In this document: in pieces, positions 1-40,326 of the stretch | Numbering within the stretch: position 1 is the first letter of the stretch | Layout of the letters: each line of letters begins with the position of its first letter | DNA from: a bacterium | GTDB taxonomy: Bacteria > Vulcanimicrobiota > Vulcanimicrobiia > Vulcanimicrobiales > Vulcanimicrobiaceae | Direction of reading: 5' to 3' | Length of the DNA stretch: 40,326 nt | Assembly: GCA_021781595.1 (NCBI GenBank) | Contig: JAJXWN010000004.1 | Coordinates: forward strand, 1-40,326 | The notes under the pieces: model-generated | Databases searched by the model: none | What the model was told of the DNA's origin: nothing | Seen by the model: the letters and a program-made list of their open reading frames with translations, nothing else | Made by a program: the position numbers and the translations under genes

Positions 1-1
1 G

Positions 2-91
2 GCGCTGCTGTTTTTTGGGCCGTTCATGCTCGCGTTGCTGACGGATTTCACGACCCGGGTCTTTACGAACCTACACACCTTTACCAGGTGA
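2..91 (+). CDS. fliQ: FliQ, C-terminal fragment (flagellar export apparatus)
   Basis: Open frame ALLFFGPFMLALLTDFTTRVFTNLHTFTR* from the window edge; matches the FliQ C-terminus and sits directly upstream of fliR. Confidence 0.75.
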   Translation, partial: ALLFFGPFMLALLTDFTTRVFTNLHTFTR

Positions 92-98
92 CGGCGGG

Positions 99-905
99 AT
101 GATCGACGTCTTCGGCCTGACCGCCGGGCAGTTCGAAACCTTTTTCCTGGTGGTGGTGCGGACCGCTACGATGCTCTCGGTCTTTCCAGTGTTTTCGGCA
201 GCGCAGATTCCGAAACTTGCGCGGGTGGGCCTCGCTCTGCTGGTCTCGTTCGTCATCTACCATACCGTTCCGGTCGTAACGCCGCTGGGAACGCTGTATG
301 CTCTCGCTGCGGCCGTCGTCAGTCAGGTGGTCCTTGGGCTGATCGTGGGATTCGTAGCGTTTCTCGTCTTCATGGGCGTGCAGTTTGCCGGAGAGATCGT
401 GGATCTGCAGATAGGTTTCGCCGTTGCGAACGTGATCAATCCCCAGACCCAGCAGCAGGTGACGATCATCGGCGAGTTCGAGCTTGCGATGGCGACGCTG
501 CTGTTTTTGGTGACGAACTCGCACTTGCTCTTACTGCAGGGCATCGGGGGATCGTTCCACCTGCTCCCGCTCCCATACATCAATCTCGATCCGAGCGTCG
601 CCGGAAACGTGATGCTCTTCGTATCTCAGGCGTTCGTGGTGGTCTTCAAGATAGCCGCGCCCGCCTCGGTCGCACTCTTCCTCGTCAACGTCACGCTCGG
701 TTTGATGGCGCGCGTCGCACCGCAGATGAATGTTTTCGTCGTGGGGTTCCCGCTTCAGATCGGCGTCGGGCTGATTATGCTCGGTATCGGCATTCCGCTT
801 CTCGGATACGTCGCGCCGCAATTGTTCGCTCAGGTTCCGCATCAGATGGACGCCGTGATGCGCGGCATGATCCCGCCGACTCCCTCGCCGTTCCCGACGC
901 CCTAA
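99..905 (+). CDS. fliR: Flagellar biosynthetic protein FliR
   Basis: 268 aa polytopic membrane protein with FliR-like features (GEIVDLQIGFAVANVINPQTQQQVTIIGEFELAMATLLFL; APASVALFLVNVTLGLMARVAPQMNVFVVGFPLQIGVGL). Confidence 0.95.
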   Translation: MIDVFGLTAGQFETFFLVVVRTATMLSVFPVFSAAQIPKLARVGLALLVSFVIYHTVPVVTPLGTLYALAAAVVSQVVLGLIVGFVAFLVFMGVQFAGEIVDLQIGFAVANVINPQTQQQVTIIGEFELAMATLLFLVTNSHLLLLQGIGGSFHLLPLPYINLDPSVAGNVMLFVSQAFVVVFKIAAPASVALFLVNVTLGLMARVAPQMNVFVVGFPLQIGVGLIMLGIGIPLLGYVAPQLFAQVPHQMDAVMRGMIPPTPSPFPTP

Positions 906-918
906 CCAAGCCCGGGCC

Positions 919-943
919 TGTCATCCTGAGCCTGTCGAAGGAC
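919..943 (+). repeat. 25-bp dispersed repeat TGTCATCCTGAGCCTGTCGAAGGAC, copy 1
   Basis: Identical to 8801..8825 in the same orientation. Confidence 0.9.
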
Positions 944-1155
944 GATGGCGGCGCTGGAGTTCTTCCAACAGCGTGACGGCGCTCAGGTGCGCGCTTGCCT
1001 GCAACAACGGCAACAGCTCAGGGCCCCCCCTGGCGTCCAGCTATTGCACCAATCTTCGAACGCGAATACCAAACCCACCTACATCATGGGACATTCCTTG
1101 CAGGCGGTCGGCCCACTCGTGCAGGCAGTCGATAATGTCGTGGCGGTACCGCTAG

Positions 1156-1208
1156 ACCGGAGTTACGGACAGGCTGCTCATCCCTCCAAGCCTTTTTGTA
1201 ACTCCGGT
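1156..1208. repeat. Perfect 11-bp inverted repeat ACCGGAGTTAC/GTAACTCCGGT with 31-bp spacer
   Basis: Arms 1156..1166 and 1198..1208 are exact reverse complements. Confidence 0.85.
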
Positions 1209-1265
1209 GTAACCGCGCGCGACGTAAAATTGAGGATGCCAACGGCTAGAAAGAGGCAGATCGCT

Positions 1266-1790
1266 ATGAGCGCTTCGCGGATGAGATTCGCGATCGTCCT
1301 GGTATCTTTAGGGTTCTTAGCAGCGTGCGGGCCGGTCGTTCGCGCGAGCGCGGCGTCGAGGCCGTACGTTCGTGCGGCCTCGACGCTTGATGCGGGGAGA
1401 TACCTCGTTATCGTCGGCGGCTGTAACGACTGCCATACTCCGGGCTGGGACCAGTCCGAGGGTGGTCTTCCCGAGTCGAAGTGGCTTACGGGGAGCGACC
1501 TGGGTTTCCGCGGGCCCTGGGGCACGTCGTATCCGGCAAACCTGCGGCTGTTCGTCGCTCACACCACAGAAGCGGAGTGGCTGCATCTTGCGCGCGCCGG
1601 CACAGGTAACCCGCCGATGCCGTGGACGAACCTGCACGCCCTGAGCACGCGGGACGCGCGAGCGATCTACGCGTTCATTAAGGCGCTGGGCCCGGCCGGT
1701 GGCGAGGCCGCAGCTTACGTGCCGCCCAATCGCGAGCCAACGGAGCCGTACATCCTCTTCGAGCCCCAGCAACCTGCCAGGAGGCCGTGA
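1266..1790 (+). CDS. Secreted/lipid-anchored mono-heme c-type cytochrome
   Basis: Start at ATG 1266 gives a signal sequence (MRFAIVLVSLGFLAACG), CNDCH heme motif and PMPW as likely Met ligand; the upstream extension of the ORF to 945 is probably non-coding. Confidence 0.8.
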   Translation: MSASRMRFAIVLVSLGFLAACGPVVRASAASRPYVRAASTLDAGRYLVIVGGCNDCHTPGWDQSEGGLPESKWLTGSDLGFRGPWGTSYPANLRLFVAHTTEAEWLHLARAGTGNPPMPWTNLHALSTRDARAIYAFIKALGPAGGEAAAYVPPNREPTEPYILFEPQQPARRP

Positions 1791-1802
1791 GGTGTTCCGA
1801 TC

Positions 1803-2384
1803 GTGACGGCGACAGCCGAGGCCCAGCCGCTCTTGCCCCCGCTTCCGCTTTACCGCCAATTGATGTGGTGGACGGTCGCCTTTCCCGTCGTCATGATCGT
1901 CGCGCTTGCCGCGCGCAGCTTCTATCTGCTCAACTGGATTCACGTGCTCTCGGGAGCACTCTGGACCGGCGCCGACCTCTTCATGGGCTTCGTCATCGGG
2001 CCCGTGCTCAGAAGTCTCGACGCGCGCGCGCGCACGGCGGTCATCGCCTACCTCGTACCGCGCACGGTGCTGTACTTTCCCATGGTTTCGCTCACCACAG
2101 GCACGGCCGGCTGGTTTCTGGCCTCATCGCTGGGCTTCCTTACCCCAGGCCATCCGCAGTTCCCGTGGGCAATCGGTGCCTTGGTCCTCGTGACGGTCAT
2201 GACGATCCAAGGACTGGGCGTTATGCTCCCCAACAGCATGCGCATCTGGAGCGAGCTGCGGCGCCTCGAACCTAATCGCGAGCGTATCATGCGACTCAAT
2301 CGCACCAACATCGTCTTGGCCGGCGCCCAGGGCGTGATGCAGATCGCAATCATCGTAGTGATGGCTCACTTCGTCGTTGGGTAA
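1803..2384 (+). CDS. Polytopic membrane protein, DUF2269/CopD-like
   Basis: 193 aa, several TM segments, NWIHVLSGALWTGADLFMGFVIGP; 12 bp after the cytochrome gene. Confidence 0.65.
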   Translation: MTATAEAQPLLPPLPLYRQLMWWTVAFPVVMIVALAARSFYLLNWIHVLSGALWTGADLFMGFVIGPVLRSLDARARTAVIAYLVPRTVLYFPMVSLTTGTAGWFLASSLGFLTPGHPQFPWAIGALVLVTVMTIQGLGVMLPNSMRIWSELRRLEPNRERIMRLNRTNIVLAGAQGVMQIAIIVVMAHFVVG

Positions 2385-2527
2385 CGTTCGAGATGAATTC
2401 CCCTTGCTCGCGAGACCGCGGCCGGTGGAGGCACAAAATGAGAACTTCAATGGCTAGGAACGCAGGCAACCTTGCGGGCAAGCCTTTCTTGCGCAGTTCT
2501 CGTAACCACGAAAACGAGGGCAAGACC

Positions 2528-3100
2528 ATGGGCATCGATCGTGTCGCGCGGCGGGCACTTGCCGTACTGCTGATGACCTCCTCGTTCGTCGGCCGACCAG
2601 TCATGGCCGCTACGCGCGTGACGATCCCCGGAGGCACGCAAGTGGTCGTGAGCCTGGTCCAGAAGCTCGACTCGGGAACAGCGAAGGTCGGTGATATCTT
2701 CAATTTTTCCGTGGACCACGACGTGGCTGCGAACGGCTGGATCGTCATTCTTAAAGGAGCCGGCGGTCAAGGCGAAATCGTTTCTGTCGATCGAGCTGGT
2801 GGGAGCGGGCACCCCGGAAGCCTTGGATTAAAGTTCGATTTCGTCTACGCTGCGGACGGCGAGAAGGTACGGCTCTCCAGCGCCAGCGGCAGCGTGCAGG
2901 GCGAGCAAAAGAAAGGTGCGGCTTCGACTGCTACGGTCATAGGGTATGCCACGCTCGGATTGGGCGGGTTGTTCTTTCACAACTGGGTGAAAGGGCGCAA
3001 CGTGGTGCTCGATCCATCCCGCACTTTCACCGCCTTCGTGGATCACACCGTTCACGTGATGGCGACGCAGCGGGCGCCGGCCAGCCAGTACGCTCACTGA
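2528..3100 (+). CDS. Secreted protein of unknown function
   Basis: MGIDRVARRALAVLLMTSSFVGRPVMAATRV signal peptide, then a beta-rich domain; ORF track starts at 2393 but ATG 2528 fits the signal peptide. Confidence 0.6.
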   Translation: MGIDRVARRALAVLLMTSSFVGRPVMAATRVTIPGGTQVVVSLVQKLDSGTAKVGDIFNFSVDHDVAANGWIVILKGAGGQGEIVSVDRAGGSGHPGSLGLKFDFVYAADGEKVRLSSASGSVQGEQKKGAASTATVIGYATLGLGGLFFHNWVKGRNVVLDPSRTFTAFVDHTVHVMATQRAPASQYAH

Positions 3101-5709
3101 GCCGCGAGCGAAGCAGAGGCGGCTCTTGCCGCGTCTACGCGCATCGCGCGTACGCGTTCCGCCGCCCGAAGGCCCCACGACGCGGGCAGTTCTTCGGGAA
3201 CGTCGCGCAAGAGCCTCTTACCGGCACGCATGGCGGCAAGACAACCGCGCTTGGCAAGCTCGGCATAGTGCTCTGCGACGTCGAGATCAACGCATGCGAC
3301 CTGCGGGGAGAGCGCATAATCGCCGGCCGTCGCCACAATCAACTCTTGGCTGCGCGTGCGTCGGCGCACGCGGTTCACGCAGACTTTCAACGCGTTGAAT
3401 GCGGCGTCTTCGTCGCACCCCGACCAGAAGGTGTCGACCAGCTCTGTGCGTCGAACGGGCCGGCCGCGGGCCGCGAACAGCAAAACGAGTTCGAGCTCTC
3501 GCTTTCCCAGGCGGAGCACCTCGCCATTACGGCGTAGGCACCGAGGCACGAGATCGACGTGCACGCACGTACGCGCGCGCTCTCCGGCTTCGCGGAAGCG
3601 TTGCGCAAAGCGCGTCAGAACACCACACGAAGCACGACCTTTACGGACCGACGCGATGGCGTCCCGATATGCAGGAAAGTCGCTACGCCTGGCATAGCTC
3701 AAGGCTCCGTCGAGCAGCGCGATGCGTTCGGGGTCGAAGCACGCTAGCGCGGTATATGCGAGCGTAACTCCCCAGAAACCACGCGTCGCAGTGGCGATTC
3801 CATACGCCTCCTCAAGCGCAGTCGACGCGTCTTTCTCTTCCGGCACGGCGGCGGCGTACATCAAACGCAGGAACGACGCATCGCCCCTCGTGCGTTCCGT
3901 GCCGCTCCACGGCAATCCCCATGAAGCCTCAAGCATTTGCTGCGCTTCGTGCGCGGCCAGATCGTTCGGAACCGTAGGATCGGACAGCAGCGCCAAAAGA
4001 TCCGTACGATAGCGCTCGAGCAATCCGTCGTCGCCAAGCAACCAGGCGAGTGGTATGGCCTTGCCGAGCGCGATCCTTTCGTGTATGGGGTAGCGCGTTC
4101 GGCGAGCTGCGGCGACCATTCGCTCGAGCGATGCGGCCGCGAGTGCGAGCCGGCCGCGCAAAATAGCGATGCGTGCTTCCGTCGTATAATGCTCGGTCAG
4201 AGCGATTTCGGAACGCGAGATTGCCGAACCGTAACGATGCCACAATGCTGTATCGTCGTACTCTTTCCCGTTGCTGACCGCAGCGTAGGCGCGAAAAAGC
4301 GGAATATACGCGTCCGCATCGTTGCGCGCGCCCATCTTTCCTCTAAGGCGCGGTAATTTCTCGAAAGAATCGAGCAGGCGAAATGCTCTTTGCCATTCGC
4401 CGCGATCGGAGAGATGGTAGCACGCAATCGCAATGCATGCGGCACGCGTCCCCAGGGGAACGCTCCGTGGCAGCCGCGCGATGATATCGCGCACCTCCGG
4501 CGCGAGCGTACTGAAGCGATTCTGCCAATAGATGGACGACAGCGCCCAAAGCTCGGGAAAACGGACGACGACGGTGCGTCCCAAACGTTCAAGCACTGCG
4601 AGATACCGCGGCGCTGGAATATCCATCATGCCTGTTCCTACGCGAACGAGCGCGCGCGCGGCTTTGTTGTCGTTACCACGTTGCAAATGAAGTTCCGCGC
4701 ATCGCAGGTGGTTCCCACGGAGCCGCGCAGTTGCGACGGTGCCCGCCACTATCTCGTCGAACGCCGCTCCATGTAGACGCGTGATCGCCGCGCGCGCTAT
4801 CGGATGCATCTCGTAGATCCCGTCGTTGCGCCGCGTTATAAAGGGAAACGCGGTCAGCAAACGATCGGCGAAAAGCCGCGTTGCGAGCGTATCGTCGCCG
4901 CCGGGAAAATCTTCCTCGCGGGGCTGTTCGATCGCGGCGCAGCACATCGCTCCGGTACGGAGGTCGTCGGGCAACGAACGCAACAACTGAGTTAGCAGGA
5001 TATCGGCCAGCTCCGGTGGCGACGTGCGTTCCGCCGTAAGGTCCCGTATGTTGCCACCCTCACGCATATATCGTGCCGCCTGCGCCGCCGCGAACGGCCA
5101 GCCGCCCGTCCATCCGTACGTTCGAGCGATCTCTGCGGAAGAGACGGCACTGCCGTCGAAGAGCGCCGCGAACTCGCGCATCGAGAAACGTAGTTGCTGC
5201 TCGCGCACGGAGACGTTTTCGTGGGGAAACACCGTATCGCTCCAGCGCAGAGGAAGGTCGCCGCGGCTGCACACTATCAGCGTTCCGCGTGGGCGCTTTG
5301 CGAACAGCGCCGCCAACAATGCACGTGCTTCACTTTTCTCAGGGATATCCTCGACGTTTTCGAGGATCAGCACGCCGCATTCCGGCAAGACGTCCCAGAT
5401 CTGTTCGAGGTATGCCCGCCGATCGTCGACGCTTGAGAATGCAAGAGCGGCTTCCTCGTCTTTGATCCGCTGGCCACGCTCGCCCGCGAGGATCGAGAAG
5501 GCATCGAACAAACGGCGAGTAAGCTCGACGATATCCCGCGCTCCGCGGCAATCGCAGGAGGCGTTTTTCGGAAAGCGACGCGCGAGCTGCGCTGCCATGA
5601 CGGATTTGCCGAACCCAGCCGGAGCGATCAATCGATAGACTTTGGCCTCGCAGGCGACTAGCGCGTCAACGAGGTCGCGTTCGACGGCGTATGGCGACGT
5701 AACGATCAT
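3094..5709 (-). CDS. ATPase (MalT/STAND-like) transcriptional regulator with C-terminal wHTH and truncated BTAD-like tail
   Basis: P-loop APAGFGKS; LILENVED and LIVCSR core motifs; wHTH LRLGKRELELVLLFAARGRPVRRTELVDTFWSG; only ~65 aa after the wHTH. Confidence 0.75.
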   Translation of the reverse strand: MIVTSPYAVERDLVDALVACEAKVYRLIAPAGFGKSVMAAQLARRFPKNASCDCRGARDIVELTRRLFDAFSILAGERGQRIKDEEAALAFSSVDDRRAYLEQIWDVLPECGVLILENVEDIPEKSEARALLAALFAKRPRGTLIVCSRGDLPLRWSDTVFPHENVSVREQQLRFSMREFAALFDGSAVSSAEIARTYGWTGGWPFAAAQAARYMREGGNIRDLTAERTSPPELADILLTQLLRSLPDDLRTGAMCCAAIEQPREEDFPGGDDTLATRLFADRLLTAFPFITRRNDGIYEMHPIARAAITRLHGAAFDEIVAGTVATARLRGNHLRCAELHLQRGNDNKAARALVRVGTGMMDIPAPRYLAVLERLGRTVVVRFPELWALSSIYWQNRFSTLAPEVRDIIARLPRSVPLGTRAACIAIACYHLSDRGEWQRAFRLLDSFEKLPRLRGKMGARNDADAYIPLFRAYAAVSNGKEYDDTALWHRYGSAISRSEIALTEHYTTEARIAILRGRLALAAASLERMVAAARRTRYPIHERIALGKAIPLAWLLGDDGLLERYRTDLLALLSDPTVPNDLAAHEAQQMLEASWGLPWSGTERTRGDASFLRLMYAAAVPEEKDASTALEEAYGIATATRGFWGVTLAYTALACFDPERIALLDGALSYARRSDFPAYRDAIASVRKGRASCGVLTRFAQRFREAGERARTCVHVDLVPRCLRRNGEVLRLGKRELELVLLFAARGRPVRRTELVDTFWSGCDEDAAFNALKVCVNRVRRRTRSQELIVATAGDYALSPQVACVDLDVAEHYAELAKRGCLAAMRAGKRLLRDVPEELPASWGLRAAERVRAMRVDAARAASASLAAQ

Positions 5710-7904
5710 TGCCGGAAACGCTCGGTAAGGTCGCGCAAAGCGGGCGAGGGAACGGTGCCGAGTTCGTCACGTACCACCTGCGCGAAGCGTTCGTATGCGA
5801 CGACAGCTGCTCGGGCGTCTTCCTCCCGCGCATAGCTACGGATCACCAACTCGCAGCCGTACTCGTCGCAGGGATCGGCAACCAACAGGTCGAGGCCAAG
5901 CGCGCGCAGTTCTTGCGCATTGCGGCAAGCACGCGGGGAATTCGCAAGCGCCCGCGCCAGTTCGTGACTGAGGGCGTGCAGGCGCGCCTCGATCGGTGCA
6001 AACCATTCGGCGTCGCGCAGTCGCGGGGGACGGGTCGCCCTCACCAGGTGCCGGAACTGCCAGAGTAGCTCGTAGTTGCCCTCTGCCGTGGCAACACTCA
6101 ACGCGGCCGTGAGATCCATCAGGTCTATCACAACTGCCCCCGATAGCGCATAACGGCCGTCCCGGAAACTCACCAGCGCAGGATCCTCTGCGCGCGCACG
6201 CAGCCGTGAGATGGCAACCTTGCATGCTCGCCGCGACGACTTACTATCGTGATCGGACCATATGCTCTCGGCCAATCGCTGTGCATTCATGGTCCGGTCT
6301 GGGACGGTGGCCAGCGTAAAAAGGACGGCACATTCTCGCTGCGAGCAGCTTAGCACGACGCCGTTCTTGCGAACCTCGCCTCCGAAGAGCGTTATCTCGA
6401 TCGGCCCGCCGGCTCGCTCGCGGTTTGCCAGCATACGCGCTGCATCTTCCAAGAAATGGTCGCCGATAGCGAGCGCTAAGCGTAAAGCGTCTGCCACGCG
6501 CTGTTCGCCGTTCGCCGAAGAGCTTCTAAGTCGCAGGAGGGCGGCGAGCGCTTGCGCTCGCATGCCCGATTCTGCTTGTCCCGGCTCGACCGGAATGCGT
6601 GGCGCGCCGCCGTGGACGATGGTCACGAGAGCCTGTTCGGCACATACTTCGCATTCCAGCGCCGCATCCTGCATGGCCTCCGCAATCGAGCATGCGACAT
6701 CCCAGTGCTCGTCCGCGATATCCTGGATGCCTTGCAGAGCGGCATTGCGAGCCAACTGCGCGTGCGCCATTGCGGCAACTGCCGTAGACTCTCCCGCCAA
6801 AGCTTCCAATCCCGCCCGTATCTCCGCCCCTCGATCGCCGTGCATGCGATCGAGCAGTATGGAACGGTAGAGTGTCAGCGCGCGAACCTCGGACGAGGCG
6901 TAGCCCGCGACCTGTGGATCGTCGCATGCTGCTAGAGCGGGCATCACATCGCCCATCGCCATGCGCGCACGAGCGACGCAGAGGATCACAGTGGCGTGCT
7001 CTACAGGCGACAGCGTCCGCGAGGCGACTTGCGCGATCATCGTGGCTTCTAGCAGTCGTTCGCGTGGGGTTCTGCGCCGTTCTCGTTCCTTGAACGTCGC
7101 CGTCCATAACCGTGGATGCCGCAACAATACCGCAAAGGGCAGCGCCGCCGCCGCGGCTCGGCCATTCCCATCGAGCGCGGTCTCGTCGAGCATCTCCGCC
7201 GCGCGCTCGAAATGCTTGGCCGCGATCGCCCAGCGCGCCGCAAGCAGCGGCTCACCACTTTGCTCGACCGCGAACGAACGCCGCAGAGAGTGCGCGATCA
7301 GTTCTTTTCCTTGCCGCGCTCGGACGGCAGCCGCCAGCAGCGGATGTACCCAGTTGTGCCCATCGGCATCGCAGAGCAGCATCGGCACGTCTTTCACCCG
7401 CGACGCTGGATCCTCAACGAACAGGTTCTCATCGCTTTCGCAGGTGATTCGAAACAGCAGCGCGTCACGCGTCCGTTCGGTGCACGCCTTCCATACTTGC
7501 TCGTCGAGGTAGTCGTAGAGATCGTCGTATACAGGCGAGCAAAGATCAGCCAACGCGTCGTCGAGGAGTCCCATACGTACCAGCCGCCGGAAGTAGAGTG
7601 CTCCGGCAGGCCAGCCGCGAGTCAACTCCACAATCCGCTCGAACGCCGTAGGCGAGAGCCCGGGGAGAGCAAACAGCATGTGCATCTCGGCCTCGTCGAA
7701 GGCGAGTTGCGAAGGGCCGACGAGAGCTGCCCCTTTCACCTTTGGACGTAGGCGAGACTCCTCGATGGGAGAAAGCACGCCGTTTTCGCGCAGTATCGCC
7801 GCAAACGTTGATTTGCCGTAGCCCGGCGGAGCGCACAACGCTATCGGGCGTTCTGCACGCCGCAGCTCGTTCACCAGTTCTTTCCGGCGTGGCGAAGCGA
7901 TCAT
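5706..7904 (-). CDS. BTAD-type transcriptional regulator with degenerate N-terminal ATPase
   Basis: P-loop CAPPGYGKST; wHTH LSCSQRECAVLFTLATVPDRTMNAQRLAESIWSD; full BTAD-like C-terminus ending DELGTVPSPALRDLTERFRQ; stop overlaps the next start (ATGA, 5706..5709). Confidence 0.75.
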   Translation of the reverse strand: MIASPRRKELVNELRRAERPIALCAPPGYGKSTFAAILRENGVLSPIEESRLRPKVKGAALVGPSQLAFDEAEMHMLFALPGLSPTAFERIVELTRGWPAGALYFRRLVRMGLLDDALADLCSPVYDDLYDYLDEQVWKACTERTRDALLFRITCESDENLFVEDPASRVKDVPMLLCDADGHNWVHPLLAAAVRARQGKELIAHSLRRSFAVEQSGEPLLAARWAIAAKHFERAAEMLDETALDGNGRAAAAALPFAVLLRHPRLWTATFKERERRRTPRERLLEATMIAQVASRTLSPVEHATVILCVARARMAMGDVMPALAACDDPQVAGYASSEVRALTLYRSILLDRMHGDRGAEIRAGLEALAGESTAVAAMAHAQLARNAALQGIQDIADEHWDVACSIAEAMQDAALECEVCAEQALVTIVHGGAPRIPVEPGQAESGMRAQALAALLRLRSSSANGEQRVADALRLALAIGDHFLEDAARMLANRERAGGPIEITLFGGEVRKNGVVLSCSQRECAVLFTLATVPDRTMNAQRLAESIWSDHDSKSSRRACKVAISRLRARAEDPALVSFRDGRYALSGAVVIDLMDLTAALSVATAEGNYELLWQFRHLVRATRPPRLRDAEWFAPIEARLHALSHELARALANSPRACRNAQELRALGLDLLVADPCDEYGCELVIRSYAREEDARAAVVAYERFAQVVRDELGTVPSPALRDLTERFRQ

Positions 7905-8181
7905 GACCGCACGTTGCTGCCCTGCAGCGACCTCCCCCTCGGTGGGGAACCGGTGTGAGCGCTATTCGTTAAAGCTCGCTCTCCTCCAGATTTTCTCCGC
8001 GTGCGCGTCAGGTCTTTCTAGGCACGCTACCTCCAGCGCGTTGCGTTTTGCCAGGCCGTTCTCAGCCGTGCCCGAAAGATACAACAAAAGCTCGGATTCT
8101 TGGGAACTGTAGCGCAAAGTCGTACAGATCGGTCGGTTCTATTGTATGACTGAACAAACGCGACCCGATCGAGAGGGCTGC

Positions 8182-8330
8182 ATGGCGTACAATCTGATCG
8201 GCGCGCGACGGGAGCAAAACTTGCTTCTTCCTCCGGTGCTGAGCGATTAGCTCCCGCCCGATCACCTGGTCTACCAGGTCACCGATGCGGTCGAGCAGAT
8301 GGATATCGTCGCTACAACGCTGAGGGCACC
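8182..8330 (+). pseudogene. N-terminal remnant of an IS1182-like transposase
   Basis: MAYNLIGARREQNLLLPPVLSD*LPPDHLVYQVTDAVEQMDIVATTLR: transposase N-terminus with an in-frame stop, then abrupt loss of homology. Confidence 0.6.
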
Positions 8331-8338
8331 GGGCCCCG

Positions 8339-8385
8339 GCGGCCACTTCAAACTGCACCAGGCGCGGCCACTTCAAAGTGTATCA
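8339..8385. repeat. IS21-type multiple terminal repeats (2 copies of GCGGCCACTTCAAA[C/G]TG[C/T]A[C/T]CA)
   Basis: 8339..8360 and 8364..8385, 19/22 identical, next to the istB C-terminal remnant. Confidence 0.65.
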
Positions 8386-8389
8386 GCCC

Positions 8390-8623
8390 GACTATTTTCG
8401 GGCGTTCGGATGACCCGTACGCGCCTGCCGCCGTCTCCTTCGCCTTGCAGGATCGAGCGGTGAGGCTGCGCTCATGCAGTCGGTAACTCTTCCCGCGAAT
8501 CTCGATCAGATGCGAATGGTGCATCAGCCGGTCGAGAGACGCCGCAACGGCCGATTCGACGTCGGCATCGTTGAGGCGCGTTCGTAGCGGCGCATCACGA
8601 TCTCGAGTAAGTCTTCGGCGAAG
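8390..8623 (-). pseudogene. istB: istB (IS21-family helper ATPase) C-terminal remnant, frame-disrupted
   Basis: Minus strand reads FAEDLLEIVMRRYERASTMPTSNRP, then in another frame AASLDRLMHHSHLIEIRGKSYRLHERSL; both are IstB C-terminal motifs with the segment between them deleted. Confidence 0.65.
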
Positions 8624-8669
8624 GGTCAGACTAATCGCGCCGTTGCGGTCAGGGTAATCCCGCCGTTGC
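8624..8669. repeat. Tandem 23-bp direct repeat GGTCAG[AC/GG]TAATC[G/C]CGCCGTTGC, probable second IS21-family terminal repeat set
   Basis: 8624..8646 and 8647..8669, 20/23 identical; abuts the truncated istB remnant. Confidence 0.6.
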
Positions 8670-8800
8670 CAGATGGCGAGCGTGGGTTCGTCGCTCCGCC
8701 ATCCTGGCTACGCTCGTCGGTCACAGCCGCTCGTGCAACGGCCCTCTTCCCCACGCACGGGACCGTCGCACAACCCGCGTTTCCTACTTGTCGCAAGCCG

Positions 8801-8825
8801 TGTCATCCTGAGCCTGTCGAAGGAC
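8801..8825 (+). repeat. 25-bp dispersed repeat TGTCATCCTGAGCCTGTCGAAGGAC, copy 2
   Basis: Identical to 919..943, same orientation. Confidence 0.9.
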
Positions 8826-8875
8826 TGTCGAAGGGCTTGAGTGGCACGATGTTGCCGCTTGGTGGTAGTGCGCTA

Positions 8876-9901
8876 TCAGAAGTACGTGAACTGGCCGATC
8901 TTGTCGGCTTGGATCTCGGTGAAGTAGACCTTCGAATCCGGGCCGAGGGTCATCGGGCCGAGGCCGGCCGCGGCGGTTGGGACCGCGAAGGTCTTGACGG
9001 CGAAGGTGCCCGTGACGACGGCTTGATCGATCTGATCGTTGACGGCATCGTCCAGGTAGAAGTTCCCGTCCGCGCCGAGGATCAGGCTGACGGGTTTCGC
9101 TCCGGCGGGCAGCGCGTCTTCGGTGACGGTGCCGTTGGTCACGATCCGGCCTAGGTTCCCTGCGCTCTGTTCGTTGAACCAAAGCGCGCCATCGGGACCA
9201 AGCACGATCTGGCCGGGCTGTGCGTTGGGCGTGAGCGTCTTGTATTCGGTGATGCCGGGACTCGCCGGCGTGGCCGTAGCCGGGATGCGCCCTATCTGCG
9301 AAACCGCAGATTCGGTGAACCATAGGGCTCCGTCCGGTCCCGCGACGATCGAGGCTAGGCCCGCGTTGGGCGTGAGCCCCGAGGCAAACTCGGTGATGTT
9401 TCCGCTCGTATCGATACGGCCGATCTGATTGGCGCCGCTCTCGAGGAACCAGAGGGCGCCATCCGGGCCTAGCGTGATGAACCCGGGCTTGGCATTGGGA
9501 GTTGGCAGGGCGAACTCGGTGATCGTGCCGCCGGGTGTGATCTCGCCGATCTTGTCGGCCGCGTTCTCGGTGAACCAAAGGTTCCCGTTGGGTCCCGTGA
9601 CGATGCCCAGCGGCTGCGCGTTCGGGGTTTGAATGGTGAACTCCACGAAGATGCCGGTCGTCGTCACGGTGCCGATCTTGTCGCCCTGGAATTCGGTGAA
9701 CCACAGGTTCCCGTCGGGTCCCTTGGTGATATCGGTTGGCTGGCTGCCCGCCGTCGGCACGGCCCATTCGGCAGAGACCTTGGGGACGACGGGCGGGCTG
9801 GTCGGTACCGCGGCGGTAATGAGGCTGTTTTTAGCTGCGCAGCCGCCTAGGGCGAGCAAGCCGATGAGAGATGTGGCCAGCAGGCCGAGGGATCGCCGCA
9901 T
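8876..9901 (-). CDS. Vgb-like (virginiamycin B lyase superfamily) seven-bladed beta-propeller lipoprotein
   Basis: Lipobox LLALGGC; about seven repeats of GPDGNLWFTE...IGRI...ITEF. Confidence 0.8.
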   Translation of the reverse strand: MRRSLGLLATSLIGLLALGGCAAKNSLITAAVPTSPPVVPKVSAEWAVPTAGSQPTDITKGPDGNLWFTEFQGDKIGTVTTTGIFVEFTIQTPNAQPLGIVTGPNGNLWFTENAADKIGEITPGGTITEFALPTPNAKPGFITLGPDGALWFLESGANQIGRIDTSGNITEFASGLTPNAGLASIVAGPDGALWFTESAVSQIGRIPATATPASPGITEYKTLTPNAQPGQIVLGPDGALWFNEQSAGNLGRIVTNGTVTEDALPAGAKPVSLILGADGNFYLDDAVNDQIDQAVVTGTFAVKTFAVPTAAAGLGPMTLGPDSKVYFTEIQADKIGQFTYF

Positions 9902-10036
9902 GAACTCTCCTTGAAAATCATTGGTTGAGCGAACCCCGCGCTATTCGCCGTCGGTCCGTCAAAAACTGCGTTCGGGTTACAGGGATTCGACACCGGCGCC
10001 GATTATACGTCAGGATGCTTCTGTGCAGCGCGAACG

Positions 10037-11101
10037 GTGCCTAAGCCGGAGCAGACTGAAAAGGCGACTCCAAAACGCCGCGAAGAGGCGCGTAAGCGCG
10101 GCCAGGTCGCGAAGAGTCCGGACCTGGCCGGTGCCGCCATCTTTCTCGTCGGCGTATTTGTGTTACACGCGAGCGCCCAGCGTGCGATCGGGGGGTTGGG
10201 CGAGACGATGCGGGCCGTGCTCGACGATATGTCGCGCCGCCCGCATCTTACGGTGGCGTCGGTGTGGCTGCTCTTCGCGCAGGCCTTCGGTGGGATCGGC
10301 ATCGTTCTGGCGCTGCTCTTCGGCGCCGCACTGCTCGCCGGCATAGGCGCCAACGTGCTGCAGGTGGGGTTCCGCTTCACTCTGCAGCCGTTGGCTCCGA
10401 GTTTTTCGAAGATCAATCCAGCGGCCGGCATCGCGCGGCTGTTTTCGAAACAAGTCGCGGTCAATCTGCTCAAGCAGATTTTTAAGCTTGCGGCCGTCTT
10501 CATTATCGTCTACACCAGCGTTGCCCTCCACCCCTCGCTGTTTTACCGGGTCGCCGATCTGACGGCGCCGCAAGTCGTGCAGTACGTGAGCGATATCGTC
10601 TACGGCATTGCCTGGAAGTTCGGTTTGCTGCTCCTCGTCGTGGCGCTGCTGGACTATGCTTACGAGCGCTGGCAGTTCGAAGAGAACCTGAAGATGACCA
10701 AGCAGGAGGTGAAGGACGAATGGCGCCAGTCCGAAGGCAGTCCTGAGGCCAAAGCCGCCTTCAAACGCAGGCAGCGCGAGTTCGCACGCAGGCGGATGAT
10801 GGCTGCAGTTCCGAAAGCAACGGTCGTGGTTACCAATCCGACGCATTTTTCCGTTGCGCTTGAATGGGATGAGGAGAAGATGGAGGCTCCCGTCGTTACC
10901 GCCAAGGGCGCGGATCTCTTGGCTAAGCGCATCCGTGAGATCGCAGCCGAACACGGCGTCCCCGTCATGGAGAACGCGCCACTGGCTCGTACGCTCTACG
11001 CGAGCGTCGAGCTGGGCCGGGCGATTCCGCCCAATCTCTACGCGGCCGTCGCTCAGGTGATCGCGTTCGTCTTCCGCCTCAAGCGAAGGACGATCGCGTG
11101 A
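10037..11101 (+). CDS. flhB: Flagellar export protein FlhB
   Basis: PEQTEKATPKRREEARKRGQVAKS N-terminus and the VVTNPTHFSVALEW autocleavage motif; GTG start. Confidence 0.97.
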   Translation: MPKPEQTEKATPKRREEARKRGQVAKSPDLAGAAIFLVGVFVLHASAQRAIGGLGETMRAVLDDMSRRPHLTVASVWLLFAQAFGGIGIVLALLFGAALLAGIGANVLQVGFRFTLQPLAPSFSKINPAAGIARLFSKQVAVNLLKQIFKLAAVFIIVYTSVALHPSLFYRVADLTAPQVVQYVSDIVYGIAWKFGLLLLVVALLDYAYERWQFEENLKMTKQEVKDEWRQSEGSPEAKAAFKRRQREFARRRMMAAVPKATVVVTNPTHFSVALEWDEEKMEAPVVTAKGADLLAKRIREIAAEHGVPVMENAPLARTLYASVELGRAIPPNLYAAVAQVIAFVFRLKRRTIA

Positions 11102-13215
11102 CGACGACCGCGGGCGGCGTTCTTCGGAAGATCGGCGATACCGCGCCGGTCTGGGTTGCGGGCGCCTCGGTGATGCTCGTCATCTTGATGATCGTTCCCG
11201 TGCCGTTCCCGGTGCTCGATTTCTTACTCACGATCAACATCTGCGTAGCGCTCTTGATTATCGGCGTCTCGCTCTACGCGGAGAACGCGCTCGCGTTCAG
11301 CGTCTTTCCCACGCTGCTGCTGATCATCACGCTCTTCCGGCTCTCCCTCAACGTTACCGCGACCCGCCTGATCTTGCTGCACGGGTATGCCGGTCAGGTC
11401 ATCAATTTTTTTGGGCAGATCGTCGTAGGGGGGAACTACGCGGTCGGCTTCGTGATCTTCCTCATCCTGATCGTCATCCAATTCGTCGTCATCACCAACG
11501 GCGCGTCGCGCGTCGCCGAAGTTGCCGCCCGCTTCACGCTCGACGCGATGCCGGGGAAACAGCTGGCGATCGATGCGGACCTCAACGCCGGTCTGATCAC
11601 CGAGGCCGAGGCGCGGCAGCGCCGGAAAGATATCCAGCGTTCCTCCGATTTCTACGGCGCGATGGACGGTGCGAGTAAGTTCGTTCGCGGCGATGCCATC
11701 GCCGCGCTCATCATAGTCGCGATCAATACGGTGGGCGGTTTCATCATCGGCATGACCCAGATGCACATGTCGATCGTCCAAGCGCTGCAGCATTTCACCC
11801 TGCTGACGATCGGCGAAGGCATCGTCACGCAAGTTCCGGCTCTGCTGATTTCGACCGCTACCGGCATCATCGTCACGCGCGCGGCGGCCGAAGGCAACTT
11901 CGGCTCGGATCTCACCAAGCAGCTCTTCGCCCAGCCCAACGCCACGTTGATCGCCGCAATCATGACCTTCATCTTCGGAGCGGCCGGACTCGTGCGCCCG
12001 CTGATGTGGCTCGCCTCCGGCTTGCTGTTATACCTCTACTTCCGCCAGCGTGCCGCCGCACCCGCGGCGATCTCCGGGCAGATCGGCGGGGCGCAACACG
12101 GAGCACTCGCAATGGGCGCCGGCGCAGGCCAAGCAAAGCCGGCCGAGAGCGTGATCCCGCTGCTCTCGTACGACCCGATGGAACTTGAGATCGGGTTCGG
12201 GCTGATCCCGCTGGTAGACGTTAGCCAGAACGGCGACCTGCTCGAGCGCATTACGCTGATTCGGCGGCATGCCGCACGCGATCTGGGGATCGTCGTTCCA
12301 CCCATTCGCGTTCGCGACAACCTCCAACTGCGGCCGAGCGGCTACATCGTGAAGATCTACGGGTTAGAAGTTGCTTCCGCCGAGATCATGGTCAGCCGCC
12401 TGCTGGCGATGAATCCCGGTACGGCGACGCAAGCCATCGAAGGCATTGCCACGACCGAGCCGGCCTTCAACCTGCCGGCGCTGTGGATCTCCGAGTCCGC
12501 GCGGACCGAAGCGGAGATCGCCGGCTACACCGTCATCGACCCGACCAGCGTCGTCGCGACGCATCTCACCGAGATCATCAAGACTCACGCGCCCGATCTC
12601 CTGGGCCGTCAGGAGACGTCGGCTCTGCTCGACAACGTCAAGACCCACTATCCGGTGGTCGTCGACGAGCTGGTACCGGGCCTGCTCACCGTAGGCGAGA
12701 TCCAGCGCGTTCTGCAAAATCTCTTGCGCGAGCGCATCCCAATCCGCAATCTTCTGCTGATTCTGGAGACGCTGGCCGACTCTGCGCGGGCGAGCAAGGA
12801 CGTCGACTTCCTCACCGAACGCGTGCGTGCGGCCATGGCGCGCCACATCTGCGCCGAGTATGCCGAAGACGGCCTGCTCTCCGTGATCACCGTCGATCCG
12901 CGTTTGGAGGCGCTACTCGGCGAGGCGGTGCGCCGGGGAGAAGATGCCTACGCGCTGCTCGATCCGAACACCGTCGCGAAGATCTATACTTCGCTCACCA
13001 CGCAGATGCAGGCCGCACAGGCCGCCGGCCTGCATCCGATCGTCCTCAGCTCGCCGCCGGTGCGCTTAGCGCTCAAACGACTGACGGAGCGAGCCGCTCC
13101 GCAGCTAGTCGTCCTCTCGTATTCTGAGATCGCACCGGGCATGCGTGTCGAATCCATCGGGCAGGTATCGACCACCGACGAAGTTGCCGAACACGCGGAG
13201 ATCTCCACGCCGTGA
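11098..13215 (+). CDS. flhA: Flagellar export protein FlhA
   Basis: 705 aa; FHIPEP-family features (PVPFPVLDFLLTINICVALLII; TRFSLDAMPGKQLAIDADLNAG-like segment); GTGA overlap with flhB. Confidence 0.97.
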   Translation: MTTTAGGVLRKIGDTAPVWVAGASVMLVILMIVPVPFPVLDFLLTINICVALLIIGVSLYAENALAFSVFPTLLLIITLFRLSLNVTATRLILLHGYAGQVINFFGQIVVGGNYAVGFVIFLILIVIQFVVITNGASRVAEVAARFTLDAMPGKQLAIDADLNAGLITEAEARQRRKDIQRSSDFYGAMDGASKFVRGDAIAALIIVAINTVGGFIIGMTQMHMSIVQALQHFTLLTIGEGIVTQVPALLISTATGIIVTRAAAEGNFGSDLTKQLFAQPNATLIAAIMTFIFGAAGLVRPLMWLASGLLLYLYFRQRAAAPAAISGQIGGAQHGALAMGAGAGQAKPAESVIPLLSYDPMELEIGFGLIPLVDVSQNGDLLERITLIRRHAARDLGIVVPPIRVRDNLQLRPSGYIVKIYGLEVASAEIMVSRLLAMNPGTATQAIEGIATTEPAFNLPALWISESARTEAEIAGYTVIDPTSVVATHLTEIIKTHAPDLLGRQETSALLDNVKTHYPVVVDELVPGLLTVGEIQRVLQNLLRERIPIRNLLLILETLADSARASKDVDFLTERVRAAMARHICAEYAEDGLLSVITVDPRLEALLGEAVRRGEDAYALLDPNTVAKIYTSLTTQMQAAQAAGLHPIVLSSPPVRLALKRLTERAAPQLVVLSYSEIAPGMRVESIGQVSTTDEVAEHAEISTP

Positions 13216-13228
13216 GCGAGTTAGGCTG

Positions 13229-13891
13229 ATGTTTCGCGGAATCTTTGGTGCGCGTTCGCGGCCGGATCTGACCGACCGGCTTCCAGTCCCGCTTACCTTC
13301 GTCGACGTCGCCGTAATGGGGCGGCCGGCGAAGTCGGCTTCAGTCGAGGAGATCGGCCCCAGAGCGATCGTCCTCGGCGGCGTGCTCGGGCGCGTGGGCG
13401 ACTCGGCCGCCTTTAATTACAGCACGCCGGGCGGACGCTACCGTTTCACGAGCCGGATTGCCGCCGTGCGTGAAGGAGCGACCGTCTTCGACCTCCCCAA
13501 GCGCATTGAGGCGCTGAGCGGGGCGGTGCAGAAACGCAGCAGCCTCCGGCTGGATACGCTCGTTGCCGGACAGTGGCGGCTGGCTCCGGGCGGCGCCGGA
13601 GTAGGCGACTTCATGCGCGGCAGCGTGCGGGATATCAGTCGCGGCGGCTGCGCTCTGATCAACGACCGCATGCTCAGAGCCGGCCAGATGGTCGAAGTGC
13701 GCCTGGATCTGCAACGATCCGCGGTGCCGCTGGTGGCGCTCGGTGAGGTCGTACGCTCCGAGCAGATTCCTACCTCCGGCAAGTACTCGCACGGGTTGCG
13801 CTTCCACGGACTGCGCCCAGAGGACGATCAAGCCATCTTGGCGTTCATCAACAAGAAGCTCGCAGACCTGCGCAGCCGGGGCCTGGCGTAG
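13229..13891 (+). CDS. PilZ-domain protein (YcgR-like candidate c-di-GMP receptor)
   Basis: RSSLR (RxxxR) followed by DISRGG ([D/N]xSxxG); ATG 13229 fits better than the ORF-track start at 13145. Confidence 0.75.
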   Translation: MFRGIFGARSRPDLTDRLPVPLTFVDVAVMGRPAKSASVEEIGPRAIVLGGVLGRVGDSAAFNYSTPGGRYRFTSRIAAVREGATVFDLPKRIEALSGAVQKRSSLRLDTLVAGQWRLAPGGAGVGDFMRGSVRDISRGGCALINDRMLRAGQMVEVRLDLQRSAVPLVALGEVVRSEQIPTSGKYSHGLRFHGLRPEDDQAILAFINKKLADLRSRGLA

Positions 13892-14011
13892 GAGGCCGAC
13901 CACCGCCTTCTGAGCCCATCCTTAAAGAAACGCTCAGCTTCGACCGATGAGGTCAAGAGGAGGTGCGCGTCCCGCGGTGCGCGCGCCTTGATTTGGGACA
14001 GGGAGATATCC

Positions 14012-14374
14012 ATGAGCAAGCGGGTCCTCATCGTCGACGACGCGGTCGTCATGCGCATGATGATCAAAGGGATCCTCAGCAAGAACGGCTTCGACGTCGT
14101 CGGCGAAGCCCAAAACGGCGTCGAGGCCGTCGACAAGTATCGGACGCTGCAGCCCGATCTCGTGACGATGGATATGGTCATGCCGGAGATGGACGGCATC
14201 ACTGCCGTCAAGCAGATCATCGGCCAAGATCCGAACGCTCGCATCATCATGTGTACTTCTATGGGACAGCAGGCGCTCGTCGTAGAGGCGATCCAAGCCG
14301 GGGCGAAGTCGTTCATCACGAAGCCGTTTCAGCCGCCGAAGATTCTCGAAACGATCAGCAAGGTGCTGAGTTGA
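14012..14374 (+). CDS. cheY: Chemotaxis response regulator CheY
   Basis: MSKRVLIVDDAVVMRMMIKGILSKNGFDVVGEAQNG...DLVTMDMVMPEMDGITAV...K of KPF. Confidence 0.92.
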   Translation: MSKRVLIVDDAVVMRMMIKGILSKNGFDVVGEAQNGVEAVDKYRTLQPDLVTMDMVMPEMDGITAVKQIIGQDPNARIIMCTSMGQQALVVEAIQAGAKSFITKPFQPPKILETISKVLS

Positions 14375-14982
14375 ACGCGCCGGGAATCACGCTTAGCGAC
14401 CTGCAAAAGGATGCGCTCAAGGAGGTCGGCAACATCGGCGCGGGTCATGCCGCGACGGCGCTCTCGCAACTTCTCAACACGAAGATCAATCTCCGCGAGC
14501 CTCGGATCGACGTAATCAAGTTCCGCGATCTGGCTAGCCGCGTTGGCCATGAGAGCCGTACCGTTGCGGCACTGCACATGTATATACGCGGCGAAGCTCC
14601 GGGGCAGATGGTCGTGCTCTTCGATCGCGACCAAGCGATCGATTTCGTCGGCGTGTTCTTGAAACGGGTGATCGGTGACATCCAGATATTCGATTCCATC
14701 GCCGACTCGACGCTCAAAGAGCTCGGCAACATCATCGCCGGGGCGTATCTCACGGCGATCGTTCAGCTCACCGGCCACCACCTGCTCCCGTCAGTACCGA
14801 CCCTTTCGTACGGGACGATCCAAGCAGCTTTCCGCACCCTGATGTCGATCCTGCCCGATCAGGACGTCTTCCTAATCGAGAGCAGCTTCCTCGATAAAGA
14901 GAAGGAAGTCGCCGGCCAGTTTATCCTGATCCCAGAGACCAGCTCTTTAGGCCCGCTGCTCTCCGTCTTCGGGGTAGAGTAG
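14371..14982 (+). CDS. cheC: CheY-P phosphatase CheC
   Basis: TTG start overlapping the cheY stop; two CheC motifs LKEVGNIGAGHAATALSQLL and LKELGNIIAGAYLTAIVQLTG. Confidence 0.9.
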   Translation: MNAPGITLSDLQKDALKEVGNIGAGHAATALSQLLNTKINLREPRIDVIKFRDLASRVGHESRTVAALHMYIRGEAPGQMVVLFDRDQAIDFVGVFLKRVIGDIQIFDSIADSTLKELGNIIAGAYLTAIVQLTGHHLLPSVPTLSYGTIQAAFRTLMSILPDQDVFLIESSFLDKEKEVAGQFILIPETSSLGPLLSVFGVE

Positions 14983-15000
14983 CCGAAGGACGTCGGCTGC

Positions 15001-16935
15001 ATGTCTGACGATCTGTTCGATAGGTCCGAGTTCGTCGCATACTTCCGCGATGAAACGGAAGATCTGCTGCAAGAGATCGATGCAAATCTTTTGCAGTTGG
15101 AGGACTTCGTCTCGTCCGAGCGTGCCGATCCGGAGATCGTAAATGCATTGTTTCGCGGCTTGCACACGATCAAAGGCAGCGCCGGCATGCTGCAATTCGG
15201 AAGCATCGCGAATCTCGCCCATAAACTCGAAAACCTCTGCGACCTGCTGCGCAAGGAGCGCATGCCGCTCTCCGAAGGCTGCGTCGACATCCTATTCTTG
15301 GGGCGCGACGTGCTGAAGGATCTGGTGGATGCCGCGATCGCCGGGCGCGAGGGCGATACCGCAGGGCTGGACCAGGTCGTAGAGCGTCTCGATCGCTTTG
15401 TGGCGGTCTACGAGGAGACGTCTGCGGTCATCGACGGCGACCTCGGTCCGACGCATCGCTTCGAAGAGGAAGCGCAGGAGGAGATTCGGGCCGCCGGCAA
15501 TGCCGAGATCGAAGCCTTCGAGGCCGAAGTGGCTCGCATGCTCGCCGCCGCCCAGGCGGCACGGCGCGACGAACCGCCGGCCGAGTGCGCGGTGCGGGCC
15601 GAGCCGGTGAGGGCCGCCGAACCGGAGGTCGCAGCCGCCGCGAACGGTGTCGAGAAACCTGCAGGCGAGCAAAAACATCGCGCGAACACGCATCAGACCA
15701 TTCGCGTGGATATCGAGCGCCTCGATACGTTGCTGAATCTGGTCGGCGAGCTCGTCATCAACCGCACGCGTATCTCCGATATCGCCGAGACCCTGGATCG
15801 CTCGTTCGGCCGAAAAAACGGCGCCGCCGACGGCTCTGCGGGCGTGCTCGTGCCGTTAGCGAAAGATCTCGCGGAGAGTTCGGCGCTGCTGGCGCGAACC
15901 ACGAGCGAGATCCAAGAGTCGATCATGAAAGTCCGCATGGTGCCGATCGGACAGGTGTTCGATCGTTTTCCGCGCGTGCTGCGCGACATCGCCAAGGCCC
16001 GGCACAAAGAGGTCGAGTTGCGGATCTCCGGTGCCGATACCGATCTCGACAAAACGATCGTCGACGAAGTCGGCGAGCCCCTGATGCATCTACTGCGAAA
16101 CTGCGTCGACCACGGAATCGAACTGCCCGAGGTTCGCGAGCGGATCGGCAAGCCGCGGCACGGTACGGTCGCGCTCAATGCCTATCACGAGGGCAACCAG
16201 ATTATCATCGAGGTGACCGACGATGGTAGCGGCGTTGATTTGGAGAGGGTCCGGGCCCGCGCCATCAAGCAGGGCCTGATCTCCGCCGACGATCGGTTAA
16301 GCGACCGCGAGATCGTCGAACTCATCTTTACTCCAGGATTCTCGACCGCCGAGGTGATCTCGGACGTTAGCGGGCGCGGCGTCGGTATGGACGTCGTAAA
16401 GAAGAACATTACGCGCCTGAAGGGTGTCTTCGACGTGAACACCGAGGCGGGTGTCGGCACGAGGTTTACGATCAAACTGCCGCTCACGCTGGCGATTATC
16501 CAGGCGTTGCTCGTGCGGGTCGCCGACGAACTCTATGCCATTCCTTTGGACTCCGTCATCGAGTCGCAGCGCGTCGAGATGAGCGAGATGCGAACCGTGC
16601 ATGGCAACGAAGTCATAACGCTTCGCGGCCAGGTCGTTCCGCTGGTGCGTATCGCCGAGGTCTTTGAGCTCGGCGGCGGGCGCGATCCGGAGAAGGCCAT
16701 GATCGTCGTCGTCGGCCTGCAGGGCCGCCAGGTCGGGCTGGTGGTCGACGCGTTCCAGGGCGAACAGGAGATCGTGATCAAGCCGCTCTCCGACGTCGTC
16801 GGCCGCATTCCCGGTATCTCGGGCGCCACGATATTGGGAAACGGCGCCATATCGCTCATCATCGACGTCCACTCGCTGGTTTCGGAAGCAAACGTGAACG
16901 GCCGCGTCGCGCGGGCCGAGTATTCGGGGGTCTGA
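15001..16935 (+). CDS. cheA: Chemotaxis histidine kinase CheA
   Basis: HPt LHTIKGSAGML; H-ATPase LRNCVDHGIE, DDGSGVD, GRGVGMDVVK; C-terminal CheW-like P5. Confidence 0.96.
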   Translation: MSDDLFDRSEFVAYFRDETEDLLQEIDANLLQLEDFVSSERADPEIVNALFRGLHTIKGSAGMLQFGSIANLAHKLENLCDLLRKERMPLSEGCVDILFLGRDVLKDLVDAAIAGREGDTAGLDQVVERLDRFVAVYEETSAVIDGDLGPTHRFEEEAQEEIRAAGNAEIEAFEAEVARMLAAAQAARRDEPPAECAVRAEPVRAAEPEVAAAANGVEKPAGEQKHRANTHQTIRVDIERLDTLLNLVGELVINRTRISDIAETLDRSFGRKNGAADGSAGVLVPLAKDLAESSALLARTTSEIQESIMKVRMVPIGQVFDRFPRVLRDIAKARHKEVELRISGADTDLDKTIVDEVGEPLMHLLRNCVDHGIELPEVRERIGKPRHGTVALNAYHEGNQIIIEVTDDGSGVDLERVRARAIKQGLISADDRLSDREIVELIFTPGFSTAEVISDVSGRGVGMDVVKKNITRLKGVFDVNTEAGVGTRFTIKLPLTLAIIQALLVRVADELYAIPLDSVIESQRVEMSEMRTVHGNEVITLRGQVVPLVRIAEVFELGGGRDPEKAMIVVVGLQGRQVGLVVDAFQGEQEIVIKPLSDVVGRIPGISGATILGNGAISLIIDVHSLVSEANVNGRVARAEYSGV

Positions 16936-17439
16936 ATGCAGGAAAAACTCGACCGACAGCAGTTTTCCGGCGACGCCGTGAAAGTCGTTTCGTTTCATCT
17001 CGGTAGCGAAGAGTACGGGGTGGATATCTCTCAGGTACAAGAGATCATCCGCATGGTCGCCATCACGCACGTACCGCGCGCGCCGCATTTCATGGAAGGT
17101 GTCATCAATTTACGCGGGCAGTTGATTCCGATCGTTGATCTTCGGTCGCGTTTCGGGATGCCACGGGCCGAACATACGAAGAGCACGCGCATCGTGGTAA
17201 CGGAGATCGGAACCAAACGCGTCGGCATCGTGGTCGATAGCGTATCCGAGGTTTGTAACATTCCTATCGAAAGCATCGAAGACGCGCCCGAGATGATCGC
17301 CGGCGTTGGGACCGAGTACATTCAAGGTGTGGGTAAAATCGGCGCCCGCTTGATCGTGCTGCTCGATCTCACGATGGTCATGAGCGGCGAGGAGAAACGC
17401 CAGCTCGAGGCGCTGGAAGCGAGTCCGCCCACCCAGTAG
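16936..17439 (+). CDS. cheW: Chemotaxis coupling protein CheW
   Basis: VVSFHLGSEEYGVDISQVQEIIRM...GVINLRGQLIPIVDLRSRFGM. Confidence 0.95.
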   Translation: MQEKLDRQQFSGDAVKVVSFHLGSEEYGVDISQVQEIIRMVAITHVPRAPHFMEGVINLRGQLIPIVDLRSRFGMPRAEHTKSTRIVVTEIGTKRVGIVVDSVSEVCNIPIESIEDAPEMIAGVGTEYIQGVGKIGARLIVLLDLTMVMSGEEKRQLEALEASPPTQ

Positions 17440-17491
17440 CGGCAAAGAAAGCAGGCCATTTCAGCCCGTGTGATTGTATACTGGACGTGCC

Positions 17492-18352
17492 ATGCACACC
17501 CGTTTGATCGCCGCTCTCGTCCTCGGGGCGCTCGCTCCCGCCTCCGCCGCCGTCGTCCCGGCGCCGAGCCCCACGCCGCTCAAGGAGATCGCCCACGTAA
17601 AATCCTCGACATTTTGCAGCGCGTTGAAGCGGAATATCGGGCCGGCCATCGGAGCGGTCTTGCAAAACGACCGGATGATCGCAGCCAGCAAGCCGCTCTT
17701 CGCAAATTATTACACGGCGAGTGCGACGGCGACGAAGGACTTTCGGGCGGCCAAAGACCTGGACGTCACGCGCATGGAGGGCTTGATAACGCCGATGGTC
17801 GCCAACGTGAGTTCGATCGAGCGGCTGCTCGACCAACCCGGCGCGTTCCCGGCCGTTGCACGCACGGCCGAAGATCGCAAGATGCTGGCCATGCGCGATC
17901 AGTTGCGGAACGTACTCGCGCAGCAGAAGAACGCGCTCAACCTAATCTCCGGTTTCGTCGACACGCAGCAACTCGGCGAGCTACAGCAGGAGGGGACGCG
18001 CTATAACGCCGCGCTTACCAGCGCCGACGTTCGCACCGGCAACGCGGCAAATCCGAGCCCGGCAAACCCAAACTCGGCCACGAACACGAACAATTCCAGC
18101 ACCAGCGGTGATGCCGGCTTACTCAACGCCGGTCTCTCCGACAGCACGAAAAAAGACGACCCGCGCTTCAAGGACAACGGAATGCTGGTCGGGGCCAACC
18201 CGTTGACCCCGTTCGTCCAAGCGGTGGCCCTGTTCCAGGAGCGCATCGGCGTGACCGAACGGAAGACTGCAAAAACGATCCTCGCCTCTGTCGCGCTCTG
18301 CGGCGGTCACACGCCCGAGGCGCCGTCGCCGAGACCTTCCGCAACACCGTAA
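17492..18352 (+). CDS. Secreted protein of unknown function
   Basis: MHTRLIAALVLGALAPASA signal peptide; Asn/Ser/Thr-rich linker; start refined from 17474. Confidence 0.6.
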   Translation: MHTRLIAALVLGALAPASAAVVPAPSPTPLKEIAHVKSSTFCSALKRNIGPAIGAVLQNDRMIAASKPLFANYYTASATATKDFRAAKDLDVTRMEGLITPMVANVSSIERLLDQPGAFPAVARTAEDRKMLAMRDQLRNVLAQQKNALNLISGFVDTQQLGELQQEGTRYNAALTSADVRTGNAANPSPANPNSATNTNNSSTSGDAGLLNAGLSDSTKKDDPRFKDNGMLVGANPLTPFVQAVALFQERIGVTERKTAKTILASVALCGGHTPEAPSPRPSATP

Positions 18353-19911
18353 CCGCCGCCGCCCGGCGTCTGGACCACGAGCGTTTCGCCGGCCGCGAGC
18401 GTCAGGGTGCACTTGGCGGGCACGCTCTCTTCGCAGTCGCCGCGCACGATTGCATGCCGGCCGGTCGCTCCCGGCGCACCGCCGCGCGCGCCCGGCGGCC
18501 GAAGGGTATGGCGCTCGGCGAGCAGCGAGACGCGTGCTGTGCCTTCGGTTATCTGAAGTGCGCGAATCAACCCGTCACCGCCACGATGCCGGCCGGCACC
18601 GCCGGTACCGTCGGCGAATTCGTACCGCATGACCCGCAGCGGATAGTCGCGCTCTATCGCTTCGATCGGTGTGTTGCGGGTGTTGGTCATGTGGCATTGG
18701 ATGCCGTCGATGCCGTCCATCGCCGGTCGCGCACCCATTCCGCAGCCGTTGGTTTCGTAGAAAGCCCACCCGGTGCCATCGCCGCGCACGCCGCCCATCG
18801 TAACGTTGCTCATGGTGCCGCCGCTTGCGGCGGGCACGCGTTCCGGCGCCGCAAGCGCTAGAACTTGGAGCACGACGTCGGCATTTCGCGTGCTCGTCTC
18901 GACGTTGCCGCCCGAAACGGGGGCGGGTCTCCGCGGGTTGAGCAGCGTGCCGTCCGGTACGTCGGCAAAGACCGGCCGGAAGCAGCCGTCGTTCATCGGA
19001 ATCGTTGGGTCCGTTACCGCGCGCAGTGCATAATGTATTCCCGAGAGCGTGACCCCGTATACCGCGTTCATTGGGAACGGCAGTTGTGCGCTAGTGCCCG
19101 CATAATCGAAATGTGCCGTGCCGTCGCGCAGTTCGAGCCGTAGTGCGATGCGGATCGACGCTGCTCCATCGCGGTCCTCGAGAAAGTCCTCGCCTTCAAA
19201 AACGCCGTTCCCTAACGCGCGTAGCGCGGCGCGCATGCGTCGCTCGCTTGCGCCGAGAATCCGCTCGATGCCGGCCTCGACCGGCGCTGCTCCGAAACGT
19301 TCATATAATTCCAAGAGCCGTCGCTCGCCGGTAAACGCTCCGGCGATCTGGGCGCGCAGGTCGCCGGAGCGTGCCTGCGGTGTCCGCGAGTTGGCGCGGA
19401 AAAGTGCGACCGTCGCCGCGACGATTTCGTCGCGCTCGAGCAGACGCGTCGGCGGTACGATGAGGCCTTCGGCAAAGAGGTCGCGGGCGTCGACCGACAT
19501 CGAGCCGGGAACCATTCCGCCCACGTCGGCATGGTGTGCTTTATTGGCCGCGTAGCCGGCGAGCCTACCGCGGAAGAAGATCGGGCGCACCACGGTGACG
19601 TCATTGAGATGCGTTCCGGAAACGTACGGATCGTTGACGACCCACATTTCGCCTTCCCGGACGCCGCCGCACTCCTCTCGAATCGTTCGCAGCGTTTCGC
19701 GTAGCCCCCAGGGAAGCGAGCCGAGGTGCACGGGAATGTGCTCGGCTTGTGCCGTCAAGCGGCCGTGGCGGTCGAAGAGCGCGCACGAGTGGTCGAGGCG
19801 CTCCTTGATGTTGGGCGAATAGGCGCTGTTGCGCACCGCGATGCCCATCTCTTCGCTCGCATAGACGAGCGAGCTCTTGATGAGCTCAGTTGCGATCGGG
19901 TCGATCTGCAT
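18307..19911 (-). CDS. hyuB: Hydantoinase/5-oxoprolinase subunit B family
   Basis: DPIATELIKSSLVYASEEMGIAVRNSAYSPNIKERLDHSCALFD; VNDPYVSGTHLNDVTVV; QTPGGGGYG. Confidence 0.93.
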   Translation of the reverse strand: MQIDPIATELIKSSLVYASEEMGIAVRNSAYSPNIKERLDHSCALFDRHGRLTAQAEHIPVHLGSLPWGLRETLRTIREECGGVREGEMWVVNDPYVSGTHLNDVTVVRPIFFRGRLAGYAANKAHHADVGGMVPGSMSVDARDLFAEGLIVPPTRLLERDEIVAATVALFRANSRTPQARSGDLRAQIAGAFTGERRLLELYERFGAAPVEAGIERILGASERRMRAALRALGNGVFEGEDFLEDRDGAASIRIALRLELRDGTAHFDYAGTSAQLPFPMNAVYGVTLSGIHYALRAVTDPTIPMNDGCFRPVFADVPDGTLLNPRRPAPVSGGNVETSTRNADVVLQVLALAAPERVPAASGGTMSNVTMGGVRGDGTGWAFYETNGCGMGARPAMDGIDGIQCHMTNTRNTPIEAIERDYPLRVMRYEFADGTGGAGRHRGGDGLIRALQITEGTARVSLLAERHTLRPPGARGGAPGATGRHAIVRGDCEESVPAKCTLTLAAGETLVVQTPGGGGYGVAEGLGDGASGV

Positions 19912-20347
19912 CCCGGTACCCTTCGAATCCGGCGTAACGAATCAGCGCTTCGAACGGGCCGCCGAGCGCGAACGCGTCGCGCCAAAGCCGCCGCGCCCGG
20001 CGCAGGTCCTCGGCGTACTCGTGCTCGGCCCGCCGCAGCATCACGTGGGCGCCGCGTTTGCGCGTAAGGTTGCGCAGCAGGGCACAATCGTGCACGCTGC
20101 CGAGTGCGTCTTGGATCTCGACCAGCTGCGTGGCCGCCGGTTGCATCTGCGGCAGCTCGCGAGCGAAACGCTCGAGCGCGTAGCGCATGCGCTTGCACGC
20201 GATCCGCAACGCGTGGAGGCGGGCTTCATCTTCGGAAGCGATCGCGATACCCGCCGCCAAGCACTCGGCAAACCGAATCGCAACGATGCGGCCCGCCGCT
20301 TCGAACGGATCGCGCGCGTCTCGGAGGTCGATGCTGCGGGCGCTCAC
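19886..20347 (-). CDS. CHAD-domain protein, C-terminal half
   Basis: GTG start at 20347 (GTGA overlap with the upstream half); ARLHALRIACKRMRYALERFARELP...LGSVHDCALLRNL. Confidence 0.7.
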   Translation of the reverse strand: MSARSIDLRDARDPFEAAGRIVAIRFAECLAAGIAIASEDEARLHALRIACKRMRYALERFARELPQMQPAATQLVEIQDALGSVHDCALLRNLTRKRGAHVMLRRAEHEYAEDLRRARRLWRDAFALGGPFEALIRYAGFEGYRDADRPDRN

Positions 20348-20754
20348 GCGCCAAGCTCCGCACGCCCGCGACGCAGCGCCTTCTCGAGCCGTCTGAGGGC
20401 GCGTCCGCGGCGTTTGCGTACGGCGCGTACGAGGCCGTCCAATTCCGCGCGTTCCCTTCCGTCCGCAGCGGCGCGATAACCATTCAGACGCTCGAGCAGT
20501 ACGTCCGCATCGCGTGCCCGGCCGCACAGGTCCCTCGAGGCTTTGACGCGAGCCCTTAGCTCTGCGGCGCGGGGGACACAACCGGCAAGATCCTCGAGCG
20601 TCGCGTGCAAGCGTGCCAGCGCGATCCGCGCCGCGTGCAGCCGCCGTGCCGAGCGCGGTCTCTCGTGCAGGCTGCGCAAGGCGTGCTCAGCGGCCTCACT
20701 TTGCGTACGGATCAGCGCGCCGCCCCATGCGCGGACGGTTTCAGCGAACGGCAT
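20344..20754 (-). CDS. CHAD-domain protein, N-terminal half
   Basis: SARRLHAARIALARLHATLEDLAGC...SRDLCGRARDADVLLERL; overlaps the hyuA 3' end by 14 bp. Confidence 0.7.
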   Translation of the reverse strand: MPFAETVRAWGGALIRTQSEAAEHALRSLHERPRSARRLHAARIALARLHATLEDLAGCVPRAAELRARVKASRDLCGRARDADVLLERLNGYRAAADGRERAELDGLVRAVRKRRGRALRRLEKALRRGRAELGA

Positions 20755-22819
20755 GCGATCCGCGTTCCAACCGCAGATACTCGCCGTCGTCTCGCGCGCT
20801 CCAACCCGGCGGCACGTAGCTGCACGCGTCGTACTGTTCGACGAATGCCGGGCCGTCTATGGCGGCGCCGCGCGCCACGCCGTCGCGCGCGTAGACCGGG
20901 GCCTTGACGAAGCCACCCTCCAGCCAGAGCTTTCGCGACGCGGCTGGAGCGTCGGTTCGTGCGCACGCGGCTACGGGCCGGCGCACGCGCTCCGGCAACG
21001 TTCCGATCGCCGTCGATCGCGCGTTGACGATCTCGACCGTCTCTTCGGACACCGCGTAACCGTATCGTTGCCGGTGCCTTTCGTGGAAAGCGGCGATCAG
21101 CGCTTGGATCGTTGGCTTGTGCGGGAGGCCGATCTCGAAACTCTGTCCACGGTAGCGCGCGTCGTACTCGCGAGTAAAAGAGATCGCGTCCTCCGCAACG
21201 CCTTGCTCTCGTAAGGTACGCCGCCCGTCGTCTTCGAGGCGTGCGAAGAGTCTCTCGAGGTCGCCGCCGTCGAGTTGTTCCGCCTCCCTCAGGACCGGCG
21301 CAACAGCCCGCGCACGCAGTTCGGCTACGAGTAAGCCGTGAGCGGAGTAGAGGCCGGGATGGCGGGGAACGAAGACGCACGCGATGCCGAGCTCTTCGGC
21401 GAGCGCACAAGCGTGCAGCGGGCCGTTGCCGCCGAACGCGATCATCGTGAAATCGCGCGGATCCAATCCGCGTTCGATCGTAACGATGCGCAAGATATTG
21501 GCCATCTGGGCATCGACGATTTCGACGATGCCGGCGGCGGTCTCGTAGGGCGTCATTCCTAGCCGCTCGGCTAGCTTTGCAATGGCTCGCTGCGAGCGGT
21601 GCGCGTCGATTGGGAAGGTGCCGCCCAGCAGGTGCGTTTGGTTCAAGCGCCCGAGCACGACGTTCGCGTCGGTAACCGTCGCACGCTCCGAGCGGCCGTA
21701 ACACGCCGGGCCAGGATCCGCCCCGGCGGAGACCGGGCCGACGCACAGCGAACCGCCGCCGTCGATCCAGGCGATCGTTCCGCCGCCAGCGCTGATCTCG
21801 GCCAGATCAACGAAGGGGAAGCGAACGGGGTACCCGCTCCCCTTGACGGCGCGTCCGCCGTGCGTCATGCCGGCCGCTTCGAACTCCCCTACGACCTGCA
21901 CGACGCCGTCGAGGACCGTGCCGGCCTTCGCGGTGGTGCCGCCCATATCGAACGAGAGCAGGCGGCGCATGCCGAGGGTATGGCCGGCACTCGCCGCAGC
22001 GATGACGCCGCTCGCGGGTCCGCTTTCGATGATGCTTGCCGGACGGCTTGCGGCGCGGCGGGCGGTAGCCATGCCGCCGTCGCTCTGCATGACGTAGAGG
22101 GGCGCATCGACGCGGCGCTGCCGCAGCCCGTCGGCGAGCCGGTCGACGTACCTACGAACGATCGGCAGCAGCGCTGCGTTCACGATCGCCGTCGAAAAGC
22201 GCTCGTACTCGCGGTACTCGGGATCGATCTCCGAAGATCGCGTGATCGCGATATTCGGAAGCGCGCGTGCGATCGCATCGGCCAAGCGGCGCTCGTGCGC
22301 GTCGTTCGCGTAGCTGTGCAGCAATCCGATCGCAACGGCAACCACTCCGCGCGCGCGCAGTTCGCCGACGACGCGTTCGATCTCGGCATCGTCGAGCGGA
22401 ACGATCGCGTCGCCGCGATAGTCGATGCGCTCCCTCACGGCGATGCGGTCTTCACGTGCTACGAGCGGATGCGGTCGCTTGACGAAGAGGTTGTAGACCT
22501 CACTGCGGTTCTGGCGGCCGATCTCGATGACATCGCGGAACCCGTGCGTGGTGACGAACGCAACGTGTGGAAGTTCGAGATGCATCTGTCCGAGTAGTGC
22601 GTTGGTCGCGATGGTGGTAGAGTGCGAGAGGAACTCGACGACCGGTCTCCGCGCGTGGCGTGCGAAGAGCGCATCGAGTGCCTCCAGCACACCGAGTTCA
22701 GGGGCGCGTGGAGTCGTGGCGACCTTGAGTGCGGTCAGGTCGCCCGTATGCGTGTCGACGGCGACGAGATCGGTGAACGTTCCCCCGACGTCGATCCCGA
22801 CGCGCAGCGTGACTGGCAT
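20741..22819 (-). CDS. hyuA: Hydantoinase/5-oxoprolinase subunit A family
   Basis: LRVGIDVGGTFTDLVAVDTHTGDLTALKVATTPRAPELGVLEAL; LLSFDMGGTTAKAG; MIAFGGNGPLHACALAEELGI. Confidence 0.95.
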   Translation of the reverse strand: MPVTLRVGIDVGGTFTDLVAVDTHTGDLTALKVATTPRAPELGVLEALDALFARHARRPVVEFLSHSTTIATNALLGQMHLELPHVAFVTTHGFRDVIEIGRQNRSEVYNLFVKRPHPLVAREDRIAVRERIDYRGDAIVPLDDAEIERVVGELRARGVVAVAIGLLHSYANDAHERRLADAIARALPNIAITRSSEIDPEYREYERFSTAIVNAALLPIVRRYVDRLADGLRQRRVDAPLYVMQSDGGMATARRAASRPASIIESGPASGVIAAASAGHTLGMRRLLSFDMGGTTAKAGTVLDGVVQVVGEFEAAGMTHGGRAVKGSGYPVRFPFVDLAEISAGGGTIAWIDGGGSLCVGPVSAGADPGPACYGRSERATVTDANVVLGRLNQTHLLGGTFPIDAHRSQRAIAKLAERLGMTPYETAAGIVEIVDAQMANILRIVTIERGLDPRDFTMIAFGGNGPLHACALAEELGIACVFVPRHPGLYSAHGLLVAELRARAVAPVLREAEQLDGGDLERLFARLEDDGRRTLREQGVAEDAISFTREYDARYRGQSFEIGLPHKPTIQALIAAFHERHRQRYGYAVSEETVEIVNARSTAIGTLPERVRRPVAACARTDAPAASRKLWLEGGFVKAPVYARDGVARGAAIDGPAFVEQYDACSYVPPGWSARDDGEYLRLERGSHAVR

Positions 22820-22884
22820 CGTTGCGGTGGTTCAACGGGCGTTACGGCAGGCCTCGGGTAATGCGAGCCTCCCGCAGCGGAGCA

Positions 22885-22913
22885 TTGACATCGAACGTAT
22901 GTTCGATTAGGAT
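22885..22913 (+). promoter_or_regulatory. SOS-controlled promoter of imuA: TTGACA-N17-TAGGAT with a LexA box in the spacer (CGAACGTATGTTCG, 22892..22905)
   Basis: Exact CGAAC-N4-GTTCG palindrome filling the 17-bp spacer, 8 bp of sequence between the -10 and the ATG of a mutasome operon. Confidence 0.88.
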
Positions 22914-22921
22914 GGTCTCCC

Positions 22922-23617
22922 ATGGCACTGGCGATCCTCTCCGCAACCGCCCGGTCCGAGGCCTTTCAGGCCCTGAAGGCGAGCCTGGATATGCGCTCGG
23001 CGGCGCTCGTGGAGGTCGAAGCGATCCTGCCCAGCGGCTTCGCGGAGCTCGACCGCGCCCTTTGCGGAGGGCTGCCGCGGGGTGGGATCGCTATCCTCGA
23101 AGGGGATCCGAGCTCGGGGCGGATGGCCATCGCCGCACGCTTCTTGGCGCAAGCGACGGCGCGCGGGCTGGCTGCGGCCGTCGACGACGGGCGTCTCTAT
23201 CCGCCCGATCTCGCGCGGGCGGGCGTGGCGCTAGAGCGGCTGCTGGTGATCCCGGCCGAACGCCCGCTCGAGATTGCGCGCGCGGCCGATATTCTGCTGC
23301 GCTCGCGAGTTTTCGGCGTGGTGCTCCTCCCGCAGGCGCCGTTACGGACGGCGCTCTGGTCTCGCCTTCGGGATCTCGCGCAGAAGGCCGCCGCGCTGCT
23401 CCTCGTCGTCGGCACGCAGGCGGAGAGTGATCTCGCGTCGTTTGCGAGCGCGCGCCTGCACTGCACGATCGAGCGCGTTTCGTGGACCGGCGCGCCGGGG
23501 CCGTTCTGCGAACTCGCGGGATACGAGATCGGCGCGCGCGTGCTCAAGCGGCGGCGCGCGATACCGGGCACGGTCGTGCGCGTGCGCGCGCTCGCAAAGC
23601 GCGGCGACGCGCTTTAA
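22922..23617 (+). CDS. imuA: ImuA, RecA-like component of the SOS mutasome
   Basis: ILPSGFAELDRALCGGLPRGGIAILEGDPSSGRMAIAARFLAQA (RecA/SulA-like fold); first gene of an imuA-imuB-dnaE2 cassette. Confidence 0.85.
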   Translation: MALAILSATARSEAFQALKASLDMRSAALVEVEAILPSGFAELDRALCGGLPRGGIAILEGDPSSGRMAIAARFLAQATARGLAAAVDDGRLYPPDLARAGVALERLLVIPAERPLEIARAADILLRSRVFGVVLLPQAPLRTALWSRLRDLAQKAAALLLVVGTQAESDLASFASARLHCTIERVSWTGAPGPFCELAGYEIGARVLKRRRAIPGTVVRVRALAKRGDAL

Positions 23618-23634
23618 CTGCGCCGGCATCATCG

Positions 23635-24906
23635 ATGTTGCTCTGCATCCACGTCCCAGGTTTTGCGGTGGCCGTTACCCGCACGCGCGAGGTGTGGAAC
23701 GCCATGCTCGACGCTCTCGACGCGCTCTCGCCGCTCGTCGACGATCTGGTCGAAGGCACGACCTACCTCGATATGCGCGGCATCGACGGCGCGCCCGGCG
23801 ACTGGGTGCGGCGCGCGCACGGTGTCCTCGCGGAGTTCGGCCTTCCGTTACGAGTCGGCATCGCCGCGAATAAGTTCGTCGCCCGCGCGGCGGCGAACGT
23901 ACGTGACGGATGCATCTGCGAACCGGGAGGCGAGCGGGCGCTGGTCGCACCGCTGCCGCTCGATCTGCTTGGGCTCGATCCGCCGACGCTGGAACGCTTG
24001 CACCTTTTCGGCGTTCGTACCCTCGGAGAACTGGCAGGCCTGCCGCACGGTCCGTTCGTGCGGCGTTTCGGCCGCGCGGCGTCACTTTGGCACGCGCACG
24101 CCTGCGGCGTCGACCCGGAACCGGTGTTTCCACGCGCTCGCGAACTACAGATCGACGCGTCGCTCTATGGCGAGGGTACGGCGGAACGTGCGGAGCAGGT
24201 GTATTTCGCGCTGCGTCTGCTCGTCGAGCGCGTCTGTCGCGATCTCTCCCGCGCGGGTAAGGCCGCGGCGCTGTTGCAGGTGACTCTCGAATGTGAGAAC
24301 GGCGATGTACGCGTGTTGCAGGTTGGGCTAGTGCGAGCGACGAGCGATCCGCACGCGATGCTGGATGTCCTGCGCGCGAAGATCGAAGGCGCGTCCTTCG
24401 GCGCTCCGATATCCGGCTTGCATCTGCGCGTGGCACGGTTGGAGGAGGGCGGCACGCCGGCCGCGCTCTTTGCATGTGGCGAACCAGATCCACAGGCCGT
24501 GGCTGTGGCGCTCGCACGGCTGGAAGCGGTATTGGGTGCGAGCGGTTCCCGCGCGCGCGTCGTGCCGGCGCGCCGCGTGGAGGCGCGTTTCGTGTACGAC
24601 GTATTCCTCCCACCGGCGTCCTTTGCATACGACGCTCTTGCGGAGCCGGCCGCACCGTCTGCCGTTCCGCAGTTGCGCTTGCTAGCGGTACGCGAAATCG
24701 ATGTCGTGCTCCGCGGTAACGCGCCATCGTTCGTCGGTTCTCCGCCGCGAGTGGTGATCGACTGCGCGGGGCCGTGGCGTATCGATGAAGGCTGGTTCGA
24801 TACGCCCGTCGCGCGGGACGAGTTTGACGTCCTTCTCGAAGACGGCGCGCTCTATCGCATCTATCGCCAAGGCGAGCGCTGGTACGTGCGGGGGGTGTAT
24901 GATTGA
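23635..24906 (+). CDS. imuB: ImuB, Y-family-polymerase-like mutasome protein
   Basis: MLLCIHVPGFAVAVTRTREVWNAMLDALDALSPLVDDLVEGTTYLDMRGIDG...RVGIAANKFVARAAA; the catalytic Asp of the usual hDhDxF motif is absent; start refined from 23482. Confidence 0.88.
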   Translation: MLLCIHVPGFAVAVTRTREVWNAMLDALDALSPLVDDLVEGTTYLDMRGIDGAPGDWVRRAHGVLAEFGLPLRVGIAANKFVARAAANVRDGCICEPGGERALVAPLPLDLLGLDPPTLERLHLFGVRTLGELAGLPHGPFVRRFGRAASLWHAHACGVDPEPVFPRARELQIDASLYGEGTAERAEQVYFALRLLVERVCRDLSRAGKAAALLQVTLECENGDVRVLQVGLVRATSDPHAMLDVLRAKIEGASFGAPISGLHLRVARLEEGGTPAALFACGEPDPQAVAVALARLEAVLGASGSRARVVPARRVEARFVYDVFLPPASFAYDALAEPAAPSAVPQLRLLAVREIDVVLRGNAPSFVGSPPRVVIDCAGPWRIDEGWFDTPVARDEFDVLLEDGALYRIYRQGERWYVRGVYD

Positions 24907-27900
24907 ATGGCCTGAATGAATACGCCGAGCTTCACTGCTGGTCGAATTTTACGTTTCTCGAGGGTGGGTCGCATCCCGAAGATCTGGTCGACCGGGCGTT
25001 GGAACTCGGCCTGAGAGCGCTGGCGCTGACCGATCGCGACGGCCTCTACGCTGCGGTGCGCTTCTCCAAACGCGCGAAGGCACGCGGCCTACCGGCGATC
25101 GTCGGAAGTGAGCTCGCCTTCGAAGACGGCGGGCGCATCGTGTTGTTGGTCGAAAATGAGCGAGGGTATGCCAACCTCTGCGAACTTATATCGGTCGCCC
25201 AGTTACGAGGAAGCAAAAACGACGCGCGCCTGCGCATCGAGGATTTCGAGGGGCGAGCTGATGGGATCGTACTCGTCTCCGGCGGTGCGGGCGGTGCGAT
25301 CGAGCGCGCACTGCTCCGTGACGAGCGGGCGGAAGCCGTTCGGCTAGCTTCGACGTTACGCGACCTCTTCGGCGAGCGATTATACTTGGAACTACAGATG
25401 CACTTGCATCCCGCCGACGCGCGCCGTTGTAACGCGGTGCTCGAACTCGCGCGCGATCTGCAGGTATCGTGCGTTGCGACTAACGGCGTCGTCTACGCGC
25501 GCAAGAGCGACGCGCACCTGGCCGACGTTCTGCTCTGCATCAAGCACAAAACGGATCTCTCCCACGCGCGCGCAAAAACGCTGCTGCGCCCCAACGCGGA
25601 GTACCATCTCAAAGAGCCGCGCATGATGGCGCAGATCTTTTCCGGCCATCCAAAAGTCATCGCCAACGCGGTGGCGATAGCCGAGCGATGCGCGTTTCGG
25701 TTCGATCGCCTCGACGGGCAATTCCCTCTATTTCCGGTTCCCATAGGATATACGCGGCAACGTTACCTGCGCGAACTCGTCTACCGTGGTGCGGCCGAAC
25801 GCTATGGAAGCACGCTCGCTCCGGAAGTCGAACGTCAGATCGAGTACGAATTGGGGATCGTCGCGAAGCTCGATCTGGCCGGCTACTTCTTGATCGTATG
25901 GGATATCGTGCGCGCCGCCGGCGAGATGGGCGTACTCTGCCAGGGCCGCGGCTCAGCGGCGAACTCGGCGGTCTGTTACGCGCTCGGCATCACGGCGGTA
26001 GACCCCATCGGCAGCCGGCTGCTCTTCGAGCGCTTTCTTTCGGAGGAGCGCAGGGAAGTTCCGGATATCGATGTCGATTTCGCGCATCAAGACCGCGAGC
26101 GGGTAATTCAGTACGTCTACGAGCGGTACGGCCGTGCGCACGCGGCGATGGCGGCGGAGGTCGTCACGTACCACGCCCGCTCGGCGATTCGAGACGTAGG
26201 CAAAGCGATCGGGATGACGCTCGCGCAAGTCGAAGCGGTCGCGGGCGAATACGATACGTGCGAATCGCTCTCCGGCGCAACCGGCGAAAACGAAGCCGCC
26301 AGGCAATTGTTCGAGTTGTGCGAGCGTATCGACGCTTTCCCACGCCACATGGGTATTCACTCGGGTGGAATGGTCATCACGCGCGATCCGTTGGTGCGCG
26401 TCGCGCCGGTCGAGTGGGCGACGATGCGCGACCGCACGGTCCTCCAATGGGATAAAGACGATCTCCAAGATTTGGGTCTCATCAAGATCGATCTGCTCGG
26501 CCTCGGCATGCTCTCGCTCTTGAGAGAGGCCTTCGCCCTTCAAGCGCGCATCGAGAGCGGTGCCGTGGAGACACTCCGCCGGCCTGCGCTGCTAGGGCTT
26601 CACAGCATCCCCCCCGGCGATCCCGAAACTTACGCTATGCTGCAGCGAGCAGACACGATTGGCGTCTTCCAGGTCGAATCGCGCGCGCAGCAGTCGATGT
26701 TGCCGCGTATGAAACCTGCGTGCTTTTTCGATATCGTGATGCAGATCGCAATCATCCGCCCGGGGCCGATTCAAGGCCGGATGATCCATCCGTTTTTGCG
26801 TCGCCGGGCAGGGCTCGAGCCGGTAACCTATCCCCATCCGAAACTCGAACCGATTCTCGCACGTACGCTTGGGGTGCCGCTCTTTCAAGAGCAGGGGATG
26901 CGCATGGCGATCGAAGCGGCCGGCTTCTCGCCGGGGCAGGCCGATCGCTTGCGGCGGGCGATGGGCCACAAGCGATCGCAGGAGCGCATGCGTGAAATCT
27001 ATCCGAAGCTGATCGAAGGCATGGTCGAAAACGGCATCGACCGAGACGCCGCCGAGCAACTCTTCCACATGCTGGAGGGCTTCGCCGATTACGGGTTTCC
27101 CGAATCGCACGCGGCGAGTTTCGCGCTGCTCACCTACGCGTCGGCGTACATGAAATGCCACTATCCCGCGGTTTTTTCGGCCGCGATCCTCAACGTGCAG
27201 CCGATGGGGTTCTATTCGACCGAGGTGCTCGTGAACGACGCCAAGCGACACGGCGTGACGGTCAAGCCGATCGAGGCGAACGCGAGCGAGTTTTGGAGTT
27301 ACGCCGACGCGGATGGCGCGTTGCGTTTGGGGTTCCACCTCGTGCGCGATCTGGGGGAAGCGCAGCGGCGGCGTTTGGAAACGGCGCTCGCACGCGGCTC
27401 TTTCAAAGATCTGCGCGAGTTCGCGATCCGTACGCGGCTCGAGAAAGACGCGCTCGAAAGCCTCGCGGTCGCGGGCGCGTTCGCGCCGTGGTTCGCGTCG
27501 CGGCGCGAAGCGATGTGGTCGTTACGCGGGCTCGGCGAGCGCGAGGCGCGCGGCGAACTCGGCCGTAGGATGGATATCGAGGAACCGCAAGCACATTTCG
27601 CGCGGCTCGCCCCGTTGCAGGAGACGGCGTTCGATCTCTGGTCGACCGGCATCACGCCGAAACAACAGGCGATCGCACACGTTCGACCATTCCTGGAGAT
27701 GCGCGGCGCGCTGACGGCCATGCAGATGCAGGCGGTGCCCGCGCATCGTTCGTGCCGGAGCGGCGGCGTGGTGATAACGCGCCAGCGCCCGGGCACGGCC
27801 AAGGGCTTCGTGTTCTTGACGCTCGAGGACGAAACGGGGCTGGTGAACGTGATCGTAAGACCCGACGTGTACGAACGCTACCGCCGCACGATCCGGCAAT

Positions 27901-28028
27901 CGCGGGCGCTGCTTGTGGAAGGCACGCTGCAGAAGAAAGGCGGCTGCGTCGATCTGCTCGCACGGCGCTTTTGGCCGCTCGATCTCGGTGCAGCGCTCGA
28001 GGGTTTGCGTTCGCACGATTTCCGTTAG
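24903..28028 (+). CDS. dnaE2: Error-prone DNA polymerase III alpha subunit DnaE2
   Basis: 1041 aa C-family polymerase (CQGRGSAANSAVCYALGIT; VPDIDVDFAHQDRERVIQYV; IRPGPIQGRMIHPFLRRR); TTG start overlaps the imuB stop. Confidence 0.95.
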   Translation: MNGLNEYAELHCWSNFTFLEGGSHPEDLVDRALELGLRALALTDRDGLYAAVRFSKRAKARGLPAIVGSELAFEDGGRIVLLVENERGYANLCELISVAQLRGSKNDARLRIEDFEGRADGIVLVSGGAGGAIERALLRDERAEAVRLASTLRDLFGERLYLELQMHLHPADARRCNAVLELARDLQVSCVATNGVVYARKSDAHLADVLLCIKHKTDLSHARAKTLLRPNAEYHLKEPRMMAQIFSGHPKVIANAVAIAERCAFRFDRLDGQFPLFPVPIGYTRQRYLRELVYRGAAERYGSTLAPEVERQIEYELGIVAKLDLAGYFLIVWDIVRAAGEMGVLCQGRGSAANSAVCYALGITAVDPIGSRLLFERFLSEERREVPDIDVDFAHQDRERVIQYVYERYGRAHAAMAAEVVTYHARSAIRDVGKAIGMTLAQVEAVAGEYDTCESLSGATGENEAARQLFELCERIDAFPRHMGIHSGGMVITRDPLVRVAPVEWATMRDRTVLQWDKDDLQDLGLIKIDLLGLGMLSLLREAFALQARIESGAVETLRRPALLGLHSIPPGDPETYAMLQRADTIGVFQVESRAQQSMLPRMKPACFFDIVMQIAIIRPGPIQGRMIHPFLRRRAGLEPVTYPHPKLEPILARTLGVPLFQEQGMRMAIEAAGFSPGQADRLRRAMGHKRSQERMREIYPKLIEGMVENGIDRDAAEQLFHMLEGFADYGFPESHAASFALLTYASAYMKCHYPAVFSAAILNVQPMGFYSTEVLVNDAKRHGVTVKPIEANASEFWSYADADGALRLGFHLVRDLGEAQRRRLETALARGSFKDLREFAIRTRLEKDALESLAVAGAFAPWFASRREAMWSLRGLGEREARGELGRRMDIEEPQAHFARLAPLQETAFDLWSTGITPKQQAIAHVRPFLEMRGALTAMQMQAVPAHRSCRSGGVVITRQRPGTAKGFVFLTLEDETGLVNVIVRPDVYERYRRTIRQSRALLVEGTLQKKGGCVDLLARRFWPLDLGAALEGLRSHDFR

Positions 28029-28834
28029 CCGTGCGCGATCGGGCAGTCCGCAAACCGGCGTTCGTAACAGAACCGCACCAGCGGTTTCATGATGGTTCCT
28101 GGCGGCGGAACGTAATTCGGCATCGGTCCGGGCAGCGGCATGCTGCGTGCCCCTGCGGCTAGCGGATCGTTTCCCACCGGGAAGCGGATCGGCCACGGCA
28201 CGATTCCCTCTTCTGAACTTCCGTCGGGATACTGCACCCAATAGCGTACGTAGTAGTAGTTGTAGCCGTCTACGCGCCACCGCTTGAGTGGATAGAGGAT
28301 GCCCTGCCCCTCGTTCGGCGCGCCTTGCATACCGAAGAGGTTGAGGTTGTAGCGCCTTATGGTCGAAGGGCGCACGTCTTTTTGCGTCGCCGCGAGGACC
28401 GGGTTGTTCGCAGCTCGCAATCGCGCGATCGTCTTTGAAAATTCTTGTTCCTGCTGCGCGATCGTCGAAGGCGAGAGAATCTCGTGCCGCGGTTGCGGCG
28501 GCGCATTGCGCGACCGCTGCGAGAGGACCACCGGGGGCGGCCGGTGCTGAGGCCGTACCGGTGCCGGCTGCGGTTGTTGCGGCCGGGGCTGCGGGGGCTG
28601 CGGTTGCGGGACCGGCGAGCTCAAAGGTTGGGGCAAGAGCGGGTGCGTGCGATGACGGATCTTGCGTGCGCTCGACGTCACGATGAACGTTTGCATCGGT
28701 CGCTGAGCTTTCGAGAAGGGCACCGGCAAGCCGAAAAGGCGCGCGAACAGCGGTCCGGCGATAAAATGCAGCAGCGTCGAAAGCACGAGTGCCCAGATGA
28801 AGACGCGCTGCGCGCGGCTCCGGAAGCGGCGCAC
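28025..28834 (-). CDS. Membrane-anchored Pro-rich (TonB-like architecture) protein of unknown function
   Basis: Single N-terminal TM segment (VFIWALVLSTLLHFIAGPLFA), then PQPLSSPVPQPQPPQPRPQQPQPAPVRPQ and a Tyr-rich C-terminal domain. Confidence 0.55.
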   Translation of the reverse strand: MRRFRSRAQRVFIWALVLSTLLHFIAGPLFARLFGLPVPFSKAQRPMQTFIVTSSARKIRHRTHPLLPQPLSSPVPQPQPPQPRPQQPQPAPVRPQHRPPPVVLSQRSRNAPPQPRHEILSPSTIAQQEQEFSKTIARLRAANNPVLAATQKDVRPSTIRRYNLNLFGMQGAPNEGQGILYPLKRWRVDGYNYYYVRYWVQYPDGSSEEGIVPWPIRFPVGNDPLAAGARSMPLPGPMPNYVPPPGTIMKPLVRFCYERRFADCPIAHG

Positions 28835-28836
28835 CG

Positions 28837-29619
28837 TTAGGGGGTGTCGAGTCCGGCTTGCTGCAAGATAGCTCGTCCGCGTCCCCGCATAATGTAGTTG
28901 ACGAAGATGCGCGCGGCGCGCGGATGCGGAGCGGTGCGCGGAATGGCGACCGCATAGGTAATTTCGTGCGAGAGAGCAGCGTTCGGTGGTAGCTCGATAA
29001 CGGGTAGGCGCCTTCCGCTCGTCTCCGTCGAGTAGAAGAAACCCGCGTCCAGATTCGCCGTCTCTACGCGCACGAAAAGGCTCTCCTCGGGGAAGACCGC
29101 TGCGCGGCGCAGGATCGTTGCGGCCGCGCCGGGATCGTGCTCGTCGCGGGCCAGCATCTCGACCGCGCGGATCGTGAGCGACCCCTTCGGATCGAGCCGT
29201 GGATCGGTGCGCCCAATCTTCACGCCGGCCGTCTCTAGCACGCTCAAGATAGAACGTTGCCCTCGAGCGGCTTGTTCGAAGAGTTTGCGGTAGGACGAGT
29301 GTGGGGAGTAACCGATCAGCAGGCGCGCGTGTCCGAGCACCTGTACGTCCTCGACCGGCAGCCTCCGCAACACTGAAGGATCCGCTGTGATGAAAACGTC
29401 AGGCTCGCGCAATCCTGCCCGGATGAGGTTTGCGAGCTCCTTGCTTCCCCCGGGCTCACCTGCGAATCGCAGGCCCGTATCGCGCTGCAGGGCCGCGGCC
29501 AGCGGACCCTGCATGGTCTGTACCAGCGAACCCGCGTAGGCGACCGAGACGCTGCCGCTTGAAACGGGCGACAGGGCGAGCACAGCGCTCGCCGCTAGGG
29601 TGCCGGCTAATCTCAGCAT
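28837..29619 (-). CDS. Periplasmic binding protein, molybdate/tungstate (ModA/WtpA)-like
   Basis: Start refined to ATG 29619: signal peptide, then VSVAYAGSLVQTMQGPLAAALQRDTGLRFAGEPGGSKELANLIRAGLREPDVFITAD. Confidence 0.75.
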   Translation of the reverse strand: MLRLAGTLAASAVLALSPVSSGSVSVAYAGSLVQTMQGPLAAALQRDTGLRFAGEPGGSKELANLIRAGLREPDVFITADPSVLRRLPVEDVQVLGHARLLIGYSPHSSYRKLFEQAARGQRSILSVLETAGVKIGRTDPRLDPKGSLTIRAVEMLARDEHDPGAAATILRRAAVFPEESLFVRVETANLDAGFFYSTETSGRRLPVIELPPNAALSHEITYAVAIPRTAPHPRAARIFVNYIMRGRGRAILQQAGLDTP

Positions 29620-29755
29620 GCCGTTCCTGTTCCGTTTTCGGAAACGACATTCCTTAACCTGTTGTGCAAGCGATTCGCCGCGCGGCGCCGTTTCGCAAGC
29701 ATTTTGCAGCCGCGTAGCGAATGAGCCCACGGCACGACAATAGGAGCAGGAGACC

Positions 29756-30004
29756 TTGACGCAGGCGCAACCCACAGAGATGCAAAGCAACGACCGAGGA
29801 CCGGGGTACCGCGACCGGCAGACCCTAGGCCGCGCGCTGATGTGGATCGGCGTGGCTGGCCTTTCGGCGGCGCTCACCTTTGCCGTCGTACGCGCACTCG
29901 TCAAGCGTCGGCCCGCCGATCCAACGAGTTTGCGCATCCAGCAGTTGATCGACGAAGCCAACACGCTCCTCAAGACGCTTGACGATCAGAAGAGCCCTGG
30001 GTAA
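29756..30004 (+). CDS. Small single-TM protein of unknown function
   Basis: 82 aa; TTG start with an AGGAG-like SD; one TM (ALMWIGVAGLSAALTFAVVRAL). Confidence 0.5.
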   Translation: MTQAQPTEMQSNDRGPGYRDRQTLGRALMWIGVAGLSAALTFAVVRALVKRRPADPTSLRIQQLIDEANTLLKTLDDQKSPG

Positions 30005-31484
30005 GCCGCCCGGCCCCGCCGCACTACGGGTCGGGAGCGACGTCGAACTCGGATTCAGCGACCTGCTCGCGAACGGGCAGGCCGTCGGTCGTGCCGACGG
30101 CTTGGTGATCTTCTGCTTCGGTCCGCTGCCGCAGGAGCGTGCCCGCGTGCGCGTGACGGCCGTCAAACCCAAGTACGCCGTCGCCGAGATGAGCGAGCTT
30201 ACGCTGGCCTCCCCGTTACGCGCACAGCCGTTCTGCGGAGTCTTCGGAGCCTGCGGGGGCTGCCAGGTGCAGCACTTGGCCTATGCGGGTCAACTCGCGT
30301 GGAAGCGCGATGTCGTGCGCGGCGCCTTGGCGCGAATCGGCGGCCTCGCGCACGCGGAAGTAAGGGATGCCATCGGCATGGCCGATCCGCGCGGATACCG
30401 CAACAAGATGTCGCTGGTGATCGAACACCGCTTCGGGAGGCCGCAGATCGGCTTCTACCAGCAGCGCTCGCACGATATCGTGCCGATCGGCGCCTGTCCC
30501 GTCGTCACGCCGCAACTCAACGCGCATATCGAGCGGCTGAACGTCGCCTGCGACGATCCGGCCACGGCACCGGCGTTCGCTCGGGCGCTGCACATCGTTG
30601 CGCGCAGCGCCCGAGCCACCGACCAGAGCGTGGTTTCCTTTACGACTGCCCTTCCGGACGAAGATCTGGGCCGCGTGGCCGCCGCGCTGCTCGAACGCCT
30701 GCCCGGTGCGATCGGCCTGACCAACTCGTACGATCCGTCTAGCGCGAACGCGGTCGTCGGCCGCAAGGAGCGACTCCTTGCCGGGCAGCCGCAGATCGAG
30801 GAGGAGATCGCCGGCGTGCGCTACCGCGTCTCCGGCGGCTCGTTCTTCCAGGTCAACGTCGAGATCCTCGAGCGCATCTTCGAATTCATGGAGCCCGGAT
30901 TGATCGTCCCGCGCAGGATCGTTGATCTCTACTGCGGCGCCGGGACCTTCGCCCTCTACTTCGCACGGCACGGTAGCGACGTGCTCGGGATCGAGGAGAG
31001 CCCGAGTGCGATCGCCGAAGCGAATGAGAACGCCGAGCTCAACGGCTTAGCCGAGCGCGTTGCCTTCCGTCCAGGGCGAGTCGAAGATCGGGTACGCGAG
31101 CGCGAGGGGCGCGAGGCGCTTCGCGCCGCGCAGATCGTCTTTTTGGATCCGCCGCGCAAGGGCTGCGATGAAACGGTCCTCGAAGCGATTGCAGCGGCCG
31201 GAACGCCCAACGTATGGTACCTCTCCTGCGATCCGGCGACGCTGGCCCGGGATTTGAAGTTTCTGGCCGCCAAAGGATACGCCCTCGGGGTCGTTCAGCC
31301 GTTCGACATGTTTCCCTATACCGGGCACGTCGAGACGTTCGTTACCCTCTATCGAGAACGGCCCGCGAGCGCCACGCGGGTGGAGGAAGCCTTCGAGAAC
31401 GTGCCGGTCCCACAATGGCCGGCCGGCGATGATCTTACTCGCAGCCTGAGCGCATCGGAGTATCCAGAGTTTGTCATCCGATAA
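29979..31484 (+). CDS. rlmD: 23S rRNA (uracil-5-)-methyltransferase RlmD/RumA family
   Basis: TRAM-like N-terminus; Fe-S cysteines FCGVFGACGGCQ; VDLYCGAGTFALYFA; VFLDPPRKGCDE; WYLSCDPATLARDL; true start may be downstream of 29979. Confidence 0.88.
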   Translation: MTIRRALGKPPGPAALRVGSDVELGFSDLLANGQAVGRADGLVIFCFGPLPQERARVRVTAVKPKYAVAEMSELTLASPLRAQPFCGVFGACGGCQVQHLAYAGQLAWKRDVVRGALARIGGLAHAEVRDAIGMADPRGYRNKMSLVIEHRFGRPQIGFYQQRSHDIVPIGACPVVTPQLNAHIERLNVACDDPATAPAFARALHIVARSARATDQSVVSFTTALPDEDLGRVAAALLERLPGAIGLTNSYDPSSANAVVGRKERLLAGQPQIEEEIAGVRYRVSGGSFFQVNVEILERIFEFMEPGLIVPRRIVDLYCGAGTFALYFARHGSDVLGIEESPSAIAEANENAELNGLAERVAFRPGRVEDRVREREGREALRAAQIVFLDPPRKGCDETVLEAIAAAGTPNVWYLSCDPATLARDLKFLAAKGYALGVVQPFDMFPYTGHVETFVTLYRERPASATRVEEAFENVPVPQWPAGDDLTRSLSASEYPEFVIR

Positions 31485-31767
31485 TATCGATATCCGCTAT
31501 GTAGCGAAGTTGGCCCGTATCGAGCTCACCGACGATGAAGTGGAGCGGTTCGGCCGGCAGCTCGGCGATTTGCTCGAGCACGCAAAAACGCTGCACGAGC
31601 TCGACACCGCCGCAGTGTCCGCAACGGCGCAAGTGGTGGAATCCCGCAACGTCGCGCGCGCCGACGCGGTCGGCCGATGCCTGGAGCACGAAACCGTGAT
31701 GCAGATGGCGCCGCAGCGCCAGGGTGCGTTTTTCCGCGTGCCTCGCATAATCTCCGAGGATAGTTGA
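31471..31767 (+). CDS. gatC: Asp/Glu-tRNA amidotransferase subunit C
   Basis: IRYVAKLARIELTDDEVERFGRQLGDLLEHAKTLHELDT; directly upstream of gatA. Confidence 0.92.
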   Translation: MSSDNIDIRYVAKLARIELTDDEVERFGRQLGDLLEHAKTLHELDTAAVSATAQVVESRNVARADAVGRCLEHETVMQMAPQRQGAFFRVPRIISEDS

Positions 31768-31786
31768 AAGTGCGGGACGACCGGAG

Positions 31787-33265
31787 ATGAGTGAGACGAT
31801 GGAACTGAGCGCCGCAGAGATCGCGCGCCGCGTCAATGCCGGAGATATCTCGGCACGCGAAGTCACCGATGCCGCACTCGCGCAGATCGATGCCGTCGAC
31901 GGCCGGCTCGGCGCATATCTCACGCGGCTGCATGATTTAGCGCGCGTATCTGCCGGCCGGGTCGACGCGCGCATCAAAGCCGGCGAGCATCTGCCGCTAG
32001 CGGGCGTACCGGTCGCCGTGAAGGACAACATGTGCCTTGCGGGCACACGCACGACGTGCGGTTCCAAGATGCTGGAAGGCTGGGTAGCGCCGTATACCGC
32101 CACCGCCGTTGCGCGGTTGCTCGATGCCGGGGCGATCCCCGTCGGCAAGGCGAATATGGACGAGTTTGCGATGGGCAGTTCGTGCGAGAACAGCGCGCTC
32201 GGGAAGACGCGCAATCCTTACGATTTGGGGCGCGTGCCGGGCGGCAGCTCCGGCGGTTCGGCCGCTGCGGTCGCGGCCTACGAGGCGGCGATAGGCATGG
32301 GCAGCGATACCGGCGGCTCCATTCGCGAGCCGGCCGCCTTCTGCAATCTCGTGGGTTTCAAGCCTACGTACGGGCGCGTCTCGCGCTACGGCCTCATCGC
32401 CTTTGCGTCGAGCCTCGATCAGATCGGTCCGCTCGCGCGCTCGGTGGAAGACGCCGCACTCGCGTACGACGTGATGGCGGGTAAGGATCCGATGGATTCC
32501 ACCAGCGTCGATCGCCCGGTTGAACCGGCCGCCACGGCGCTACGCTCCGATCTGCGCGGCGTTCGCGTCGGTATCGTCAAGGAGTTCGGCACGCAACGGC
32601 TCGGTCCGGAGATCGATAGCCTCTACCGGCGCGCGTACCTCGATTTGGAAAGGCTCGGGGCGACGCTGGTCGACGTTGAACTCCCGACCGCCGAGTATGG
32701 ACTGGCGACATATTATCTCATCGCACCGGCCGAATGTTCGAGTAACCTCGCACGCTTCGACGGCGTTCGCTACGGTTTGCGCGTCGACGGCGAGGATGTC
32801 GGCCAGATGTACGAGCGCACGCGTGCCGAGGGCTTCGGGCCCGAGGTGAAACGGCGCATTCTCATCGGTACCTACGCGCTCTCCAGCGGTTACTACGACG
32901 CCTATTACGTGAAAGCGCAGAAGGCCCGCACGAAGTTCGGGGCCGACTTCAAGCGCGCGTTCGAGCGCTGCGACCTGATCGCCTCGCCCGCCGCGAGTTC
33001 GCCGGCGTTCGCGTTTCACGCCAAGAGCGATCCATATAGCATGTATATGATGGACTACTACACGATTCCCATGTCGCTCGCAGGACTGCCCGCGCTCTCG
33101 GTGCCATGCGGGTACGTCCTGCCCGAAGGTTCAAGCCGGCCGATGCCGATGGGTTTGCAGCTCGCAGCGCCGCTCTTCGGCGAAGTGCAACTGCTGGCCG
33201 CGGCAAACGCGTACGAATGCGCGACGCAGCACGCGCGGCAACAGCGCCCGGAAGGTGCGTTGTGA
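31787..33265 (+). CDS. gatA: Asp/Glu-tRNA amidotransferase subunit A
   Basis: Amidase signature GGSSGGSAAAVAAYEAAIGMGSDTGGSIREPAAFCNLVGFKPTYGRVSRYG. Confidence 0.97.
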   Translation: MSETMELSAAEIARRVNAGDISAREVTDAALAQIDAVDGRLGAYLTRLHDLARVSAGRVDARIKAGEHLPLAGVPVAVKDNMCLAGTRTTCGSKMLEGWVAPYTATAVARLLDAGAIPVGKANMDEFAMGSSCENSALGKTRNPYDLGRVPGGSSGGSAAAVAAYEAAIGMGSDTGGSIREPAAFCNLVGFKPTYGRVSRYGLIAFASSLDQIGPLARSVEDAALAYDVMAGKDPMDSTSVDRPVEPAATALRSDLRGVRVGIVKEFGTQRLGPEIDSLYRRAYLDLERLGATLVDVELPTAEYGLATYYLIAPAECSSNLARFDGVRYGLRVDGEDVGQMYERTRAEGFGPEVKRRILIGTYALSSGYYDAYYVKAQKARTKFGADFKRAFERCDLIASPAASSPAFAFHAKSDPYSMYMMDYYTIPMSLAGLPALSVPCGYVLPEGSSRPMPMGLQLAAPLFGEVQLLAAANAYECATQHARQQRPEGAL

Positions 33266-34716
33266 TGCAGTACGAGGCGGTAATCGGCATCGAATGTCAC
33301 GTGGAACTCAAGACGAAGAGCAAGATGTTCTGCGCCTGTCCAAACCGCTTCGGGGGAGAACCTAACGCTCAGGTATGTCCGGTCTGCTTGGCGTTGCCGG
33401 GCGCTCTGCCGGTCGCGAACGAGGAAGCGATCCTGCAGGTGATTCGAGCGGGGCTCGCGTTCGGCGCGGAGATTCCCGCTTTCTCGAAGTTCGACCGGAA
33501 GAACTACTTCTATCCCGACATGCCGAAGGATTATCAGATCTCGCAGTACGACATGCCGCTCGCGCAAGGCGGTATCGTGCGTTACTGGCTCGAGGACGGC
33601 ACCACGAAGGAATGCCGGCTCACGCGCATCCATCTGGAGGAAGACACCGGGAAGTCTACGCACGCCGGTAGCGGCGACGGTCGCATCGCGCACAGCCGCT
33701 ACTCGCTGCTGGATTTCAATCGCGCCGGCGTACCGCTCATGGAGTGCGTCTCCGAGCCGGATATCCGCAGCGCGGAGGAGGCGGTCGGCTTTCTGGAGGC
33801 GCTCAAGCGCACCTTCGTGCAGCTCGGCGTGAGCGACGTCAAAATGGAGGAAGGCTCGCTGCGCTGCGACGCCAACGTCTCCATCCGTCCGGTAGGGTCG
33901 AAGGATTTCGGTACGAAGGCCGAGATCAAGAACATGAACTCGTTCCGTTCGGTCTACCGTGCGATCGAGAGCGAGATCGCACGGCAGATTGCGGTCGTTG
34001 CGCCGGGCGGACGGGTGATGCAGGAGACCCGCGGGTGGGACGAACTGGCCGGCACGACGCACTCGATGCGCAGCAAGGAGGAGGCGCATGACTATCGCTA
34101 CTTCCCCGATCCGGATCTCGTGCCGATCGAGGTGGATCGTACCGTCGTAGCGCGTCTTCGCAGCCTGATGGCGGATCTGCCGATCGCGCGCTTCGAGCGC
34201 TACCGCGAGAGCTACGGTCTCGGCGTCGCGCAAGCGACGCAGCTCGTCGATACGCCGCAGTTGGCCGAGTACTTCGACTCCTGCGTCGGCGCCGGCGGCG
34301 GCGGGCAGCAGGCGGCAAATTTCGTGCTCGGCGATCTCTCTCGCCTGGCCAACGAAACGCAGACGCCCGTTTGGGAATCCTCGGTCGCGCCGCAGGATCT
34401 CGCGGAATTGATCGGCTTAGTGGAGAGCAAGACGATCAACTCCAAGATCGCCAAAGATCTGCTGCTACGCATGTGGAACGGCGGAGGCTCACCGAAGGCT
34501 CTCGTCGAGCACGAAGGTCTCGCGCAGACGAGCGATCCGGGCGCCGTCGAGCGCTTTGTCGACGAGGTGGTCGCCGCGCATCCAAAGGTGGTCGCCGACT
34601 ATAAGGCGGGTAAGACGAACGTCATGGGATTCCTCGTCGGCCAGGTGATGAAGCAGAGCCGGGGCAAGGCCAATCCCGCGCTCGCCGGAGAGCTGCTCGC
34701 ACAGAAGTTGGGATAG
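33265..34716 (+). CDS. gatB: Asp/Glu-tRNA amidotransferase subunit B
   Basis: MQYEAVIGIECHVELKTKSKMFCACPNRFGGEPNAQVCPVCLALPGALP; start refined from 33106 to the TGATG overlap. Confidence 0.97.
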   Translation: MQYEAVIGIECHVELKTKSKMFCACPNRFGGEPNAQVCPVCLALPGALPVANEEAILQVIRAGLAFGAEIPAFSKFDRKNYFYPDMPKDYQISQYDMPLAQGGIVRYWLEDGTTKECRLTRIHLEEDTGKSTHAGSGDGRIAHSRYSLLDFNRAGVPLMECVSEPDIRSAEEAVGFLEALKRTFVQLGVSDVKMEEGSLRCDANVSIRPVGSKDFGTKAEIKNMNSFRSVYRAIESEIARQIAVVAPGGRVMQETRGWDELAGTTHSMRSKEEAHDYRYFPDPDLVPIEVDRTVVARLRSLMADLPIARFERYRESYGLGVAQATQLVDTPQLAEYFDSCVGAGGGGQQAANFVLGDLSRLANETQTPVWESSVAPQDLAELIGLVESKTINSKIAKDLLLRMWNGGGSPKALVEHEGLAQTSDPGAVERFVDEVVAAHPKVVADYKAGKTNVMGFLVGQVMKQSRGKANPALAGELLAQKLG

Positions 34717-34720
34717 GTAC

Positions 34721-37099
34721 GTGGAGGCCGCCCCGAGCGTTACCGGGTGCGCCGACGAGCGCACTCTCGAGACGCTGGACTTCCAGACGATTCGCGAACG
34801 CTTCGCCGCCGGCGCGCGCACGGAGCGCGGACGCCGCATCGCAGGGGAGCTGACGCCGTTCTCCGATTTCGCTCGCGTGCGTTTCGAGCAGCGTGCCACC
34901 ACAGAGATGCGCGAGCTGATCTCGGGAGCGGATTTCTACGCACTCCCGGCGATCGATACCGCGGACGCGACGGCGGCTGCCGAAGCGGGGACGGCTCTAC
35001 CGGCTGCGGATCTGCGCTCGGTGGCCGATGCGATCTCGGCGGCGGCCGCCGCCTTCAAGAAGACGCGCGAAAGGCCGAGCGAAACGATCGCGTCGTTGAC
35101 TGCCTCCTATCGAGCGCTGCCGGATCTGCACCGCGCGCTCGTCGACGCTATCGACGAACGCGCTAACGTGCTGGATCGCGCGTCACCGGCACTCGCCCGC
35201 GTGCGCAAAAACCTCAAGCAGGCGAATGCCGACGCGCGTGAGCGCGTGGCGTCGCTCTTGCGCTCGCCCGCTTACGCCAAGGCGATCCAGGATACCGTCG
35301 TTACGATCCGCGAAGGTCGCTTCGTGGTGCCGGTCAAGGCCGAGTTCTCCGGCGCGGTTCCGGGGATCGTGCACGACACCAGCTCCACCGGGCAGACGCT
35401 CTTCATTGAGCCGCTCGCGGCGCTCGAGGCCAACAACCGGCTACGCACGCTTCGCGTGGCCGAAGAGCGGGAGGTCACACGCGTTCTCGATGAACTCTCG
35501 CGCCGGGTCGGCGCCGCCGCAGCGCAGATCGAAGCGAACGTCGAGATGCTCGCGCGGCTGGACGTTCTCGCGGCAAGAGCGCTCCTCGCGTTAGCGATGG
35601 ACGCCGTCGCGCCGGAGCTGGTCGACGAGCCGGTTATCGCACTTTGCGAGGGTCGCCATCCACTGCTCGGCGCGCGTGCGGTTCCGCAGTCCTTCGCGCT
35701 CGACGAGCGGACGCGTTTGATCGCGATCAGCGGGCCCAACATGGGTGGCAAGACGGTCGCGCTAAAGATGGCCGGTCTCTTCGTGGCCATGACCTACGCG
35801 GGCATGCAACTCCCGGCCGCCAGCGGGACGCGGATCGGGCGCTTCACCCGGATATTCACCGATATCGGCGATGAGCAATCCATCCTCGAGAATACCTCGA
35901 CGTTTTCGGCACACCTCGGGCGCATCCGCGAGATCGTAGACGCCGCCGACGACCGTTCGCTCGTCCTCATCGATGAGATCGGCGGCGGTACGGAACCGGC
36001 CGGTGGAGCGGCGCTGGCTATTGCGATACTGGAGCGGCTGCTTGCGGTACGAGCCTGCGGTATCGTTACGACGCACGCGACGGAGCTCAAGCTCTTCGCG
36101 CATGGTACGCCTGGCGTGGTCAACGCTGGAGTGCGTTTCGATCCCCAGACGTTCGCGCCGACCTACCAGTTGGACGTCGGCATGCCGGGCCAATCGCTCG
36201 CCTTTCCGCTGGCGCGGTCGCTCGGTATTCCAGCGGAACTCGTAGCGCGCGCGGAGTCATTGATCGGTACGCGCGAGCACGAGTATGAAAATGCGTTGGC
36301 GGAGCTCTCCGAAACGAACGCGGCGCTTCACGCGGAACGCGACGAGCTGGTTCGCCAACGCGTCGATCTGGGGCGTCAATCGGAGGATCTCCGCCTGCTG
36401 CGAGAGGCATTTGCAGGCGAGAGGCGCGCGTTCGCGGTGGCTGCCGACCTTCGCATGCAGCAAGCGCTGCGAGAGTTCACGAACGAATTGCAGCGCCGCG
36501 CCGAGCTGCGGGAAAACCGGGACGAAGGGATTCGGCGCCCCAAGGTCACGCCGGCGCAGAGCGCGCTCCTTTCGCGCACGCTCGAGCAGATGCGTCGAGA
36601 TTTGGGCATCGAGCCTGAGCATGGCGGCGAGCCGTTGCAGGCCGTATACGCGCGGGACGATCGCGTCCGCGTGCTTTCCCTCGGCCAGGAGGGGACGGTG
36701 ATTGCCGACAACGGTGAGAACCTCTTGGTGGCGATCGGTCCGATGCGCACGCTCGTCTCTAAAGACGACGTTCGGCTCTGCGGCAGCGAGCAACGGGGAC
36801 GCTCGCGGGCGGATCGCAGCCACGGCGGCGACGCCCGGTTCGACGTTGCGGCTCGTACGACGGCGGAACTCGACGTGCGCGGCAAACGCTACGCCGAGGC
36901 CGAACCGCTGGTGGAGCGCTGGATCGACGACGCGCAGCTTGCCGGCAGCGCCTCATTGCGGCTCATTCACGGCAAGGGCACCGGCATGTTGGGGCGCGGG
37001 CTGCAGGAGTTCCTGCGCGGTCACCCCGCCGTCAAGAACGTCCGCTATGGCGACGAAAACGAGGGAGGCGGAGGCGTCACGGTCTTCGAACTGCGTTGA
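34721..37099 (+). CDS. mutS2: MutS2 with C-terminal Smr domain
   Basis: LIAISGPNMGGKTVALKMAGL; VLIDEIGGGTEPAGGAALA; C-terminal Smr LDVRGKRYAEAEPLVERWIDDA...LIHGKGTGMLGRGL. Confidence 0.95.
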   Translation: MEAAPSVTGCADERTLETLDFQTIRERFAAGARTERGRRIAGELTPFSDFARVRFEQRATTEMRELISGADFYALPAIDTADATAAAEAGTALPAADLRSVADAISAAAAAFKKTRERPSETIASLTASYRALPDLHRALVDAIDERANVLDRASPALARVRKNLKQANADARERVASLLRSPAYAKAIQDTVVTIREGRFVVPVKAEFSGAVPGIVHDTSSTGQTLFIEPLAALEANNRLRTLRVAEEREVTRVLDELSRRVGAAAAQIEANVEMLARLDVLAARALLALAMDAVAPELVDEPVIALCEGRHPLLGARAVPQSFALDERTRLIAISGPNMGGKTVALKMAGLFVAMTYAGMQLPAASGTRIGRFTRIFTDIGDEQSILENTSTFSAHLGRIREIVDAADDRSLVLIDEIGGGTEPAGGAALAIAILERLLAVRACGIVTTHATELKLFAHGTPGVVNAGVRFDPQTFAPTYQLDVGMPGQSLAFPLARSLGIPAELVARAESLIGTREHEYENALAELSETNAALHAERDELVRQRVDLGRQSEDLRLLREAFAGERRAFAVAADLRMQQALREFTNELQRRAELRENRDEGIRRPKVTPAQSALLSRTLEQMRRDLGIEPEHGGEPLQAVYARDDRVRVLSLGQEGTVIADNGENLLVAIGPMRTLVSKDDVRLCGSEQRGRSRADRSHGGDARFDVAARTTAELDVRGKRYAEAEPLVERWIDDAQLAGSASLRLIHGKGTGMLGRGLQEFLRGHPAVKNVRYGDENEGGGGVTVFELR

Positions 37100-37104
37100 C
37101 TTCT

Positions 37105-38298
37105 ATGCGCGACCATGCTGAATTGCTATTGGACGGCTTCGATCGCGTCGAGACGCGCGCGGAGTTCTTGGAACGTATGGCGGAAGGCCGGCCGCTGGTC
37201 GTCAAACTCGGGCTCGATCCGACGTCGCCGGATCTGCACCTGGGGCACGCTGTCGTCCTGCGGAAGATGCAGCAGTTCGTCGAATGCGGTCACGACGTCA
37301 CGCTATTGATCGGAGATTTCACGGCGCGTATCGGCGACCCGTCGGGCCGGAACGAGATGCGGCCGCCGCTGACGCTCGAACAGATCGAAGCGAACATGCG
37401 CACATACACGGAACAGGCTGGCGCGCTACTCGACCTAGCGCGCGTAAAGCTGCGCTACAATTCGGAGTGGCTAGCGGGCCTGTCGCTGGCGGATCTGCTG
37501 CGGTTGCTCTCGCGCGTCACGGTCGCGCAGATGCTCGAGCGTAACGATTTTCACGACCGGTACGCGGCGGGGACGCCGATATCCCTTCACGAGTTTCTCT
37601 ATCCGGTCGCACAAGCGTACGACAGCGTCGCGCTGGGTGCCGATGTCGAACTCGGCGGGAACGACCAACTCTTTAACTTGCTTATGGGCCGGCACTACCA
37701 ATCGTACGAGAACCGGCGGCCGCAAGTCTGCATGACGGTACCGTTGCTCGAGGGGCTCGACGGCGTGAAAAAAATGTCGAAATCGACCGGCAACTACGTT
37801 GGCTTGAGCGAGCCGGCGCACGAGCAGTTCGGCAAGCTCATGCGCATCCCAGACGAGCTGATCCCACGGTACGCGCGCCTGGCTGCCTTTCGATCGCAAA
37901 CGGACTGCGAGGCGCTCGGCGTAGCGCTGCGAGGCACGAGGGCGCATCCGATGGACGAAAAGAAGCGCCTCGCCGAGGAGATCGTTGCCCTCTATCATGG
38001 TGCGGATGCGGCGCGGGCGGCGCGCGAGCGTTTCGAACGCACCGTTCAGCGGAAAGAACTACCCGCCGAAGCGCTACCGGAACTACGCCTGGAAGGTGTC
38101 CGCCGCGTCGTAGACGTCATCCTTGCGGCGGGGTTCGCGGAGAGCAAGCGGGCCGCCGAGCGGCTAATCTCAGGGAGCGGGGTCAGGGTGGATGGTATAC
38201 TCGTCACGGATCCGAAGGCGGCGTGGAGCGCGTCGGGGGCGGCCGTCCTTTCGGTCGGATCGCGCAGATTCGTTCGCGTCGTGCCAAACGAAAGGTAG
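37105..38298 (+). CDS. tyrS: Tyrosyl-tRNA synthetase
   Basis: VKLGLDPTSPDLHLGHAVVL, KKMSKSTGNYVGL, C-terminal S4-like RVDG segment. Confidence 0.95.
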   Translation: MRDHAELLLDGFDRVETRAEFLERMAEGRPLVVKLGLDPTSPDLHLGHAVVLRKMQQFVECGHDVTLLIGDFTARIGDPSGRNEMRPPLTLEQIEANMRTYTEQAGALLDLARVKLRYNSEWLAGLSLADLLRLLSRVTVAQMLERNDFHDRYAAGTPISLHEFLYPVAQAYDSVALGADVELGGNDQLFNLLMGRHYQSYENRRPQVCMTVPLLEGLDGVKKMSKSTGNYVGLSEPAHEQFGKLMRIPDELIPRYARLAAFRSQTDCEALGVALRGTRAHPMDEKKRLAEEIVALYHGADAARAARERFERTVQRKELPAEALPELRLEGVRRVVDVILAAGFAESKRAAERLISGSGVRVDGILVTDPKAAWSASGAAVLSVGSRRFVRVVPNER

Positions 38299-38300
38299 TT

Positions 38301-38531
38301 ATGGCGGATAGAGCGGTCACCTATACGTCGTCGTTGCCGCCCGTCGAAGGCAGGGCGTTCGTCTGCAAGCGTTGCGGGCGCCGGTACGCCTATCCGAAAC
38401 CGGGCGAGCGCCCTATTCGTTGCGAGTGCGGTTGGTGGTACGAGAATCGAGGTGGTGCCCTCAAAGAGGCGTATTGGCAACGGATCGAGCCGTATCGCGT
38501 GCCACCGCCTACGCTGTTTCCAGCCGGTTGA
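38301..38531 (+). CDS. Small zinc-ribbon protein
   Basis: 76 aa from ATG 38301; FVCKRCGRRYAYPKPGERPIRCECGWWYENR (CxxC...CxC). Confidence 0.6.
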   Translation: MADRAVTYTSSLPPVEGRAFVCKRCGRRYAYPKPGERPIRCECGWWYENRGGALKEAYWQRIEPYRVPPPTLFPAG

Positions 38532-38580
38532 CCGTCCGGCTTTTCGAGGGCAGGGGCTTGCCCTTCCCGAATTGCGCGGC

Positions 38581-39006
38581 ATGCGAGTGTTGGTCATACA
38601 TGGTCCGAACCTCAATCTGCTGGGCGAGCGCGAACCCGGCGTTTATGGAACGCAGACGCTCGCGCAGATCGACGAGCTGATCGAACGAACCGCCTCGAGC
38701 CTTGGCATCGAGGTGCGCATACAGCAGCACAACGACGAGGGCGGGATTGTCGATGCGATTCACGCGGCGCGTAAGGACTGCGGGGCGATCGTGATCAACC
38801 CGGGCGCGTACGGGCATTATTCCTATGCCATCGCCGATGCCATCGCCGCCGTGGCGATTCGGGCAATAGAAGTCCACCTGTCTAACGTGTACTCGCGCGA
38901 AGCGTTCCGGCGCGAGAGCGTCGTGGCGCCGGTCTGCGCTGGGAGCATCGCCGGGTTTGGCCCGCTCTCGTACGTGCTGGCGCTTCACGCCGCGGCGGCA
39001 CGATAG
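38581..39006 (+). CDS. aroQ: Type II 3-dehydroquinate dehydratase
   Basis: MRVLVIHGPNLNLLGEREPGVYG; NPGAYGHYSYAIADAI; VHLSNVYSREAFRRESV; start refined from 38452. Confidence 0.95.
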   Translation: MRVLVIHGPNLNLLGEREPGVYGTQTLAQIDELIERTASSLGIEVRIQQHNDEGGIVDAIHAARKDCGAIVINPGAYGHYSYAIADAIAAVAIRAIEVHLSNVYSREAFRRESVVAPVCAGSIAGFGPLSYVLALHAAAAR

Positions 39007-39155
39007 TCCTGCAGGCCGGTGGCCCGGAAACCCTTGTAGATTAAGGCCTTTCCGATGATTTTTGGGAAGGAGGGAGCACCGCGTTTGCGTATATCCACTT
39101 TTTAGGCGGCCAGCCCACCGATATTGCTTTCACAGAGCCGCTAAGGAGATTTCAT

Positions 39156-39503
39156 TTGACGAAAGCCGATCTAATCGAATCCGTTGCCGCCGAATCCGAA
39201 CTATCCAAGCGCCAGGCCGGCGAGATCGTCGACCTTGTCTTGGACGAAATAAAGACGGCCCTCCAGAAGGGCGAGCGCGTCGCCCTGACTCCGTTTGGAA
39301 GCTTTGTCGTTCGTCAGCGCAAGGCGCGCGAAGGCCGTAACCCCAAGACTGGCGCGAAGATCAAGATTGCCGCTCGCAAAGTTCCGGCATTCGTTGCCGG
39401 CAAGGGGCTGAAAGAGGCCGTCGGTGGCGTCCGTAAGAGCACCGGCGCGAAGAAGGCGACCGCGAAGAAGACCCCTGCTAAAAAGGGCGGGCGCAAGCGC
39501 TGA
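39156..39503 (+). CDS. hup: HU-family nucleoid protein with Lys/Ala-rich C-terminal tail
   Basis: TKADLIESVAAESELSKRQAGEIVDLVLDEIKTALQKGERVALTPFGSFVVRQRKAREGRNPKTG, then KKATAKKTPAKKGGRKR. Confidence 0.95.
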   Translation: MTKADLIESVAAESELSKRQAGEIVDLVLDEIKTALQKGERVALTPFGSFVVRQRKAREGRNPKTGAKIKIAARKVPAFVAGKGLKEAVGGVRKSTGAKKATAKKTPAKKGGRKR

Positions 39504-39529
39504 GCGTCGGTCCGCTCAGGCCGGACGAG

Positions 39530-40147
39530 TTGCCGCAAGCTGTTGAAATATTCCAGCTTGCGTTTGCGGAAGAGCACGCCGCGCGTTTTCGCGGGCGTGT
39601 TCTTCCTACCGCCTTTGTCGACGTATGGCGGTTTTTGCTCGACGCGGAGCCGCAGGGATTCCTTGCCGCGCGCGAAGATGGGCGCCTTCTCGGGTACGCG
39701 ATTTTCGTGCGGAGCCTAAGAGCGATCCAGCGCAAAGCCGTGCTCTCCGGGGCGGCGCTGCGTTGGGCGGCTAGGGCGCTCGGGGGCGCATTCGATCTGC
39801 GGCTACGTTCGATGTGGCGCATCGTGCGAAATAAGGCGTTATTCCTTACGAGCGAACGTCGGTACCGTAGCATCGGCGACGCGCAGCTGCTAAACGTCGC
39901 GGTTCATCCGCAGGCGCGGGGGCGCGGCGTGGCGACTGCGCTCGTAAGCGAGGGCTTGCGCTTGCTGCAGACGCTAGGCGTGCCCGAGGTTCGCTTGGAG
40001 GTGCGACCGTGGAACGCTGCGGCGCTAGCGGTCTACGCGCGTACGGGTTGGCGCGAAGTGGGGCGGACGCGCGACCTCGAAGGGGAGTGGGTTGTCATGG
40101 TCGCCAACCCGGGATGGCCAATTCCGGCGGGCGTGCCTCGCGGGTGA
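39530..40147 (+). CDS. GNAT-family acetyltransferase (RimI-like)
   Basis: LLNVAVHPQARGRGVATALVSEGLRLLQTLGVPEVRLEVRPWNAAALAVYARTGWREVGRTRD; the start may lie upstream. Confidence 0.82.
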   Translation: MPQAVEIFQLAFAEEHAARFRGRVLPTAFVDVWRFLLDAEPQGFLAAREDGRLLGYAIFVRSLRAIQRKAVLSGAALRWAARALGGAFDLRLRSMWRIVRNKALFLTSERRYRSIGDAQLLNVAVHPQARGRGVATALVSEGLRLLQTLGVPEVRLEVRPWNAAALAVYARTGWREVGRTRDLEGEWVVMVANPGWPIPAGVPRG

Positions 40148-40169
40148 GCCTCCGCCGGTGCCAAAACGT

Positions 40170-40247
40170 CGGGCTGTAGCGCAGCTTGGTTAGCGCGCTT
40201 GACTGGGGGTCAAGAGGTCGCAGGTTCGAATCCTGTCAGCCCGACCA
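40170..40247 (+). tRNA. tRNA-Pro (GGG anticodon), CCA encoded
   Basis: CGGGCTG/CAGCCCG acceptor, CTTGA-CTGGGGG-TCAAG anticodon arm, GCAGG-TTCGAAT-CCTGT T-arm, ACCA 3' end. Confidence 0.95.
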
Positions 40248-40326
40248 TATAAAAGCCCCGAGATAGATTTGGCCGGCGGCGAGAGAGTTCGCGACACGCA
40301 GTATGTGTCTACTCGAGCCTGTTCGT

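Follow-up and report, generated by a model that had tools for sequence, protein, structure and literature searches.

The closest described counterparts of the locus analyzed here are AfsR and the other large SARPs of Streptomyces. Two SARP protomers of AfsR occupy neighboring halves of a 22-bp box that consists of two 11-bp repeats and spans positions -40 to -19 (PMC10936776). The upstream protomer uses its DNA-binding domain to touch region 4 of the sigma factor, the downstream one relies mainly on helices 3-7 of its BTAD, both BTADs contact the alpha-CTD, and the inhibition exerted by the NTPase and TPR parts is lifted upon ATP binding (PMC10936776). The present locus shares with these proteins an OmpR-type wHTH joined to a BTAD, an apparently STAND-type NTPase, a TPR region, a predicted 22-bp box of two 11-bp repeats, and the same distance to the -10 element. 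However, whereas AfsR is a single chain with the SARP part at the N-terminus, two identical protomers of which occupy the DNA, here the same parts are distributed between two chains, P1 and P2, the wHTH-BTAD unit is C-terminal in P2, P1 has no BTAD, and the organism belongs to another phylum.

The window, that is, the whole stretch of 40,326 nucleotides that was analyzed, comes from a bacterium of the family Vulcanimicrobiaceae (GenBank assembly GCA_021781595.1, contig JAJXWN010000004.1) and encodes, on the minus strand, P2 (732 aa; 5706-7904) and P1 (871 aa; 3094-5709). The two genes share an ATGA stop-start overlap at 5706-5709, just as the initial annotation had it, and the overlap is also 4 bp long in three related genomes (G001, G002, and G028). 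P2 combines a bare P-loop with a helical/TPR-like region, a wHTH, and a BTAD, and P1 consists of an apparently complete NTPase of the type found in the family, a helical/TPR-like region, and a wHTH, with no full BTAD. Judging by the sequences, we consider it moderately probable that P1 and P2 together make up one SARP-like hetero-activator that is split between two chains. The succession of an OmpR-type wHTH and a BTAD that is characteristic of SARPs is found in P2 (residues 498-732), not in P1.

The P-loop of P2, APPGYGKST (residues 25-33; 7806..7832, minus strand), is followed, 36 residues past K31, by the segment LAFDEAEMHMLF, which begins at residue 67; in P1, LRFSMREFAALF begins at residue 173, that is, 138 residues past K35. 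These distances agree with those given in the initial annotation, and its claim that about 100 residues with the Walker B/sensor-like region are missing from the upstream protein, P2, withstood both alignment and Pfam analysis. Alignment to P1 and to single-chain homologs reveals the absence of about 100 residues, including Walker B and sensor 1, and places the deletion junction at residues 44-65 of P2 (7710..7775, minus strand), its least conserved stretch; of the AAA domain, Pfam detects only a P-loop scrap. A sequencing or frameshift artefact as the source of this deletion was ruled out, given that the deletion is identical in four genomes. Downstream, P2 contains a wHTH (residues 498-585; 6150..6413, minus strand; Pfam Trans_reg_C at 518-574), for which AfsR (8hvr) is the best match among solved structures, and a BTAD (residues 586-732; 5709..6149, minus strand; Pfam BTAD at 629-729, E 1.5e-08, along with matches to AfsR and EmbR). 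The orthologs of P2 in G001, G002, and G028 show 72-75% identity, and constraint is apparent along the whole of the protein. APPGYGKS is invariant across the four orthologs, and residues 1-43, which include the P-loop, are 81% invariant, with a dN/dS of 0.21 vs 0.29-0.37 elsewhere in P2, a modest signal in view of the shortness of the segment and its similarly low synonymous rate. The P-loop segment being its most conserved part, P2 is not decaying.

P1 retains what P2 has lost. Its Walker A motif, APAGFGKS (residues 29-36; 5602..5625, minus strand), is accompanied by a stretch extending from the Walker B-like VLILENVED (113-121) to the sensor CSR (147-149; together 5263..5373, minus strand). 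Pfam reports AAA_16 over residues 27-145 as a weak match under the curated cut-off; all NTPase positions are present, with ENxE as Walker B. The F.FEN.E and SR motifs are found, as in P1, in most single-chain homologs, which implies that the NTPase of P1 is the family norm and P2 is the one that underwent the loss. A weak match to MalT covers residues 21-261, and in both MalT/LAL proteins of the STAND class and P1, the NTPase is followed by a helical region. However, P1 and P2 carry an OmpR-type wHTH (Trans_reg_C) rather than the C-terminal LuxR-type HTH of MalT/LAL, and the Walker B of MalT is DD, vs ENxE in P1. The wHTH of P1 (residues 713-800; 3310..3573, minus strand; Trans_reg_C at 730-787) is intact and conserved (dN/dS 0.22), with AfsR as its best solved-structure match (E 0.003). 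Only about 70 residues follow, a tail with a BTAD-like start (residues 801-871; 3097..3309, minus strand), and Pfam detects no BTAD in P1. The first of these residues align with the start of the AfsR BTAD region, so it is chiefly the later BTAD helices that are gone from P1. Thus, Pfam mapping finds no intact NTPase in the 732-aa protein and no BTAD in the 871-aa one, the contrast between a full BTAD upstream and a short tail downstream stands, and the initially proposed complementary loss proved to be conserved in four genomes. AlphaFold predictions for P1 and P2, made from alignments of three rows, are poor models (mean pLDDT 45.8 and 44.4) that lend the two-part activator no structural support.

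The search for further pairs with the identical split, suggested by the initial annotation, recovered G001 and G002, which belong to the same genus as the window's genome, and G028, from another genus of the same family. The complementary pair, the ATGA overlap, and the deletions are common to the four genomes, P2 is 732-733 aa long in each of them, and P1 and P2 are 72-83% identical among them. Identical deletions, near-identical lengths, and a 4-bp overlap in three more genomes speak against both chance and sequencing error. The four genomes are close relatives and so do not amount to four independent cases. Across 149 genomes of the phylum, there are four pairs, one fusion, and one fragment; among 84,980 species genomes, a scan capable of detecting only close relatives yielded two pair records, apparently G001 and G002. 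Most homologs in the phylum are single chains of about 950-1000 aa that unite the NTPase, the helical/TPR region, the wHTH, and the BTAD, which makes the split a derived, rare state. Such relatives (e.g., L040, L042, and L047) are direct homologs of P1 and P2 and differ from these in forming a complete chain of ~950 aa, with no pair. Both P1 and P2 descend from this single-chain NTPase-TPR-wHTH-BTAD family, P1 minus most of the BTAD and P2 minus the NTPase core. Recent tandem duplication, with P1 and P2 as close sisters, is unsupported by the tree. In G018, a stand-alone wHTH-BTAD gene (273 aa) is immediately followed by the gene for a complete single-chain regulator (L120, 2114-5827), another small-plus-large arrangement that falls outside the P1 and P2 clades. 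Nothing relevant on split BTAD regulators, or on BTADs in Eremiobacterota, to which the organism may belong judging by gene content, turned up in the literature collection that was searched.

The same comparison bears on the view that P1 and P2 are ordinary tandem paralogs, that is, independent regulators within one operon that shed unneeded parts, with P2 decaying. The predominance of single homologs elsewhere and the lack of close sisterhood between P1 and P2 in the tree would fit this view, but we deem it highly improbable: P2 is intact in four genomes with the P-loop segment best conserved, and both the natural fusion and the common promoter box described below count against it. The initial annotation had treated homologs occurring mostly singly as an argument against a split system. 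The wider family indeed consists mostly of single complete chains, which limits the initial interpretation; the pair itself is kept in 4 of the 4 genomes and is additionally represented by a fusion.

The fusion comes from G037, a member of another family of the same order, and is a single 1104-aa chain with the architecture wHTH-BTAD-NTPase-TPR-wHTH and no second BTAD. The wHTH-BTAD of P2 is joined here end to end with the whole of P1, with the gene order kept. In the tree of wHTH(-BTAD) regions, the first 235 residues of the fusion group with P2 and the last part with P1, with support of 100/99 to 100/100 for both parts; the tree of the post-NTPase/TPR region likewise groups the fusion with P1. 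The chain thus keeps two wHTHs, one BTAD, and one NTPase. The N-terminal ~495 residues of P2 are absent, so this region is dispensable in some versions. A matching N-terminal piece of the fusion, 70% identical, was found in G040, where it is ended by the contig edge; hence, one complete fusion was seen. Such a fusion is a classic sign of P1 and P2 acting together.

The fused and split forms invite comparison with two further groups of regulators. The SARP-LAL regulators PimR, SanG, and FilR resemble the G037 protein in joining a SARP part to an ATPase half of the LuxR-LAL type, but they have no C-terminal DNA-binding domain, whereas the fusion carries a second OmpR-type wHTH (PMC10972967). In the window, this combination is divided between two genes. 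The mycobacterial PafBC is a heterodimeric activator with homologous subunits encoded together and with natural fusions (PMC6789036). Paired homologous genes that are fused elsewhere are also what P1 and P2 present, with the proviso that the fusion holds only the C-terminal part of P2; however, PafBC belongs to the unrelated WYL-domain family and has neither NTPase nor BTAD. As for SARPs proper, their N-terminal wHTH-BTAD is found only in the G037 fusion, the unit being C-terminal in P2. We therefore regard P1/P2 as a variant of the SARP/STAND activators, set apart from ordinary SARPs by the position of the wHTH-BTAD and the split, and from LAL regulators by the DNA-binding domain.

Alignment of the cytochrome promoters next to the pair revealed an 11-bp direct repeat, TGTAACTCCGN TGTAACC. 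In the window, a box composed of TGTAACTCCGN TGTAACCGCNC, 6 bp, and a -10 hexamer (1197-1230) precedes the adjacent gene for a c-type cytochrome: two 11-bp direct repeats, TGTAACTCCGG TGTAACCGCGC, conserved in four genomes, form the predicted operator (1197..1218, plus strand), and the predicted -10 hexamer, TAAAAT, lies 6 bp past this 22-bp box (1225..1230, plus strand). The spacing matches that in AfsR, where 6 bp is obtained by assuming, under standard numbering, a -10 element at -12 to -7. The box precedes the cytochrome gene in 4 of the 4 pair genomes; 0.06 occurrences are expected per window at <=1 mismatch. Exact copies of TGTAACTCCGNTGTAAC number one in the window's genome (G000), one in G002, two in G001, and two in G028, with no further copies in these genomes. 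In G001, they occupy the cytochrome promoter and the divergent cupredoxin promoter; in the window, the divergent copy is degenerate, with three mismatches (1151..1167, minus strand), and it is intact in G001, where it faces the cupredoxin gene. In G028, one copy is in the cytochrome promoter, and the second accompanies a FecR-domain gene on the opposite side of the pair and lies in an apparently copied promoter segment. In G037, two GTAACCTCGGCGTAACC copies are located right behind the fusion gene, in front of an ORF for a 159-aa wHTH protein and a gene for a secreted protein. All nine sites have the form 11 + 11 + 6 bp followed by a -10-like hexamer, so that, at the sequence level, direct repeats of 11-bp period just before the -10 element, as in SARP promoters, are found at 1197-1218 and at 8 other sites. 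The 159-aa wHTH protein of G037 (L063, 9378-9857), with a BTAD-like beginning only, lies behind a GTAAC box beside the fusion gene and is possibly a third, minimal member of the circuit.

The pattern GTAAC-N6-GTAACC-N11-ANMAT has nine matches in the 149 genomes, solely in the five pair or fusion genomes and always beside the pair or the fusion, and the reversed control has none in the same 149 genomes. The pattern was built from the nine sites, so their recovery is no test; its absence from 144 genomes is one, and so is its absence from the remainder of the five pair or fusion genomes. No box was found in five pair-free genomes that hold a homolog of the membrane protein encoded next to the cytochrome, and no GTAAC box in the genomes of single-chain relatives (e.g., L040, L042, and L047). 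It could be argued that the box belongs to another regulator or is a mere promoter type, its closeness to the pair reflecting shared ancestry of the block, because the four pair genomes inherited the block from common ancestry and the second box of G028 lies within a copied promoter segment. This account seems very unlikely to us: the G037 box adjoins the fusion yet precedes unrelated genes, the five pair-free genomes with the membrane-protein homolog lack the box, and no further copies exist anywhere in the pair and fusion genomes. Its presence beside the G037 fusion in front of unrelated genes, together with its absence from the five pair-free genomes, indicates that the box follows the regulator, and with considerable confidence we consider the box the likely operator of P1/P2. 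Autoregulation via the region upstream of P2 was considered and rejected: conservation of this region in the four genomes is confined to the vicinity of the gene, there is no box there in G000-G002, and the sole box upstream of P2, in G028, points the other way, within what is apparently a copied promoter.

The genes for the cytochrome, the membrane protein, and a 190-aa secreted protein are convergent with the pair. The first predicted target is a c-type cytochrome with a CNDCH motif (1254..1790, plus strand, start codon inferred), which is 82-91% identical beside the pair in G001, G002, and G028 and matches a fructose dehydrogenase cytochrome subunit with an E value of 2.4e-05. The second is a 193-aa membrane protein without a Pfam family (1803..2384, plus strand), 87-93% identical beside the pair in the same three genomes. 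This family, which is also present in five more, pair-free genomes, is marked by the invariant NWIHVLSG.LWTGAD. The secreted protein is encoded at 2528..3100 (plus strand, start inferred), and its version in G001 has its own box with two mismatches. All four genomes have the cytochrome and membrane-protein genes close to the pair, and three of the four also have the secreted-protein gene there; Pfam and NCBIfam searches assigned no family name to the three target-side proteins. In G001 and G002, the cytochrome gene has a divergently oriented cupredoxin gene as its neighbor, and in G028, a TnpB/Cas12f-like gene (weak Pfam match; L067, 5423-6892) separates the pair from the membrane-protein gene. 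Elsewhere in the window (22922-28028), there are ORFs that, judged by translation and gene order, resemble an ImuA-ImuB-DnaE2 mutasome cassette.

The regulators, the box, and the targets lie within an inserted block (923..8687) that, in the window's genome, sits between fliR and flhB; the window is the entire contig of a draft genome, within which misassembly is possible. In G001 and G002, the site is empty: within some 0.1 kb of fliR comes sequence matching the window from ~8688, with 923-8687 absent. A block homologous to window positions 1158-8021 is located elsewhere in both genomes, with the homology beginning at the box and stopping just upstream of P2. The empty site together with the block elsewhere implies that the regulators, the box, and the targets moved together, in either direction. 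Near both edges of the block, at 921-942 and 8803-8824, there are two identical copies of the 22-bp TCATCCTGAGCCTGTCGAAGGA in the same orientation, with no copy in the matching loci of relatives; the paired copies are possibly a trace of the movement.

The overlapping pair in 4 of the 4 genomes, the G037 fusion, and the presence of one box type beside both split and fused forms make the functional linkage between P1 and P2 well supported, and a hetero-complex with shared work appears reasonably probable. We infer a mechanism that involves binding, a hetero-complex, a fixed order of half-sites, ATP control, and activation. The wHTHs of P1 and P2 would lie side by side on the two 11-bp repeats, like two AfsR protomers on the afs box, and activate the adjacent genes for the c-type cytochrome and the membrane protein, in relatives also the cupredoxin gene, with P1 as the ATP-dependent sensing part and P2 supplying the BTAD that contacts RNA polymerase. 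The downstream protomer of AfsR employs BTAD helices 3-7, which P1 lacks; hence, by analogy, we propose that P1 would bind the upstream repeat, with P2 on the downstream repeat. Both AfsR BTADs touch the alpha-CTD, so the loss of the BTAD from P1 would change this contact as well. What can be added to the initial annotation is the separate wHTH in each protein, the two-repeat box that the two proteins probably read, and a set of predicted target genes.

A homodimer of P2 alone might instead read the box as an ordinary SARP, with P1 on no repeat, acting as a separate regulator or a modulator that restrains or frees P2. The wHTH-BTAD of P2 is complete, and the two repeats are nearly identical, as with homodimeric SARPs. 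We nevertheless find this scheme unlikely, because the wHTH of P1 is intact and conserved (dN/dS 0.22), and because G037 keeps both wHTHs in one chain, beside the same kind of box. The fully specified asymmetric form of the split SARP, in which P1 would occupy the upstream repeat and provide the only ATP switch, P2 would occupy the downstream repeat and contact RNA polymerase, and the regulators, the box, and the electron-transfer target genes would travel as one portable block, is put forward tentatively. Within such an arrangement, the P-loop of P2 possibly acts across the interface, either completing the nucleotide state of P1 or reading it.

The known SARP-type activators are single-chain proteins, and their two identical copies perform different jobs at the promoter. 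The natural split described here, if true, would mean that the ATPase and polymerase-contacting jobs are genetically separated and can be tested one by one. To our knowledge, there are almost no experimentally studied regulators in this phylum, and the present analysis offers specific predictions for it, namely an operator with its target genes and a regulator. It would also extend the promoter geometry of the SARP type beyond actinobacteria.
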